Position numbers and translations under genes: made by a program. This document shows positions 1-64,000 of a stretch of DNA of 64,000 nt, piece after piece. Source of the DNA: Hymenobacter aerophilus DSM 13606 (GTDB lineage Bacteria > Bacteroidota > Bacteroidia > Cytophagales > Hymenobacteraceae); contig NZ_KB907800.1 in NCBI RefSeq assembly GCF_000382225.1, forward strand, positions 62,001 to 126,000, written 5' to 3'. Under the pieces are notes generated by a model, which was not told the origin of the DNA, ran no database searches, and worked only from the letters and a program-made list of their open reading frames with translations. Position 1 is the stretch's first letter. Each line of letters opens with the position of its first letter.

Positions 1-306
1 GCCCAGTACCGCGTGCCCCCGCACAAAAACCTGAGCACCGATTTCCACGTGTTTTCCGCCGTCTGGACGCCCACCGAAGTGACTTTCTACCTCGACCGGC
101 GCAAATTGCGCACGGTGCCGGCCAGCCAGGTGCCCACCCGGGCCTTCCCCGCCACCATCATCGTCAACCAGGCTGTGGTGTCGTATGCCGATGTAAGCAC
201 CTGGCCCGTCGGCCCCACCGGACCCTACAGCAGCCTGGTCGTGGATTACATTAAAGTGTACAAGCTACGGGCGACGCTGCCTGCCCCAGCCCGGTCGAAG
301 CCTTGA
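1..306 (+). CDS. Glycoside hydrolase family 16 protein, C-terminal fragment (5' end outside window)
   Basis: The frame is open from base 1, so the start lies upstream of the window. About 100 residues are visible. They match the end of a GH16 (laminarinase/beta-glucanase-like) jelly-roll: a FHVFSAVW segment, a strand ending in FYLDRRKL, and a closing DYIKVYKL strand. Family members cleave beta-1,3 or beta-1,3-1,4 glucans or related galactans outside the cytoplasm. The catalytic ExDxxE motif would lie upstream and cannot be checked, so substrate and activity are unknown. The last 15 residues are Pro/Ala-rich and lie past the domain; there is no T9SS domain after it. A strong hairpin follows 27 nt after the stop. 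Confidence 0.75.
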   Translation, partial: AQYRVPPHKNLSTDFHVFSAVWTPTEVTFYLDRRKLRTVPASQVPTRAFPATIIVNQAVVSYADVSTWPVGPTGPYSSLVVDYIKVYKLRATLPAPARSKP

Positions 307-333
307 GCCGGTTTCGGCCACGCCCTCAGCCCA

Positions 334-378
334 ACAATGCCCCGGCTTCTGCTACTTACGCAGAAACCGGGGCATTGT
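334..378. terminator. Bidirectional hairpin between convergent genes
   Basis: A perfect 12-bp arm pair (334-345 and 367-378, core CAATGCCCCGG) extends inward with one mismatch and encloses a short loop. It lies between the GH16 stop and the stop of the convergent L,D-transpeptidase gene, so it could end both transcripts. There is no long T-run on either side. Confidence 0.6.
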
Positions 379-400
379 CGGATTAGCCAGGAAGTTGAAG

Positions 401-1240
401 CTAAATGAGCTGGTTGCCGCCCAGCAGCGTGTTCACGGCCACATCCTGGTTGAGGTATTTGGAAGAGTAGCGGCTGTCGGGGCCGTTGATGAACATAGCC
501 GTCTGGCCGCCGATGGCTTCGATGATGGCGTCCTTCTGGTCCATGGGCAGGGCCGGGCAGCCGAGGCTGCGGCCCAGGCGGCCATTCTGCCGGATAAACT
601 CCTCGCTCACGTAATCGGCGCCATGCATGACCACGGAGCGCATCAGGGCGTTGGTATTGTAGCCCTCATCGAGGCCGGCCAGCTTCAGCGAGCGGCCATG
701 CTTGCCCACATATTCACCTTCGGTTACGTAGAAGCCCAGGCTGCTTTTGTTCGACTCGTTTTCGTTGGAGAAGGTGGTGGCCACGTTTTCGCCCGAGTTG
801 CGGCCGTGCGCCACCAGCGTGTGGAACTTCACCTGCTTGGCTTCCAGATCAAGCACCCACAGGCGCTTTTCGGTGGAAGGCAAACTGAAATCGACGACGG
901 TGAGCAGCTTTTTGTCGCTGAGCTTATCGGTTTCTTCCAGGTTGAGGTAGCCGGTCATGGCCTTCTCGAACACTTCGAAGGTCAGGCCCTGCTGCTCCAC
1001 CTGCAGGTCGCGGTACAGGTCGCGCACTTTCTGGTCGAAGAGCTGGGCTTTGGAAACGACCACCGGCGCCGGGGCCGGCAGATGCAGTTTGGAGCCGGCC
1101 GCCGCGGCCTTGGAGCGCGTAACCGGGGCCGCCATGGGCGTAGCCATAAACAGCGCCGCCACGAACGGCAACACCCGCCGAGCCAGACGGCGCGACTTCA
1201 ACTTGAGCCGCTGACGGCGAACCACACTTGTATTTTCCAT
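401..1240 (-). CDS. Murein L,D-transpeptidase catalytic domain family protein (YkuD_2 type)
   Basis: A 279-residue protein using the ATG at 1240 (MENTSVV); the frame extends further upstream but without conserved sequence. An Arg-rich N-terminus is followed by a hydrophobic stretch (VLPFVAALFMATPMA), a signal peptide or anchor. The YkuD_2-type domain contains an early GYLNL block, VVDFSLPSTEKRLWVLDL, AHGRNSG, a His in MHGADY (about H206) and the Cys in SLGCPALP (about C228), expected to be the catalytic pair. Family members are predicted to act on peptidoglycan cross-links, but few have been tested. A second copy of the same family lies directly upstream on the same strand, so this is probably a paralogous pair. 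Confidence 0.85.
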   Translation of the reverse strand: MENTSVVRRQRLKLKSRRLARRVLPFVAALFMATPMAAPVTRSKAAAAGSKLHLPAPAPVVVSKAQLFDQKVRDLYRDLQVEQQGLTFEVFEKAMTGYLNLEETDKLSDKKLLTVVDFSLPSTEKRLWVLDLEAKQVKFHTLVAHGRNSGENVATTFSNENESNKSSLGFYVTEGEYVGKHGRSLKLAGLDEGYNTNALMRSVVMHGADYVSEEFIRQNGRLGRSLGCPALPMDQKDAIIEAIGGQTAMFINGPDSRYSSKYLNQDVAVNTLLGGNQLI

Positions 1241-1410
1241 CTTCACAGGTCGTTTCAGTTGCAGAAATTCGGTTGCGAAACAGGCCCCACCGCGCACGGC
1301 AGGCCTGGTTATCAGTTTATACGCAACCGCCTAAAACCCGGACGCACGGCGTCGCAAATTTGGGGTGCTGGTGTTATAACATAGCGTTTGCCGAATTGAT
1401 TCCGCCCGGC

Positions 1411-2265
1411 CTATTGCCAGCCCTGCATCGCCAGCCGCCGCGCCGCGCCGGAAGCATCGAGCCACTTCGACTCGGCGCCGGGGCCGCTGAGGTAGAGGCA
1501 GCCGCCTTCGCCCACGGCCCCGATGATGGCCCGGTACTGGTCGGGCGGCAGGGCGGGGCAGCCGCGGCTGTTGCCGGCCTGGCCGTGGCGCTGCAGATAG
1601 GCCGGGCTCACGTAATCGGCGCTGTGCAGCACCACGTAGCGGCGCAGGGCATTGTCGTTCTGGCCCGCATCAAGGCCCCGCAGGCGGCGCGACAGGCCGT
1701 GCTTGCCCCGGTAGGTGTCCTGGGTGCGGTAGAAACCCAGCGCCGTGCAGGCCGATTTGATGGTGTTGGAGAAGCGCCGGGCGCGCAGGCCCTCGCCCGA
1801 GCCGCGGCCGTGGGCCACAGGACTGCGGTGCAGCACCTGGCCGGCCCGCAAATCGAGCACCCACAGCCGCGGCTCTGAGGAAGGCAAATCCATATCGACC
1901 ACGGCCAGCACGCCGGGGCGGCTGATGCGGCCGGCCTGCCGCAGGTTGAGGTAGCCCACGCAGGCCCGCTCCAGCACTTCGGGCCGCAGCGCGGCTGCCT
2001 GTGGGCCTAAACTGGCGTGCAGCCCGGCCACGGCCGCGCGCAGCTCGGGCGACAAATCGGGCAATGGTGCCAGTGGCGTGGGGGCCAGTGAATCAGTCTC
2101 TGCCGGCAGCGCCGCCGGAGTTGGCACCGCTGCCGGAGCCACCAGTGGTACTCGGGCGGCCGCTACCTCGCCGCCCGCCGACTGGCAGCCGGCCCCTACC
2201 CCGGCCAGCCCCAGCAGACTCAGTAGCAGAACGGGGAGGCGGAAAAGGGAGGCGGAATGTTTCAT
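1411..2265 (-). CDS. Murein L,D-transpeptidase catalytic domain family protein (YkuD_2 type), second copy
   Basis: 284 residues from the ATG at 2265 (MKHSASLF). The start is chosen because a signal peptide follows at once: a hydrophobic core, then GVGAGC, a possible but non-ideal lipobox. A Pro/Ala-rich linker of roughly 60 residues separates it from the catalytic domain. Shared landmarks with the downstream paralogue are GYLNL, VVDMDLPSSEPRLWVLDL, AHGRGSGE, the His in LHSADY (about H214) and the Cys in SRGCPALP (about C236). The protein is probably periplasmic, perhaps lipid-anchored. The 170-nt gap to the next copy shows no obvious terminator, so the two could be co-transcribed. Confidence 0.85.
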   Translation of the reverse strand: MKHSASLFRLPVLLLSLLGLAGVGAGCQSAGGEVAAARVPLVAPAAVPTPAALPAETDSLAPTPLAPLPDLSPELRAAVAGLHASLGPQAAALRPEVLERACVGYLNLRQAGRISRPGVLAVVDMDLPSSEPRLWVLDLRAGQVLHRSPVAHGRGSGEGLRARRFSNTIKSACTALGFYRTQDTYRGKHGLSRRLRGLDAGQNDNALRRYVVLHSADYVSPAYLQRHGQAGNSRGCPALPPDQYRAIIGAVGEGGCLYLSGPGAESKWLDASGAARRLAMQGWQ

Positions 2266-2350
2266 GCGTAGCGGGTGGTTCGGGCCCAAAATCCGCATTT
2301 CCGTCGCCGGATGCAAATAAAGATTACCGCGAAGCCTTATCAACATTCAC

Positions 2351-2386
2351 AAAAAAGGCCGCTTCCCGATATGGAAAGCGGCCTTT
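2351..2386 (-). terminator. Rho-independent terminator
   Basis: An 11-bp stem (2354-2364 and 2376-2386, core AAAGGCCGCTT) is followed on the minus strand by a run of six T. It starts 5 nt after the stop of the small ORF at 2391-2600 and probably ends the receptor cluster transcript. Confidence 0.8.
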
Positions 2387-2390
2387 GTAG

Positions 2391-2600
2391 CTACCAGCGC
2401 TTAGCCGAGCTGTGCGGCGCCGAGCGGGCGTGGGTGCGGCAGCGGGCCTGGGCTTTTACCTCCTGCTGCCGCTGCCGGGTGCCCGGCGGCAGTGGCGGTG
2501 GGGCGCCAACAGCGGGCGAGGGCGTAACAGCCGGGCTGGTCAGGGCCTGGCGGATGATAGCCTGGGTATCGGCGGAGTTCTGAAAAACGGAGAAAGACAT
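2391..2600 (-). CDS. Small hypothetical protein (69 aa)
   Basis: The short frame starts at ATG 2600 (MSFSVFQNSADTQ). It lies between the TonB-dependent receptor stop and a clear terminator on the same strand. The product is a helical N-terminal segment followed by a Pro-rich middle and a basic C-terminus (RQRQQEVKAQARCRTHARS). It has no signal peptide, membrane segment or domain I recognise. Its position between a receptor gene and that gene's terminator is the main argument that it is real. It could also be non-coding 3' UTR. Confidence 0.4.
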   Translation of the reverse strand: MSFSVFQNSADTQAIIRQALTSPAVTPSPAVGAPPPLPPGTRQRQQEVKAQARCRTHARSAPHSSAKRW

Positions 2601-2687
2601 GGTACAGAAAAATAAGGATGAAAAATGGCCCGGAACGGGCACCTGCCAGGTGCGGCGGGCTACAAAGCCCGCCCTCAAGCGGCCAGC

Positions 2688-4976
2688 CTAGAAAAACAGG
2701 CTGGCGTTGAGCTTGGCGTAGAAGGGCGTGCCGGGTGTGAAGTGCAGCTCCGACACGGGAGCCGCCTCGTTGCGCAAGCGGGTGGTCGTATCAAATTGGG
2801 CCTGATTCCACTCCACATTCAGCAGGTTTTCGACGGTGGCACCCACCTGGAAACGGCTTTTCGTGTAACTCACGATGGCATCGAGCAGAAAGTAGCCCCG
2901 GGCCCGCACCGAGTTGTCCTCGTTGGCCGCCCGCGAGTCGATGTGGCGGTAGCGCAGGCTGGCGCCGAGGCCGCCGGGGGCCCGCAGGGTGAGGCCACCG
3001 ATGCTGGTGAGGCTGGGGGCCAACGGAATCCGGTTGGCCCCGTCGGGCTCGTCTACCAATCGGCCGCGGCTCAGGTTCAGGTCCACGTCGGCGAAGAGCA
3101 GGCGCGTGAGCTGGTAGCGGGCCGAGAGGTCGAGGCCCAGGCGGCGGGTGCGGCCGGCGCTTTCCACTACGCCCTCGTCGCCCACATACACCAGCTCGTC
3201 CTGCAAATGCAGGGCCCACAGCGCGGCATTCACCACCAGCGCGGGCACCGGCTTGAAGGTGCCGCCCACCTCGTAGCCAATGGCGCGGGGCAGCACGTTG
3301 GCCGTGGCGTTGGTGACTACAGCCCGGGCATCGTTGGAGTGGAAGCCCAGGCCCGAGCGCACAAACAGCTGCACGGCCGGATTTACATCGTAGTACAGGT
3401 TCAGCTTGGGGCTGATGCGGCCCTTGCCGGCCTTGCCCGAGGCCGAATCGGCGGCCGCCCGGTCTTCGTGGAAAGCAAAGCGGAAGTAATCGGCCCGCAG
3501 GGCGGCGTTGAGCGTAAGCCGGTCGGTGAGGCCCAGCGTGCCTTCGAGGTAGCCGTTGACGTTCTGCTCGTACACCCGGCCCGAGCGAATGGTATCGATT
3601 ACCGTGCGACGCACCGCGTTGCGCAGGGCAATGTGCGTGTCGTCGAGGCGGGTGCCCAGGCCGGCCACGGTGCGCAGCGTGCGGCTACCCAGCTGGAAGT
3701 CGCGGCTGTAGGTGCCGGTGTAGCCGTAGAGGTTGCGCGCGTCGGTCTGCCGGATTTCGTCGCCAGATAACGGGTTGTTCAGGAAGAACGTGAAGTTGGA
3801 GTACAGGTTGAAATCGTAGCGCGTGTAGTACACCTGCTGGCGCAACACGGCGTTGTGGGGCAGGTCGGTGGTGAGCACGGCCGTGGCGTTGGTGCGGCTG
3901 GTGGAGCCGCCCTCGCTGGGGTCGATGCTGCCGAAGCGCGAAATCGTGCCGTTTTCCACCCCGCGCTCCGGAATCTGGCCCGAGGCGTCCCACTCCGAGC
4001 CGAACTGCGAGCCGAGCACCATCAGCGAGGTGCGGTCGGAGAGCTGGCCGGTGTACTTGGCCAGGCCGTTGAAGCGCCTGAAATCCTGCTTGGCGTCGAA
4101 GTACGAGTTGGTGAAGTAGTACTCGCCGGCCACGTAGGCGGCGGCCGGCCGCTGGCCCGCGGCCCGCACCGGCAGCAGGTTCACCAGGGCCACTGCCCGG
4201 TAGGTATCAAACTGGCCCACTTCGAACTTTACCTGGCTGCGGTCGAGGCGGGTTTTGGTGGTGAACTCGCCCGCGCCGGCGGTGGCAAAGTCGCCGAACC
4301 GCGCCGTGTAGGGGCCCTTATACACCCGCAGCTGGTCGACCGTCTCCGGTATCACGAAGTGGAAATCGGCGTAGCCCTGCCCGTGGGCGTGGCTGACCAT
4401 GTTCACCGGCAAGCCATCAATGCTCACGTTGAAGTCGGTGCCGTGGTCGGCGTCGAAGCCGCGCACGAAAATCTGCTCGGCCTTGCCGCCGCCCGCGTGC
4501 TGGGCAATCACCAGGCCCGGCACCAGCGGCAGCAGGTCCTGCGCCGAATTAACGGGCCGCAGCAGCTTGTCGATATTTGAAATAACGGCCAGCGACTGGT
4601 TGGGGTCGCGGGGCTGCGACACTGTCACTTCTGACAAAGCCAGCGAGGTGGTGGGCAGGCGCAGCGCCACCGCGGCAGTCTGGCCGGCGGCAACGGTTAC
4701 GGTTTGCTGGCGGGCGCCGTAGCCCAGGCCCGCCGCCTGCACCACGTAGGTGCCGGCCGGCAGGCCCGTAAGCCGGAACCGGCCCAGTTCGTCGGCCACG
4801 GTGGCAGCGCCCACCCGGTCGAGTACCCGCACGTTTACCCCGCTCAGGGGCCGGCCGGAAGCCGAATCGGCCACGGTGCCGCGTAGCACGGCGTTGCTTT
4901 GAGCGTGGGCTTCGGGCCCGCACGCCAGCGCCGCCAGCACCGTGCCGGTTGCGGTTATCCAATAAAAAAGGCGCAT
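2688..4976 (-). CDS. TonB-dependent receptor with carboxypeptidase-regulatory-like N-terminal domain
   Basis: 762 residues from ATG 4976 (MRLFYW). A signal peptide ends near AHAQ. A carboxypeptidase-regulatory-like beta-sandwich follows (about 28-110), then a plug domain (about 130-230) and a 22-strand-type barrel ending in an aromatic residue (SLFF), as expected for an outer-membrane protein. The plug is unusually His-rich: H160, H178, H196, H198 and H206, in DADHGTD and SHAHGQGYADFHF contexts. This may mark a metal-related receptor subfamily. The ligand is unknown and there is no SusD partner, so it is not a glycan-utilisation pair. A small secreted protein, a HupE/UreJ protein, a TPR protein and a DUF4331 protein lie upstream on the same strand. 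Confidence 0.9.
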   Translation of the reverse strand: MRLFYWITATGTVLAALACGPEAHAQSNAVLRGTVADSASGRPLSGVNVRVLDRVGAATVADELGRFRLTGLPAGTYVVQAAGLGYGARQQTVTVAAGQTAAVALRLPTTSLALSEVTVSQPRDPNQSLAVISNIDKLLRPVNSAQDLLPLVPGLVIAQHAGGGKAEQIFVRGFDADHGTDFNVSIDGLPVNMVSHAHGQGYADFHFVIPETVDQLRVYKGPYTARFGDFATAGAGEFTTKTRLDRSQVKFEVGQFDTYRAVALVNLLPVRAAGQRPAAAYVAGEYYFTNSYFDAKQDFRRFNGLAKYTGQLSDRTSLMVLGSQFGSEWDASGQIPERGVENGTISRFGSIDPSEGGSTSRTNATAVLTTDLPHNAVLRQQVYYTRYDFNLYSNFTFFLNNPLSGDEIRQTDARNLYGYTGTYSRDFQLGSRTLRTVAGLGTRLDDTHIALRNAVRRTVIDTIRSGRVYEQNVNGYLEGTLGLTDRLTLNAALRADYFRFAFHEDRAAADSASGKAGKGRISPKLNLYYDVNPAVQLFVRSGLGFHSNDARAVVTNATANVLPRAIGYEVGGTFKPVPALVVNAALWALHLQDELVYVGDEGVVESAGRTRRLGLDLSARYQLTRLLFADVDLNLSRGRLVDEPDGANRIPLAPSLTSIGGLTLRAPGGLGASLRYRHIDSRAANEDNSVRARGYFLLDAIVSYTKSRFQVGATVENLLNVEWNQAQFDTTTRLRNEAAPVSELHFTPGTPFYAKLNASLFF

Positions 4977-5107
4977 AGTGCAGCCGTATGGCAACGCGCC
5001 GCGCCGGGCTTTTGGCCCACTGGCAACGCGTCTAAGTCAGAAAATAAGTTGATACCGGCCCCGCATACGGCGCGGCCTGCGCCGCCCTATGCGGGCGGCG
5101 GCTCAGC

Positions 5108-5497
5108 TTATCCCCAACGGGGCGGCTGCTCCGGAATCAGCCGGATGCCGGCTGCTACGGCCGGCTCGGTGGCCGGGTGGTACAGCACAAACTGCCGGAA
5201 GCGCGCCGTTGGCAGACGGAGCGGCACTTCGGACAGGCAATGCAGGTCGATGCTTTTGGCCGATGCCAGCAGCTGGGCCGTGGTGTGGGTCCGGGGCTGG
5301 GCCTGCACCGCCAACTGGTCGCCGTTGCAGGTATCGAAGCAGTCGAGGCGCAGGTAGTTTTCGTGCTGGCAGGCGGCGCTGTGCACGTAGGGGTTCGCAG
5401 CCGTAGGGCCCGGCGCCTCGGGCCGCCCCACCAGACCCGCACCGATGCCTCCCAGGTAGGGTAGCAAAAGCAGCAGCAGGAGCAGGTGGCGGAGCAT
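5108..5497 (-). CDS. Small secreted Cys-containing hypothetical protein
   Basis: 129 residues beginning MLRHLLLLLLLLPYL, a clear signal peptide or anchor. The mature part has four Cys (C43, C53, C57, C87) and scattered His, in AACQHENY, LDCFDTCNGD and DLHCLSE contexts. This suits disulfides or metal binding in the periplasm. I do not recognise the family. It lies about 130 nt upstream of the receptor gene on the same strand and downstream of the HupE/UreJ-like gene, so it may be an accessory of that transport locus. Function unknown. Confidence 0.6.
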   Translation of the reverse strand: MLRHLLLLLLLLPYLGGIGAGLVGRPEAPGPTAANPYVHSAACQHENYLRLDCFDTCNGDQLAVQAQPRTHTTAQLLASAKSIDLHCLSEVPLRLPTARFRQFVLYHPATEPAVAAGIRLIPEQPPRWG

Positions 5498-5521
5498 TGG
5501 TGATTTGGTGATTTAGAAAAG

Positions 5522-5625
5522 GAACGTCATGCTGAGCGCAGTCGAAGCATCTCTACCGCAATGGTAACCTTATCGACTGCAACGAAGCGGTAGAGATGCT
5601 TCGGCTGCGCTCAGCATGACCGTTC
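5522..5625. repeat. Long intergenic palindrome, GTCATGCTGAGCG type
   Basis: Arms of about 38 nt (5522-5559 and 5587-5625) differ by one substitution and one indel and enclose a loop of about 27 nt. The outer end reads GAACGTCATGCTGAGCG. The same kind of arm recurs at 12354-12458 and 35613-35714. It lies between the HupE-like gene and the small secreted gene. Confidence 0.85.
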
Positions 5626-5654
5626 TTTTTCATTTCCTTTCTGTTCGATTTGAT

Positions 5655-6365
5655 TCAACTCAGTCGTTCAAAAGTCCAGTAGGCGGCCATGAGGGCAATA
5701 ACTACCGAGGCGGGCACGAGTACCCGGCGCTTGTACCAGGGCTTGCCGGCGGCCCAGCGGCCAATCAGCAGCCAGGCCAGCAGTATTACCGAAACCTGCC
5801 CCATTTCTACCCCAATATTAAAAGCTACCAACGACTCGGCAAACATATTCGGCGGCAGCCCCAGGCCCGTGAGGGCACCGGCAAAGCCCAGCCCGTGCAG
5901 CAGCCCGAACCCGAACACCACCACAATGCGCCACGGATTCAGGCGCTCGACCACGATGTTTTCGATGGCCACGAACAGAATCGACAGCGCAATCAACGGC
6001 TCAATCAGGCTGGCCGGCGGCGATACGACCCCGTAAATGGCCATTCCCAGCGTGATGGAGTGCGCCACCGTGAAGGCCGTAGCCTGCCAGAGCACCGGCT
6101 TGAGGCGCGGCTCCAGCAGGTATAAGCTCAGCACGAACAGCACGTGGTCGAGGCCCAGCGGCAGAATGTGGGTGTAGCCGAGCTGCAGGTAGGTGAGGAA
6201 AATATCGGTGCGCGAGAGTTTGCTTAAATCCACATCGAGCACGTGCGCGCCGGCCGTTGCTGGCACCAGCAGCAGCACGGCAATCAATGGCACATAGCAA
6301 ACGAAGCGGGCAGCGCGCATGCGTGGTTTGAGGTTAAATTTCAGGAGCGGCCTGATACCGTTCAT
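5655..6365 (-). CDS. HupE/UreJ family membrane protein
   Basis: 236 residues from ATG 6365 (MNGIRPLL), 20 nt after the TPR gene; ATG 6320 (MRAARF) is an alternative that leaves a compact signal peptide ending TAGAH. Several membrane helices follow. The diagnostic block HILPLGLDH (H66, D73, H74) matches the HPxxGxDH-like signature of HupE/UreJ proteins. Further His lie in TVAHSITLG (H102) and FGLLHGLGFAG (H157). Characterised relatives move or help insert nickel or cobalt, but this PF13795-type branch is uncharacterised. No urease or hydrogenase genes are nearby, so metal specificity is only inferred. Confidence 0.8.
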   Translation of the reverse strand: MNGIRPLLKFNLKPRMRAARFVCYVPLIAVLLLVPATAGAHVLDVDLSKLSRTDIFLTYLQLGYTHILPLGLDHVLFVLSLYLLEPRLKPVLWQATAFTVAHSITLGMAIYGVVSPPASLIEPLIALSILFVAIENIVVERLNPWRIVVVFGFGLLHGLGFAGALTGLGLPPNMFAESLVAFNIGVEMGQVSVILLAWLLIGRWAAGKPWYKRRVLVPASVVIALMAAYWTFERLS

Positions 6366-6385
6366 TTTTTCAGCAAGCCCCGCCC

Positions 6386-7711
6386 CTACCGCACGGCCAG
6401 CAGCTGGCGGCCTTCCTCGGCAAGGTCGATTCGTAGATAAGGGTTGATGGCCAGGGCCTGCCTGATGAGGGCCTGCCCTTCGGCGGACTGGCCGTTTTTG
6501 GAGGCAATCAGGCCGGCGCGGCACAGCAGCACCGGGCTTTGGGAGTTGGTGCGGCGGGCCGCTTTCATATAGGTAGCGGCGGCCGGATAGTCGCCGCGCT
6601 TGTACGCCACCCAGGCCAGGGTTTCGTTCACGTCGATGTTGTCCGGACGGCGGTCATATTCAATTTTGGCGTGGGCCAGGGCTTTGTCCAGCTCCCCGGT
6701 TTTGAGGTAGGCATAGGCCAGCTCACGGTCGGCGTAGTGGCCCAGGTCCTCGTTCTCGTCGGCCTCGTTGGCGGCCGAGGCAAGCATGTCAATAGCTTCC
6801 GCTTCCATTTTTTTGGCTTCGGCGGGTTGCTGGTTGAGACGGTAGAGGTCGGCCAGCTCGTCGGCAAAGGCGTAATCCTTTACCGTGTTGCGGGCCTGCT
6901 CCAGGTACTTGATGGCCGCCGGATAGTTCTGGCGGGCCTGCTCGACGCGGCCGAGTCCGGCCAGTGCGTAGGCGTAGTACGGCCGGGCTGCCAGGGCCGT
7001 GCGGTAGGCCCGCTCGGCGTTGGGCAGGTCGCCGGTGGTTTCGTAGAGGTGGCCCAGCGTCACGCGGGCCCACTCGGTTTGCTCCAGGCCTACGTAGCCG
7101 GCCTGCACGGCCATTTGCATGGCCTCGATGGCGCCGGGCAGGTCGCCGTGGATTTCGCGCAGGTACGATACGCGCGAGTAGGAGCGCAAATCGGGGCGCA
7201 CGGCGTTCATCTTGTCGGCCATTTTGATGGCCTCGGCGTAACGGCCCAGCTCCACGTTGGCGTCGCAGAGCAACCCGTACACGAAAGCGTTGTTGGGGTT
7301 GATGGCCACGGCTTTCTCCGCCACGGCCAGCCCCTCCGAAAAGTGGTGCTGGGTCAGGCTCAGCGAGGCCTTGCAGCACAGGGCCTCGAAGTTCTCGGGC
7401 TCAGCTTGCAGCACTTCATTCAGCAGCTGCATGGCGGCCGTGTCGTAGTACGGGTGGTCGCCGGTTACGCGGGCTTCCTGCATGTAGGCCTGGGCCAGCA
7501 GCACTTTGGATTTGGTGTCGTCGGGCTTGGCGCGCAGCCTGGCCAGCAGGCCCTCAATGGCGGCCTTGGTGTTCAGCCACTCGCCTCCGGCCGCCAAATC
7601 GCCACGACGCTCGCGCAGTTGCGGCACGGGCTCGGGCTTTTGGGTCAGGAAGATGGCAGCCGCGGCGGCCACAAACAGCACCAGCAGCAAGGGGTAAAGG
7701 TATTTTCTCAC
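6386..7711 (-). CDS. Membrane-anchored tetratricopeptide repeat protein
   Basis: 441 residues if translation begins at GTG 7711 (VRKYLYPLLL). This start is preferred because a transmembrane/signal segment (LYPLLLVLFVAAAAAIFL) follows immediately and because two hairpins lie just upstream; the frame stays open to 7852. The rest is a run of TPR units, for example residues resembling ALCCKASLSLTQHHFSEGL and AYRTALAARPYYAYALAGLG. It is a helical scaffold probably facing the periplasm. TPR proteins mediate protein contacts, so it may tie together products of this cluster. It lies between the DUF4331 and HupE-like genes. Confidence 0.85.
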   Translation of the reverse strand: MRKYLYPLLLVLFVAAAAAIFLTQKPEPVPQLRERRGDLAAGGEWLNTKAAIEGLLARLRAKPDDTKSKVLLAQAYMQEARVTGDHPYYDTAAMQLLNEVLQAEPENFEALCCKASLSLTQHHFSEGLAVAEKAVAINPNNAFVYGLLCDANVELGRYAEAIKMADKMNAVRPDLRSYSRVSYLREIHGDLPGAIEAMQMAVQAGYVGLEQTEWARVTLGHLYETTGDLPNAERAYRTALAARPYYAYALAGLGRVEQARQNYPAAIKYLEQARNTVKDYAFADELADLYRLNQQPAEAKKMEAEAIDMLASAANEADENEDLGHYADRELAYAYLKTGELDKALAHAKIEYDRRPDNIDVNETLAWVAYKRGDYPAAATYMKAARRTNSQSPVLLCRAGLIASKNGQSAEGQALIRQALAINPYLRIDLAEEGRQLLAVR

Positions 7712-7777
7712 AGCGGACAGCTTAAGCAGGCGGAAGATACTCGGAATCGGGCGGGCGCCAGTTGGGCGGGCGCAAGC

Positions 7778-7906
7778 AAGGGAACCGACCGCAAAGCCGG
7801 TTCCCTTCTCCACGGACAACAGGATAGCCGGACTCACCCAGGGCCCGGCCATCCGTACGCCGGTCGGCGGCCGGCATCGGCCGCTAGAGCCGCTCCGGCC
7901 GCCGAC
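7778..7906 (-). terminator. Two hairpins between DUF4331 and TPR genes
   Basis: The first, 7 nt after the DUF4331 stop, is a perfect 12-bp GC-rich stem (7863-7874 and 7895-7906). The second is a perfect 10-bp stem (7778-7787 and 7798-7807, AAGGGAACCG). Neither has a good T-run, so they may attenuate or protect mRNA rather than end transcription fully. Confidence 0.5.
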
Positions 7907-7912
7907 GGGCGG

Positions 7913-10003
7913 TTACTGGTTGTGAACCAGTTTCATGGATTGCAGCACGGTTTTTCCCGTGGCAATGGTCAGCACGTAGGTGCCGGCCGCCACTTCGGCG
8001 CCGGGCTTCCAGTCGAGGCTGTACTTGCCTACTTTGTGCGTTTTGCCCTCCATCAGCGTTGCCACGCGGCGGCCCGTCAGGTCGCTCACAAACATGGTGA
8101 GCGGCGTTTTGGTGGCCACTTCGTAGGTTACCTTGGTGCTCGCGTTGAACGGATTCGGGTAGTTCTGGGCGGCGGCTACAATCTCGGGCTTCAGGCTGAA
8201 GCCAACGGCGCCACGTTGCGCGGTAATCGTGGTCTGGGCCTTGGTGCCGGCCCAGGGCAGCTGCATGTAGGGGAAGCCGGCCCGGAAGGTAGTGTCGTTG
8301 CTTTCGATGCCGGTGCGGAACGTCACGGCGCCGGTCAGGCCCGGCGAGCCGGCCTCGTAGGGCAGGCCAATGGCCGCCAGCACGATACCACCCACGGCCT
8401 GTAGCTCGATGCGGGTCACGTCGTCTTCGAGGCGGCGGCCGTTGGGGAAGCCGTCCATGTTCGGGATGAACTCCAGCTTGGTGCTGGTGTTGTAGCGCGC
8501 GTCGTTCAGGCCCAGCACGGCGGCGGCCAGCAGGCCTTCCGAGCTGAAGTCGGCCGAGTTGCGCGGCGTCGTCGGCACGGCCATGTTCAGGCGCAGCATG
8601 TCGCCGCCCACGCCAGCCGGGGCACCCACGTTGTCAATTAAAGGCAGGAAGTTGTTGACGAACGGCTTACCCGGCGCCAGCGGCTTGCCGGTGGGCTTGC
8701 CCGTAGCCAGCTGATAGGGCGCCACGTTGGGCACGCCGGTATGGAAGATGGGCAGAATGTCTACCGAGCGGGGCTTGCCGGGGCGCAGCAGGTATTCGGC
8801 GTAGCCGCCGTCGGCTACTTTGGCGAATGCTGTACCGGCCACATCGGCGGCCGGGGCGTTCAGCAGGGCCGACACACCATTTTTGCCGTTGGCAAAATCG
8901 AACATACCCAACGAGTTGCGCTGAATGCGCAGCTGGGCAAAACCGGGTACCGACGTACCGTAGTAGCCGTCGCCCTCGGCCATGTACAGGCCCAGCTCGG
9001 GGTTCGAGAGGTAGTCTTCGGTGCTGGTCTGCTCGGTGTAGGGGGTGCCGTAGTTCCAACGGTCCTTCGAGCCGATGGGCTGGATTACCTCGTTGAGCAG
9101 CGGCATGCCCAGGCGCGACACCTGCACCCAGGTGCCACTGTGCTCCTGCGTGCCATCGGTGGTGCTGATGGTGCGGATGGACTGGCGGCTGGCCGAGGCC
9201 CACACGCCGATGATGTAGTTGGGGTCGAGGATGTTGGCGGCAGCGGCGGCTTTCTTGCCTTCCTTCTGCAGCTTGGCAACCGGAATCTGCAACGCAATGG
9301 TATGCGTGTTTTTACGAGCCAGGCCGTCGCGGGCCGCCGCCGTGCGGATACCGCCCAGGTCGAAAATACCGCCCAGATCAGCGAAAAACGGGTCGTCGAC
9401 GGGTCCGCAGAACACCTTGATGTCGCCATCCACCGTCTGAATGGCGCCGGTAAACAGGCTCTCGTAGCTCGGGGCCTTCAGGCCGGCCGCCCCGGTAATG
9501 GAGCGCGGGCCGATGTTGTTGGGCGGCACTACCCCGTTGCTTTTCAGCGTCGTGAAGGCCCCGCCGTTCACGCTGCGCTCCATGGTGTAGGTGGCCTTCA
9601 GGTTCTGCTTGCCCAGCCGGATGTTGAAGAACGTGGTCGGGTCTTCATTTTCCCGCTTGAAGGTGAAGCGGTAGGTGATGTCGTCGGCGTTAGGTTTGCT
9701 GCCGTCGTTTTTGATGTGGATTTCGTAGCGCACGTTCTCGCCGAACGTGTTGTAGTTGGGGCCGCCCTGGGGCAGCTCCAGCGGAATATAGTTGGCGATG
9801 ATGTTGACCATTTCCCCGTCGTTGGGGTCGCGGAAGGCATACACGTCGGTGTTGTCGGCCAACGGGTCGTCGGCAATTAGTGGCGCCTCGCGGTGGCTCG
9901 ATGCTTCGAGCGGCGTGTGCTGGGCGCTCCAGGCCAGCAGCCCGGCCACGGTAGTGGCCGCCAGCGCGATGGGCAGAATGGGGCGGGTAAGAAATTTGGG
10001 CAT
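7913..10003 (-). CDS. DUF4331 family protein with T9SS type A C-terminal sorting domain
   Basis: 696 residues from ATG 10003 (MPKFLTRP), followed by a signal peptide (ILPIALAATTVAGLLAWSAQ). The DUF4331 domain opens with the typical ASSHREAPLIADDPLADNTD and spans most of the protein, including VYAFRDPND and YEIHIKND. The last 80 or so residues start at NYPNPFNASTKV and end with TYVLTIATGKTVLQSMKL, a textbook type A sorting domain that directs export by the type IX system and removal of the tail. The protein should therefore be on the cell surface or secreted. DUF4331 has no established biochemical role. It is the first gene of the minus-strand cluster reaching the TonB-dependent receptor. Confidence 0.9.
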   Translation of the reverse strand: MPKFLTRPILPIALAATTVAGLLAWSAQHTPLEASSHREAPLIADDPLADNTDVYAFRDPNDGEMVNIIANYIPLELPQGGPNYNTFGENVRYEIHIKNDGSKPNADDITYRFTFKRENEDPTTFFNIRLGKQNLKATYTMERSVNGGAFTTLKSNGVVPPNNIGPRSITGAAGLKAPSYESLFTGAIQTVDGDIKVFCGPVDDPFFADLGGIFDLGGIRTAAARDGLARKNTHTIALQIPVAKLQKEGKKAAAAANILDPNYIIGVWASASRQSIRTISTTDGTQEHSGTWVQVSRLGMPLLNEVIQPIGSKDRWNYGTPYTEQTSTEDYLSNPELGLYMAEGDGYYGTSVPGFAQLRIQRNSLGMFDFANGKNGVSALLNAPAADVAGTAFAKVADGGYAEYLLRPGKPRSVDILPIFHTGVPNVAPYQLATGKPTGKPLAPGKPFVNNFLPLIDNVGAPAGVGGDMLRLNMAVPTTPRNSADFSSEGLLAAAVLGLNDARYNTSTKLEFIPNMDGFPNGRRLEDDVTRIELQAVGGIVLAAIGLPYEAGSPGLTGAVTFRTGIESNDTTFRAGFPYMQLPWAGTKAQTTITAQRGAVGFSLKPEIVAAAQNYPNPFNASTKVTYEVATKTPLTMFVSDLTGRRVATLMEGKTHKVGKYSLDWKPGAEVAAGTYVLTIATGKTVLQSMKLVHNQ

Positions 10004-10480
10004 GATAAAAAGGGTAAAGGATGGAAAAAGAACCGGCCACCACGGCCGGCACAGCGGATAGGACCTCGCAAAAGAGGTCTGCAAGACAAGCGCAACAGGG
10101 CCCCAGAAAGGCCCGATATAAAGAGTTCCAGGCGTGGCCGGGCGGCCGCGTGTGGCTTTTGAATAAGCGCGGCAGTAAGGCCCGCAGAAAGCTTACGCGG
10201 CCGAATTCAGCCGTGGATTTAAATAATCATAATTATGCACACTTATTTCACACAAAAACGCAACCTAAACGCTATGGTCTGATTTACAGGCAACCGTAGG
10301 GGCTTTTTCTTATGAATCTGGCAAACAAGCGAGTAGTGTCGGGCTTCAGACCAACCGGGCCGGGAGCTGACCGTGCCGGACTTTTGTTGCGTAATTTTGG
10401 CTCTTTCCGGCCGGCCGCTGTTGTAAGTGCTGGTCCTTCTCCGTCTCTGCTCTCCGCGTGGCCCCGCCGCGCCTTCTTCT
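10004..10480. other. Divergent intergenic region, 477 bp
   Basis: No gene is supported here; short frames lack conserved features. It separates the divergent DUF4331 and hscA genes and so should hold both promoters. An AT-rich patch lies at about 10215-10255. A TAATTTTG box occurs upstream of hscA; no equally clear box was found for DUF4331. Confidence 0.6.
10392..10399 (+). promoter_or_regulatory. Candidate -7 element for hscA
   Basis: TAATTTTG matches the Bacteroidota TAnnTTTG consensus and lies about 80 nt before the hscA start. No convincing TTG box lies 19-21 nt upstream, so support is moderate. Confidence 0.45.
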
Positions 10481-12343
10481 ATGGCTAAAGTTGCAATCAA
10501 CCTTTCTACCGGCAGTATTCAGCAGGAAGAAATCATTGTGGGTATTGATCTGGGCACCACCAACTCGCTGGTGGCCTACATCCACCCCGAAAACCGCCAG
10601 CCGCTGGCCATCAACGACCAGGGCCGCGGCGCCATCGTGCCCTCCGTGGTGCACTTCCCCGGCGGAGGCCAGGACCCGCTGGTGGGCACCGAGGCCAAGG
10701 AATACCTGCTGACTGACCCGCAGAACACGATTTACTCGGTGAAGCGGCTGCTGGGCAAGAGCTACCACGATCTGACCCAGCACGCCGACGCGCTGGGCTA
10801 TAAGGTGATTGACGACAACTCAGAGGGCCTAGTGAAAATCCGGGTCGGCGACCGGTTCTACTCGCCCATTGAGCTGTCGGCCGAAATTTTGAAAGAGCTG
10901 CGCGAGCGGGCCGAGCACTCGCTCAAAACGCCCGTCAACAAGGCCGTTATCACGGTGCCAGCCTACTTCAACGACTCGCAACGCCAGGCCACCCGCGACG
11001 CCGGCCGGCTGGCGGGCCTGGAGGTGCTGCGCATCGTGAACGAGCCCACGGCGGCGGCGCTGGCCTACGGTATCGGCCTGAACCCCGACGAAGAAAAGAC
11101 CGTGGCCGTGTACGATTTGGGCGGCGGCACCTTCGACGTGAGCATTCTGAAGCTGCACCAGGGCATTTTTGAGGTGCTCAGCACCAACGGCGACACCTAC
11201 CTGGGCGGCGACGACCTCGACCGCGCCGTAGCCGAGCACTGGACCGCGCAACACAACCTGACGGTCCAAGTGGCCGCCAACGACTCGCTGCAGCAGGAGC
11301 TGCGGCTGCTGGCCGAATCGGCCAAGCGCTACCTGAGTCAGCACGACGACTTCGCCGGCAACCTCGGCGACGACGTGGTAGTGCGCCTCAGCCGCGCCGA
11401 GTTCGACGAGTTGGCCCGCCCGCTGGTGGAGCGCACCATAGCCTCGTGCCGCCGCGCCCTGGCCGATGCCGGTCTGAAAGCGGAGCAACTCGACGCCGTG
11501 CTGCTGGTGGGTGGCTCGACGCGAGTGCCGCTGGTGCACGAGTCGGTATCGAAGTTTTTCGGGCAGCCGGCCAATAGCTCCCTCAACCCCGACGAAGTGG
11601 TGGCGCTGGGCGCGGCCATTCAGGCCGATATTCTGGCCGGCAACCGCCGCGACGTGCTGCTGCTCGACGTAACGCCGCTCACGCTGGGCATCGAAACCCT
11701 AGGCGGCTTGATGGACCCGATTATCCCGCGCAACTCCAAAATTCCGACCAAGGCCGGCCGCCAGTACACCACCAGTGTGGACGGGCAGGTGAACCTGAAG
11801 ATTTCGGTGTACCAGGGCGAGCGGGACGTGGTGAAGGAAAACCGCAAGCTGGCCGAGTTCGATTTGCGCGGCATCCCGGCCATGCCCGCCGGCCTGCCCA
11901 AGGTTGATGTCAACTTCATTCTGAACGCCGACGGCATTCTGAAAGTAGAGGCCCTGGAATTGCGCTCCGGCACCCGCCAGGAGGTCGAAATCAAGCCCCA
12001 GTACGGCCTCACCGACGAGCAGGTGGAGCAGATGCTGATGGACTCGCTCACTCACGCCCGCGAAGACGTAGCGGCCCGCATGGTGATTGAGGCCCGCACC
12101 GTAGCCGAGCAGATGCTCTACCAGGTGGAGCGCTTCGTGACGAAGAACGGCCAGCACCTCACCGCCAACGAGCTCACCCAAACCCAGGCCGGCGTCGAGA
12201 AGCTGAAACAGTCTTTGCTGACCCAGGAAAAAGACACGATGCTGAAAGCTGTAGACGAGCTGGAAGAACTCACCCGCCCCTTCGCCGAGCGCGTGATGAA
12301 TATCAGCATCAGCGAGGCCATGAGCGGGAAGAAGATTGAGTAG
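10481..12343 (+). CDS. hscA: Hsp70 chaperone of the HscA type
   Basis: 620 residues from ATG 10481 ([14 protein letters not shown]). It is an ATP-driven chaperone with the actin-like ATPase fold: [15 protein letters not shown] (phosphate 1), [15 protein letters not shown] (phosphate 2) and [13 protein letters not shown] (adenosine). The substrate-binding domain begins near [17 protein letters not shown]. The N-terminal extension before the first motif, the NTISVKRLLG-like region and the [11 protein letters not shown] block fit HscA better than DnaK, and the length is close to the usual 616. HscA assists Fe-S cluster transfer from the scaffold. No hscB, iscU or ferredoxin gene is visible nearby, so the client is uncertain. 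Confidence 0.85.
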
Positions 12344-12353
12344 TGCGTGAACG

Positions 12354-12458
12354 AAAACGTCATTCAGAGCGAAGTGAAGAATCTCGCGTGCCAAAGCAAT
12401 CCCGACGTTGGGTTACTTTGGCACGCGAGATTCTTCGCTTCGCTCTGAATGACGTTTT
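12354..12458. repeat. Long intergenic palindrome, GTCATTCAGAGCG type
   Basis: Arms of 43 nt (12354-12396 and 12416-12458) differ at one position and flank a 19-nt loop. The outer end (AAAACGTCATTCAGAGCG) is related to the palindromes at 5522 and 35613. The element begins 11 nt after the hscA stop; its right arm carries a false ATG at 12449 in frame with anmK. Confidence 0.9.
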
Positions 12459-12484
12459 TGCTCCCTCTACTTAGACCTAACGCC

Positions 12485-13702
12485 ATGCATCGCCTCGCCC
12501 AACTTGCCCAGCAGCCCAGCCGCCGGATTATCGGCCTGATGTCGGGTACCTCGCTCGATGGGCTCGATGTGGCGCTGTGCCGCCTGCACGGCCACGGCCC
12601 GGACACGCGGCTGGAGCTGGAGCATTTTGCCACGGTGCCTTACGATGAGGAATTCCGGCGGCGGGTGCGGCAGGTATTTGCCCGCGAGCAGGTGAGCCTG
12701 GAGTACCTGACGCTGCTGCACGCCTGGCTGGGCCGCGAGCACGCCCGCATGGTGCTGGATTGCCTGCGCGCGTGGCAGGTGGCCCCGGCCGAAGTCGACC
12801 TGCTGGCCAGCCACGGCCAGACGGTGTACCACGCCCCCGCCCATCAGCACCAGCACCCCGATTTCCCCGGTCTCAACGCCACCCTGCAGCTCGGCGACGC
12901 CGACCACCTGGCCGTAGGTACCGGCATCATCACCGTCGGCGACTTCCGGCAGAAGCACGTGGCCGCTGGCGGCGAAGGCGCACCGCTGGCCACCTACGGC
13001 GACTTCCTACTACTCAGCAGCCCAAACGAAGAGCGCCTGCTGCTCAACCTGGGTGGTATTGCCAACTTCACCTATCTACCCCGCACCGACGCCGCCAGCG
13101 CCCAAACCAAGACTGCCAGCGCCGCTTTCAGCACCGACACCGGCCCCGGCAACACCCTGCTCGATGCTGTAGTGCGGGCGCACTTCCCACAACTGGCATT
13201 TGACGAGGGCGGCAGGTTGGCCGCCGCTGGGACTGTGCACGCTGGGTTGCTGGCCGAACTGCTGGCCCAACCGTTCTTCGCCGCCTCGCTACCCAAAACC
13301 ACCGGCCCCGAACTGTTCAGTCTGGCCTACCTCCACGCTGCCCAGACCCGCACCGCAACGTTCGACTTGCCAGTTGAAGACCTGCTGGCGACGCTGGTGG
13401 AGTTGAGCGCAACGGGCGTGGCGCAAGCGGTACGGCTGGCCCTGGGCGAGCAGCCGGCCGTGGCCGTGTATGCCAGTGGCGGCGGCGCGCATAATCCCGT
13501 ACTGATGGCTGCGCTGCAGCGCCATTTGCCCGCCTGCCGGTTTGCCAGCACCGCCGAGTTGGGCGTGCCGCCCGATGCCAAGGAGGCCATTCTGTTCGCA
13601 CTGCTGGCCAACGAAGCTGTGGCCGGACAGCCCATTAGCATCGGGGCCGGCCGCCAGCGCGTGCCGGCTATCCGGATGGGCAAAATCTCGCTGCCAGATT
13701 AA
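12485..13702 (+). CDS. anmK: Anhydro-N-acetylmuramic acid kinase
   Basis: 405 residues from ATG 12485 (MHRLAQLAQ). The in-frame ATG at 12449 is rejected because it sits inside a palindromic repeat. The enzyme phosphorylates and opens 1,6-anhydro-MurNAc to MurNAc-6-phosphate during cell-wall recycling. Family signatures are the phosphate-binding IGLMSGTSLDGLDVALC near the start, ASHGQTVYHAP, the LGGIANFTYL strand, DTGPGNTLLDA, and YASGGGAHNPVLM near the end. The length suits the family (about 370-400). Confidence 0.93.
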   Translation: MHRLAQLAQQPSRRIIGLMSGTSLDGLDVALCRLHGHGPDTRLELEHFATVPYDEEFRRRVRQVFAREQVSLEYLTLLHAWLGREHARMVLDCLRAWQVAPAEVDLLASHGQTVYHAPAHQHQHPDFPGLNATLQLGDADHLAVGTGIITVGDFRQKHVAAGGEGAPLATYGDFLLLSSPNEERLLLNLGGIANFTYLPRTDAASAQTKTASAAFSTDTGPGNTLLDAVVRAHFPQLAFDEGGRLAAAGTVHAGLLAELLAQPFFAASLPKTTGPELFSLAYLHAAQTRTATFDLPVEDLLATLVELSATGVAQAVRLALGEQPAVAVYASGGGAHNPVLMAALQRHLPACRFASTAELGVPPDAKEAILFALLANEAVAGQPISIGAGRQRVPAIRMGKISLPD

Positions 13703-13723
13703 GTACGGCGCACGTTTCCTTAC

Positions 13724-14155
13724 TTATTGCACTTTCACTAGCCGGTAGCTCTGCACCAACCGGGCGGTAGAATCCTGGAAGCTGACGTCGAGCTGGAAGT
13801 GCGGGCGGGCAGCCAGCGTATCGGCGCGGAAGCTGTAGGCCACGAAAGTTTCGGGTGCGGCCGTGTCGCGCAGCCGGAAACCCAGCTTGTAAAGGTCGAG
13901 GACAGGGCCGAACTGGCGCACCAACCCGCGCAGGGGCTGTAAGGATTGCCGGAACTGCTTCTCGTTGAGCTGGGCCTGAGCGGCGGGGCTCAGCTTGGTA
14001 TAAGCCTGTCGCCAGTCCTGCCCCACGGCGGCCAGCCAGAACTGCCGCGCCACCTGCACCTGCGAATTTACGCGCTGCTGGGCCAGCCCCGGCACGGCCA
14101 GCAGCAGGCAAGCAGCCAGCAGGGCCACTTTCCCTGCACCAGTTTGGATTCGCAT
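13724..14155 (-). CDS. Secreted hypothetical protein
   Basis: 143 residues with a clean signal peptide (ALLAACLLLAVPGLAQQ). The mature domain, about 120 residues, begins with a helix (VARQFWLAAVGQDWRQAYTKL) and ends in beta strands (FQLDVSFQDSTARLVQSYRL). This resembles the layout of NTF2-like or DUF4019-like proteins, but the match is weak. It starts 11 nt after the division-protein gene, so it is probably the last gene of the enolase-ftsB transcript. Function unknown. Confidence 0.65.
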   Translation of the reverse strand: MRIQTGAGKVALLAACLLLAVPGLAQQRVNSQVQVARQFWLAAVGQDWRQAYTKLSPAAQAQLNEKQFRQSLQPLRGLVRQFGPVLDLYKLGFRLRDTAAPETFVAYSFRADTLAARPHFQLDVSFQDSTARLVQSYRLVKVQ

Positions 14156-14166
14156 CGGCCCCTTCG

Positions 14167-14481
14167 CTAGTCCCTATCCTGAGGCACGAGCACGAATACG
14201 TCTTCGCCCGGCCGCTTCATGATGTACTTCTCGCGGGCGAACTTCTCCAGCAGTTCGGGGCTGCTCAGCAGTTCGGCGCGGTCTTTCTTCACCTTCTCGA
14301 TTTCGCGCAGGTAGTACTCCCGGTCGCCCTGCAGCTCCTGCAGCTTGGCGTACATGTCGTACTGTCGCACCAGGTCGTTGGCATCAAACAGGAACATCCA
14401 GACCAGAAACGCTAGTCCGGTCAGGAAATAGAAGCTCCGCAGCCACCGCGGCACCCGCTCAAACAGTTCGCCAATCCTCAT
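14167..14481 (-). CDS. Septum formation initiator family protein (FtsB/DivIC type)
   Basis: 104 residues: a short cytoplasmic N-terminus, one membrane helix (SFYFLTGLAFLVWMFLFDANDL), then a coiled coil (LQELQGDREYYLREIEKVKKDRAELL) and the family's terminal block (EKFAREKYIMKRPGEDVFVLVP). FtsB/DivIC proteins join FtsL and FtsQ/DivIB in the divisome and activate septal wall synthesis. Finding it next to eno is the usual arrangement in many bacteria. Its start codon directly touches the left arm of a large inverted repeat. Confidence 0.9.
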   Translation of the reverse strand: MRIGELFERVPRWLRSFYFLTGLAFLVWMFLFDANDLVRQYDMYAKLQELQGDREYYLREIEKVKKDRAELLSSPELLEKFAREKYIMKRPGEDVFVLVPQDRD

Positions 14482-14567
14482 AAATCACAGATTTCCGCTG
14501 ATTTTTCGCTGATTACGCAGATGCCGGCGTCAGCACAACAAAGATGCGGCATTCCGGGCAATTGCCG

Positions 14568-14611
14568 GTATCTGCCCAGTATCTGCCCAGTATCTGCCCG
14601 GTATCTGCCTA
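14568..14611. repeat. Tandem repeat, 4 x 11 bp
   Basis: Four head-to-tail copies of GTATCTGCCCA, the last two each with one change, lie in the eno-ftsB gap. There is no spacer structure, so this is not CRISPR. Confidence 0.8.
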
Positions 14612-14666
14612 GTTCGCCGCGCTTCTTCTCCCACTAATTCCGTCCTACCCCAACTCCTGAAACCCA

Positions 14667-14699
14667 AAACGGTACCGCCCTCAGGGAACGGTACCGTTT
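14667..14699 (-). terminator. Hairpin downstream of enolase
   Basis: A perfect 11-bp stem (14667-14677 and 14689-14699, AAACGGTACCG) lies about 60 nt after the enolase stop. On the minus strand it is followed by TTGGGTTT rather than a pure T-run, so termination may be partial. Confidence 0.55.
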
Positions 14700-14757
14700 G
14701 GCACGCTGAACATAAAAATCAGCGTAATCAGCGAAAAAATCAGCGTTAATCAGTGAT

Positions 14758-16074
<1,317 letters not shown>

Positions 16075-16155
16075 TTACGGCCATCGTCCCGCAAGGTAAA
16101 TAGTATCCCCGACGTTTCACCTCGATGTTACGATGCAACCCACTCACCTACTTCA

Positions 16156-16185
16156 CAAAAAAAGGCCCGCCGAATGGCGGGCCTT
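16156..16185 (-). terminator. Rho-independent terminator of rplQ
   Basis: A 10-bp stem (16162-16171 and 16176-16185, AAGGCCCGCC) with a GAAT loop is followed on the minus strand by a T-run. It lies about 25 nt after the rplQ stop and closes the ribosomal superregion. Confidence 0.88.
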
Positions 16186-16210
16186 CTTCAATTCTGGCAA
16201 GCAGAGCTAA

Positions 16211-16810
16211 CTACTCAGCGGCCTTCTCCTCGCGGGTCTCGCCGTTGTGCAGCGTCTCCGTGTCGGTGTCCTCGGGGGCCGAAACCTCCGTGGTGGCAGC
16301 TTTGGCCGTCTTGGCAGGCTTAGCTTCAGCTACTACTTCAGCCGACGAATCGCCTTCGGTAGTGGTAGCATCGGCCTTCTTGCCGCCGCGACGTGAACGA
16401 CGGGTCGTAGCTTTGGCTTCGCCGGCGTTCTTGGCTTCCAGCATGGTGTCGTTGAAGTCAACCAGCTCGATGATGCACATCTCGGCGTTGTCACCGAGGC
16501 GGTTCTGGCTGAGCTTGATGATGCGGGTGTAGCCACCGGGACGACCGGCAATCTTGGCTGCTACGTTATCAAACAGCTCTTTCAGCACCTCTTTCTGGCC
16601 CAGGGTCGAGAAAACGAGGCGGCGCGAGTGCGTCGTGTCGTTCTTGGCTTTGGTCAGCAGGGGCTCCACGTACTGGCGCAGGGCCTTGGCCTTGGCTACC
16701 GTGGTGGTGATGCGCTTGTGCAGAATGAGCGAGTTGGCCATGTTAGCCAGCATCGCGTGGCGGTGCGAGGTGGTGCGGCCGAGATGGTTGAAAGATTTAC
16801 CGTGACGCAT
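16211..16810 (-). CDS. rplQ: 50S ribosomal protein L17 with long C-terminal tail
   Basis: 199 residues against about 120-130 for classic bL17. The core ([17 protein letters not shown] to [11 protein letters not shown]) is standard. It binds 23S rRNA near the exit-tunnel side of the large subunit. From about residue 125 the protein continues into a tail of Ala, Lys, Thr and Glu with one basic patch ([13 protein letters not shown]) and an acidic end. The tail is expected to be disordered. The gene is separated from rpoA by 210 bp with a hairpin and a promoter motif. Confidence 0.96.
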
Positions 16811-16927
16811 ATAAAAGAAAAAAATGTGCGCTTGCGGACAACGACCACGGCGGAAAGCACCTTACGGTGGCCTTCTCATTAGAACCGTTGCCCCGGGGGC
16901 GCACTATGAGAAAAGTGAAAAAGTCTG

Positions 16928-16935
16928 CAAATGTA
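16928..16935 (-). promoter_or_regulatory. Candidate -7 promoter element upstream of rplQ
   Basis: On the minus strand this reads TACATTTG, a full TAnnTTTG match, about 120 nt before the rplQ start and just after the rpoA hairpin. No clean TTG box is visible 19-21 nt upstream; a TTTTTCG stretch lies nearby. Confidence 0.5.
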
Positions 16936-16950
16936 CGCAATAGTCAGCCA

Positions 16951-17012
16951 CGAAAAATGTGCTGCCGTGAATTATGCGCGAGGCATCCATCCACAGTCAG
17001 CACATTTTTTCG
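16951..17012 (-). terminator. Long-loop hairpin after rpoA
   Basis: Arms CGAAAAATGTGCTG (16951-16964) and its complement at 16998-17012 pair with one bulge around a loop of about 33 nt. It starts 9 nt after the rpoA stop. It may act as a weak terminator or processing site between rpoA and rplQ. Confidence 0.5.
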
Positions 17013-17020
17013 TTGGGCGA

Positions 17021-18010
17021 CTATTCTTCGTCGAGCTTGTACTTGCCCAGGTCCATGCCGAAGGTAAGGCCCTTCTCCTCCACGAGATTTTCCAGCTCCG
17101 TGAGCGACTTCTTACCGAAGTTGCGGAACTTCATCATGTCGGCCATATCCAGCTGCACCAAATCGCCGAGGCTCTTGATGTCGGCGGCCTTGAGGCAGTT
17201 GTAGGCCCGCACGCTCAGGTCCATGTCGGCCAGCGGCGTCTTCAGCACCTTGCGCATGTGCAGCGTCTCCTCGTCCACGATTTCCTCCTCCTCGGCTTTC
17301 ACTGTCTCGAAGGTCATGGTGCTGTCGGAGAACAGCATGAAGTGCTGAATCAGGATGTTGGCGGCACCTTTCAGGGCCTCCTCCGGATGAATCGAACCGT
17401 CGGTGTGAATCTCGATAACGAGCTTCTCGTAGTCGGTCTTCTGCTCTACGCGGGTGTTCTCCACGCTGTACTTCACGTTCTTGATGGGCGTGAAGATGGC
17501 ATCAATGGCAATCTGGCCGAATACCTGGTCGAGCGGCTTGTTCTCCTCCGCGGGCACGTAACCACGGCCCTTCTGGATGGTGAACTCGAACTCCAGTTCC
17601 GTTCCGGGATCCACGTGGCAAATCACCATGTCGGTGTTAAGCACTTCGAAACCGTTGGTGAAGTTGTTGATGTCGCCGGCCTTGAACGACTCCTGGCCTT
17701 TGATGCGGACGGTGATTTTGTCTTCGATGGCATCGCTCACCTTCTTGAAGCGAATCTGCTTCAGGTTGAGGATGATTTCGGACATATCTTCCAGCACGCC
17801 TTCGATGGTCATGAACTCGTGCAGCACGCTGTTGGTGCGCACCGAGGTGATGGCGTAGCCCTCCAGCGACGACAGCAGGATGCGGCGCAGTGCGTTGCCG
17901 ATCGTGACGCCGTAGCCTTTCTCCAGCGGTTTGAATTCAAACGTGCCGTAGAAGTCGTCGGATTTCTCCATCACCACTTTCTCCGGCATTTGAAAAGCTA
18001 AGATTGACAT
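17021..18010 (-). CDS. rpoA: DNA-directed RNA polymerase subunit alpha
   Basis: 329 residues. The N-terminal domain (about 1-230) dimerises and carries beta and beta'; visible motifs are [20 protein letters not shown] and the [10 protein letters not shown] region. The C-terminal domain (about 250-329), which contacts upstream DNA and activators, has the [20 protein letters not shown] and [12 protein letters not shown] helices. Length is normal. It follows rpsD after a gap containing a terminator-like hairpin and a word-repeat hairpin, so it may be transcribed partly on its own. Confidence 0.98.
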
Positions 18011-18027
18011 AAGTGGGGCGGTTGGTT

Positions 18028-18097
18028 AGTATTGAGTAAAAGGTATCAGGTAAAAGGATGCGTTTGCAGCGGCCTGATACCCAATACCCAATACCTG
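18028..18097. repeat. Word-repeat hairpin upstream of rpoA
   Basis: Left arm 18028-18050 and right arm 18073-18097 pair imperfectly. Both are reiterations of a GTATTGGGTATC-like word; the right arm repeats CCCAATA. It lies in the rpsD-rpoA gap, inside the likely rpoA leader. Confidence 0.7.
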
Positions 18098-18104
18098 AAA
18101 TCAA

Positions 18105-18150
18105 TAAAAAAGCGGCGAAGCCAACGAGCGGTCCGGGCGTCCGGACCGCT
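18105..18150 (-). terminator. Terminator-like hairpin after rpsD
   Basis: A perfect 10-bp stem (18127-18136 and 18141-18150, AGCGGTCCGG) with a 4-nt loop lies 8 nt after the rpsD stop. A run of six T follows about 15 nt later on the minus strand, next to a second small GCGGCGAAG complement. Read-through to rpoA is likely. Confidence 0.6.
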
Positions 18151-18157
18151 TCGTTGA

Positions 18158-18763
18158 TTACTTCGAGTACAGTTCGACGATGAGCTGCTCGGTGATGGTC
18201 TCCGGAATCAGCTCGCGCGAAGGCGCATTGAGGAACTTGCCCACCATGTCCTTGCCGTCCCACTCCAGCCACGCGAAAGCGCGGGCATTGCGGGCGCTCA
18301 GGCTCGTGGTGATGGCTTCCAGCGACTTCGACTTCTCGCGAACGGCCACGATGTCGCCGGCGCGGAGCTTGTACGAAGCGATGTTCACAATCTCGCCGTT
18401 TACGGTGATGTGCTTGTGCAACACCAGCTGACGGGCGGCGCGACGCGTAGGGGCAATGCCCAAACGGTACACCGTGTTGTCGAGGCGCGATTCCAGGGCA
18501 GCCAGCAGGTTGTCGCCGGTAATACCGGGAGCAGCAGCGGCTTTGTGGAACAGGTTCTCGAACTGCTTTTCGAGCATGCCGTACATGTACTTCACTTTCT
18601 GCTTCTCCATCAGCTGGAGGGCGTACTCGCTCTGCTTCTTACGACGACCACGGCCATGCTGGCCGGGAGGGTATGCTTTTTTGGTGAGTGCCTTGCTGGG
18701 GCCGAAAATCGGCTCATTGAAGCGACGGGCAATCTTGGTTTTAGGACCAGTATAACGTGCCAT
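18158..18763 (-). CDS. rpsD: 30S ribosomal protein S4
   Basis: 201 residues, typical for uS4. It is a primary 16S rRNA binder that nucleates 30S assembly and lines the mRNA entry channel with S3 and S5. It starts [20 protein letters not shown]. The S4 RNA-binding domain spans roughly 90-155 ([42 protein letters not shown]). In E. coli it represses its own operon; no matching leader structure could be verified here. Confidence 0.98.
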
Positions 18764-18822
18764 TTCGGAGTTGTTGGGGGTTGATGGGGGCGCGGCCTAG
18801 CCGGCCGGCGCGGTGGGCTAAA

Positions 18823-19215
18823 CTAAACGCGACGACGCTTAGGAGGGCGGCAGCCGTTGTGGGGCAGCGGCGTTACGTCCTTGATGGTCGTTACCTCGAT
18901 GCCCACGTTACCCAGCGTCCGGATAGCCGACTCGCGGCCCGCACCCGGACCCTTCACGAACACCTCTGCCTTGCGCATACCCAGGTCGTGGGCTACTTTG
19001 CCGGCATCCGACATCGCCATTTGGGCGGCGTAGGGGGTGTTCTTCTTCGAACCCCGGAATCCCATCTTACCAGCCGAAGCCCAAGAAATTACCTGGCCAT
19101 TGTTGTTGGTGATGGAGATGATGATGTTGTTGAACGAGGCCTTGATGTGGACCTGCCCTACGGGCTCAACAACGACAACGCGCTTCTTGGCTTTGTCTTT
19201 TCTTTTCTGTGCCAT
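18823..19215 (-). CDS. rpsK: 30S ribosomal protein S11
   Basis: 130 residues. uS11 sits on the platform near the E site and helps position mRNA. The core motifs [35 protein letters not shown] and the conserved end [11 protein letters not shown] are all present. It lies in the alpha-operon order rpsM-rpsK-rpsD-rpoA. Confidence 0.98.
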
Positions 19216-19294
19216 TTGGTTATCGCAAAAATTACTGCGGAAGGTGTTAGGCTGAAAGCTATTCGCAACCCATCAGCCTGATTCCCGCTACAGA

Positions 19295-19672
19295 TTATTT
19301 AGTGGCTTTTTTCTTACCAGCAACCGTCTTGCGCTTGCCCTTGCGGGTACGCGAGTTGTTTTTGGTGCGCTGACCGCGAACGGGCAGACCCTTACGGTGA
19401 CGCAGACCGCGGTAGCAACCGATGTCCATGAGCCGCTTGATGTTGAGCTGCACTTCCGAACGCAGAACACCTTCCGTCTTGTACGTACTGGCGATGATGC
19501 TCCGGATTTCGCCGGCTTCCTCTTCGGTCCAGTCCTTCACTTTCTTGTTCAGGTCAACACCTGCCTTCGAGAGAATTTGCTGAGCCGACGCCTTGCCGAT
19601 GCCGAAAATGTAGGTCAGCGAGATTTCGCCGCGCTTGTTGTCTGGGATGTCTACCCCTGCAATACGAGCCAT
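19295..19672 (-). CDS. rpsM: 30S ribosomal protein S13
   Basis: 125 residues from ATG 19672 ([10 protein letters not shown]), the universal uS13 start; the longer upstream frame is unconserved. It is a head protein bridging to the 50S subunit and touching P-site tRNA. Recognisable blocks are [36 protein letters not shown] and the basic tail [15 protein letters not shown]. Confidence 0.98.
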
Positions 19673-19789
19673 GTGATGAGTTTGGGTTGTTGGCGGATTA
19701 GGGTCCTGGGGGTTTAGCGGCTGATGGCGCCGGTCGAAGCACCCAGCAAGCTGCCGTGCTCTTCCGACCAAGACCCCAATTTCCAATAA

Positions 19790-19906
19790 TTACCCCTGAC
19801 GCTGCTTATAGCGGGGGTTCTTTTTGTTGATGATGTAGAGCTTGCCCTTGCGGCGGATAAGCTTGCAATCAGCGCTACGCTTCTTGATGGACGTTTTTAC
19901 TTTCAT
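19790..19906 (-). CDS. rpmJ: 50S ribosomal protein L36
   Basis: A 38-residue frame read directly from the sequence, starting [20 protein letters not shown] and ending NPRYKQRQG. This is a bL36 of the usual length. Only one Cys (C14) is seen where the zinc-ribbon form has CxxC with a further Cys and His, so it is the zinc-independent (C-minus) form, as is common in Bacteroidota. It lies between infA and rpsM. Confidence 0.95.
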
Positions 19907-20016
19907 GGTAGTGAGTGGTTAGGGTCTGCGGTTCAGCGGGTCTGAGTTTGTACTGGAAGCCGAACAACGTGGTTGAAGCTCAACCCAGTTTCCCGGACCC
20001 CAAGTCCCCCCGACCC

Positions 20017-20235
20017 TTACTTGTAGCGGTACACGATACGGCCCTTCGACAAATCGTAGGGCGACATTTCGAGTTTCACCTTATCTCCCGGCAGGATTTT
20101 GATGTAGTGCATCCGCATCTTGCCCGAAATGTGGGCAATCAGCTGGTGTCCGTTTTCCAGCTCCACGCGGAACATGGCGTTGGATAGGGCTTCCAGGATG
20201 GTACCGTCCTGCTCAATGGAAGTTTGTTTGGCCAT
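20017..20235 (-). CDS. infA: Translation initiation factor IF-1
   Basis: 72 residues, the normal IF-1 size. It is a single OB-fold protein that occupies the A site of the 30S subunit during initiation. Motifs include [39 protein letters not shown] and [11 protein letters not shown]. The gene starts 7 nt after map. Confidence 0.98.
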
Positions 20236-20242
20236 ATGGCTA

Positions 20243-21025
20243 CTATAAGGTTTTGGCCTGTAAGGCTTGTTCTATGTAATCGAAGGAGGTCAGAATTTCT
20301 GCCTTGTCTTTGCGAACAACAATTGTGTGCTCAAAGTGCGCCGAGGGTTTATTATCCTTGGTGCGGATAGTCCAGCCATCCTTTTCGAACACGACGTTCT
20401 TTGTTCCCAAATTTACCATCGGCTCGATGGCTAGGGTAAGCCCACTTTGCAGTTTGATACCCGAACCACGCTTCCCGTAGTTCGGCATATCAGGTCGCTC
20501 GTGCAGCTTCTGGCCGATGCCGTGGCCGACCAACTCCCGCACCACGCCGTAGCCGCGCTTCTCCACGTAGTTCTGGATGGCGTAGCTCACGTCGCCGAGG
20601 CGGTTGCCCACTACGGCTTGCTCGATGCCGAGGTAAAGCGACTTCTTGGTTTCGTCCAGCAACGTCAGCACTTCCGGGGCCACCTCCCCTACCGGGTAAG
20701 TGTAAGCACTATCAGAGTGGTAACCGTTGAGCTGAACACCGCAGTCAATCGAGACGATGTCGCCGCTTTTCAGCACGTAATCGCCCGGGAAGCCATGCAC
20801 CACCACCGAATTAGGCGAGATGCACAGGCTGTACTCGAAGCCGTTGTATCCCTTGAACGAGGGCGAACCCCCATTGTCGCGGATAAACTCCTCGGCCCGC
20901 TGATCCAGTGCCCGGGTAGTTACGCCTTCGCCGATAAGCTTGGCCACTTCGCCGTGCGCCTGCGCCAGCACTTTCGCGCTGGCTTTCATCAGGTCGATTT
21001 CCTCCTCGGTTTTGTAAAATATCAT
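20243..21025 (-). CDS. map: Type I methionine aminopeptidase
   Basis: 260 residues. It removes the initiator Met from nascent proteins using two metal ions. Expected ligands are visible: the Asp pair in [19 protein letters not shown], the His in [12 protein letters not shown], and Glu in [10 protein letters not shown] and HFEHTIVV. There is no N-terminal extension, so it is type Ia. It follows secY with a 3-nt gap and precedes infA, a widespread order. Confidence 0.97.
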
Positions 21026-21028
21026 TGC

Positions 21029-22342
21029 TTACGAAGCCAGAGCGATGTTCTGCGAACGGCCCCGGGTTTTGCCGGTCTTCATCATGCTGTCGTACTGACG
21101 CATGAGCAGGTAGCTTTTCACTTGGTTCATGGTATCGAGTACCACGCCCACCATAATGATGAGCGACGTGCCGCCATAGAACTGGGCGAAAGGCCCGGTA
21201 ACGCCAGCCACGGTAGCAATAGCAGGCAGAATGGCAATGATTGCCAACGCCACGGCGCCGGGTAGGGTAATGCGGGTCAGCACCTCATCGATGAACTCCG
21301 ACGTATCCCGACCAGGCTTCACGCCGGGAATGAATCCGCCGCTCCGCTTCAGGTCGTCCGCAATCTGGTTGGGGTTGACGCTGATGGCCGTGTAGAAGTA
21401 GGTGAAAACCACAATCAACAGACCGAACACGACGTTGTACACCACGTGGTTGGGCTGGAACCAGGTACCAATCATGGTAGCGGCTTCGCTGTCCTTGTTC
21501 CAGGCCGAAGCCGCAATGGCCGGCACGAACATCAGCGACTGAGCGAAAATGATCGGCATGACGCCGGCCGCATTCACTTTCATCGGGATGTACTGACGCT
21601 GCGAGCTGAGCGACGCCGCGCCGCCCACCTGCTTGGCGTATTGCACCGGAATCTGCCGCACGGCCTGCGTGAGGATGATAACGGCCATAACTACGATGAA
21701 CAGGACGGCCATTTCAATCAGAAACACCAGCGAACCGCGCATCGAGCGGGCCGTAGCCTCACCGATCAGGGCACCAGGCAGTCGGGATACAATACCGATC
21801 ATAATCAGCATCGAAATACCGTTGCCAATCCCCTTGTCGGTAATCTTCTCACCCAGCCACATACAGAACAGGGTTCCGGCCGTAACAATGAGCGCCGTCG
21901 AAACGGTAAAGAACACGCCGGGATTCATGATGGCTTCGGCGTTGATGGTGGCAATAAAGCCCACCGACTGCGCCGCCACAATTGGAATCGTGAGGATGCG
22001 GGTGTACTGGTTGATCTTGTTGCGGCCCGACTCGCCTTCCTTCTGCAGCTTCTGGAAGTACGGCACTGCAATAGTGAGCAGCTGCAGTACAATAGAGGCC
22101 GAGATATAGGGCATGATGCCCAGCGCGAAAATAGAGGCGTGGCTGAATGCACCACCCAGCAGCGTGTCGAGAATACCGAGTACGCCGGAGGCACCGGCTT
22201 TCAGCCGGGTAGGATCGACACCCGGCAACACTACAAAAGAGCCCAGCCGGTAGATGGCAATGAAAAAAAGCGTATTGAGAATCCGCGTACGCAGATCCTC
22301 AATCGCAAATACATTCTTTATCGACTCGATAAGTTTTTTCAT
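21029..22342 (-). CDS. secY: Preprotein translocase subunit SecY
   Basis: 437 residues with ten predicted membrane helices. It is the central channel of the Sec translocon for secretory and membrane proteins. Signatures include the N-terminal NTLFFIAIYRLGSFVVLPGV, GIMPYISASIVLQLL, the cytoplasmic loop TRILTIPIVAAQSVGF, and GGFIPGVKPGRDTSEFID in the ribosome- and SecA-binding loop. It is encoded at the end of the spc cluster after rplO, as usual. Confidence 0.98.
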   Translation of the reverse strand: MKKLIESIKNVFAIEDLRTRILNTLFFIAIYRLGSFVVLPGVDPTRLKAGASGVLGILDTLLGGAFSHASIFALGIMPYISASIVLQLLTIAVPYFQKLQKEGESGRNKINQYTRILTIPIVAAQSVGFIATINAEAIMNPGVFFTVSTALIVTAGTLFCMWLGEKITDKGIGNGISMLIMIGIVSRLPGALIGEATARSMRGSLVFLIEMAVLFIVVMAVIILTQAVRQIPVQYAKQVGGAASLSSQRQYIPMKVNAAGVMPIIFAQSLMFVPAIAASAWNKDSEAATMIGTWFQPNHVVYNVVFGLLIVVFTYFYTAISVNPNQIADDLKRSGGFIPGVKPGRDTSEFIDEVLTRITLPGAVALAIIAILPAIATVAGVTGPFAQFYGGTSLIIMVGVVLDTMNQVKSYLLMRQYDSMMKTGKTRGRSQNIALAS

Positions 22343-22357
22343 TGCTGCTTTCAGTGC

Positions 22358-22801
22358 TTAAAGCGTCACGGCCTTACCGCCAGCCTTCTCGATGGCTTCA
22401 ACAGCCGACTTCGAGAATGCGTGGGCGTGTACTTCCAGTGCCGTGGTGATTTCACCGCGACCCAGAACCTTGATTTTGGCGCTCTTCGAAGCCAGACCGG
22501 CATTTACGAAGTAGGCCGCGTCGAAGGTAGTAGCGCCACCTTCCGCCAGAGCTGCCAGCACGTCGAGGTTGACGGCTTTGTACTCGATGCGGTTGATGTT
22601 CTTGAAGCCAAACTTAGGCACCCGACGCTGCAGGGGCATCTGGCCGCCTTCGAAACCCGACTTCTTGGAGTAACCCGAGCGGGACTTGGCACCTTTGTGA
22701 CCGCGCGTCGATGTGCCGCCGCGGCCGGAACCCGTACCACGGCCCACGCGCTTTACATTGCGAGTGGAGCCAATGGCGGGCTGAAGATTGCTGAGATTCA
22801 T
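22358..22801 (-). CDS. rplO: 50S ribosomal protein L15
   Basis: 147 residues. The Gly/Arg-rich N-terminus (KRVGRGTGSGRGGTSTRGHK) threads into 23S rRNA, and the C-terminal globular domain (ALEVHAHAFSKSAVEAIEKAGG) closes the protein. Standard uL15 size and position between rpmD and secY. Confidence 0.98.
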   Translation of the reverse strand: MNLSNLQPAIGSTRNVKRVGRGTGSGRGGTSTRGHKGAKSRSGYSKKSGFEGGQMPLQRRVPKFGFKNINRIEYKAVNLDVLAALAEGGATTFDAAYFVNAGLASKSAKIKVLGRGEITTALEVHAHAFSKSAVEAIEKAGGKAVTL

Positions 22802-22814
22802 ATTCGGGAGATTC

Positions 22815-22994
22815 CTAGAGTTCGGTTACTTCCAACAGGTGCTGAACGGCTTTAATCATGCCAGCCACCTCAGGCGTGTTTTCCACGGTGCGGGTGCTGT
22901 TCATTTTGCCGAGGCCCAGGGCCTGCACGGTGCGCTTCTGCCGCTCGGGGCGGTCGATAACGCTTCTTACGAGTTTGATTTGGATCTGCGCCAT
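22815..22994 (-). CDS. rpmD: 50S ribosomal protein L30
   Basis: A 59-residue frame found by direct reading: it begins MAQIQIKLVRSVIDRPERQK and ends VQHLLEVTEL. The ferredoxin-like fold blocks ALGLGKMNSTRTVEN and PEVAGMIKAV match uL30. It sits between rpsE (6-nt gap) and rplO (13-nt gap). Confidence 0.96.
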   Translation of the reverse strand: MAQIQIKLVRSVIDRPERQKRTVQALGLGKMNSTRTVENTPEVAGMIKAVQHLLEVTEL

Positions 22995-23000
22995 CGTTTC

Positions 23001-23609
23001 TTATCCGTTAAAAACTTGGGCGAGGGTGATGCCACGAGCCTGCGCAATCTGCATCGGGTCGCGCATTTTCAGCAGGGCATCGAAGGTAGCCTTTACCACG
23101 TTGTGGGGGTTCGACGAGCCTTTCGACTTAGCCAGTACGTCTTTGATACCGGCGCTTTCGAACACGGCACGCATAGCACCGCCCGCAATTACACCCGTAC
23201 CTTCGGCGGCCGGCTGAACCAGCACGAAACCACCCGAGTACTTGCCTTCCATCTTGTGCGGAACCGTGTGCTTGTACATCGGTACCTTCACCAGGTTCTT
23301 CTTCGCGTCGTCAATGCCTTTGGCAATGGCGTCAGTTACTTCGTTGGCTTTGCCGAGGCCGTAGCCTACGGTGCCTTTGCCGTCACCTACTACCACGATG
23401 GCCGAGAAGCTGAAGCGACGACCACCCTTTACCACTTTGGCAACGCGGTTGATAGCTACTACTTTCTCTTTCAGGTCGGAGTCGCCGGTGCGCGAATCGT
23501 TGTCTTTGTTGCGGTCGTTGCCGCCGCGACGGTCATTGCCACCACCACGACGGTCGTTGCCGCCGCGGTCGTTACCGCCACCACGAGGGCCGTTGTTGAA
23601 TTCTGCCAT
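23001..23609 (-). CDS. rpsE: 30S ribosomal protein S5 with NDR/RGG-repeat N-terminus
   Basis: 202 residues against about 165-170 for most uS5. The core starts near [20 protein letters not shown] and includes the dsRBD-like part and the [20 protein letters not shown] loop that helps decoding accuracy. The first 45 or so residues are a low-complexity run of GGNDRRGG-like units, Arg/Gly/Asp/Asn only, expected to be disordered and RNA-binding. S3 in this same cluster carries a similar tail, and both proteins face the mRNA entry channel. Confidence 0.97.
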
Positions 23610-23618
23610 GATGATAGA

Positions 23619-23969
23619 TTAGAAATTGAGGCCGCCTTCGCGGGCTCCTTCTGCCAATGATTTTACGCGGCCGTGGTAGAGGTAACCGGAACGGTCAAAT
23701 ACCACTTTCGAAATTCCTTTTCCAGTAGCACGGGCGGCAAGCTCTTTGCCGACTGCGGCGGCGAGGGCGACTCCGTTGCCCCCTTCCACCAAAACGTGCT
23801 TCGAGGAAGCAGACGCCAGCGTGTGGCCGGTGGTGTCGTCAATAATCTGAGCATAAATGCCCGTATTGCTGCGGAACACCGACAAACGCGGACGCTCGGA
23901 CGTGCCAGCCACCTTAGTGCGGATGATGCGCTGGATCCGTTTTCTTCTAGTTGCTTTATCGAAAGCCAT
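23619..23969 (-). CDS. rplR: 50S ribosomal protein L18
   Basis: 116 residues. uL18 binds 5S rRNA with L5 in the central protuberance. Motifs are [36 protein letters not shown] and [20 protein letters not shown]. Normal size and order (rplF-rplR-rpsE). Confidence 0.98.
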
Positions 23970-23978
23970 GGTGCGTTA

Positions 23979-24533
23979 TTATTTCGAAGCCGTTTTACCA
24001 GCCTTACGACGAATCTGCTCACCCACGAAACGCACGCCTTTGCCTTTGTAGGGCTCAACTTTGCGCAACGAGCGAATCTTTGCGGCTACCTGGCCCAGCA
24101 ACTGCTTGTCGATGCTGGTGAGGGTAACGATGGGGTTTTTACCTTTTTCGGTGAGGGCCGTAGCCGTTACCTCAGCGGGCATCGCCAGGAAAATGTTGTG
24201 CGAGTAGCCGAGCGAAAGCTCCAGCGTGGTGCCCGATACGGCGGCCTTGTAGCCTACGCCTACCAGTTCCAGCTTCTTCTCGAGGCCGTTGCTCACGCCG
24301 TCCACGGCGTTGCTTAGCAGCGAGCGGTACAGGCCGTGCATGGCCTTGTGGCGCTTCTGCTCCGTGGGGCGGGTTACCACCAACTGGCCGTCCTCAGTAG
24401 CCACGTTGATGTCGCGGTCTACGGGAACCACCAAAGTGCCCTTGGGGCCCTTCACGGTTACGTTGTTGTCGTTGCTCACTTCAATCTGCACGTTGTCGGG
24501 CAGGCTGATGGGCAGTTTACCAATGCGTGACAT
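23979..24533 (-). CDS. rplF: 50S ribosomal protein L6
   Basis: 184 residues, two repeated alpha/beta domains. uL6 lies near the factor-binding site at the base of the L7/L12 stalk. It starts MSRIGKLPISLPDNVQIEVS and ends with the conserved RKVEPYKGKGVRFVGEQIRR block. Normal size. Confidence 0.98.
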   Translation of the reverse strand: MSRIGKLPISLPDNVQIEVSNDNNVTVKGPKGTLVVPVDRDINVATEDGQLVVTRPTEQKRHKAMHGLYRSLLSNAVDGVSNGLEKKLELVGVGYKAAVSGTTLELSLGYSHNIFLAMPAEVTATALTEKGKNPIVTLTSIDKQLLGQVAAKIRSLRKVEPYKGKGVRFVGEQIRRKAGKTASK

Positions 24534-24553
24534 AGTTTCTGTTTCCTTTCAGA

Positions 24554-24952
24554 TTAGTAAACGTAGCACAGCACTTCGCCGCCCACGTTCTCGTTCTTCG
24601 CCTCTTTCTCCGTCATCACGCCCTTCGACGTGGAGAGAATGGCGATACCGAGGCCGTTGAGCACACGGGGCATGTTGCCGATGTGCGCGTACTGGCGCAG
24701 ACCGGGCGTGCTCACGCGCTGCAGTTTCGTAATAGCCGGCACCTTCGTGGTGGGGTTGTACTTGAGGGCGATTTTAATCGTACCCTGCACGGCGGCGTCA
24801 TCGAAGCGGTAGCTCTGAATGTAGCCCTTCTTGTAGAGCACTTTCGTAATCTCCTTCTTGATGTTGCTGGCCGGAATCTCCACCACCCGGTGATTTGCCT
24901 TGATGGCATTGCGTACCCGGGTCAGGTAGTCGGCAATTGGATCTGTGTTCAT
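24554..24952 (-). CDS. rpsH: 30S ribosomal protein S8
   Basis: 132 residues. uS8 is a primary 16S rRNA binder in the platform. In E. coli it also represses the spc operon by binding mRNA near rplE. It starts MNTDPIADYLTRVRNAIKAN and ends STSKGVMTEKEAKNENVGGE plus a short strand. The 265-bp gap upstream (to rpsN) is unusual for this cluster and carries a promoter motif. Confidence 0.98.
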   Translation of the reverse strand: MNTDPIADYLTRVRNAIKANHRVVEIPASNIKKEITKVLYKKGYIQSYRFDDAAVQGTIKIALKYNPTTKVPAITKLQRVSTPGLRQYAHIGNMPRVLNGLGIAILSTSKGVMTEKEAKNENVGGEVLCYVY

Positions 24953-24989
24953 TCGATTGTAAAAATGAAGCGCCCTTTTTTAGGGAGCC

Positions 24990-24997
24990 GCAAAGAT
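24990..24997 (-). promoter_or_regulatory. Candidate internal promoter upstream of rpsH
   Basis: The minus strand reads TATCTTTG, a full TAnnTTTG match, 38 nt before the rpsH start. A TTTCG sequence lies 19 nt upstream in place of a clean TTTG. It would let rpsH and downstream genes be expressed apart from the S10 cluster. Confidence 0.55.
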
Positions 24998-25115
24998 AGG
25001 AAAATTTCACCGGCCCCCGAAAGGAGCCAGCGAAATTTTCGGTTAAGACTACTCGGCTCGGCTTCTGACGGCTCGGCCAATGGTTTCTTTCGGCAACCTG
25101 CCAAATTTTAATTCA

Positions 25116-25217
25116 GTATCGAGTAGTTGGCAGTGAGTGGTGAGATGATGTTCAACAAATCCTTGTCGGACAACCGAACATCATCTCACTACTCACTACC
25201 AACTATTCAACACTAAC
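25116..25217. repeat. Word-repeat hairpin between rpsN and rpsH
   Basis: Arms of about 38-42 nt (about 25116-25153 and 25176-25217) pair with few mismatches. Both are reiterations of AGTGAGTGGTGAGATGATG-like words. The right arm ends at the base next to the rpsN stop codon. The loop is about 22 nt. Confidence 0.85.
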
Positions 25218-25487
25218 TTACCAGCTCGACTTGGTTACGCCGGGAATTTTGCCGGCGAGAGCCATTTCGCGGAAGCGTACGCGGCTGATGCCGAACTTAC
25301 GCATGTAACCGCGGGGACGGCCGTCGATTTTGTCGCGGTTGTGCAGGCGCACGGGCGACGCATTGCGCGGCAGTTTGTCCAGGCCTTCGTAGTCGCCGGC
25401 CGCTTTCAGGGCCTTGCGCTTCTCGGCGTAACGGGCTACGGTAGCGACGCGCTTCCGTTCCCGTGCTTTCATGCTTTCCTTAGCCAT
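25218..25487 (-). CDS. rpsN: 30S ribosomal protein S14
   Basis: 89 residues from ATG 25487 ([14 protein letters not shown]), the conserved uS14 start; the start overlaps the rplE stop by 8 nt, implying translational coupling. The core [20 protein letters not shown] and [21 protein letters not shown] are present. No CxxC zinc motif is seen, so this is the long zinc-free form. Confidence 0.97.
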
Positions 25488-26040
25488 TGTTTTCTTTCTT
25501 AGCGTTGGCGAATGGCATTCCGAAGGCCTTAAGCAGTTCGTAGCTCTGCTCGTCGTTTTCGGCCGTCGTAACGAAGGTGATATCCATACCGGCAATCGAC
25601 TTGATCTTGTCAATCGAAATCTCCGGGAAGATGATCTGCTCTTTCACGCCCAGGGTGTAGTTACCCCGGCCGTCGAAGCCCTTGTCGTTGATGCCTTTGA
25701 AGTCGCGTACCCGGGGCAGGGCCACGGTCAGCAGACGGTCGAGGAATTCGTACATCTGCTCACCGCGCAGCGTTACGCGGGCGCCAATCGGCATACCCTC
25801 GCGCAGCTTGAAGTTCGAAACCGAACGCTTGGCGATGGTCGGAACAGCTTTCTGGCCGGTGATGATGGTCAGCTCATCCACGCCGTTATCCACCAGCTTC
25901 TTGTCGGCAACTGCCGCGCCAATGCCGCGGTTGATGCAGATTTTGGTGATGCGCGGTACCTGCATAATGCTCTTGAACTGGAATTTCTCCTGGAGCGCGG
26001 GTACTACCTCTTTGTTGTATTTTTCTTTGAAACGAGCCAT
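25480..26040 (-). CDS. rplE: 50S ribosomal protein L5
   Basis: 186 residues. uL5 anchors 5S rRNA and touches P-site tRNA and S13 across the subunit interface. Blocks include [52 protein letters not shown] and the closing [20 protein letters not shown]. Normal size. Confidence 0.98.
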
Positions 26041-26051
26041 GTCGGGAGCGG

Positions 26052-26312
26052 TTAGGCGTTAGCCGAGTCCACACGCTTCACGTTGCTCACGTGAATCGGG
26101 GCCTCGATCTTGGTGATGCCGCCCTGGGGGTTCTTCGCACTAGGTTTGTTGTGCTTGGTTGCCAGGTTCAGGCCTTCCACGATCACACGCTGGGTCGAAC
26201 GGTTAACCGACTTGATGGTGCCGGTTTTGCCTTTCTCGTCGCCGGCAATCACCAGTACGGTGTCACCGGTTTTCACGTGCAGTTTCGCGGGCGCTGCTTT
26301 TTTAGTTGCCAT
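26052..26312 (-). CDS. rplX: 50S ribosomal protein L24
   Basis: 86 residues, somewhat shorter than the 103 of E. coli. uL24 is an early assembly initiator for the 50S subunit near the tunnel exit. The KOW motif is clear ([20 protein letters not shown]), followed by [17 protein letters not shown]. Confidence 0.97.
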
Positions 26313-26314
26313 GA

Positions 26315-26683
26315 TTAGAGAACTTCAGGAGCCAGCGAAACAATCTTCATGAACTGGCGCTCACGCAGCTCGCGGGCTACGGGGCCGAAGATGCGCGTAC
26401 CACGCGGCTCGTCGTTGTTGTTGAGCAACACGGCGGCGTTGTCGTCGAAACGAATGTAAGAGCCATCCTTGCGGCGTACCTCTTTCTTCGTGCGAACCAC
26501 AACGGCCTTGGAAACCGTGCCTTTTTTAGCGTTGCCGGAGCCGATGGCCGACTTGATGGACACGACAATCTTGTCGCCCACGCTGGCGTATTTCTTGCCC
26601 GTGCCACCGAGGACACGAATGCAGAGAACTTCTTTGGCGCCGCTGTTATCAGCGACGGTCAGACGGGATTCTTGCTGTATCAT
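26315..26683 (-). CDS. rplN: 50S ribosomal protein L14
   Basis: 122 residues, the near-invariant uL14 length. It starts [20 protein letters not shown], the canonical opening. It lies at the intersubunit face and is the docking site for the silencing factor RsfS in other bacteria. The 1-nt gap to rpsQ indicates coupling. Confidence 0.98.
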
Positions 26684-26684
26684 C

Positions 26685-26978
26685 TTACTTGGCGCGTTCT
26701 AGAATTTCAACCAGTCTCCACCGCTTCTTTTTGCTAAGCGGACGAGTACCCATAATGCGTACCGTATCACCTTCGCCGCATTCGTTGTTCTCGTCGTGGG
26801 CCATGAACTTGGTCGACTTGGTAACGAACTTGCCGTAGATGGGGTGCTTCATCTTGCTCTCTACCATCACCGTGATGGACTTGTCCATCTTGGAGGAGGT
26901 AACACGGCCGATGATTTCTTTGCGCAGGTTCCGCTCAGTGGTAGCGGCAGTGCCCTGCTGTTCTTCGTTGTTTGCCAT
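26685..26978 (-). CDS. rpsQ: 30S ribosomal protein S17
   Basis: 97 residues. uS17 is an OB-fold primary 16S rRNA binder. The core [40 protein letters not shown] and [20 protein letters not shown] is standard. About a dozen extra polar residues lie at the N-terminus. Confidence 0.97.
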
Positions 26979-26980
26979 CG

Positions 26981-27193
26981 TTAGTTAGCAGTGTTTGTAG
27001 CCTGCTCGTTCTCGCGACGCTTCAACTCGGTCAGCAGACGGGCGACGTTTTTGCGGGCTTGCTTCAGACGGAGCGGGTTTTCCAGCGGCGAGATGGCGTG
27101 CGCGAAGCGCATGGTCTGGCCCGAGGTCTGCTCGGTCTTCAATTGATTTTTGAGGTCCTCCAGCGAGAGGTTGCGGATATCGGCGTTTTTCAT
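26981..27193 (-). CDS. rpmC: 50S ribosomal protein L29
   Basis: 70 residues, a two-helix hairpin protein at the tunnel exit near L23. It starts [19 protein letters not shown]; the second helix contains [19 protein letters not shown]. Typical size, 1-nt gap after rplP. Confidence 0.97.
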
Positions 27194-27194
27194 C

Positions 27195-27620
27195 TTACTT
27201 GTTTTCTACGTAGTCACGACGAACAACAAACGACGTCCGCACCGGCAGCTTCTGGGCCGCGAGGCGCAGCGACTCCTGGGCTACTTCCAGCGACACCCCG
27301 TCCGATTCGAACATGATGGTGCCGGGCTTCACGCAGGCCACCCAATACTCGGGCGAACCTTTACCCTTACCCATCCGCACTTCAGCGGGCTTCTTGGTAA
27401 TGGGCTTGTCGGGGAAAATGCGAATCCATACCTGACCTTCGCGCTTCATGGCGCGGGTCATGGCGATACGGGCAGCCTCAATCTGGCGAGCCGTAATCCA
27501 CGCTTGTTCCAGCGACTTGATAGCGAACGAACCGAAGTCGATGGAGCTGCCGCGATGGGCTAAGCCATGTATGCGACCCTTTTGCATCTTGCGATACTTG
27601 GTCCTTTTCGGTTGTAACAT
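27195..27620 (-). CDS. rplP: 50S ribosomal protein L16
   Basis: 141 residues. uL16 contacts A-site tRNA and finishes the peptidyl-transferase region. It starts [20 protein letters not shown]; later blocks are [20 protein letters not shown] and [19 protein letters not shown]. Normal size. Confidence 0.98.
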
Positions 27621-27659
27621 GAGTTATACTGTCTTAAAATTCGAGAGAAAGGGAGAGGA

Positions 27660-28502
<843 letters not shown>

Positions 28503-28507
28503 AGTGC

Positions 28508-28990
28508 TTATGCGGTGGCTTCTGCCTTGGTTTCAGTTGATTTCTTGGTGCCACGACGAGCAGCCTTCTTAGGGGCAGCATCGGCCGAAGCCTCGGGGCT
28601 CATCGTTTCGGCGGCCTGCTTAGCGGCGGCTTTGCTGCCGAGCGGCTCCACTTTCGTGTCGATGATGAGCGTTACATGGTTGCTCCGCTTACGGATGCGG
28701 TGGCCACGGCCCTGGGGGGCGGGGCGCAGACGCTTCAGCATGCGGCCTTCATCCACGAAAATCTCCTTGATGTAGAGATTAGCATCCTCGATGCGCTCGT
28801 CCTCGTTCTTCTGCTGCCAGTTGGCCAGGGCCGACAGGAGCAGTTTCTCGATTTTAGGAGCACCCGAGTTGGCCTCAAATTTCAGCAGGCCGAGGGCCCG
28901 GGTCACTTTCTGACCGCGGACCAGGTTGGCCACCAGGCGCATCTTGCGCGGCGAGGTGGGCACGTTCCGGAGTTTAGCTACTGCTTCCAT
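28508..28990 (-). CDS. rplV: 50S ribosomal protein L22 with Ala/Lys/Glu-rich tail
   Basis: 160 residues against about 110 in E. coli. The core ([40 protein letters not shown]-like blocks and the tunnel loop [16 protein letters not shown]-like) is standard; its loop lines the exit tunnel. After about residue 117 a tail rich in Ala, Lys, Glu and Thr follows, with no recognised function. Confidence 0.96.
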
Positions 28991-28992
28991 AA

Positions 28993-29271
28993 TTAGCGCT
29001 TGCCTTTATCTTTCTTGGCGACGTGGCCGCGGAAGTTACGGGTCGGGGCAAACTCACCGAGCTTGTGCCCTACCATGTTCTCCGTGACATACACCGGGAT
29101 GAACTTATTGCCGTTGTGCACGGCGAACGTGTGGCCTACGAAGTCAGGCGAAATCATCGAGCGGCGCGACCAGGTCTTCACCACCGACTTTTTGCCGGAT
29201 TCTTCCATTGCCGTTACTTTCTTCTCGAGCCGGAAGTCAATGTACGGCCCTTTTTTCAGTGAACGTGCCAT
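28993..29271 (-). CDS. rpsS: 30S ribosomal protein S19
   Basis: 92 residues, the usual uS19 length. It is a head protein near the A-site finger and S13. It starts [19 protein letters not shown]; the block [20 protein letters not shown] and the end [19 protein letters not shown] are canonical. Confidence 0.98.
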
Positions 29272-29274
29272 TGC

Positions 29275-30102
29275 TTATTTCTTGCCTTTACGGTTGACGA
29301 TGAGCTGCTCGGAATACTTGTTCTTGTTACGGGTCTTCTGGCCTTTCGAGAAGATACCGTTACGGCTGCGTGGGTGACCACCCGACGACTTGCCTTCGCC
29401 ACCACCCATTGGGTGATCGACGGGGTTCATGGCAACACCACGAACGCGTGGGCGACGGCCCATCCAGCGGTTACGGCCGGCTTTGCCCAGACGAACGCTC
29501 ATGTGGTCGCCGTTGGATACCGTGCCGACCGTGGCCATGCAGGTAACGAGGACCATCCGCATTTCGCCGGAAGGCAGTTTCAGGGTGGCGTAGCGGTCTT
29601 CGCGGGCGACGAGCTGGGCGTAGGTGCCGGCCGAACGGGCCATGGCAGCGCCGGCGCCCGGCTGCAGCTCGATGTTGTGTACAATCGTACCCAACGGAAT
29701 TTCGCGCAGGGGCAGGGCATTACCTACCTCGGGGGCCACACCCGAACCCGAAACGATTACACTGTCGACGGCCAAACCGGCCGGAGCAATGATGTAGCGC
29801 TTCTCACCGTCGGCGTAGTGCAGCAGGGCAATACGGGCGGTGCGGTTGGGGTCGTACTCAATCGTCTTCACCGTGGCGGGCACCGAAGCCTTGTCACGCT
29901 TGAAGTCGATGATACGGTAACGGGCTTTGTGTCCGCCGCCCATGTAGCGGTTCGACATTTTGCCCGAGTTGTTACGGCCACCGGAGTTTTTAATTGGTGC
30001 CAACAGCGACTTCTCCGGCGTCGACGCAGTAAGCTCGTCGAAGGCCGGGGCGATGCGGAAGCGCTGACCCGGTGATGTTGGTCTTAGTTTTTTGAGTGCC
30101 AT
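29275..30102 (-). CDS. rplB: 50S ribosomal protein L2
   Basis: 275 residues. uL2 is required for subunit joining and peptidyl transfer. Motifs are [39 protein letters not shown] and the catalytic-region block [20 protein letters not shown] with its conserved His. Normal size. Confidence 0.98.
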
Positions 30103-30139
30103 TACTCTTGCTTAAACTTTTGGCGGGAGATATACTGGC

Positions 30140-30427
30140 TTACAGGCCGCTGTAGAAGTCGATGATGTCGCCTTCTTTCACGGTAACCACGGCCTTTTTG
30201 CCGTGGGGGCGACGGCCCGAGATGGAGCCGCCTTTGGTGAACTTAGACTTCACCTTGCCAATCGTGCGCATGGTGCTGATGCTGGTGATGGTCACTCCGT
30301 AGAGCTGCTCAATCTCCTTTTTGATCTGCACCTTGTTGGCGTCGATGGCTACGTCAAAGGAATACTGGCCTTTGTCGTTGAGGCTGGTCGCCTTCTCCGT
30401 TACGATGGGTTTTTTCAGAATGCTCAT
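30140..30427 (-). CDS. rplW: 50S ribosomal protein L23
   Basis: 95 residues. uL23 lies at the tunnel exit and docks trigger factor and SRP. It starts MSILKKPIVTEKATSLNDKG and contains VAIDANKVQIKKEIEQLYGV. Its ATG overlaps the rplD stop by one base (TAATG), indicating coupling. Confidence 0.97.
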   Translation of the reverse strand: MSILKKPIVTEKATSLNDKGQYSFDVAIDANKVQIKKEIEQLYGVTITSISTMRTIGKVKSKFTKGGSISGRRPHGKKAVVTVKEGDIIDFYSGL

Positions 30428-31065
30428 TACTCAGCGCTGGTATAGAGTTGTTCCAAGGCCGTCAGACCATCCTCCGACAGCAGCAGCGTATCGGTGTTCA
30501 GCAGGTCGTGGGTGTTGAGGGCTACCGGAGTGGCCACGCTCACGCGCTGAATATTGCGGGCCGACAGGACCACGTTCTTTTCAACCGCGCCCGTTACGAG
30601 CAGGGTCTTTTTGCCGTTGTTCAGCTTCAGGCCGGCCAAGATGGCGGCGAAGTCCTTGGTCTTCACGGCCGACATGGTAATGTTTTCCACTACCGATACC
30701 TTGCCGTCCTGAGCCAGCGACGAGAGGGCCGACAGGCGGGCCAGACGCTTGGTTTTCTTGTTGAGCTTGAAGCCGTAGTCGCGGGGCTGCGGGCCGAACA
30801 TGCGGCCACCGCCTACGAATACGCCCGACTTCATGGAGCCGGCGCGGGCACCGCCGGTGCCTTTCTGCTTCTTCAGCTTCTTGGTAGTGCCGTGCACTTC
30901 GTTGCGCTGCTTCGACTTGTGCGTGCCCTGGCGCTGGTTGGCCAAGTACTGCTTCACGTCGAGGTACATCACGTGCTCGTTCGGCTCGAGGCCGAAGATG
31001 GCGTCGGACAGCGTAACCTTACGGCCGGTGTCTTCGCCTTTGCTATTGATTACTGACAGTTCCAT
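30427..31065 (-). CDS. rplD: 50S ribosomal protein L4
   Basis: 212 residues. uL4 reaches into the exit tunnel through an extended loop, visible here as QRQGTHKSKQRNEVHG then KKQKGTGGARAGS. In E. coli it also represses the S10 operon; no S10 leader was verified here. Normal size. Confidence 0.97.
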   Translation of the reverse strand: MELSVINSKGEDTGRKVTLSDAIFGLEPNEHVMYLDVKQYLANQRQGTHKSKQRNEVHGTTKKLKKQKGTGGARAGSMKSGVFVGGGRMFGPQPRDYGFKLNKKTKRLARLSALSSLAQDGKVSVVENITMSAVKTKDFAAILAGLKLNNGKKTLLVTGAVEKNVVLSARNIQRVSVATPVALNTHDLLNTDTLLLSEDGLTALEQLYTSAE

Positions 31066-31074
31066 CTTACTAGG

Positions 31075-31695
31075 TTATTTTTCCAGGACCACGAAAGAGT
31101 TCTTGGCACCGGGAATCGAGCCGCTCACCACGATGAGGTTTTTGTCGGCTACAATGCGCATAACCTTCAGGTTCTGCACTTTCACCCGGTCATTGCCCAT
31201 GCGACCACCCATGCGCATTCCTTTGAATACGCGCGAAGGCCACGAGCAGGCACCGATGGAGCCGGGGTGACGCGCCCGGTTGTGCTGGCCGTGCGTCTGG
31301 CCGCCCACACCGGCGAAGTTGTAGCGCTTTACAACGCCCTGGAAACCCTTACCCTTCGACGTACCTACTACGTCAACGAATTCGCCCTCCTCGAACAACG
31401 AGGTGTTGATTTCGCTGCCAGCGGCAAAGTTGGCGGCGTCGTCGGTGCGGAACTCAACGAGTTTTTTCTTGGGAGTGGTTCCGGCTTTAGCGAAATGACC
31501 GGCCAGTGGCTTGGTCGTGTTCTTCGCTTTCTTCTCGCCGTAACCGAGTTGGATGGCCAAATAGCCGTCCGTTTCGATGGTCTTAACCTGCGTCACTACG
31601 CACGGACCCGCTTCGATGAGCGTGCAGGGAATGTTCTTCCCGTCCGGAGTGAAGAGGCTTGTCATACCGATTTTTTTACCGATGATGCCAGGCAT
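31075..31695 (-). CDS. rplC: 50S ribosomal protein L3
   Basis: 206 residues. uL3 is an early 50S assembly protein with a long loop toward the peptidyl-transferase centre. It starts [40 protein letters not shown] and [20 protein letters not shown] are diagnostic. It is first in its probable transcription unit: rpsJ upstream ends in a terminator, and a promoter motif precedes this gene. Confidence 0.98.
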
Positions 31696-31759
31696 TCAAT
31701 TGGGGTTTTAAAAAAGACACACTCGAAAACGCCCGCGTGGCATTTTCGCAAATGGAGTG

Positions 31760-31767
31760 CAAAGCTA
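31760..31767 (-). promoter_or_regulatory. Candidate promoter of the rplC ribosomal unit
   Basis: The minus strand reads TAGCTTTG, a full TAnnTTTG match, 65 nt upstream of rplC. A CTTAGA sequence about 20 nt further upstream is a weak -33 candidate. It lies just past the rpsJ terminator. Confidence 0.6.
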
Positions 31768-31865
31768 GGGATTTGTAGCCGGAATATCTAAGGTGGCCCC
31801 GAAATATTTTCAGAGTTAGATAGTTAGGGCTCTGAAAGCCGCCTGTCATCCCCTACCCCGCTCAA

Positions 31866-31908
31866 CGCAAAAACGCCCCACCGGCTCCGAAGAACCAGTG
31901 GGGCGTTT
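31866..31908 (-). terminator. Rho-independent terminator after rpsJ
   Basis: A perfect 11-bp stem (31871-31881 and 31898-31908, AAACGCCCCAC) extends by four more pairs with a G-T. On the minus strand it is followed by TTTTTGCG. It lies 30 nt after the rpsJ stop. Confidence 0.88.
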
Positions 31909-31910
31909 GG

Positions 31911-31924
31911 GTTAGCTAGCTAAC
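31911..31924. repeat. Perfect 14-bp palindrome
   Basis: GTTAGCTAGCTAAC lies between the rpsJ stop and its terminator. It is fully self-complementary and could be a protein-binding site or chance. Confidence 0.6.
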
Positions 31925-31937
31925 GGAAATCCGGTCC

Positions 31938-32243
31938 TCAGACTTTGATTTCAACGTCAACACCGCTGGGCAGCTCCAGCTTCATCAGGGCATCTACAGT
32001 CTTCGACGAAGTCGAGTAGATGTCGACGAGGCGCTTGTAGGTGCAGAGCTGGAATTGCTCCCGGCTCTTCTTGTTCACGTGGGGCGAACGGAGCACGGTG
32101 AATTTTTCCTTTTTCGTGGGCAGGGGAATCGGACCGCTTACGATAGCGCCCGTAGCCTTCACCGCCGTCACAATCTTCTCCGACGATTTGTCCACCAAGT
32201 TGTGGTCGTAGGATTTGAGCTTGATGCGAATTTTCTGATTCAT
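31938..32243 (-). CDS. rpsJ: 30S ribosomal protein S10
   Basis: 101 residues. uS10 is a head protein that also partners NusB in antitermination. It starts [20 protein letters not shown] and contains [20 protein letters not shown]. It is grouped with fusA upstream and cut off from rplC by a terminator, so it belongs to the str unit rather than heading the S10 unit. Confidence 0.98.
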
Positions 32244-32263
32244 GTCGATTAGTGAAAAGCGGG

Positions 32264-34408
32264 TTAGCGGATAGCGTTGCCCTTCTGCTTGGCGATGATA
32301 CCTTCGGCGAGGTTGTTCGGCACCTGGTCGTAGTGCGAGAACGTGAGCGAAGCCGAAGCCCGACCCGACGTAATCGTCCGCAGCGACGTTACGTAACCAA
32401 ACAGCTCTGACAGCGGAACGTCGGCCTTGATGATGTTCGCACCAGCCTTCGTGTCCATGCCCTTCATGATACCACGACGACGGTTGAGGTCGCCGGTTAC
32501 TGAGCCGGTGTACTCGTCGGGCGAAGCTACTTCTACAGCCATAATTGGCTCGAGCAGCTTCGGACCAGCCTGGCGGCCGGCTTCGCGGAAACCACCACGG
32601 GCGGCGAGTTCGAACGACAGGGCGTCCGAGTCAACGTCGTGGAAGGAACCGAAGAACAGACGCACTTTCATGCCCTCGATGGGGAAGCCGGCCAGCGGGC
32701 CGTTCTTCATCGCCTCTTCGAAGCCTTTCTGGATTGGCGCGATGAATTCGCGGGGGATTACGCCACCCGTGATATCGTTCACGAACTCCAGACCGGGTTT
32801 CTCCGGATCGGTTTCTTTCGGACCCAGCTCAAACACGATGTCGCCGAACTTACCGCGGCCACCGGTCTGCTTCTTGTAGGTCTCGCGGTGCTCAACGGTT
32901 TTGGTGAGTACCTCTTTGTAGGCCACCTGAGGAGCACCCTGGTTGATTTCTACCTTGAACTCCCGACGCAGACGGTCGATGATGATTTCGAGGTGCAATT
33001 CGCCCATGCCCTTAAGTACGGTCTGGCCCGTCTCGGGGTCGGTCTGTACCACCAGGGTGGGGTCTTCTTCCACAAGCTTGGCAATGGCCATGCCCATCTT
33101 GTCCACGTCGGCTTGCGTCTTGGGCTCGATAGCGTAACCAATAACCGGCTCAGGGAACGACATCGACTCGAGCACGATGCGCGACTTCTCGTCGGTCAGC
33201 GTGTCACCGGTTTTGATGTCCTTGAAACCCACGCCGGCCGCAATGTCGCCGGCCTGAATCTTGTCGATAGGGTTCTGCTTGTTGGAGTGCATCTGCATGA
33301 GGCGCGAGATACGCTCCTTCTTGTTCGTGCGGTTGTTGTGCACGTACGAACCGGCATCGAGCACGCCGCTGTAGCAGCGGAAGAAGCACAAGCGGCCCAC
33401 GAAGGGGTCGGTAGCAATTTTGAAGGCCAGGGCCGTGAAAGGCTCCGAGTTGTCGGGGTGACGCTCGATTTCCTCGCCGGTATCAGGGTTGGTACCGATG
33501 ATAGCAGGCATGTCGAGGGGCGACGGCAGGTAGGCCATTACGCCGTCCAACATCGTCTGTACACCCTTGTTTTTGAAGGCCGAGCCGCACATTACGGGCG
33601 AGAACTTCATGTCGATAACAGCCTGGCGGATAACGACCATCATTTCCTCGCGGGTGATGGAGTCCGGGTCGTCGAAGAACTTCTCGAGCAGGGCGTCGTC
33701 GTATTCGGCTACGCTCTCCACGAGCTTCTGGCGCCACTCAGCTACCGTGTCAACGAGGTCCTCAGGAACGGGGATTTCGCTGTACGATTTGCCTTGGGTC
33801 GAATCGTCCCACACAATGGCTTTGCCCGTGAGCAGGTCAACTACTCCTTTGAAGGTTTCTTCGGCACCAATCGGAATCTGGAGCGGCACGGGGTTAGCCC
33901 CCAGCTTCTCCTTGATTTCGTTTACGGCCTTGAAGAAGTCGGCACCGGCGCGGTCCATCTTGTTGACGAAGCAGATGCGGGGCACCTTGTACTTGTCAGC
34001 CTGACGCCATACGGTTTCCGACTGGGGCTCTACACCCGATACGGCGCAGAACAGCGCCACGGCGCCGTCGAGCACGCGCAAGGAGCGCTCCACCTCCACC
34101 GTGAAGTCCACGTGGCCGGGGGTGTCAATCAGGTTGATTTTGTACTGCTTGGTATCGTCTACCGGGTCGCCGTTGGCGTCGGTAGGGTAATTCCAGAACG
34201 TAGTAGTAGCAGCCGAGGTAATGGTGATACCCCGCTCCTGCTCCTGCTCCATCCAGTCCATCGTGGCGCCACCTTCGTGAACCTCCCCGAGTTTGTGGGT
34301 CTTGCCGGTATAGTAGAGAATACGCTCCGACGTGGTGGTTTTACCAGCATCGATGTGCGCCATAATCCCGATATTCCGGAGGTATTGCAGCTCTTTATTT
34401 ACAGCCAT
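32264..34408 (-). CDS. fusA: Elongation factor G
   Basis: 714 residues. It is the GTPase that drives tRNA-mRNA translocation and, with RRF, ribosome recycling. G motifs are visible: [18 protein letters not shown] (G1), [11 protein letters not shown] (G2), [14 protein letters not shown] (G3), [12 protein letters not shown] (G4). Domain IV begins near [20 protein letters not shown], and the C-terminus has [21 protein letters not shown] single canonical EF-G; Bacteroidota often have a second, divergent copy elsewhere. Confidence 0.98.
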
Positions 34409-34416
34409 TGGGTCGA

Positions 34417-34511
34417 TAAGTGAATGAGTGAATCAGTGAATGTGCGCGGGGCGTGAATAGTTCAGTTCCTGAACCGGCGCGCCAGCCCACATTCGCTCAT
34501 TCGTCGGCTTA
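34417..34511. repeat. Word-repeat hairpin between rpsG and fusA
   Basis: Left arm 34417-34443 is built from AGTGAATGAGTGAATC-like words. Right arm about 34489-34511 is its imperfect complement and runs into the rpsG stop codon. The same architecture is seen at eno, rpsN and nusG. Confidence 0.7.
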
Positions 34512-34976
34512 GAAACGGAAGTGCGAGAAAGCCTTGTTGGCTTCGGCCATCCGGTGGGTGTCGTCCTTCTTCTTGACGGCGGCACCTTCACCCTTCGCGG
34601 CGGCAATGATTTCGCCGGCCAGCTTGTCCTTCATGGTTTTCTCACCACGACGACGGGCGTACTGAATCAGCCACTTCGAACCGACGGCAATGCGGCGGTC
34701 GGGGCGAACTTCGATGGGAACCTGGAAGGTAGCACCACCTACGCGGCGGCTCTTCACTTCTACGGTTGGCATCACGTTGTTGAGGGCTTTGCGCCACATC
34801 TCCACGCCGCTTTCCTTGGTGCGGGCTTCTACCAGCTCGCAGGCATCGTAGAAAATGGTGTAGGCCAGGTTTTTCTTGCCGTCATACATCATGTAGTTGA
34901 CGAACCGGGTTACCAGCGTCTCCTTGTACTTGGGGTCGGGCAGGAGGATGCGCTTCTTTGGTTTTGACTTTCTCAT
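34509..34976 (-). CDS. rpsG: 30S ribosomal protein S7
   Basis: 155 residues. uS7 is a primary binder in the 16S head near the E site. It starts [40 protein letters not shown] and the beta-hairpin region [17 protein letters not shown] are standard. Confidence 0.98.
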
Positions 34977-35062
34977 GAGAGTAGAAATGGGTTGCTGTAG
35001 CGGGAAAGTGGGATAAGAACCATGTGCTATCCAGCACTTCGCACTACCTCACCCGGCTTCAA

Positions 35063-35485
35063 TTACTTTTTCTTCTTGGCGGGAGCACCTTTACCGGCCG
35101 CGGCTGCCTGACCGGGCTTGGGGCGCTTGGCACCGTACTTCGAGCGGCGCTGGGTCCGGCCGTTAACGCCGGCCGTATCGAGGGCACCGCGAATGATGTG
35201 GTAACGCACGCCGGGCAGGTCTTTCACCCGACCACCGCGAATCAGCACGATGCTGTGCTCCTGCAGGTTGTGGCCTTCGCCAGGGATGTAGGCGTTTACT
35301 TCTTTGCCGTTGGTGAGGCGCACGCGGGCAACCTTACGCATCGCCGAGTTCGGCTTCTTAGGCGTGGTGGTGTACACCCGGGTGCAGACGCCACGGCGCT
35401 GCGGGCACGAATCGAGGGCCGGCGACTTCGACTTAGTCGTCAGTTTCTCGCGGCCTTTTCGTACTAACTGGTTGATAGTAGGCAT
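35063..35485 (-). CDS. rpsL: 30S ribosomal protein S12
   Basis: 140 residues; the core is standard and a Lys/Ala-rich tail (about 15 residues ending APAKKKK) is added. uS12 monitors decoding. Streptomycin-associated sites are present in [19 protein letters not shown] and in [20 protein letters not shown], both wild-type-looking. First gene of the str unit, directly behind a strong promoter match. Confidence 0.98.
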
Positions 35486-35535
35486 TTACGGAAATGGTTT
35501 GTCCAGGGAGGGTTCTCTCCCAAAAATTAGGCTTG

Positions 35536-35567
35536 CAAAGGTAGAAAGGTTGCGCGGCAATAGCAAA
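35536..35567 (-). promoter_or_regulatory. Promoter of rpsL-rpsG-fusA-rpsJ
   Basis: On the minus strand, TTTG (35567-35564), a 20-nt spacer, then TACCTTTG (35543-35536). This is a close match to the Bacteroidota consensus, about 50 nt before the rpsL start. Confidence 0.75.
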
Positions 35568-35612
35568 CGAGTTGAGATAGTTTGTTTTAGGAAGCCAGGA
35601 TGAGTGCTACCC

Positions 35613-35714
35613 GAACGTCATGCAGAGCGGAGCGAAGCATCTCGCGTCCTGACGTTGTAGTGAGTCCGGCAACATCAGCACGCGAGATGCTTCGCTCCGC
35701 TCTGCATGACGTTC
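35613..35714. repeat. Long perfect intergenic palindrome, GTCATGCAGAGCG type
   Basis: Arms of 35 nt (35613-35647 and 35680-35714) are perfectly complementary, starting GAACGTCATGCAGAGCGGAG. The 32-nt loop contains a further small inverted repeat (CTGACGTTG/CAACATCAG). Related to the elements at 5522 and 12354. The 313-bp gap here (35486-35798) holds only this element, the rpsL promoter and the next hairpin. Confidence 0.92.
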
Positions 35715-35737
35715 TATTACTGCCCGCCACCAAACAC

Positions 35738-35774
35738 AACAGCAGCTTCTACCGCTACAGTAGAAGCTGCTGTT
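35738..35774. terminator. Terminator hairpin after DUF3467 gene
   Basis: A perfect 14-bp stem (35738-35751 and 35761-35774, AACAGCAGCTTCTA) with a 9-nt loop lies 25 nt after the DUF3467 stop. T-rich tracts flank it, stronger on the plus strand. Confidence 0.7.
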
Positions 35775-35798
35775 TTTGCTTTCGGTTCAATCCGAGGC

Positions 35799-36146
35799 CT
35801 ACGCCTCCCCCATCGTACCGCCAAAGCCCATTGGGTACGCCGGCGTTTCCTGCTGGGCCTTGATGGAGCCGTTGGCCTGCTCGAACCGCTCGATGTTCTC
35901 CGCCAGCGCCGCCTGCAACCGCTTGGCGTGCTCGGGCGTGAGGATGATGCGCGACTTCACTTTGGCCTTGGGCACCCCTGGCATCAGCCGAATAAAGTCA
36001 ATCACAAATTCGCTGCTGCTATGTGCAATCATGGCTAGGTTGGCGTACTCGCCCTCGGCCATCTCCTCCGATAACTCAATGTTGATGGCGTTCGGGTCCT
36101 GCGGCTGGGCCGCGTCGGGGTTCTGGGGTTCGGTAGGTTGGTTCAT
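35799..36146 (-). CDS. DUF3467 domain protein
   Basis: 115 residues from ATG 36146 (MNQPTEPQNPD). A polar N-terminus precedes the DUF3467 domain: INIELSEEMAEGEYANLAMI, HSSSEFVIDFIRLMPGVPKA and SRIILTPEHAKRLQAALAEN. This is a short conserved domain of unknown function, common in Bacteroidota and often found near RNA polymerase genes, as here beside rpoC. It is cytoplasmic, with no membrane segment. Confidence 0.85.
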   Translation of the reverse strand: MNQPTEPQNPDAAQPQDPNAINIELSEEMAEGEYANLAMIAHSSSEFVIDFIRLMPGVPKAKVKSRIILTPEHAKRLQAALAENIERFEQANGSIKAQQETPAYPMGFGGTMGEA

Positions 36147-36224
36147 TGGTGTGAATTGGCTCAGAAATGTTAGAAACTCTTCTTTTACAGATAACAGTAA
36201 CAAGGCACTTCGTTCTCACATTCT

Positions 36225-36494
36225 CTAATTGCGAAGCCACGAGAACACTCTGTACAGTACAAATATTAACCCCATCAGCAGTGGTGAGATGAAGACAAAG
36301 AATGATAGGTTGTCATTTCCACCCCAAAATGGCATAGAAACGACAGCCAAAATCCAAGTAAGTATTAGCCCGACAGTCCGGGAAAACAAGTTTTTTCTTA
36401 ATGCCAGAAATAGGGCGAAGGCACATGCAGCAAAGAACACAAAAGTCAATACTGACTCTATAAAGCTGAAGCTAGCCGCATCAAATAGGAACAA
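36225..36494 (-). CDS. Small hydrophobic hypothetical protein in AT-rich patch
   Basis: 89 residues if translation starts at TTG 36494; there is no in-frame ATG before the hydrophobic segments and a TGA lies just upstream. The product has three likely membrane helices (SVLTFVFFAACAFALFLAL, VGLILTWILAVVSMPFW, FFVFISPLLMGLIFVLY). The DNA of about 36160-36540 is visibly more AT-rich than its neighbours, suggesting recent acquisition or a decaying gene. No family recognised. It sits between rpoC and the DUF3467 gene. Confidence 0.45.
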   Translation of the reverse strand: MFLFDAASFSFIESVLTFVFFAACAFALFLALRKNLFSRTVGLILTWILAVVSMPFWGGNDNLSFFVFISPLLMGLIFVLYRVFSWLRN

Positions 36495-36534
36495 GGCGTT
36501 AGTAATGATTCATTCGCGTCATGTAGCCAAAGCT

Positions 36535-36574
36535 AACAAAGAAAACCCCAGCCGAATCGCTCCGGCTGGGGTTT
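36535..36574 (-). terminator. Rho-independent terminator of rpoC
   Basis: A perfect 12-bp stem (36543-36554 and 36563-36574, AAACCCCAGCCG) is followed on the minus strand by TTTTCTTTG. It lies 22 nt after the rpoC stop. Confidence 0.88.
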
Positions 36575-36596
36575 CTCATTTACTCACTTCCGCAAA

Positions 36597-39500
36597 TTAC
36601 TCTGCCGAAACTTCGCGCTTGGCGCGCGAGGGACGCTTGGCAGGCGCAGCAGCCTCTTCAGCTTTGGCGGCCTGAGCGGCTTCCATCTCTTCCTTCGAGC
36701 CCACAATCTGGCGGGTGTACTCGCGCAGACCGGTACCGGCCGGGATGAGGTGGCCCACAATCACGTTCTCTTTGAGGCCCAGCAGCTCGTCGGCCTTGCC
36801 ACGGATGGCGGCTTCCGAGAGCACCTTGGTCGTCTCCTGGAAGGAAGCGGCCGAGATGAACGACTGGGTGCCCAACGAGGCCTGGGTGATACCCTGGAGC
36901 GTCGGACGGGAAACGGATGGCTGAGCGTCGCGCACTTCCACCAGCTGCAGGTCGCGGCGGCGCAGGCTGCTGTTCTCGTCGCGCAGGCGGCGAGCCGTCA
37001 CAATCTGACCGGGCTTGAGGTTGGTCGAGTCGCCGGCGTTGGTCACCACCTTCATGTCGATGATGGTGTCGTTCTCCTCCATGAAGATAATCTTGTCGAT
37101 TACCTGATGTTCGAGGAACGATGTGTCGCCGGCGTCGAGAATCACAACTTTCTGCATCATCTGGCGGACGACCACCTCGATGTGCTTATCGTTGATTTTC
37201 ACACCCTGCAAGCGGTACACTTCCTGAATCTCGTTCACGAGGTACTCCTGCACCGCGCCCGGACCCTGAATGCTCAGAATGTCGGACGGCGTAATGGCGC
37301 CATCGGAGAGCGGCGCACCGGCCCGGATGAAGTCGTTGTCCTGCACCAGAATGTGCTTGGACAGCGGCACCATGTACTTCTTCTTCACCCCGTCTTTCGA
37401 CTCGACGAAGATTTCGCGGTTACCACGCTTCACCGTACCGTAGGTTACCACGCCGTCGATTTCGGCCACTACGGCCGGGTTCGACGGGTTGCGGGCCTCG
37501 AACAGCTCGGTTACGCGGGGCAGACCACCCGTAATGTCGCGGGTTTTGCCCACGGCGCGCGGAATCTTCGCCAGAATCTGACCGGCCTTGATTTTCTGGC
37601 CGTTCTCCACGTTCAGGTGCGAGCCCACCGGGATGCTGTAGCCCTTCTGCCCCTCCTCGTCGCCCTTTTTGCCGGGGCGCACGATGATGGCGGGGTTCTG
37701 GTCCTTGGCCGACTTCGACTCGATAATCACCTTCTCGCGGTGGCCCGTCTGCTCATCCGACTCCTCGCGGTAGGTGATGCCTTCCGTGATGGCGTCGTAA
37801 ACAATGGTACCGTCGAACTCGGCCAGAATAACGGCGTTGTAGGGGTCCCAGTTGTTGAGTTCCTGGCCCTTCTCGACCTCCTGGCCCTCTTTCACGAGCA
37901 GGAACGAGCCGTAAGGCACGTGGTTCGAGATGAACACTTTGCCGGTGCCTTTCTCCACGATGCGGATTTCGCCCGAGCGACCCATTACCACGTTCACGGC
38001 CTCGCCATCGGCGCTGGCCGTTTCCACGGTCCGGATATCCTCGAACTCAATCACGCCCGCAAATTTGGCGCGGATGCTGGCTTCCACCGCAATGTTGGAA
38101 GCCGTACCACCTACGTGGAAGGTACGCAGCGTGAGCTGAGTGCCGGGCTCGCCAATCGACTGAGCGGCAATTACACCAACCGCCTCACCGCGCTGGACCA
38201 TGCGGCCCGACGACAGGTTGCGGCCGTAGCACTTGGCGCAGATACCGCGCTTGCTCTCGCAGGTCAGTACCGAACGGATTTCCACCGACTCGATGCTCGT
38301 GGCATCGATGCGGCGGGTGATTTCCTCGGTGATTTCGTCGCCGGCCGTCAGGATAACTTCGTCGGTGAGCGGGTCCACGATGTCGTGCACCGCCACGCGG
38401 CCCAGGATGCGCTCGGCCAGCGGCTCCACGATGTCCTCGTTATCCTTCAGCGCGAAGGTTTCGATACCGCGCAGCGTGCCGCAATCGGGCTCGTTCACGA
38501 TAACGTCCTGTGAAACGTCTACCAGACGACGGGTCAGGTAGCCGGCGTCGGCCGTTTTCAGGGCCGTGTCGGCGAGGCCTTTCCGGGCGCCGTGGGTCGA
38601 GATGAAGTACTCAATTACGTCCAGGCCTTCTTTGAAGTTGGACAGAATCGGGTTCTCAATAATCTCGCCTACCGAGCCTTGGAGCGACTTCTGCGGCTTC
38701 GCCATCAGACCCCGCATACCACCGAGCTGACGAATCTGCTCGCGCGAGCCCCGGGCACCGGAGTGCATCATCATGTAAATCGAGTTGAAGCCCTGGTTCT
38801 CCTTTTCGAGGCGACCCATGAGGGTTTCAGTGATTTGGTTGTTGATGCGCGTCCAGATGTCAATAACCTGGTTGTAACGCTCGTTGTCGGTAATCAGACC
38901 CATCTGGTAGTTCTGGGTTACCGCGGCTACGTCGGCCTGGGCCTGCTTCACCAGCTCATCCTTCTCCTTCGGAATCTGGATATCACCGAGGCCCATCGAC
39001 AGACCGCCTTTGTACGCCGACTGGAAGCCCAGCGTCTTGATGTCGTCGAGGAATTGCGCGGTGCGGGCCATGCCCGTGCGCTTGAACACCAGCGAGATAA
39101 TCTGCTGGAGCTTCTTCTTGGTCAGCAGCTCGTCCACGAAACCTACTTCGCGGGGCACGAGCTGGTTGAAGAGCACGCGGCCGGCTACGGTTTCGATGAT
39201 TTTCGTCACGAGGTTATCGTCCTCGTCGCGAATCTCGGTGCGCACCTTGATGTAGGCGTGCTTCGAGAGCTGGCCTTCGTTGATGGCAATCACCACCTCT
39301 TCGTCCGAGTAGAACACGCGGCCTTCGCCTTGGATGCTTTCGTCGTCGGTGCTGCGCTTGCCTTTGGTTACGTAGTACAAACCCAGAACCATGTCCTGCG
39401 ACGGTACCGCGATGGGCGCGCCGTTGGCGGGGTTCAGGATGTTGTGCGAGGCCAGCATGAGCATGGAGGCTTCTAGAATAGCGGCCGGGCCCAGGGGCAC

Positions 39501-40949
39501 ATGTACCGCCATCTGGTCACCGTCAAAGTCAGCGTTGAAGGCCGTACAAACGAGCGGGTGCAGCTGGATAGCCTTGCCCTCGATGAGGCGCGGCTGGAAT
39601 GCCTGGATACCCAGACGGTGAAGCGTTGGAGCCCGGTTGAGCAGCACGGGATGGCCTTTCAGCACGTTCTCCAGGATATCCCAGACAACGGCGTCCTTGC
39701 GGTCCACAATTTTCTTGGCCGACTTCACCGTTTTCACAATGCCGCGCTCGATGAGCTTGCGGATAATGAACGGCTTGAATAGCTCAGCCGCCATATTCTT
39801 GGGCAGGCCGCACTCGTGCAGCTTCAGCTCGGGACCAACCACGATAACCGAACGGCCGGAGTAGTCGACACGCTTACCGAGCAGGTTCTGACGGAAGCGG
39901 CCCTGCTTGCCTTTCAGCATATCGGACAGCGACTTCAGGGCGCGGTTGCCTTCGGCGCGCACGGCATTTACCTTGCGCGAGTTGTCGAAGAGCGAATCTA
40001 CGGCTTCCTGCAGCATGCGCTTCTCGTTCCGCAGAATCACCTCCGGGGCCTTGATTTCAATCAGGCGCTTGAGGCGGTTGTTGCGGATGATAACGCGACG
40101 GTACAGGTCGTTCAGGTCGGAAGTGGCGAAACGGCCACCATCAAGCGGAACGAGCGGGCGCAGCTCCGGCGGAATTACGGGCACCATGCGGATAACCATC
40201 CACTCGGGCTTGTTCTCCACGCGGGTAGCGGCATCACGGAAGGCTTCCACCACGCGCAGACGCTTGAGGGCCTCGGCTTTACGCTGCTGCGAAGTTTCGG
40301 TAGCCGCAGAGTCGCGCAGCGAGTAGCTCAGCTCATCGAGGTTGATGCGCTCGAGCAGCATTTGCAGCGCCTCAGCCCCCATGCGGGCGATGAACTTATT
40401 GGGGTCATCGTTCGGCAGCATCTGGTTCTCGCGGGGGAGCTTGTCGATGATGTCGAGGTATTCGTCTTCGGTCAGGAAGTCGAGCTGCTGCACGCCTTCC
40501 TCAGCCAGCGTACCCGGCTGCACCACGGCGTAGCGCTCGTAGTAGATAATCTGGTCGAGCTTCTTGGTGGGCAGGCCCAGCAGGTAGCCGATTTTATTGG
40601 GCAGCGACTTGAAGTACCAGATGTGCGCAACGGGCACCACCAGTTCGATGTGGCCCATTCGCTCCCGGCGAACTTTCTTCTCAGTCACCTCCACGCCGCA
40701 ACGGTCGCAGATGATGCCCTTGTAACGGATGCGCTTGTATTTACCGCAGTGGCACTCCCAGTCCTTTACGGGACCGAAAATCCGCTCGCAGAACAAGCCG
40801 CCCATCTCGGGCTTGTACGTCCGGTAGTTGATGGTTTCGGGCTTAATCACCTCACCGTTCGACCGCTCCAGAATGGATTCGGGCGAGGCCAGCGAGATGG
40901 TGACTTTCGAGAAGTCCTGCACCAGTTTCTTGTTTTTTGCAAACGCCAT
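36597..40949 (-). CDS. rpoC: DNA-directed RNA polymerase subunit beta'
   Basis: 1450 residues. Zinc ribbon Cys at 66, 68, 81 and 84 ([14 protein letters not shown]), the catalytic Mg loop NADFDGDQM (around 465), the bridge and trigger regions ([38 protein letters not shown]) and the second zinc site [13 protein letters not shown] are all present. It has a Bacteroidota-type size, and its C-terminal 30 residues are Ala/Glu-rich. It is separated from rpoB by 326 bp, which is wide for this pair. Confidence 0.98.
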
Positions 40950-41275
40950 GTAGGGAAGCTGTTAGCTGTTGGCTGTTTATCTGTCAGGGAAAATCCGCGC
41001 CGCTTAAGCGAGGCGGAAATACCATAACAGCTCGACTCTGCTAAAAGTGCTCTGCCGGTCGGATAGGTACGCCGGGCAGTAGGTTTCGGCAGGTCTGATG
41101 GGTAACCACTCCGGCTTTGGCAAACCGAAGCTCAATGCGGCCCGTCCCGCCGGGCTTCAAGTGTCGTACTGACCATATCTCGGTACGACGCCGGTGGCGG
41201 GGTTGGGCCACTGCTTATAGAACCGAAGCGGGAGCTACCACCGGCGAACCGGCCGTAGCTCCCTTTTTCGAATAC
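40950..41275. other. rpoB-rpoC intergenic region, 326 bp
   Basis: No gene seen. Near rpoB is a hairpin (GGGAGCTA 41229-41236 and its complement about 41256-41263, with an inner CCGG pair) without a T-run. Near rpoC are reiterated GCTGTTAGCTGTTGGCTG words with a partial complement (TAACAGCT) about 60 nt away. Several further GC-rich inverted segments (CGGGCAGTAGG, CCGCCGGG) suggest a structured RNA spacer. Confidence 0.5.
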
Positions 41276-44200
41276 TTAGTCAAGCGTAATCTCCAATGCC
41301 AGACCACGCAGCTCGTGGATGAGCACGTTGAACGACTCGGGGATGTTGGGCTTGGGCAGCACGTCGCCTTTTACAATGGCTTCGTACGCCTTGGCCCGGC
41401 CCACCACGTCGTCCGACTTCACCGTCAGGATTTCCTGGAGCACGTTGGACGCGCCGAAGGCCTCCAGGGCCCACACTTCCATCTCACCGAAGCGCTGACC
41501 ACCGAACTGGGCCTTACCACCCAGCGGCTGCTGGGTAATGAGCGAGTACGGGCCGATGGAACGGGCGTGCATCTTGTCATCCACCAGGTGACCCAGCTTC
41601 AGCATGTAGATAACACCCACCGTTACCGGCTGGTCGAAACGCTGGCCGGTGAGGCCGTCGTGCAGATACGCGCGGCCGAAGGTCGGCAGACCGGCTTCCG
41701 TCAGCTCTGCTGATACTTCGGCTTCGGTAGCGCCGTCGAAAATCGGGGTGGCGTAGGTGCGGCCCAGCTTGAGGCCGGCCCAGCCGAGTACGGTTTCGTA
41801 AATCTGACCGATGTTCATCCGGCTTGGTACGCCGAGCGGGTTGAGCACGATGTCCATGGGGGTGCCGTCGGGCAGGAAGGGCATGTCCTCGTCGCGCACG
41901 ATGCGGGCTACGACACCTTTGTTACCGTGGCGGCCGGCCATCTTGTCACCCACCTTCAGCTTGCGCTTCTTGGCGATGTACACTTTAGCCAGCTGCACGA
42001 TGCCGGCGGGCAACTCGTCGCCAACTTCCAGCGTGAACCGCTCGCGCTTGAAGCGGGCCGTTACCACGTTGCGGCGCTTGGCGTAGTTCTTCACCAGCTC
42101 GCCCACCATGGCATTTACGCGGGCATCAGCTGTCCAGCCGTCGAGCACCAGGTCCTTGAACAGGTTAGCCTCTTCGGGCACGGCGTAGTTGCTCTCGTCG
42201 CGGTAGGGGTTCTTGTCGGGGAACAGGTTTTCGGCCACGTTCTTCTTGCCGAACTTCACGCCCTTCGACATGATTTCCTCGCCGAACTTGTGCTTGATGC
42301 CTTGCGACGTCTTGCCTTCGAGCAGCGCGGTCATCTTCTCAATCATGATGGCGCGGATGCCCCGCAGGTCGCGCGAATACGCTTCCTTCAGCTCCTCCAC
42401 TTCCTTTTTCGACTTGGCCCGCAGGTTTTTGTCTTTCTTAGGACGCGAGAAGAGCTTGGTGCCGATAACGACGCCGTTCAGCGACGGTGGCGCTTTCAAG
42501 GAAGCATCCTTCACGTCGCCGGCCTTGTCGCCGAAAATGGCGCGGAGCAGCTTCTCCTCCGGGGTCGGGTCGGTTTCGCCCTTGGGCGTAATCTTACCGA
42601 TGAGGATGTCGCCTTCCTTCACCTCGGCGCCCAGGCGGATTACGCCGTTGTCGTCGAGGTTGCGTACGGCTTCTTCGCTCACGTTCGGAATCTCCGAGGT
42701 CAGCTCCTCTTCGCCGCGCTTGGTTTCGCGCACTTCCAGCTCGAACTCCTCAATGTGAATCGAGGTGAAGATGTCGTCGCGCACTACTTTCTCCGAGATG
42801 ACGATGGCGTCCTCGAAGTTGTAGCCCTGCCACGGCATGAACGCTACCTGCATGTTGCGGCCCAGGGCCAGCTCGCCCTTGTTGGTGCCGTAGCCTTCGC
42901 ACAGCACCTGGCCGCGCGTTACCCGCTCGCCCTTCTTCACGAGGGGCGTCAGGTTGATGCAGGTGTCCTGGTTGGTGCGGCGGAACTTGATGAGGTCGTA
43001 GGAAATCTTCTCGGCGTCGAAGCTTACCAGGATTTCGTCCTCGCTCAGGTCGTACTTCACCACGATGCGGTTTGCATCCACGTAGTCAATCACGCCGTCG
43101 CCCTCGGCTACCACCAGGGTGCGCGAGTCGGTGGCCACGCGGCCTTCGAGGCCGGTGCCTACGATGGGGGCTTCGGCTTTCAAGAGCGGCACGGCCTGGC
43201 GCTGCATGTTCGAGCCCATCAGGGCGCGGTTGGCGTCGTCGTGCTCCAGGAACGGAATCAGCGAAGCAGCCACCGACACAATCTGGTTCGGGGCTACGTC
43301 CATGTAGCTGTACTCGTCGGGGCCTACCACGGGGAAGTCACCCTCGAAACGGCCTTTTACGAGGTCGTTCAGGAAGTTGCCTTCATCATCAATCGGGGCG
43401 TTGGCCTGGGCGATGTGGTGGGTGTCTTCTTCCTCCGCGGTCAGGTACTTCACGTTCTCCGTCATGTCCACCTGGCCGTTGATGGCCGTGCGGTATGGCG
43501 TTTCGATGAAGCCCATCGAGTTCACGCGGGCGTGCACGCACAGCGACGAAATCAGACCAATATTGGGTCCTTCCGGCGTTTCGATGGTGCAGAGACGGCC
43601 GTAGTGCGTGTAGTGCACGTCGCGTACTTCGAAACCGGCCCGCTCGCGGCTCAGACCTCCGGGCCCGAGTGCCGATACGCGACGCTTGTGCGTCACCTCG
43701 GCCAGCGGGTTGGTCTGGTCCATGAACTGGGAAAGCTGGTTGGTGCCGAAGAACGAGTTGATAACGCTCGACAAAGTGCGGGCGTTGATCAGGTCGACAG
43801 GCTTGAAGTCCTCGTTGTCGCGCACGTTCATGCGCTCCTTGATGGTGCGGGCCATGCGGGCCAGACCCACGCCGAACTGGGCGTAGAGCTGCTCGCCCAC
43901 CGTGCGCACGCGGCGGTTGCTCAAGTGGTCAATGTCATCGACAATGGCCTTCGAGTTGATCAGACCGATCAGGTACTTCACGATGAGCACGATGTCCTCG
44001 TTGGTCAGCACGCGGGCGTCCCAGTTGGTCTCAATGCCCAGCTTCTTGTTGATGCGGTAGCGGCCTACGTCGCCGAGGTCGTAGCGCTTGTCCGAGAAGA
44101 ACAACTTCTGGATGATGTCGCGGGCAGTTTCCTCGTCGGGTGCTTCGGTGTTCCGCAACTGACGGTAAATCTGCTCCACGGCTTCCTTCTCCGAGTTAGA

Positions 44201-45196
44201 GTTGTCCTTCTGAAGCGTGTTGTAGATGATGGCGTAGTCCGCAATGTTCACGTTCTCGCGGTGCAGAATCACCGACTTGGCACCCGCATTCAGGATGATG
44301 TCGATGTCCTCCTCCGAGATTTCGGAATCGCGCTCCATCAGCACCTCGTTGCGGTCGATGGAAACTACTTCGCCGGTGTCCTCGTCCACGAAGTCCTCGG
44401 TCCAGGTGCGCAGCACCCGGGCCGCCAGCTTGCGGCCGACAGCTTTCTTGAGGTTCTTCTTGTCGGCCTTCACCTCTTCCGACAACCCGAACAGGTCGAG
44501 AATGTCTTTGTCGGTGCCGTAGCCGATGGCGCGCAGCAGCGTGGTAACCGGGAATTTCTTCTTCCGGTCGATGTAGGCGTACATCACGTTGTTCACGTCC
44601 GTGGCAAACTCAATCCACGAGCCCTTGAACGGGATGATACGGGCCGAATACAGCTTGGTGCCGTTGGTGTGCTTGCTCTGGGCAAAGAACACGCCCGGCG
44701 AGCGATGCAGCTGCGACACGATAACGCGCTCGGCGCCGTTAATAACGAACGAGCCCTTTTCGGTCATGTACGGGATGTTGCCCAGGAACACTTCCTGCTC
44801 AATCGTCTCGAAATCCTCGTTGTCCGAATCGTTGCACACCAGCCGGAGCTTGGCCTTCAGCGGTACGGAATACGTCAGGCCCCGGTCGATGCACTCGTCC
44901 ACCGAGTACTTGGGCGGGTCGACGTGGTAATCGAGGAAGGTCAGCACGAAGTTTTCGCGCGAGTCCGAAATCGGGAAGTTCTCGGCGAATACTTTGAAAA
45001 GGCCTTCATCGGTCCGGTTCTCAGCAGCCGTTTCCAACTGGAAGAAATCCATGAACGAGCGCACCTGCACGTCGAGGAAATCCGGGTACTCAATAACCTT
45101 TTTAATCTTGGCGAAGTTGATCCGCTCGTCAGCGGCCTGCAATTTTTGCAGCCCTGTCGGCGCTTGGGGCGCTTTCGGTTCTTTCGATGTAGCCAA
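41276..45196 (-). CDS. rpoB: DNA-directed RNA polymerase subunit beta
   Basis: 1306 residues if begun at TTG 45196 ([11 protein letters not shown]). There is no ATG anywhere upstream in this frame before the conserved block [20 protein letters not shown], so a non-ATG start is unavoidable; the TTG gives the MAT opening usual in the phylum. The rifampicin region ([40 protein letters not shown]) looks wild type. The catalytic-side blocks ([31 protein letters not shown]) are present. The C-terminus pairs with beta' ([19 protein letters not shown]). Confidence 0.95.
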
Positions 45197-45469
45197 TGTA
45201 TGTGGGGTTAGGAAATGGAGACTGGGAGAATCCAAGCCAGGCGGAGAACAAGGTTGGCCGCTTGGCGAAATAATGGGGTAATCAGCGGACACGCCGAAGC
45301 GCAAAGCACTACTAGTAGCAGTTTGCGCTGGACCGTCCGTAGCCGCGAAAAGCCGCAAAGCGGCGCGTAAACGAACTTCCGACTACTTTGTTGCCTACAA
45401 ACAGGAAAAGACCTGGCTTAGTTGCCAGGCCTCTCCTAATTTGTTGGGTGTTAGAGCAGGCAGCAGAGA
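45197..45469. other. rplL-rpoB intergenic region with terminator-like hairpin
   Basis: 273 bp without a gene. A short stem (ACCTGGC 45411-45417 with GCCAGGC 45424-45430) lies 39 nt after the rplL stop and is followed on the minus strand by CTTTTCC, like the partial terminator seen at this junction in other bacteria. No full TAnnTTTG box was found before rpoB. Confidence 0.55.
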
Positions 45470-45847
45470 TTACTTAATCTCTACTTCAGCGCCAGCCTCT
45501 TCCAGTTGCTTCTTCAGGCCTTCAGCCTCGTCTTTGGCAACACCTTCCTTAACGGCCTTTGGAGCACCGTCAACGAGTTCTTTGGCTTCCTTCAGGCCGA
45601 GGCCGGTCAGGTCCTTCACCAGCTTCACAACAGCCAGCTTCTGGCCACCGGCAGCTTTCAGGATTACGTCGAACGAGGTCTTCTCCTCAGGAGCGTCAGC
45701 AGCAGCGCCACCGCCGCCAGCCATCATCATCGGAGCAGCAGCAGCGGGCTCAATGCCGTACTCGTCCTTCAGGATGCCAGCCAGTTCGTTTACTTCTTTT
45801 ACCGTCAGGCTAACGAGCTGCTCGGCGAATGCTTTCAAATCTGCCAT
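45470..45847 (-). CDS. rplL: 50S ribosomal protein L7/L12
   Basis: 125 residues. This is the multicopy stalk protein that recruits translational GTPases. The N-terminal dimer domain ([20 protein letters not shown]), an Ala/Gly hinge ([18 protein letters not shown]) and the C-terminal domain ([20 protein letters not shown]) are all visible. Normal size; follows rplJ by 65 nt. Confidence 0.98.
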
Positions 45848-45912
45848 TTCTGTAGATTGTTAAAAAGGGGGGTTGTTGAAGAAAATTTATGTTTGAAAAA
45901 GACGAGCAGTGG

Positions 45913-46467
45913 TTAGCCTGCAACCTCTTCTTTTTCGGAAAGCGTTTTGAGGATGCCAGCCAGCTTGCTGCCGCCGCTCGACAGAGCAGAGATAACATTT
46001 TTGGCGGGCGACTGGAGCAGACCGATGATTTCACCGATGAGTTCCGTCTTGCCTTTCAGCGTAGCCAGCGTGCCGAGCTGCTCGTGGCCGAGGTAGATGC
46101 TGGCGTCCACGTAGGCACCCTTCAGGGCGGGGCGAACAACGGCAGTTTTGCTGTAGTTCTGGGCCTTGTGGAAGTCCTGCATCAGCTTGGCGGGAGCATT
46201 GCCGCTCTCTTTCGAGAACAGGATGCCCGACTGGCCTACCAGCGCTGCGTCCATCTCCGAAGTATCCACATCGAGGGTATCGAGGGCCTTGCGGATGAAC
46301 GTGTTCTTGTACACCTTGAACTCCAGGCCGCGGTTGAAGCAGAGCCGACGGAATTCGTTGATTTTCGCCACCGACATTCCCGACGCATCGGCAATGTAGA
46401 ACGCGTTGTGCGATTGGAACTTCTCGCTCAACTCGTCGACGAGGGCTTGTTTATCTTCCCGGATCAT
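45913..46467 (-). CDS. rplJ: 50S ribosomal protein L10
   Basis: 184 residues. uL10 forms the stalk base that holds L7/L12 dimers through its C-terminal helix. Blocks are MIREDKQALVDELSEKFQSH, NEFRRLCFNRGLEFKVYKNT and the terminal helix SGGSKLAGILKTLSEKEEVA. In E. coli it represses this operon by binding its leader; not testable here. Confidence 0.97.
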   Translation of the reverse strand: MIREDKQALVDELSEKFQSHNAFYIADASGMSVAKINEFRRLCFNRGLEFKVYKNTFIRKALDTLDVDTSEMDAALVGQSGILFSKESGNAPAKLMQDFHKAQNYSKTAVVRPALKGAYVDASIYLGHEQLGTLATLKGKTELIGEIIGLLQSPAKNVISALSSGGSKLAGILKTLSEKEEVAG

Positions 46468-46486
46468 ATCGCGTGTTGATTAAAGA

Positions 46487-47182
46487 TTAAGCGGAAGTTA
46501 CCGACGTGTCGACTGGTACGCCGGGCGACATCGTGCTCGAGAGCGTAATGCTCTTGATGTAAGTGCCTTTGGCCGACGAAGGCTTCAGGCGCTGGAGGGT
46601 CTGGATAACCTCGATGGCGTTTTCAGCCAGCTTCTGGTCATCAAACGACACCTTGCCTACCGAGCAGTGGATGATACCGGTTTTATCAACTTTGAAGTCG
46701 ATTTTACCAGCCTTCACCTCCTGCACTGCCTTGGCTACATCGGTCGTTACCGTGCCCGACTTGGGGTTCGGCATCAGGCCACGGGGGCCCAATACGCGGC
46801 CCAGACGGCCCACTTTGGCCATTACGGCCGGCATGGTGATGATAACGTCGATGTCAGTCCAGCCTTTCTCGATTTTCGAGATGTAGTCGTCAAGACCCAC
46901 GTAGTCGGCACCAGCTGCAGTAGCTTCGGCTTCTTTGTCGGGCGTAACGAGGGCCAGCACACGAACGGTTTTGCCCGTGCCGTGGGGCAGCGTAGCAACG
47001 CCACGTACCATCTGGTCGGCTTTGCGGGGGTCAACACCCAACCGAACGTCGATATCCACGGAGGCATCGAATTTCGTGTAGGTGATGTCCTTCACAACCT
47101 TCGCTGCTTCTACCAGCGTCCGGATTTCGGTCAGGTCGTGCTTGGCCAGGGCTTCCTGGCGCTTCTTGCTGATTTTTGCCAT
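46487..47182 (-). CDS. rplA: 50S ribosomal protein L1
   Basis: 231 residues, two-domain uL1 that moves E-site tRNA out. Signatures are [60 protein letters not shown] and [18 protein letters not shown]. Classic autoregulator of rplKA in E. coli. Normal size. Confidence 0.98.
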
Positions 47183-47200
47183 GTCTTCTCCGTCGTTTAA

Positions 47201-47644
47201 TTAAGCTGCGAAAGGAGAAGCACCCGACACGGTGATACCCATGCTACGCGCCGTACCGGCAACCTGCTTCATGGCCGACTCCACCTCAAAGGCGTTCAGG
47301 TCGGGCATTTTGGTTTCGGCAATAGTGCGCACCTGGTCCCACGTAATCGACCCTACCTTGTTCCGGTTAGGCTCTTTCGAACCGCTCTGGAGCTTGGCGG
47401 CGTCCTTTAGCAGAACGGGCACCGGGGGGGTCTTCACCACGAAGTCGAACGACTTGTCGGTGTACATGGTGATGAGAACAGGACAAACTTGGCCGGCCTT
47501 ATCTTGGGTGCGCGCATTGAACTGCTTGCAGAACTCCATGATGTTAAGGCCTTTGCTACCAAGTGCAGGTCCAACCGGCGGTGCGGGGTTCGCGGCGCCT
47601 CCCTTTATCTGAAGCTTCAGATAACCTCTAATTTCCTTGGCCAT
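47201..47644 (-). CDS. rplK: 50S ribosomal protein L11
   Basis: 147 residues. uL11 sits at the GTPase-associated centre with L10. It starts [20 protein letters not shown], with the Pro-rich N-domain [20 protein letters not shown]; the C-domain ([20 protein letters not shown]) binds 23S rRNA. Normal size. Confidence 0.98.
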
Positions 47645-47759
47645 TTGGTTTGTAAGGCTTCGGATGCCGCGACGTAACTCGCAGTATCCTCAGTTTTCTA
47701 ATTGCTCCGAAGTGGAAGCACCACCGGTCCGGAGCGGATAACCGATGACGTTTTTCTTT

Positions 47760-47870
47760 GAGAAGTGAGATATCAGAAGTGAGAGGTGAGACTTTGTTCT
47801 ATATAGTCTCGATTCCTCTTTTGTGAAGAAGAAACCAGAACAGCTTCTCACCTCTCAAATCTCACTTCTA
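47760..47870. repeat. Word-repeat hairpin after nusG
   Basis: Left arm 47760-47790 and right arm 47844-47870 are complementary apart from an 8-nt insertion. Both consist of GAAGTGAGA and GAGGTGAG words. The right arm ends 4 nt from the nusG stop codon. It lies in the nusG-rplK gap (230 bp). Confidence 0.85.
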
Positions 47871-47874
47871 ACAA

Positions 47875-48444
47875 TTACTCTATTTCCTTCTCGACCTGGG
47901 TGTAGCTCAACTCCATGGGCTGGCTACGGCCGAAGATTTTTACGATGACGTTGAGGCGCTTACGGTCCTCGTACACCTCGGCCACGTTGCCCGACATGCC
48001 GGCAAAGCCACCATCCACGATTTTCACCAGCTCGCCCACCACGTATGGCGTTTCTAGCGTTTCGGTCTGCTCCTCCGACTCATCGACGATGCCGAGGATG
48101 CGGTTCACTTCCGAAATGTGCAGCGGCACGGGTACCGTATTCTGGTTGGCCGCCTTGCCCTCCTTGTCGGAGAGGAAGCCGATGATGCCCGGGGTGCTGG
48201 TGATGATGTGGTCGACCTCGCCGTGGGTCAGGTCGGCGTGGATGATGATGTAGCCGGGATACAGGTTCCGCTCGCGCACGCGCTTCTTGCCGTTGCGCAT
48301 CTCGAACACCTTCTCTACCGGAATCAGTACCTGGGGTACCAGGTCCGAGAGGCCGTGGCGGCCGATTTCCGTTTCGAGGTAAGTCTTGGCTTTCTTTTCC
48401 TGGCCGCTCACCGAGCGTACCACGTACCATTTCAATTCGCCCAT
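47875..48444 (-). CDS. nusG: Transcription termination/antitermination factor NusG
   Basis: 189 residues. The NGN domain (KWYVVRSVSGQEKKAKTYLE, GYIIIHADLTHGEVDHIITS) binds RNA polymerase; the C-terminal KOW domain (GELVKIVDGGFAGMSGNVAE) binds Rho or S10. Standard size and place between secE and rplK. Confidence 0.98.
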   Translation of the reverse strand: MGELKWYVVRSVSGQEKKAKTYLETEIGRHGLSDLVPQVLIPVEKVFEMRNGKKRVRERNLYPGYIIIHADLTHGEVDHIITSTPGIIGFLSDKEGKAANQNTVPVPLHISEVNRILGIVDESEEQTETLETPYVVGELVKIVDGGFAGMSGNVAEVYEDRKRLNVIVKIFGRSQPMELSYTQVEKEIE

Positions 48445-48464
48445 TTTAGTCGCGTCAGTGCCGA

Positions 48465-48659
48465 TTAAAGGAACGAGTTATAGAAGGCCTCCAGGCCCTC
48501 CTTGAAAATTACATCCATCACGCCCACCACCACGGCAAAAATCAGCGAGCCGAGCAGTACGAGGCCGGCGCTTTTCTGCAGTTCTTCCATCGAGGGCCAC
48601 GTTACCTTGTAGCGCATCTCCTCGGCAGTTTCCCGGAAGTAGTTGGTCAGCTTGCTCAT
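48465..48659 (-). CDS. secE: Preprotein translocase subunit SecE
   Basis: 64 residues from ATG 48659 (MSKLTNYFRETAEEM). This is the short single-helix SecE: an amphipathic segment with EEMRYKVTWPSMEELQKSAG, then one membrane helix (GLVLLGSLIFAVVVGVMDVIF). It clamps SecY. It lies between tRNA-Trp and nusG, the usual order in the phylum. Confidence 0.97.
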   Translation of the reverse strand: MSKLTNYFRETAEEMRYKVTWPSMEELQKSAGLVLLGSLIFAVVVGVMDVIFKEGLEAFYNSFL

Positions 48660-48724
48660 GTGCGAAAGGCCCGGCTGGTGAGAGTGAGTAAAAGAACGGC
48701 TGCCGAAGCAGCCGTACAATCTGG

Positions 48725-48798
48725 TGGCACGGGCGGAGAGATTCGAACTCCCATCAAAGGTTTTGGAGACCTCTATTCTACCCTTGAACTACGCCCGT
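48725..48798 (-). tRNA. trnW: tRNA-Trp (anticodon CCA)
   Basis: A full cloverleaf: acceptor ACGGGCG paired with CGCCCGT, D-arm GTTC/GAAT, anticodon loop CTCCAAA giving CCA, T-arm with TTCGAAT, discriminator G. The 3' CCA is encoded (48725-48727), unlike the three tRNAs upstream of tuf. Body 71 nt plus CCA. Confidence 0.97.
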
Positions 48799-48837
48799 GG
48801 ATGCGTCCCGCCCGGCTATAAAATCGGATTGGGACTG

Positions 48838-48868
48838 CAAATGTAGGTAACTCTTCAGACAAAACAAA
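48838..48868 (-). promoter_or_regulatory. Promoter of tRNA-Trp-secE-nusG unit
   Basis: On the minus strand, TTTG (48868-48865), a 19-nt spacer and TACATTTG (48845-48838), a near-ideal Bacteroidota promoter 40 nt before the tRNA. Its -33 box lies within the tail of the tuf terminator. Confidence 0.78.
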
Positions 48869-48896
48869 TCCGCCCCCGAAATTTTCGGGGGCGGAT
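48858..48896 (-). terminator. Rho-independent terminator of tuf
   Basis: A perfect 13-bp stem (48868-48880 and 48884-48896, ATCCGCCCCCGAA) with a 3-nt loop is followed on the minus strand by TTGTTTTG. It lies about 30 nt after the tuf stop. Confidence 0.92.
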
Positions 48897-48927
48897 CGTT
48901 TTATTTCAGCAGATTTCCGGTGGAAAA

Positions 48928-50115
48928 CTACTCGGTGATTTCGGTTACCTGACCGGCACCTACCGTCCGGCCACCCTCACGGATAGCGAAGCGGAGGCCT
49001 TTCTCCATAGCTACCGAGTTGATCAGCTCAACCGAGATAGTTACGTTGTCGCCGGGCATTACCATTTCTACACCCTCGGCCAGCGTGATGATGCCGGTTA
49101 CGTCGGTGGTGCGGAAATAGAACTGAGGACGGTAGTTGTTGAAGAACGGCGTGTGACGGCCACCTTCCTCTTTCGAGAGTACGTACACCTCAGCCTTGAA
49201 CTTGGTGTGCGGCTTCACGGAACCTGGCTTGCAGATTACCATGCCCCGACGGATGGCTTCCTTCTCAATACCGCGGAGCAGCAGACCAACGTTGTCGCCG
49301 GCTTCGCCACGGTCGAGGATCTTGCGGAACATCTCTACACCGGTAACGGTCGACTTCAGGTTCTCAGCACCCATGCCGAGAATATCAACCTGCTCACCCG
49401 AGTTGATGATGCCACGCTCGATACGGCCGGTAGCAACCGTTCCACGACCCGTAATCGAGAACACGTCCTCAACAGGCATCAGGAAGGGCAGGTCGGTCAG
49501 ACGAGCAGGAATCGGAATGAACGAGTCAACCGCGTCCATCAGCTCCTCGATCTTGGGAACCCAGTTGGCATCGCCATTCAGGCCACCCAGAGCCGAGCCC
49601 TGAATTACGGGGATGTTGTCGCCGTCGAAGTCGTAGAACGAAAGCAGCTCACGGATTTCCATCTCCACCAGCTCGAGGAGCTCGGGGTCGTCCACCATGT
49701 CAACTTTGTTCATGAACACCACCAGCTGGGGAACACCAACCTGACGGGCGAGCAGGATGTGCTCACGGGTCTGGGGCATTGGGCCGTCGGTAGCAGCTAC
49801 CACGAGGATAGCGCCGTCCATCTGGGCAGCACCGGTAACCATGTTCTTCACGTAGTCAGCGTGACCGGGGCAGTCAACGTGAGCATAGTGACGGTTCTCG
49901 GTGGCGTACTCTACGTGCGAGGTGTTGATGGTAATGCCACGCTCTTTTTCTTCGGGAGCATTGTCGATCGAAGAGAAGTCGCGCTTGGCAGCCAGACCCT
50001 TGTTGGCCAGTACCTGGGTAATGGCGGCGGTGAGGGTGGTTTTGCCGTGGTCAACGTGACCAATCGTGCCGATGTTTACGTGCGGCTTGGACCGGTCAAA
50101 ATTTTCTTTAGCCAT
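48928..50115 (-). CDS. tuf: Elongation factor Tu
   Basis: 395 residues. It delivers aminoacyl-tRNA to the ribosome. G motifs are [43 protein letters not shown] and [10 protein letters not shown]; domains 2 and 3 follow with [18 protein letters not shown] and the ending [18 protein letters not shown]. Single copy in the window, within a tRNA cluster (Tyr-Gly-Thr-tuf-Trp). Confidence 0.98.
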
Positions 50116-50289
50116 TGTAAAGAGATTAAGAGGAATTTTGAGGTGAGAAGGGGAAAACGCGACTAAAACCTAACTATACAGAAGAAAGCGAAACACAGCT
50201 CTGCTTGACCAGGGACTGCACGTCGCTTTGCTTGGCTGACAGTTCCAAAACGGTGCAGTCGCGCTGCCCCGTTGGTACTCGTAATTCTG

Positions 50290-50361
<72 letters not shown>

Positions 50362-50470
50362 TGGTATTTTTAGCCCGCTGGCGCGTAGCCGGGGCAAAGG
50401 TACGACAGGAGAACAACAATTGCCAACCGGAGCCGGCCTAAACTGTTACCTGAGCTACACTGTTGCTACG

Positions 50471-50543
50471 AGCGGGAGACGAGGTTCGAACTCGCGACCT
50501 GCAGCTTGGAAGGCTGCCGCTCTACCAACTGAGCTACTCCCGC
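50471..50543 (-). tRNA. trnG: tRNA-Gly (anticodon TCC)
   Basis: 73 nt. Acceptor GCGGGAG with CTCCCGC, D-arm GCTC/GAGC, anticodon stem GCAGC/GCTGC with loop CTTCCAA (anticodon TCC), T-loop TTCGAAC, discriminator T. CCA is not encoded. Confidence 0.97.
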
Positions 50544-50639
50544 GGGGGAAAAGAGGCTAAAAGTGCAGAAGCCAGAAGATGATTGTAAGCGCAGGCTTTT
50601 TAATCACCTTCTGGCTTCCAGACTTTCAAACCGGTAATG

Positions 50640-50719
50640 TGGGGGAGAGAGGACTCGAACCTCTGAACCCGAAGGAGCTGAGTTACAGTCAGCCGCAATT
50701 GCCACTATGCGACACCCCC
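50640..50719 (-). tRNA. trnY: tRNA-Tyr (anticodon GTA)
   Basis: 80 nt, class II with a long variable arm (CTCCTTCGGGTTC region). Anticodon stem GCTGA/TCAGC with loop CTGTAAC (anticodon GTA), T-arm AGAGG-TTCGAGT-CCTCT, discriminator A, no encoded CCA. The acceptor GGGGGTG against CTCCCCC has a U-U mismatch at pair 6-67. First tRNA after the cluster promoter. Confidence 0.94.
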
Positions 50720-50762
50720 GATTAGTGTGGTTTCAACGCCGTCTGCGCGAAACCGGCCCATT

Positions 50763-50799
50763 CCAATTCGCGGGCCGGAGCCGCGTTTTCTCGAATTGG
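50763..50799 (-). other. Hairpin in the tRNA cluster leader
   Basis: Perfect 8-bp arms CCAATTCG (50763-50770) and CGAATTGG (50792-50799) enclose a GC-rich loop. It lies between the promoter and the tRNA-Tyr 5' end, so it would be in the pre-tRNA leader, possibly a processing signal. Confidence 0.5.
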
Positions 50800-50804
50800 A
50801 GTTG

Positions 50805-50834
50805 CAAAATTAGTGGCTTTCTGACGTAAGTCAA
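50805..50834 (-). promoter_or_regulatory. Promoter of the tRNA-Tyr-Gly-Thr-tuf unit
   Basis: On the minus strand, TTG (50834-50832), a 19-nt spacer and TAATTTTG (50812-50805). Good consensus match, about 85 nt upstream of tRNA-Tyr. The 240-bp gap to the M1 peptidase gene contains no supported gene. Confidence 0.72.
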
Positions 50835-50962
50835 GCCCTGCGCGAAAAAAGGTTTGGAGCCGGCTGGTTTTTTGTGCCTCCCGCGGCCCGAGCGCCGCGC
50901 TAAGCGGCTGACTTTCTAAGCTAAAGCCTGCCTTGAAAATTAACTGTCCCGACAAAAAAAAA

Positions 50963-53557
50963 TTACTGCACCAGGCTGTACATGGCCTTTAGGTTGTTGT
51001 CTTTCTCCTTATTTCGGATGTCCTGCAGGGTATTTTTGAGGTTGGGCATGCTCCCGGTCAGCTCGTTCAGGCCCTTGTAGGCGCCAAGGCGCACATACAG
51101 TTGCGGATGGCTGCGCGCCAGGTTTTCGAGCAGTTGTACGCCTTTCTCGCGCTCCACGGGCGGAATGCGGTTCATCAGCTTGCCGAAGTTTTCGAGCAGC
51201 ACATACAACACTTCGGGCTGGGCATCCTGGCTGCGCTGCAGAAACCAGTCGTAGTCGTCGAGCGTGCCGTTGAGGCCGTAGTAGTTCGACAGCGACGTGA
51301 GCAGGGCCGGGTTGCGGGTTTTCTGGAGCTTGGCCACCTGAGCCCGGGTGGTGGGCGCCGGCGCCTTTGCCAGCGCATCGACGGCGGCGGCGCTTACCAG
51401 ATAGGAGCTGTCGGCGAGGGCCGCTTCGTAGACCTGGGCGAAATCTTCATTGGGAAACGACGACAGCACGCTGATGGCCGTGGCCCGCACGGCGCCGTGC
51501 TTTTCGTTGAGGGCTACCCGCTGTAAGTCTTTGCGCACCATGCTACCCTCGGCGCCCCGGTAGCGGCGCAGGCCCTCCAGCGCCGCCACGCGGGTAGCCC
51601 AGAACGAGTCGTTGAGGGCCGTGCGGAAGGCCGAGCTCACCAGCAAGTCGCCTGATTTGGGTTTCAGCCCCTCGATGGCCTGCACCCGTTGCAGGTAGCC
51701 ACGGGCGTGGCTGAGCTGGAATTGCAGTTCCTCCTGGCTTTGCTGCTGGTCAATATCAGCCAGCAGGATGCCATCATTATCGAACTTCACGAGAGAAGGC
51801 CGCTGGGCCATGGGCAGCCGAAACGTCTGGTCGGCTTTGGTGATAACGATGCGATGCTCGGCCGACTGATTACCGTTCCAGATGGCCACCGATACCGGCA
51901 GGCGGTACACGGGCTGGTAGAGCGTATCCTGCACCTGGCGCACGCGCAGCACTACGGCGTTGCTCTCGAAGCTGTGCGTAACGCGCAGCTCGGGGTGGCC
52001 GCGTTGCAGAAACCACTGGTCGAAAAACCACGTCAAATCCTCGCCGGTTGTTTCCTCGAACGCAATGCGCAGCTTGGCCAGCTCAACGGCCGACAGCTTG
52101 TTATGGTTGAGGTAGCGGGTGAGCGAGGCGAAGAAGGCCTCGTCGCCGACGAGGTTGCGCAGCATGTGCAGCACCCGGCCGCCCTTGTCGTAGGAGTGGC
52201 GGTCGAACAGGTCTTCGTGGCTGTTGTAGCTGGTGCGGATAAGCGGCTCGCGCTTCATCTGCGCCTCTTCGAGGTAGGAGCGCAGCTTGTTGCGCTGCAC
52301 CAGCGCGGCCGCATCGGCGCCGTACTTGTGCTCGGCCCAGAGCAGCTCCGAGTAGTCGGCAAAGGCCTCGTTGAGCGGCAGGTTGCCCCACGACTCGTTG
52401 GTTACGTAGTCGCCGAACCACTGGTGAAACAGCTCGTGGGCAATAACCGACTCGGAGCCGTCGTAGGGTACGTCGGCCAGCTCGCGGGGCGTAAACTGCA
52501 CTATCTGCTGCCCGAACGTGGAGGCCGTCGTGTTTTCCATGGCGCCCGTTACGAAATCGTGCACCGCTACCTGCGAGTACTTGTCCCAGGGGTAATCAAC
52601 GCCCAGCTTTTTGGAGAAGAATTCCAGCATTTCGGGCGTGTTACCGAACACGCGCTTGGCCGTATTCTGAAAAGCGGGGTCCACGTAATAGTCCACCGGC
52701 TTGCCGCGCCAGGTGTCCGACACGACGGCAAAGTTGCCCACTGCCAGCATGGCCAAATAGGGCGCGTGGGGCTGGCTGAGCTTCCAGGTATCGGTACGGG
52801 TGCCATCGGTATTGCGCCGCGACGACACGAGCAGCCCATTGGACAGCGTTTTTTGGTCGGCTTCCACCGTCAGGCTGATTTCCTGGGTCATGCGCTGGTT
52901 GGGCCGGTCGATGGTCGGAAACCAGCATGAGCTACCCTCCGTCTCGCCCTGGGTCCAGAGCTGGCGGGGCTTGCCCTTCTCGGTGCCGAGTGGGTTGATA
53001 AAGTACAGACCCTTATCATCCACAATGGCCTCGCTCCCACCCTTGGGCAGCTCGTTGGGCTTGGCCACGTACTGAATGCGCACCTGGTACTGCTCGGTGC
53101 GCTGGTAGGTGCGGTCGAGGGCAATAGTGAGCTTCTTTTTGTCGTAGGTGTACTTCAGGTCGCGGCCCTTGCGGCCCGCGTTCAGCAGCTCCACGGCTTT
53201 AATGTCGAAGCCTTTGGCATCGAGCACGAGCTGGTTTTGGGGGTAGAAATGCGGGCGGAGCGTGAGCGTAGCCGTACCCGGCAGCCATTGCCGGGCCCAG
53301 TCGGGGCGCAGGTCGAGCTTGGTATCTACCAGGTCGTGGAGGATGGTGGCCGAGGGCTGCCGGGGCCGCGCCTGATCGGGCAGCCAGTTGGGTACGGGCG
53401 CCGTGGCGGGCGCCAGGTATGGCGTAGTATCGGGCGCTTTTCGGGCGGGCGAATGCGGGCTGGCAGCCCCGACGCGGCCCGCCTTACCGGCCTGAGCAGC
53501 AGCCGGTAGCTGGGCTGGCAGCCACAGGAAAAGAATACCGAGAACGAGGTATTTCAT
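50963..53557 (-). CDS. M1 family metallopeptidase (aminopeptidase N-like)
   Basis: 864 residues from ATG 53557 (MKYLVLGILFLWLPAQL), a signal peptide, so the enzyme is exported. The beta-sandwich N-domain is followed by the exopeptidase motif GAMENTTAS and the zinc site HELFHQWFGDYVTNESWG with the third ligand in PLNEAFADY (HExxH-X18-E, around residues 374-397). The C-terminal third holds helical HEAT-like repeats (TRVAALEGLRRYRGAEG, AVRATAISVLSSFPNEDF). Family members cleave N-terminal residues from peptides. No T9SS tail, so it is probably periplasmic. The gene stands alone, divergent from the biotin carrier gene. Confidence 0.93.
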   Translation of the reverse strand: MKYLVLGILFLWLPAQLPAAAQAGKAGRVGAASPHSPARKAPDTTPYLAPATAPVPNWLPDQARPRQPSATILHDLVDTKLDLRPDWARQWLPGTATLTLRPHFYPQNQLVLDAKGFDIKAVELLNAGRKGRDLKYTYDKKKLTIALDRTYQRTEQYQVRIQYVAKPNELPKGGSEAIVDDKGLYFINPLGTEKGKPRQLWTQGETEGSSCWFPTIDRPNQRMTQEISLTVEADQKTLSNGLLVSSRRNTDGTRTDTWKLSQPHAPYLAMLAVGNFAVVSDTWRGKPVDYYVDPAFQNTAKRVFGNTPEMLEFFSKKLGVDYPWDKYSQVAVHDFVTGAMENTTASTFGQQIVQFTPRELADVPYDGSESVIAHELFHQWFGDYVTNESWGNLPLNEAFADYSELLWAEHKYGADAAALVQRNKLRSYLEEAQMKREPLIRTSYNSHEDLFDRHSYDKGGRVLHMLRNLVGDEAFFASLTRYLNHNKLSAVELAKLRIAFEETTGEDLTWFFDQWFLQRGHPELRVTHSFESNAVVLRVRQVQDTLYQPVYRLPVSVAIWNGNQSAEHRIVITKADQTFRLPMAQRPSLVKFDNDGILLADIDQQQSQEELQFQLSHARGYLQRVQAIEGLKPKSGDLLVSSAFRTALNDSFWATRVAALEGLRRYRGAEGSMVRKDLQRVALNEKHGAVRATAISVLSSFPNEDFAQVYEAALADSSYLVSAAAVDALAKAPAPTTRAQVAKLQKTRNPALLTSLSNYYGLNGTLDDYDWFLQRSQDAQPEVLYVLLENFGKLMNRIPPVEREKGVQLLENLARSHPQLYVRLGAYKGLNELTGSMPNLKNTLQDIRNKEKDNNLKAMYSLVQ

Positions 53558-53655
53558 GCAGGAAGGCACTAGGGTATTAGATGGTGAAGTTCCGAATTTA
53601 TTTCAGATTTGACCTATCTTTAAGGCCTTTTCTGCCCCACTCCCGCCCTACTCGT

Positions 53656-54165
53656 ATGCTCCAAATCCAATTGGCCGCCGCGGCCCAGTCGCCGCTGGAA
53701 GTCGACTACCAGCCCAACGGGGCAGTTACCGTAGGCGGCCAGCCGTTCGCCTGGGACCTGACGGCGCTCGGCAACGGCCGCTACAGCATCCTTTACCAAA
53801 ACCGCTCCTACAACGCCGAGCTGCTGGAAATCGATTACGCCGCCAAAACCGTGGCCCTGAAGATCAACGACCAGCGGCTGGAGTTCCAGGCCAAAGACCG
53901 CCTCGATTTGCTGCTCGACAAAATGGGCCTGAGCGCAGCCGTCAGCACCAAGGTAAACGAGCTGAAAGCGCCCATGCCCGGCCTGATTGTGGACGTGCGC
54001 GTGGAGCCCGGCCAGACCGTGCAGAAAGGCGACGCGCTGCTGGTGCTGGAAGCCATGAAAATGGAAAACATCCTCAAAGCCCCCGGCGAGGGCATCGTGG
54101 CGGCTATCAAAGTGAGCCTGCGCGACAACGTAACCAAGGGCCAGGTGCTGATCCAGTTCGCGTAA
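53656..54165 (+). CDS. Biotin carboxyl carrier protein, acetyl-CoA carboxylase type
   Basis: 169 residues from ATG 53656 (MLQIQLAAAA); the frame continues upstream without conservation. The C-terminal biotinyl domain (about 103-169) carries the EAMKMEN motif with K135 as the biotin site, framed by APMPGLIVDVRVEPGQTVQK and NVTKGQVLIQF. The N-terminal 90 residues form a beta-rich domain seen in stand-alone carriers of acyl-CoA carboxylases in Bacteroidota. No carboxylase or carboxyltransferase gene is adjacent, so whether acetyl- or propionyl-CoA is the substrate is open. Confidence 0.88.
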   Translation: MLQIQLAAAAQSPLEVDYQPNGAVTVGGQPFAWDLTALGNGRYSILYQNRSYNAELLEIDYAAKTVALKINDQRLEFQAKDRLDLLLDKMGLSAAVSTKVNELKAPMPGLIVDVRVEPGQTVQKGDALLVLEAMKMENILKAPGEGIVAAIKVSLRDNVTKGQVLIQFA

Positions 54166-54212
54166 CTTTCTGCCGGCCGCTTTTTCTTCTTACTCCACCA
54201 TCTCCATAGGCC

Positions 54213-54992
54213 TTGAAGTACAACCGAATTCTGCTGAAACTGAGTGGCGAGGCCCTGATGGGCCAGCAGCAGTACGGCATCGACGCCAACCGGCTCATGC
54301 AGTACGCCGAAGAAATCAAAATTGCCGCCGCTACGGGCACGCAGGTAGCCGTCGTTATCGGGGGCGGCAACATCTACCGCGGCGTGCAGGCCGAAGCCTT
54401 TGGCCTCGACCGGGTGCAGGGCGATTACATGGGCATGCTGGCCACCGTCATCAACTCGATGGCCCTGCAAAGCGCCCTCGAAAAGCTGGACGTCAATACG
54501 CGCCTGCTCTCGGGCCTGCATATTCAGCAGGTGTGCGAGCCCTACATCCGCCGCCGGGCCATGCGCCACCTCGAAAAAGGTCGCGTGGTCATCTTCGGCG
54601 CCGGTATCGGCTCGCCCTACTTCACCACCGACTCGGCCGCCTCGCTGCGGGCCATCGAAATTGAGGCGGATGTGGTGCTGAAGGGTACGCGCGTGGATGG
54701 TATTTACACCGCCGACCCCGAAAAGGACCCCACTGCCAAGCGCTTTGCCGATATCAGCTTCGATGAGGTGATGGACCAGAAGCTCAACGTGATGGACATG
54801 ACGGCCTTCACGCTCTGCAAGGAAAACAACCTGCCCATCATCGTTTTCGATATGAACAAGGAAGGCAACCTGCAGCGCCTGTTGCGTGGCGACAGCGTGG
54901 GCACGTTGGTGAGTATGAATGGCGCGAATGCCTCGGCCGCCGATACCACGGGCCTGCAACCTGCCGTCGATGAGTCGGCCGACGCCTGTTAG
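54213..54992 (+). CDS. pyrH: UMP kinase
   Basis: 259 residues starting at TTG 54213. A TAG lies two codons upstream in frame, and the conserved [15 protein letters not shown] begins right after, so TTG must be the start. It phosphorylates UMP to UDP as a hexamer of the amino-acid-kinase fold. Motifs are [32 protein letters not shown] and [20 protein letters not shown]. The last 20 residues are an unconserved extension. Paired with frr downstream, as in most bacteria. Confidence 0.97.
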
Positions 54993-55049
54993 GCAGCCCG
55001 CGCAAATCCGTTTTTCAACCCTACATTTTCAACGCTTAACTTTTCCGAA

Positions 55050-55613
55050 GTGGACGAAGAAATTAAGTTTTATCTCGATGAGGCCGAAGAATCCATGGGC
55101 AAGGCCTTGGAGCATACGACCGTAGAATTTGCGCGCATCCGGGCCGGCAAGGCCTCGCCCGCTATGCTCGACTCGCTGCGGGTCGATTACTACGGCACGC
55201 CCACGCCGCTGGCCAACGTGGCCAACGTATCGACGCCCGACGCCCGCACGCTTTACATCAAGCCCTGGGAGAAAAACATGGTGGGCGAAATCGTGAAGGC
55301 TATCAAGAACAGCGACCTGGGCCTCAACCCGCAGACGGACGCCGAAGGTGTGCGCCTCAACATTCCGGCCATGACCGAGGAGCGCCGCCGCGAGCTGGTA
55401 AAGCAGGCCAAGGCCGAGTCGGAGAACGGCAAAGTCCGCATCCGCGGCATCCGCAAAGACACGAACGACTCGCTGCGCAAGCTCCAGAAGGACGGCGCTT
55501 CGGAAGACTCGATCAAGGATGCCGAAGCCAAAGTCCAGAAGTTCACCGACGCCTACATCAGCAAAGTAGATGAGGTGCTGGGCAAGAAGGAATCGGAGAT
55601 CATGACGATCTGA
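55050..55613 (+). CDS. frr: Ribosome recycling factor
   Basis: 187 residues, starting at GTG 55050. With EF-G it splits post-termination ribosomes. Motifs are ALEHTTVEFARIRAGKASPA, VDYYGTPTPLANVANVSTPD, LTEERRRELVKQAKAESE-like and the terminal KVDEVLGKKESEIMTI. It follows pyrH by 57 nt and converges on nadD. Confidence 0.97.
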   Translation: MDEEIKFYLDEAEESMGKALEHTTVEFARIRAGKASPAMLDSLRVDYYGTPTPLANVANVSTPDARTLYIKPWEKNMVGEIVKAIKNSDLGLNPQTDAEGVRLNIPAMTEERRRELVKQAKAESENGKVRIRGIRKDTNDSLRKLQKDGASEDSIKDAEAKVQKFTDAYISKVDEVLGKKESEIMTI

Positions 55614-55646
55614 TTTCTTCATAATAAGCTACAAGCTATAAGCCGC

Positions 55647-55683
55647 AAGCTCCAAGCTGATGTTGAACGTCAGCTTGGAGCTT
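55647..55683. terminator. Bidirectional hairpin between frr and nadD
   Basis: A perfect 13-bp stem (55647-55659 and 55671-55683, AAGCTCCAAGCTG) with an 11-nt loop. The left flank reiterates AAGCTACAAGCTATAAGC words. It lies 34 nt after frr and 23 nt after nadD. Confidence 0.75.
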
Positions 55684-55705
55684 CCAGCTCCTGTCTCCTG
55701 TCTTC

Positions 55706-56308
55706 TCAAGAGTAATACCCCTCCGCCCGAATCTGCTGCTCCACCACTTCGGGCAGCAGGTAGCGAACCGACAGGCCCTCGCGCAGGCAGCGGCGGATGA
55801 AGGTGGCCGATATATCGAGCAGCGGCGCCTCTACCACGTGCACTTTGGGTGGCAGCGGCGCGGGGAGGTCGTAGCCGGGGCGCGGGTACACGTAGATTTG
55901 GTATTCGGCCAGCAGGCGGTCGGCGGCTTTCCAGCGCGGCAGGCCGGGCAGGTTGTCGCCGCCCATGAGCAGCACGAATTCCTGCTCCGGATGCCGCTGC
56001 CGCAGCTCATCGAGCGTGTCGATGGTGTAGCTGGGCTTGGGCATCTGGAACTCCAGGTCGAGCACCCGCAGCCGCGCATTGCCGGCAATAGCGCGGGTAA
56101 CCAGCGCCAGCCGCGCCTGCTCGTCGAGCAAGTCGGCTTCGGCTTTGAAGGGGCTCTGAGGCGAGATGATAAGCCAGACTTCGGCCAGGTCGGTGTGCGT
56201 GGCCAGGAAGTTGGCCAGAATCAGGTGGCCGGTATGGATGGGGTTGAACGAACCAAAAAGCAGCCCCACTTTCCGGCCCGCGGGGGCATCGGAGGTGGGG
56301 CTGCTCAC
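55706..56308 (-). CDS. nadD: Nicotinate-nucleotide adenylyltransferase
   Basis: 200 residues from GTG 56308, which overlaps the gmk stop in a GTGA junction. It makes nicotinate adenine dinucleotide in NAD synthesis. The nucleotidyltransferase motif GLLFGSFNPIHTGHLILANF (with the HxGH) and the second motif ISATFIRRCLREG are present, with FVLLMGGDNLPGLPRWK between them. Normal size. Confidence 0.95.
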   Translation of the reverse strand: MSSPTSDAPAGRKVGLLFGSFNPIHTGHLILANFLATHTDLAEVWLIISPQSPFKAEADLLDEQARLALVTRAIAGNARLRVLDLEFQMPKPSYTIDTLDELRQRHPEQEFVLLMGGDNLPGLPRWKAADRLLAEYQIYVYPRPGYDLPAPLPPKVHVVEAPLLDISATFIRRCLREGLSVRYLLPEVVEQQIRAEGYYS

Positions 56309-56889
56309 AGAATGGCGGGTTCGGCGGTAATAAAGGCGCGTACCAGTCGTTCGGCTTCGTCTACTGCCTTCTCAAGGTCGTCGTTGGTGATAACCACATC
56401 GAAGCGGTCCTCAAACGTGAGCTCGAAATTGGCCTTGTAGAGCCGGGCCGATATGCTGGCTTCCGAGTCGGTGGCGCGGTGGCGCAGGCGCTGCTCCAGG
56501 ATTTCCAGCGAGGGTGGTTTCACGAATACCGCCAAAGCGCGGTCCTGGTAAAACTCCTTGATGCTGAGGCCGCCTTTCACGTCCACGTCGAGCACCGAGT
56601 GCTGGCCGTTTTCCCAGATGCGCTCTACTTCCTCCTTCAGCGTGCCGTAGAAAGCACCTTCGTACACTTCTTCCCACTCCACAAACTGGTCGCGGCGGAT
56701 TTTCTCCTGAAACTCCTGCACGGAGATGAAGTAGTAATCCTTGCCGTTGGTTTCGGTGCGGCCGCGCCGGTCGCGCGTACAGGCCGAAATGGAGAAGCTC
56801 AGCTCCGGCATTCGGGCCAGCAGCCGATGAACGATGGTGGTTTTGCCGGCCCCGGAGGGCGCGGAGAAAGCAATGATTTTACCCTGCAT
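56305..56889 (-). CDS. gmk: Guanylate kinase
   Basis: 194 residues. It converts GMP to GDP. P-loop FSAPSGAGKTTIVHRLL (about 8-24), GMP-binding SISACTRDRRGRTETNGKDY, then FVEWEEVYEGAFYGTLKEEV and the closing block KANFELTFEDRFDVVITNDD. It follows the anti-sigma gene by 9 nt and overlaps nadD by 4 nt, so the four genes look like one operon. Confidence 0.97.
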   Translation of the reverse strand: MQGKIIAFSAPSGAGKTTIVHRLLARMPELSFSISACTRDRRGRTETNGKDYYFISVQEFQEKIRRDQFVEWEEVYEGAFYGTLKEEVERIWENGQHSVLDVDVKGGLSIKEFYQDRALAVFVKPPSLEILEQRLRHRATDSEASISARLYKANFELTFEDRFDVVITNDDLEKAVDEAERLVRAFITAEPAIL

Positions 56890-56898
56890 CGGGTAAAA

Positions 56899-57189
56899 TT
56901 AGGCCATTTCTGCCTGAACTTTAGCAAGAATGCGCTGAGAAAGTGTGGCCGGGGCCCCTTTGCGGCCTACATGCTGGGCCAGGAAGTCGATGAAAATCTG
57001 CTGCTTCTCCAGGCTGTCGAAGCACGGCGAACAATCTTCGGCGTGGCTGATGAAGTACTCTTCATCCTCCGCCGAGGGCTCGTGGCCCACAATGATTTGG
57101 TCGAGAATCGTGTTCACGCGCTCACAGTCGGGGCCGTCGGTTTGGGCGGCGGCTGCCGAGTTGGTTGATGAAGTAGACGTAGTTTCCAT
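56899..57189 (-). CDS. RsrA-like zinc-binding anti-sigma factor
   Basis: 96 residues from ATG 57189 (METTSTSSTN). A disordered Ser/Thr/Ala start is followed by a small helical domain with C22, H49, C53 and C56. The spacing H-x3-C-x2-C matches zinc-containing anti-sigma proteins, and C22 lies 27 residues before the His, close to the arrangement in RsrA. Such proteins hold their sigma factor until oxidation of the Cys residues releases zinc. It follows the sigma gene by 37 nt. Redox sensing is inference. Confidence 0.8.
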   Translation of the reverse strand: METTSTSSTNSAAAAQTDGPDCERVNTILDQIIVGHEPSAEDEEYFISHAEDCSPCFDSLEKQQIFIDFLAQHVGRKGAPATLSQRILAKVQAEMA

Positions 57190-57226
57190 AGCGAGTGCCT
57201 GGCTTTGAAAGAAATGAATGAAGTGG

Positions 57227-57877
57227 TTAATCAGTCGAGGATTCGTCCTCATCCTCGTCGTCGGCTGCGGCTCCGTTTGAGCCGTAGCCCATCGAGCGGG
57301 CGTATTTGTCGAGTTTTTCTTTGAGGAAGTTGCGGGCCCGGTGCAGGCGCGAACGCACCGTACCGATAGGGATGTCGAGCACTTTGGCCATCTCCTCGTA
57401 CGTGAACCCTTCGAGGTCGCAGAGGATGATGACCGTGCGGAAATCCACGGGCAGCGAGTTCAGCGCGCGGGCCACCTCATCACCGATAAGGTCGCGCACG
57501 GCCTGCTGCCGCATGTCCGAGGAGGTGGTGCCGGCATCGGAGTCGGCCTCCACTTCTTCGGAGTTGTAGTAGCCTTCGATTTCGCTGTAGTCAACCTTGG
57601 CAGGCTGCTTACTTTTCTTGCGAAAATCGTTGATGAACGAGTTTTTGAGGATGCGAAACAGCCACGCTTTGGCGTTGGTCCCCGGTTCAAAGTACTCAAA
57701 GAAGCGATATGCTTTCAGATAAGTTTCCTGTACCAGGTCATTTGCATCGTCCTCGTCGAGGGTGAGGCGGAAGGCAAAATTGTATAACGGGTCGAGCACG
57801 GGCATCAGCTCGGCCTGGAAACGCCGGTCTTTTTCCTCTTTGCTCAGCTTGGGAACCCGCTCGGGAGAATCGCTCAT
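57227..57877 (-). CDS. ECF RNA polymerase sigma factor, SigR/SigH-like
   Basis: 216 residues from ATG 57877 (MSDSPERVPKL). Region 2 (about 25-95) reads PLYNFAFRLTLDEDDANDLV, ETYLKAYRFFEYFEPGTNAK and AWLFRILKNSFINDFRKKSK, strongly resembling the SigR group of actinobacteria. Region 4 (about 145-200) has LPVDFRTVIILCDLEGFTYE and IPIGTVRSRLHRARNFLKEK. The C-terminus is acidic. It is paired with a zinc anti-sigma factor and followed by gmk and nadD. A TATATTTG box lies upstream. Confidence 0.93.
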   Translation of the reverse strand: MSDSPERVPKLSKEEKDRRFQAELMPVLDPLYNFAFRLTLDEDDANDLVQETYLKAYRFFEYFEPGTNAKAWLFRILKNSFINDFRKKSKQPAKVDYSEIEGYYNSEEVEADSDAGTTSSDMRQQAVRDLIGDEVARALNSLPVDFRTVIILCDLEGFTYEEMAKVLDIPIGTVRSRLHRARNFLKEKLDKYARSMGYGSNGAAADDEDEDESSTD

Positions 57878-57891
57878 GGACGCTAAAAAGT

Positions 57892-57915
57892 GCGGTTTTC
57901 GGGGCTGAAAACCGC
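57892..57915 (-). terminator. Terminator-like hairpin between waaL-like gene and sigma gene
   Basis: A perfect 9-bp stem (57892-57900 and 57907-57915, GCGGTTTTC) with a 6-nt loop is followed on the minus strand by CACTTTTT. It lies 20 nt after the ligase stop and 14 nt before the sigma ATG. Confidence 0.75.
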
Positions 57916-57922
57916 GGTCAGA

Positions 57923-57930
57923 CAAATATA
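57923..57930 (-). promoter_or_regulatory. Candidate -7 element of the sigma operon
   Basis: The minus strand reads TATATTTG, a full consensus match. Transcription would begin about at the hairpin just downstream. There is no TTG at the usual spacing, which could mean an alternative sigma or activator. Confidence 0.5.
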
Positions 57931-57934
57931 CTGT

Positions 57935-59254
57935 TTATACCATTTGCGCCGGGGAAGGTTTGGGACTCTGCTTAGCCCGGCGCTCAGCAGCCACAATCAA
58001 AAAGCCGTAGAGAAAAACAAACAGGTTGAAGCTGATTTGCAGTTGAAGCAGCGAATCGGCCAGCATGGCGACGGCCTGCAGCAGCAGGAACCGGTACACG
58101 TACGGATTTCGGCGTAGGGCGGGTTGCACCAGCGGCCCGAACAGCACCAGCAGCCACAGCGCCAACCCTACTGCGCCGCCACTCACCAACTGGTGCAGGT
58201 ACTGGTTGTGAATCATGACGCGGTTTTCGGGCCGCAGGCCGTAGTCGCGCCAGTCGTACTGGTGCATCATGGCGGCGTAGGCATCGGCCGGACCCACGCC
58301 CAGCACGGGGTGCCGCCGGGCTATTACGCTGGCTGTCTGCCAGGCCGCCAGCCGCCGCGAAAGCGAGAAGTCGTTGATGTCGTGCCCCAGCTCGAACTGC
58401 TCCAGATCGTAGAATGTGGCGTGCACCCGCTCGTACACCGAGCCCAGCGTGCGGTATGCCACCCAGGGCCCCAGCGCCAGGCCCAGCAGCAGCGCGGCCC
58501 CGAGCCAGTACCGCCGCCGCACCAGCAGCGCCAGCAGCGCCTCCACCGACAAGACTACGTACGCCGCTATCAAACCAGTGCGGTAAGCCAGAATGTGCAG
58601 CACGGCCACGCATACCACTACACTCAGGCCCAGCGCCACCCGCAGCCAGCGGGGCGCCAGGGGCTGCCGCACCATCCGAAAGCCGAAAAAAGCCGCCAGC
58701 GCCAGCATCAGCCCAAAATGAATGTGGAAGATGCGCGTAACTGAAGGCAGGTTATGGCCCAGCCGGATGGCCTCGTTGGCGGCGGCCGGGTCGCGCAGAT
58801 ACTGGCCCAGCGTAGCCGCCCCGATAAGCGCCAGGCCCACTACAAACAGGCTGCCTACCCCGAACCGCTGCCGCTCAGTTAGCGGCACGGCCAGCCCGAA
58901 TAGCAGCGGCACCCCCAGCCAGGGCAGCTGCCGAAACAGCTCGTGCCGCCACACAGGCCACTCGTGGGTGTAGAGGCCGCTGAGCAGCAGCAGCGCGTAG
59001 AGGCCGGCCGGGGCCCACACCGTGCGCAGCCGCAGCCACCGGGGCAGCTGCCGACGCAGCCCGGGGTTGGCCAGCGCCGCCACCACGCCCGTTACCGGTG
59101 CCAGCGCCACCAAAGCCCGCGACGCCAGCAACCCCACTACACCCGCCACGCAGGCCAGCAGCAGCAAGTGCTGCGACAACCGGCCGGAACGCCACCACTC
59201 CTGCCAAACGGCCAGTGAAGTGGGAGCAGCGGAAAGACGTGAGGAAGCGGGCAT
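57935..59254 (-). CDS. O-antigen ligase family membrane protein
   Basis: 439 residues with about 10-12 membrane helices. The large periplasmic loop typical of the WaaL/Wzy_C group is visible: LSRRLAAWQTASVIARRHPV, LGVGPADAYAAMMHQYDW and the conserved NQYLHQLVSGGAVGLALWLL. Such enzymes join a lipid-linked polymer to lipid A core or another acceptor, or polymerise repeat units. It ends an operon with GT2 and GT9 glycosyltransferases. The exact donor and acceptor are unknown. Confidence 0.85.
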   Translation of the reverse strand: MPASSRLSAAPTSLAVWQEWWRSGRLSQHLLLLACVAGVVGLLASRALVALAPVTGVVAALANPGLRRQLPRWLRLRTVWAPAGLYALLLLSGLYTHEWPVWRHELFRQLPWLGVPLLFGLAVPLTERQRFGVGSLFVVGLALIGAATLGQYLRDPAAANEAIRLGHNLPSVTRIFHIHFGLMLALAAFFGFRMVRQPLAPRWLRVALGLSVVVCVAVLHILAYRTGLIAAYVVLSVEALLALLVRRRYWLGAALLLGLALGPWVAYRTLGSVYERVHATFYDLEQFELGHDINDFSLSRRLAAWQTASVIARRHPVLGVGPADAYAAMMHQYDWRDYGLRPENRVMIHNQYLHQLVSGGAVGLALWLLVLFGPLVQPALRRNPYVYRFLLLQAVAMLADSLLQLQISFNLFVFLYGFLIVAAERRAKQSPKPSPAQMV

Positions 59255-59389
59255 TGAAGCTGGTTGAGCAGAAAGACGTAAAGTTCGGCACTTGATTGCA
59301 GCCCGACTAACACCGGCAACAACGGCGCCAACGAGCGGCAGGGTATTGCGCCGCTACCCCAGCCGGGCAAACAAACCTACGGGCACTGC

Positions 59390-60430
59390 CTACGAAAACG
59401 GCGGCAACGGCTGCCACTGCTGCACCCGCGCCAGTACCAGCGCTGGCTCCAGGGCCTTGATGCAGGTGCAGGCGGCCGGCTGCGCGCGGCAGTCCTGGCA
59501 GTCGGGCCGGTCGAAAACCAGGTATTCGGCGTGGGGGCCCAGCGGGGCCCATCGGCCGGGGTGCATGGGCCGGATGGGCGGATAGAGGCCCAGCGCGTGC
59601 CGGCCCAGCGCAGCGGCCAGGTGCAGCGGACCGGTGCTGCCGGCCACCAGCCCATCGGCAGCAGCCAGAAAGGCCAGGAATTCGGGCAGGTCCAGCTGGC
59701 CGGTGAGGTCGGCCGCCAGGTAGGGCTGGTGCTCGGTCAGCCAGTCGCGCAACTCCTCCCCCTCGGCAGCCGTGCCCGAAACGAATACGCGGTGGCCGGC
59801 CTGGTGAAGCACCCGGGCCAGCTGGCCGAAGTGTGGCAGGCCCCACTCGCGGGCGCTGCCGCGGCTGCGCGGGTGCAGCACCACATTGAGCTGGCCAGGG
59901 GTGCGGGCCGCCAGCAACTGTTGCAGCGCGGGCCGCAGCGGCACAGCGGGCGTCAGCTTCACCAGCGCAGCCACTTCGGGTAGCGGTAGAGCGGCGTTTT
60001 CGCCCAGCGGAGCCAGCAGGGCCAGGTTGAGCTGGCTTTCGTGCAGGGGCGAGTGGCGGCGGCTGAGCTTTACGAGGCGGTTGCAGGTAAGCCAGTGAAA
60101 CCAGCGGTTGCGGGTGCCGATGCGCACCTTGATGCCGGCCAGCAGCGCCAGCCGGGCCAGATCTTTATTTGGAAAGACGTGCAGCATGGTATCGGCCCCA
60201 ATAGCGCGCAGGGCGGCTACCTGCTGGTTGGGCGGCAGCTGCTGCAGCTCATCAAGGCTCACGAAGCCATCCAGCCAGGGGCAAGCCTCCGCCACGGCGC
60301 GGGTGTAGTTGCGGCCCAGCAGCAGCACCCGGCAGCCCGGAAACAGCTGCTTCAGCCGGCCGGCTACCGGCAGCGTCAGCACTACGTCGCCGATGGCATC
60401 GGTGCGGCTGATGAGGAAAGTACGGCTCAT
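59390..60430 (-). CDS. Glycosyltransferase family 9 (heptosyltransferase-like)
   Basis: 346 residues. The GT-B fold starts with FLISRTDAIGDVVLTLPVAG, typical of ADP-heptose:LPS heptosyltransferases, and the C-domain has the nucleotide-sugar region FVSGTAAEGEELRDWL and AADGLVAGSTGPLHLAAALG. The end carries a CX2CX6CXC cluster (C311, C314, C321, C323), which is unusual for classic WaaC/WaaF and may bind metal. It probably builds the core of a surface glycolipid with the neighbouring GT2 and ligase. Confidence 0.88.
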   Translation of the reverse strand: MSRTFLISRTDAIGDVVLTLPVAGRLKQLFPGCRVLLLGRNYTRAVAEACPWLDGFVSLDELQQLPPNQQVAALRAIGADTMLHVFPNKDLARLALLAGIKVRIGTRNRWFHWLTCNRLVKLSRRHSPLHESQLNLALLAPLGENAALPLPEVAALVKLTPAVPLRPALQQLLAARTPGQLNVVLHPRSRGSAREWGLPHFGQLARVLHQAGHRVFVSGTAAEGEELRDWLTEHQPYLAADLTGQLDLPEFLAFLAAADGLVAGSTGPLHLAAALGRHALGLYPPIRPMHPGRWAPLGPHAEYLVFDRPDCQDCRAQPAACTCIKALEPALVLARVQQWQPLPPFS

Positions 60431-60452
60431 GGTTTTGGGCTGTTAGCTTTTA

Positions 60453-60468
60453 GCTGATAGCTATCAGC
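60453..60468. repeat. Perfect 16-bp palindrome in the GT2-GT9 gap
   Basis: GCTGATAGCTATCAGC is fully self-complementary and lies downstream of reiterated GTTAGCTTTTAGCTG words, like the sequence near rpoC. Confidence 0.65.
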
Positions 60469-60504
60469 GCTGCTTCTGTTTTTAAATTTGGCGTCGCTTA
60501 TCAC

Positions 60505-61293
60505 CTACTCAACTTCTTTCATTTCGCCTAGATACTTGAGCTTGGCGAACTTCAGAAACACGCCCCAGGCCGAAATGGCAGCAATGCTGAGGCCCGCGAA
60601 TCCATCCAGAAAGCCGCCCCGCACCACGTAGCCGTGCACGAACTTCCAGATGGGTTTCAGTACCAGATGAAAAACCGTTACCTGCCGCCGGTTTTTCAGC
60701 CACAGCTCCTCGGCGGCAATGCTGGTGAAGCGGTTGAGCTGCTGCACGTGCTGTTCGACGGAAGTATAAGAGTAGTGCAGCGCATCGCCAGCCAGAGGTT
60801 GCGGCGCGGGTTGGCCGGGCGCCAGCTCGTAGTGCTCGTGTAGCAGCAGGCCCTGCCAGCGGCCCAGGCGCCGGTCGTAGAGGCGTAGTTTGCGGTCGGG
60901 GTACCAGCCGCCGTGGCGCACCCAGTGGCCGACGTAGCTGGTGAGGCGAGCCAGCGTGTAGCCGCCGCCCTGCCAGTTGGCCAGCGCCGCCCGGATGCTG
61001 GTTTGCAGCTCCGGCGTCAGCACTTCGTCGGCATCGAGCTGCAGTACGTGCTCGTGGCGGGCCTGGGCGGTGGCGTAGTTTTTCTGCTCGACGTAGCCGG
61101 CAAAGGCGTGCTGCACCACCCGCGCCCCCAGCTCCCGGCAGATTTCTACCGTGCGGTCCGTCGAAAAACTATCCACCACCAGCAGCTCGTCGGCCACCGG
61201 GCGGGCGGCTTCGAGGCAGCGGGCAATGTTGGCTTCTTCGTTGAAAGTGATGATGACGACGGACAGCGGAACGGCAGCGGGCATAGGCGGCAA
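60505..61293 (-). CDS. Family 2 glycosyltransferase
   Basis: 262 residues (an alternative ATG three codons in is equally possible). The GT-A domain starts PLSVVIITFNEEANIARCLE, with ELLVVDSFSTDRTVEICREL and the metal-binding HVLQLDADEVLT. The C-terminal part has a hydrophobic, membrane-associated region (FLDGFAGLSIAAISAWGVFL). It resembles WaaE/KdtX-type enzymes that add glucose to lipopolysaccharide core. First gene of the GT2-GT9-ligase operon. Confidence 0.9.
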   Translation of the reverse strand: MPPMPAAVPLSVVIITFNEEANIARCLEAARPVADELLVVDSFSTDRTVEICRELGARVVQHAFAGYVEQKNYATAQARHEHVLQLDADEVLTPELQTSIRAALANWQGGGYTLARLTSYVGHWVRHGGWYPDRKLRLYDRRLGRWQGLLLHEHYELAPGQPAPQPLAGDALHYSYTSVEQHVQQLNRFTSIAAEELWLKNRRQVTVFHLVLKPIWKFVHGYVVRGGFLDGFAGLSIAAISAWGVFLKFAKLKYLGEMKEVE

Positions 61294-61383
61294 ATATCGG
61301 ATGATTTGGGTGGCCGATTGTCCGGCGGGTTACCTGCAGGGCTGGCGGGGCATTAACCTACTCACTATCAAACCTTCCAACCT

Positions 61384-62199
61384 ATGCGGACACTATGCTT
61401 TTTAGGCCTGGTCATTCTACTGGCGGGCTGTGATGGCCAATCCAACCCGAAGGCGCAGTTCGACCCTATTGCGGTTAAGAGGCCTCTGAATATGACGCGC
61501 AAGCTAAGCGATGAATTCACGTTGGTCAGCCCCGACGACACACTGGAACTCCGGCTGGCTTTTGACGCCGCAACCGGCCGCAACACGTTCATCACTTCAA
61601 CGGCCGACACGGTGCTAACGGCCCGCGTTTTCCGGTTTCGGGGCCTTTACTACTTTGTCGAGACTGGTTCCGATGGGGCCAATTGGGTACATGCGGCGCG
61701 CATTGGCCGCGGGCAGGTGCAGGGCCTGAATACTGGCTACCGGCAGATGATAGCCCTGAGCGGGCAGGTTCAACAGGGAAATTTCTCCGAACTGGTTCGC
61801 TTTCGGAACGCCAGCAACGACAGTTTGCGGCTCCGGTTCGACAGGCGGCAACTGCGCAACTTCTACGCGGCTCAGCTTGATAGCCTACCGGTGTACCGGC
61901 TGCAAACCCGAGAATCCCGGAGCATCCCGGCTGAAGCATTAGCTCCCTCGGTGGCGCCCGTAGTCGGTCCCTACCCCAACCCGGCCCGGCAACAAGCCTC
62001 GCTGGACTTTGCAATTGCTGCCGACCGCCTCGTAACGCTGTGTGACGAACACGGACGCCTGCTGCGCACCTTTTCGGCTGTGGGTCGGCGGCTTACTTTT
62101 TCGGTGGCCGACCTGCCGACGGGCAATTATATAGTTCGCATAAGGGAAGGCAATGGCGGCGCGGCGCCCTTGGCGCTTCGGTTATTAGTGGAGCAGTAG
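61384..62199 (+). CDS. Predicted lipoprotein with T9SS-like C-terminal domain
   Basis: 271 residues. The N-terminus MRTLCFLGLVILLAGCDGQS is a clear lipoprotein signal (LAGC). The middle is beta-rich (LELRLAFDAATGRNTF, VFRFRGLYYFVETGSD), with no known family. The last 80 or so residues begin VVGPYPNPARQQASLDF and end LPTGNYIVRIREG, resembling a type A sorting domain. Combining lipid modification with a T9SS tail is unusual. The gene is divergent from the GT2 gene. Confidence 0.7.
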   Translation: MRTLCFLGLVILLAGCDGQSNPKAQFDPIAVKRPLNMTRKLSDEFTLVSPDDTLELRLAFDAATGRNTFITSTADTVLTARVFRFRGLYYFVETGSDGANWVHAARIGRGQVQGLNTGYRQMIALSGQVQQGNFSELVRFRNASNDSLRLRFDRRQLRNFYAAQLDSLPVYRLQTRESRSIPAEALAPSVAPVVGPYPNPARQQASLDFAIAADRLVTLCDEHGRLLRTFSAVGRRLTFSVADLPTGNYIVRIREGNGGAAPLALRLLVEQ

Positions 62200-62275
62200 A
62201 ACGCCCAAAAGCAAGTGGGCCCAGTACCCAAGTGAGTCGGCCCCGCGTATAGCCAGCCAACCACTTGCTTATCCT

Positions 62276-63154
62276 ATGAATACTCTCGCTTCTGAACAGA
62301 TTGCCCTCGTGACGGGCGCCACTTCGGGCATTGGCAAGGTAACGGCCCGCGAGCTGGTGCGCCGCGGCTACCACATTATCCTGCTGGCCCGCGACGCGGC
62401 CAAGGCCGCCCGGGTGCGCCAGGAATTCCAGCAGCTGGCCGCCTCCGGGCAGCGGGTGGATGTGCTGTTGTGCGACCTCTCGGATTTGAGCCAGGTGCGG
62501 CGGGCGGCCGAGGAGTTCATCCAGCGCTACCACCGCCTCGACGTGCTGGTGAACAACGCCGGCCTCATCTTCGGCAAGCAGCGTGAAACCTCGGCCGACG
62601 GGTACGAAATGACCTTGGCCACCAACTACCTCGGCCCCTTCCTGCTCACCAGCCTGCTGCTGCCGGCCCTGGAACGGAGCGAGGCAGCCCGCATCGTGAA
62701 CGTGGCCTCCGACGGCTACCGCCTGGCCAAACCCAAACTGCACGACCTCAACCAAGAGGAAAACTACAGCGCGTGGCGGCAGTACGGCAACACCAAGCTC
62801 TACAACATCCTCTTCACCCAGGAGCTGGCCCGGCAGCTACGGGCGCGCGGCATCAGCCACGTCGTCACCAACAGCCTGCACCCCGGCGTGGTGGCCAGCG
62901 GCTTCGGCTCGGCCTCGGGCGGCCTGACGAGCTGGCTTACCGGGCTGGCCGCGCCGCTACTGCTCACACCCGACGAAGGCGCCCGCACCAGCATTTTCCT
63001 GGCCACCGACCCCATTGGCGGGCAGGTGAGTGGCGGCTACTTTGCCAAGGAGCAGGCCCAGCCCGTGAAGCACGCCTTCACCGACCCCGCCAAAACCCGG
63101 CAGCTCTGGCAGGAAACCGAGCGGCTGGTGGGCCAGGAGTTTTTCGGGGCTTAG
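62276..63154 (+). CDS. Short-chain dehydrogenase/reductase
   Basis: 292 residues. The Rossmann motif TGATSGIG (13-20), NNAG (93-96), catalytic S145 and Y170/K174 (YxxxK) are all present. The overall pattern (retinol dehydrogenase/WW-oxidoreductase-like, with LHPGVVASGF and a variable C-terminal lobe) suggests oxidation or reduction of a hydrophobic alcohol or carbonyl with NADP(H) or NAD(H). The substrate cannot be told. The gene stands alone; the 284-bp gap after it holds a long palindrome. Confidence 0.92.
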   Translation: MNTLASEQIALVTGATSGIGKVTARELVRRGYHIILLARDAAKAARVRQEFQQLAASGQRVDVLLCDLSDLSQVRRAAEEFIQRYHRLDVLVNNAGLIFGKQRETSADGYEMTLATNYLGPFLLTSLLLPALERSEAARIVNVASDGYRLAKPKLHDLNQEENYSAWRQYGNTKLYNILFTQELARQLRARGISHVVTNSLHPGVVASGFGSASGGLTSWLTGLAAPLLLTPDEGARTSIFLATDPIGGQVSGGYFAKEQAQPVKHAFTDPAKTRQLWQETERLVGQEFFGA

Positions 63155-63185
63155 CTGGCGGAACAATCCTCGGTTCATGTGCCGC

Positions 63186-63296
63186 TTGTAGAGACTCGAC
63201 CCATCGCGTCTCCTCGTTGCTGACTTTGGGCGGACCTCGGCAGGTAGTTCGTTCAACGTCAGCAACGCCAGGGCGCGAAGGGTCGCGTCTCTACAA
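63186..63296. repeat. Long intergenic palindrome, TTGTAGAGAC type
   Basis: Arms of 39 nt (63186-63224 and 63258-63296) pair with about six mismatches. Outer ends read TTGTAGAGACTCGACCC and its complement TCGCGTCTCTACAA. A second palindrome class, distinct in sequence from the GTCAT-type elements. Confidence 0.85.
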
Positions 63297-63438
63297 CTGG
63301 TTCAGCAATCCGGAACTGATTTCAGACTTACTGCGCTCCGCAACCAATCTGCGCCAGCTCCCTCCCGGAGTTGGCGCACTTGTTTCCGGCGCGTAGCTTT
63401 GGCGGGCTACTCCGTTACCTCACTCCGAACCTGCATTC

Positions 63439-64000
63439 GTGTCCCTCGCTCCTACCCCTTCCCGCAGCTACGGCACTGCCCGCGGCTGGCGGATTTTTCT
63501 GTACGCGCTAGTACCACTCATGATTGTGGTGTTCCTGATTTGTCCTTTTCTGTTTGACAGCAACCAGGGCTTTCTAGTGTATGGACCGATAGGAGCCGTT
63601 ATGTGGAGTATGGCCGGCCTTTTTAGCTTCCTCCTTTACGATGTATACAAAGGGCGCCACACGTTTTCGGAGCAGGGCGTCAGCTACCGGGGGGCCTTCC
63701 GCAGCAAAGACCTGCCAATGGCCGCCATCAAAGGCTACCGCACCGACCAGAACTACACCTACATCGTCCCTAGTAGCAAGCAGCACCGCGGTATCCGCAT
63801 CGGCTACACCAGCGCGGGCTACGCCGAAATCCAGCAGTGGCTGGCCTCCCGGTTTCCCGACCTCGATGTGCAGCAACAGGAGCAGGACGCCGAAAAATTG
63901 CTGCTGGAAGAAGATTTCGGCCGCAACCCGGCCGAGCGGGAGGCTGCCCTGACCAGCGCCCGGCAGGTGGGCCGGGTGCTAAGCGTAGCCGGCTACCTGA
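63439..64000 (+). CDS. Hypothetical membrane protein, 3' end outside window
   Basis: The frame begins at GTG 63439 and stays open to the last base (187 complete codons). Two membrane helices come first (FLYALVPLMIVVFLICPFLF and GPIGAVMWSMAGLFSFLLY). A soluble PH-like part follows: HTFSEQGVSYRGAFRSKDLP, then a helix (AEIQQWLASRFPDLD) and a charged region (QQEQDAEKLLLEEDFGRNPA). No family is recognised with confidence. No ATG lies before the first helix in this frame, so GTG is the best start. Confidence 0.7.
   Translation, partial: MSLAPTPSRSYGTARGWRIFLYALVPLMIVVFLICPFLFDSNQGFLVYGPIGAVMWSMAGLFSFLLYDVYKGRHTFSEQGVSYRGAFRSKDLPMAAIKGYRTDQNYTYIVPSSKQHRGIRIGYTSAGYAEIQQWLASRFPDLDVQQQEQDAEKLLLEEDFGRNPAEREAALTSARQVGRVLSVAGYL

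Follow-up and report, generated by a model that had tools for sequence, protein, structure and literature searches.

Hemophores are proteins secreted to capture metal and pass it on to TonB receptors. Among the Proteobacteria, a group of nickel/cobalt receptors associated with NikR or B12 riboswitches has, in the ten cases examined here, NikR, HoxN, hydrogenase or cobalamin genes as partners; on C. necator pHG1, for instance, such a receptor adjoins hydrogenase genes and hoxN. In Bacteroidota, SusCD-type glycan loci combine SusD with a TonB receptor carrying a CarboxypepD_reg domain. Two papers (PMC7689651, PMC4284471) ascribe nickel or cobalt transport to HupE/UreJ permeases (PF04955, PF13795), and the first of them gives the HupE signature as HPXXGXDH. 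The DUF4331 family (PF14224) is one without assigned function, and our literature search found no paper naming DUF4331 or PF14224.

The locus that we analysed lies in 64,000 nucleotides of Hymenobacter aerophilus DSM 13606 (hereafter the window). Its TonB receptor has its clade and plug signature in common with the proteobacterial nickel/cobalt receptors, whereas its partners are genes for DUF4331, TPR, HupE_UreJ_2 and small Cys-containing proteins. It also carries the CarboxypepD_reg domain of SusCD-type receptors, but a SusCD glycan locus was rejected as SusD is absent from the ten proteins scanned (cluster and neighbours). What the DUF4331 system proposed here would share with hemophores is its working principle. 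Overall, the data favour a role in the handling of metal, DUF4331 being the part that is exported. With a probability of about 0.5, we read the cluster as an acquisition system that spans the envelope and serves an ion of the nickel/cobalt type, the likeliest being Ni(II) or a small complex of it.

An ORF check of the window recovers the six minus-strand frames of the cluster, every one of them, and a divergent gap separates them from an Hsp70 gene (ORF map and Pfam scan), in agreement with the preliminary description of a single directional cluster. The terminator given there as the other boundary is a more mixed case. Indeed, a terminator-like hairpin at 2345-2392 (minus strand; -25.3 kcal/mol, z -5.1) is matched in stability by only 1 of 200 shuffled sequences, but it is absent from the output of a simple pattern-based terminator scan, which instead picked a site between the receptor gene and the small 3' gene and found 13 terminator-like sites against 8.4 (sd 2.8) in shuffles. 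This small ORF (2391-2600, minus strand, about 69 aa from an ATG at 2600; frame listed as 2391-2678 with a TTG start) is likely to be a genuine gene within a close clade, because four loci, namely L106, L107, L108 and L180, carry relatives of it 3' of the receptor (E 3e-17 to 3e-8); among the loci searched, its relatives are limited to these close ones. The DUF4331 and TPR genes lie about 200 nt apart, hupE is separated by 157 nt from the Cys gene, and a gap of 131 nt precedes the receptor. The second of these gaps holds a 33-bp inverted repeat (5527-5619, strandless; arms 5527-5559 and 5587-5619) that folds into a hairpin of -71.4 kcal/mol (z -11.5); its window matches are its own two arms only, and it is a repeat-like insertion. 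Riboswitch control of the operon was rejected, no Rfam family reaching its gathering score in seven and a further eight loci. In positions 1-14000 of the window, twelve Rfam matches up to E = 1 are all below gathering scores and over half of them fall on the inverted repeat. Two cobalamin riboswitches are present in this genome, both outside the window.

The cluster is a conserved envelope-spanning unit, kept far beyond Hymenobacter. The co-occurrence outside this genome that the preliminary description had named as its own test was found: DUF4331 has a TPR gene after it in 31 of 36 loci drawn from same-phylum genomes (the phylum draw) and in 57 of the 69 named loci that were usable, two sets that are not fully independent because some loci are probably from the same genome (e.g. 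L048 and L133), against 17 of 871 other genes as background. L040 counts as a miss because a 412-residue frame outscored its split DUF4331 genes, and its map has a TPR gene beside them; the plasmid count of 5/11 omits L096, L098 and L102, whose TPRs are divergent. The profile used to label DUF4331 evidently also caught some proteins outside DUF4331 in the strict sense. A TonB receptor is part of the same-strand run in 17/31 phylum-draw and 29/48 named loci (missing in 14/31 and 19/48 respectively) and HupE in 8/31 and 24/48; hence HupE is not obligatory. The full order DUF4331-TPR-HupE-Cys-TBDR occurs in 9 of the 13 named Hymenobacter-titled loci (L106, L107, L108, L168, L170, L171, L174, L175 and L180). 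The other four show DUF4331-TPR-HupE (L109), DUF4331 alone (L110 and L144), or TPR-HupE-Cys-TBDR followed by further DUF4331 frames (L179). DUF6702 genes, whose family has no assigned function, adjoin hupE in some loci (L056, L176).

In Proteobacteria, DUF4331, TPR and HupE are found together in Pseudoalteromonas, Comamonadaceae, Lichenicola and Marinobacter, with one small gene between the DUF4331 and TPR genes in all of these except Lichenicola, and with TPR matches under the Pfam cut-offs in Comamonadaceae and Lichenicola. On a Streptomyces plasmid a NicO-family transporter replaces HupE (36.9 bits, cut-off 27.7). The Rhodobacterales DUF4331 genes adjoin type II secretion genes; TPR and HupE are not annotated there.

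The TonB-dependent receptor (2688-4976, minus strand; frame listed from a TTG at 4994) has barrel, plug and CarboxypepD_reg domains in the Pfam scan (PF00593, PF07715, PF13715). The His-rich plug attributed to it is borne out by alignment, five plug histidines (166, 184, 202, 204 and 212) being invariant in 25 receptors, the window's included. The plug segment, whose signature is DHGTD...SHAHGQGYADFHF (4251-4520, minus strand), gives a single match in this genome at E <= 0.001. In the receptor tree a branch with support of 95/94 sets 22 operon and 9 nickel/cobalt-context rows, the latter without a tenth relative whose gene is split (L195), against 16 other receptors; the operon rows L049 and L065 are placed among the nickel/cobalt ones. 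Several of the 16 other receptors have long branches. The HGQG plug signature is present in 22/22 operon rows, 8/9 nickel/cobalt rows and 0/16 others. Judged on these sequence characters, the window receptor belongs to a distinctive clade of nickel/cobalt-context TonB receptors.

The context was read from ten relatives on proteobacterial plasmids, hand-picked from 49 records, all ten of which have genes for nikR, HoxN, hydrogenase or cobalamin functions as neighbours; two of them come from plasmids already known for hydrogenases. In two of the ten a cobalamin riboswitch lies upstream of the receptor or its gene run, while five hand-picked control neighbourhoods have no nickel/cobalt-type gene annotated and no cobalamin riboswitch. 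Other metal genes near receptor relatives are a heavy-metal P-type ATPase (L187), a MerC-domain gene (L192) and a zinc ABC transporter with a CopC-family gene (L190). Because of these ten neighbourhoods nickel/cobalt is the best-supported ligand class, and the earlier statement that the locus does not fit nickel loci needs correcting in this respect.

The HupE/UreJ_2 inner-membrane protein (5655-6365, minus strand) was correctly assigned, with 158.2 bits to PF13795 against a cut-off of 24.5. Its AF2 model has seven helices (pLDDT 90.5), and His, Asp and Glu positions are invariant across 23 sequences. As in described HupE/UreJ permeases, the mature protein is predicted to begin with His (A|H). 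In place of HPXXGXDH it has a conserved H-x6-D-H motif (HILPLGLDH), with G and DH in register but a spacing one residue longer, and the window gene adjoins no hydrogenase or urease. No solved relative was found by sequence at E <= 1. Foldseek likewise gave nothing at E <= 0.001, and the best fold comparison (Z 8.7, rmsd 7.3, 171 residues) is at the level expected from common helical arrangements. The TPR protein (6386-7711, minus strand; start probably the GTG at 7711, in a frame listed up to 7852) matches several Pfam TPR models above cut-off, including TPR_2, TPR_19 and TPR_14, and is anchored as predicted, a single N-terminal membrane segment being read in its sequence.

The small protein (5108-5497, minus strand), secreted or anchored, has the four Cys ascribed to it. 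It belongs to no Pfam or NCBIfam family; an identity with the NCBIfam small-protein family HYC_CC_PP was rejected, as there was no match. Related genes occur in 12 of 83 loci searched (best E 3e-45), at the same place in related loci, and in several other Bacteroidota loci a His-rich small ORF precedes the receptor at the same position. The four-Cys protein is a Hymenobacter-type variant.

The DUF4331 protein (7913-10003, minus strand; 696 aa from an ATG at 10003, frame listed from a TTG at 10084) matches PF14224 over its full length (416.9 bits) and is the only match in this genome. Its export by T9SS, as had been claimed, agrees with a C-terminal type A sorting domain (7916-8194, minus strand) by TIGR04183 (31.9 bits, cut-off 23) but not by PF18962, which scores 19.3, below the Pfam cut-off of 27. 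The AF2 model of residues 35-696 (pLDDT 85, pTM 0.80) was compared with solved structures, and its C-terminal part resembles PorU (residues 553-662; Z 11.2, rmsd 2.2, 91 aligned), the mirolase CTD (576-661; Z 9.6, rmsd 2.3, 77 aligned) and PorZ (570-662; Z 9.2, rmsd 3.1, 84 aligned). The five Foldseek matches at E <= 0.001 extend over 90-135 columns each, and the 50 rows shown by VIA all fall in residues 553-662, the Ig-like sorting domain. By sequence, only two antibody chains were retrieved among solved structures (E 0.47 and 1), which we regard as chance. A viral or phage origin was also rejected, one pattern-based IMG/VR scan yielding no confirmed relative.

At the other end of DUF4331, the motif SSHREAP (9881-9901, minus strand) stands at the mature N-terminus predicted by a rule for the cleavage site, and shows no variation among 17 sequences that represent Bacteroidota, Pseudomonadota and Actinomycetota. 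From 200 frames, 158 motif occurrences (154 distinct segments) were collected, and in 158/158 an A, S or G directly precedes SSHREAP with a hydrophobic stretch upstream; the search pattern demanded HR[ED][AS]P, so that this figure tests just the two residues before the His and what precedes them. One further frame, with its motif too near the frame start, was left uncounted. Among the 41 frames without the motif, 14 are a divergent short form of the protein with ADH (13) or GDH (one) at that position, and the others lack the DUF4331 N-terminus or match weakly. When the cleavage rule was applied unguided, His fell at +3 in 50 of 162 DUF4331 ORFs against 8 of 440 unlabelled ORFs, and some short forms were cut one residue further on, giving His at +2; the X-X-His terminus of DUF4331 therefore depends on the cleavage site chosen. 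Cleavage before SSH, which we infer, would expose Ser-Ser-His as the mature terminus, where it could bind Cu(II) or Ni(II) as a site of ATCUN type. ATCUN sites are tighter for Cu(II) than for Ni(II).

In the acquisition system that we propose, metal binding, the direction of transport, the contacts between proteins and the identity of the metal are inferred as follows. DUF4331 would reach the surface via Sec and T9SS, bind the metal partly by its ATCUN-type Ser-Ser-His terminus and pass it to the TonB receptor, whose plug, lined with His, would let it through the outer membrane. At the inner face the metal would be accepted by the small protein, which is Cys-rich here and His-rich elsewhere, the HupE-type permease would move it across the inner membrane and the anchored TPR protein would serve as scaffold. 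Of the metal or small-ligand uptake system first suggested, metal handling and the exported DUF4331 are indicated by the data, and uptake is part of the proposed model. A bolder extension, which we put forward only tentatively, is that DUF4331 could be a protein "nickelophore", exported to capture Ni(II)/Cu(II) by Ser-Ser-His (Ala-Asp-His in the short split form of the same phylum) and to feed it to the cell. Export and reception would then be lineage-specific: Bacteroidota would rely on T9SS and a TonB receptor, Proteobacteria on type II secretion or HupE loci, and Streptomyces on a sortase-neighboured gene with NicO. If this were true, hosts without known nickel enzymes would use the metal in an unrecognised way, perhaps in DUF4331 itself.

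Several observations speak against the acquisition proposal: many loci lack HupE or the receptor, the Rhodobacterales genes have other neighbours, the ten proteins scanned around the cluster include no nikR-type gene, positions 1-14000 of the window hold no riboswitch at gathering score, and the host genome lacks matches to several nickel- or cobalt-related families. As the preliminary description had it, urease (PF00449) and NiFe-hydrogenase (PF00374) have no match in this genome, nor have the LarA and CobN families; Ni-SOD was not found either, in a search that had no positive control. Urease co-occurrence was rejected as support for nickel, since among 61 congeners DUF4331 does not track urease (32/48 with it, 10/13 without; p = 0.74). 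The absence of the nickel enzymes tested would suit a DUF4331 that works outside the cell as a metalloenzyme or redox protein in its own right, its metal being supplied or recycled by the products of the TPR, HupE and receptor genes, and this would explain a nickel/cobalt-type system in such a genome. Furthermore, the polar residues invariant in 17 DUF4331 sequences from three phyla (H37, R38, E39, D50, D53, R297, N304, E305, K313, R412, D415, R471, N473, N521, R523, R524, D527 and D528) are more than a simple N-terminal metal-binding tail would need, and pairs of ECF sigma and RskA-type anti-sigma genes within nine genes (12/30 phylum-draw loci, just 3/43 named ones) fit a regulated surface activity. 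However, no catalytic fold was recognised by Foldseek or VIA, in comparisons whose rows shown cover the sorting domain and barely sample the core, and an extracellular enzyme has no obvious need of a TonB receptor to obtain its metal; we consider this explanation doubtful.

That the acquisition system serves another transition metal, for instance copper or zinc, appears unlikely. The candidate Ser-Ser-His terminus and the Cys- or His-rich small proteins would suit copper too, and the DUF6702 genes next to hupE can be read in the same direction, but the receptor relatives examined have the nickel/cobalt neighbours described above, and HupE and NicO are both nickel/cobalt families.

Detoxification or storage, in which DUF4331 and the small protein would bind excess metal while HupE and the receptor act in homeostasis rather than nutrition, seems to us more improbable still. 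TonB receptors are importers, and the ten proteins scanned around the cluster include no RND, CDF or P-type ATPase efflux protein. On the other side stand the lack of the tested nickel enzymes and, from one study (PMC5557971), the induction of a HupE/UreJ-like gene and several TonB-receptor genes of Sphingobium sp. ba1 in nickel-rich medium. Finally, that only DUF4331-TPR is a conserved unit, to which independent hupE, Cys and receptor genes are loosely attached, would agree with the many loci lacking HupE or the receptor and with the three gaps, one holding the inverted repeat, but is highly improbable given the five-gene order kept in most named Hymenobacter loci and the recurrence of DUF4331, TPR and HupE in other phyla.

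The proposed acquisition of a nickel/cobalt-type ion raises the question of what the metal is used for in a genome with no urease, NiFe-hydrogenase or LarA match. By tying DUF4331 to TPR proteins, nickel/cobalt-type permeases and a nickel/cobalt-context receptor across phyla, the analysis gives this family a concrete, testable function and, if the proposal is true, DUF4331 would be a marker for nickel/cobalt acquisition in Bacteroidota.

All six minus-strand frames that the preliminary description had placed at 2391-10003 were found to be real in the frame listing of the window, and their likely start codons were read off the sequence. The first (ATG at 10003) encodes a DUF4331 protein with a T9SS tail (PF14224, 416.9 bits; TIGR04183, 31.9 bits), followed by a membrane-anchored TPR protein identified by domain scan and sequence reading (GTG at 7711), and a HupE_UreJ_2 protein (158.2 bits, ATG at 6365). 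Next come a small protein (ATG at 5497) that has four Cys and matched no family in Pfam/NCBIfam scans, a TonB receptor (ATG at 4976) whose domains are a plug, a barrel and CarboxypepD_reg, and a small ORF taken from the frame listing (ATG at 2600). The terminator previously claimed at the cluster end is seen as a terminator-like hairpin, strong in fold stability, at 2345-2392 on the same strand. Among the named genomes, the closest DUF4331 relatives are from Hymenobacter, with up to 85% identity over the best segment. Between hupE and the Cys gene lies a 33-bp inverted repeat with one mismatch, forming a very stable hairpin (5527-5619). This gap measures 157 nt in the window compared to 75 nt in the relative L106, which suggests that a repeat element has been inserted here; within the window the repeat matches its own two arms only. 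An Hsp70 gene (10427-12343) is divergent to DUF4331, as in 9 named and 3 other loci of the genus. Two YkuD_2 L,D-transpeptidase genes stand side by side immediately downstream of the cluster (401-2346), a position such genes also occupy in several relatives.

Gene order was compared in two sets of loci. For the first, 395 genomes were drawn over Bacteroidota; 48 carry DUF4331, and 36 of these supplied neighbourhoods of at most 20 kb. The second consists of 80 named loci. Within the genus, DUF4331 is present in 48 of 61 genomes. A search of other genomes, as the preliminary description had proposed, found linkage: a TPR gene lies within the next two same-strand genes after DUF4331 in 31/36 phylum-draw loci and in 57/69 named loci (those with at least 2 kb downstream), against a background of 17/871 for other genes in the same maps. 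Within five same-strand genes, in loci with at least 6.5 kb downstream, a receptor was observed in 17/31 and 29/48 loci respectively, and HupE in 8/31 and 24/48. Given these counts, the DUF4331-TPR linkage is strong, the receptor linkage is common, and HupE is frequent yet optional. In 14 genomes two short ORFs take the place of a single DUF4331 gene, with the TPR gene still near most of them and a receptor near many. Tandem DUF4331 genes are frequent (L047, L140, L164 and other loci), the second one sometimes lying inside a frame of 1,260-1,530 residues with a long extra part. An ECF sigma factor and a RskA-type anti-sigma factor were found within nine genes in 12/30 phylum-draw and 3/43 named loci. 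Such pairs occur near DUF4331 in L039, L054, L059, L096 and others, covering Bacteroidota-side loci and Pseudoalteromonas; none is labelled beside the operon among the Hymenobacter maps listed.

DUF4331 also matched 34 plasmid records, of which 11 neighbourhoods were fetched. The one from Bacteroidota (Adhaeribacter) carries DUF4331, TPR and, on the opposite strand, a cluster-type receptor in two pieces. On a single strand, DUF4331 is accompanied by a TPR or TPR-like gene and by HupE_UreJ_2 in Pseudoalteromonas, Comamonadaceae, Lichenicola and Marinobacter, and in three of these four loci a small gene separates DUF4331 from the TPR gene; the Comamonadaceae and Lichenicola TPR matches are below the cut-off. 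By profile, the same arrangement is found on an unannotated Variovorax plasmid. A Miltoncostaea plasmid has DUF4331 and TPR, and a Streptomyces plasmid has both with a protein of the NicO nickel-transport family. The latter locus (L101:7878-17296) holds two DUF4331 genes, the first with a hydrophobic C-terminal tail and an Arg-rich end, and a class F sortase. On three Rhodobacterales plasmids (L097, L099, L104), TPR and HupE are absent from the annotation near DUF4331, which directly adjoins type II secretion genes, suggesting that it is a T2SS cargo there; in two of them an A24 prepilin peptidase gene adjoins it as well. The cluster first noticed in this genome stands, and it is a recurrent module of several phyla rather than an accident of one genome.

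The ligand class was approached through the receptor. Operon receptors share the plug DHGTD...SHAHGQGYADxHF, with five His invariant in an alignment of 25 sequences, and a query with this segment matched 49 plasmid records, from which ten neighbourhoods were hand-picked. NiFe-hydrogenase genes with HoxN accompany the receptor in C. necator pHG1 and Bradyrhizobium, nikR and hyp genes in Afipia, nikR in Methylomagnum, Comamonadaceae, Polymorphobacter and Methylocystis, and nikR with HoxN in Paraburkholderia. In Novosphingobium HoxN lies behind a receptor carrying a cobalamin riboswitch, and in Methylorubrum the gene run opens with such a riboswitch and cobalamin genes are near. Five hand-picked control neighbourhoods of a siderophore-receptor family gave no cobalamin riboswitch, and their annotation lists neither nikR or HoxN nor genes for hydrogenase or cobalamin synthesis. 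Furthermore, in a tree of 47 receptors, 22 operon and 9 Ni/Co-context rows fall on one side of a 95/94 branch, two operon rows grouping among the latter, and the 16 others, all lacking HGQG, fall outside. Considering the plug, the relatives' gene contexts and the tree placement, the receptor is best read, at the family level, as a putative Ni/Co-type receptor.

Two papers describe HupE/UreJ proteins as nickel or cobalt permeases (PMC7689651, PMC4284471). Cluster HupE proteins conserve H-x6-D-H and several further His, Asp and Glu, and most have Ala-His right after a signal-like segment; the predicted structure displays seven helices (pLDDT 90.5), and its comparison with solved structures gave no convincing relative. 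A DUF6702 protein adjoins hupE at L056:7446-7943 and L176:6144-6656 and, judging from gene position, may stand in for an extra N-terminal domain that the longer proteobacterial HupE proteins carry. In Hymenobacter the product of the small gene before the receptor has Cys residues; in several other loci of Bacteroidota it has His-rich motifs instead, a content that would suit metal passage.

As for DUF4331 itself (a good model, pLDDT 85.0, pTM 0.80), the structural matches listed, T9SS proteins among them, cover its C-terminal domain only. At its N-terminus SSHREAP is invariant in 17 sequences from three phyla. The residue preceding SSHREAP-type motifs is Ala, Ser or Gly in 158/158 occurrences, and 138 of these pass a simple test for the nearby end of a hydrophobic stretch. 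The motif is missing in 41/200 frames; 14 are the short form, with ADH (13/14) or GDH (1/14) at the same place, and the rest are weak matches or lack the DUF4331 N-terminus. Cu(II)/Ni(II) sites of the ATCUN kind have X-X-His at the N-terminus. If signal peptidase cleaves right before the motif, mature DUF4331 would start with Ser-Ser-His, a candidate ATCUN site. However, an unguided cleavage rule placed His at +3 in only 50/162 DUF4331 frames (8/440 unlabelled genes), and at +2 in some short forms, so this N-terminus would depend on the site of cleavage.

Several results speak against a nickel role. A genome-wide search gave no match to the urease, NiFe-hydrogenase, LarA and CobN families; Ni-SOD was negative in a genome search run without a positive control. 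Searches at the operon gave no riboswitch, either in the window or in 15 further loci. Within the genus, the presence of DUF4331 does not follow that of urease (32/48 against 10/13, p = 0.74). Either the metal has another use, or it is a different metal, or DUF4331 itself is the user. The favoured reading, with a probability of roughly one half in our estimate, is acquisition of a nickel/cobalt-type metal, in which DUF4331 would be the exported metal-binding partner. A literature search returned no paper on DUF4331 or PF14224. In a more novel and less probable reading, DUF4331 would be a metal-capture protein, or itself a metalloprotein, used across phyla.
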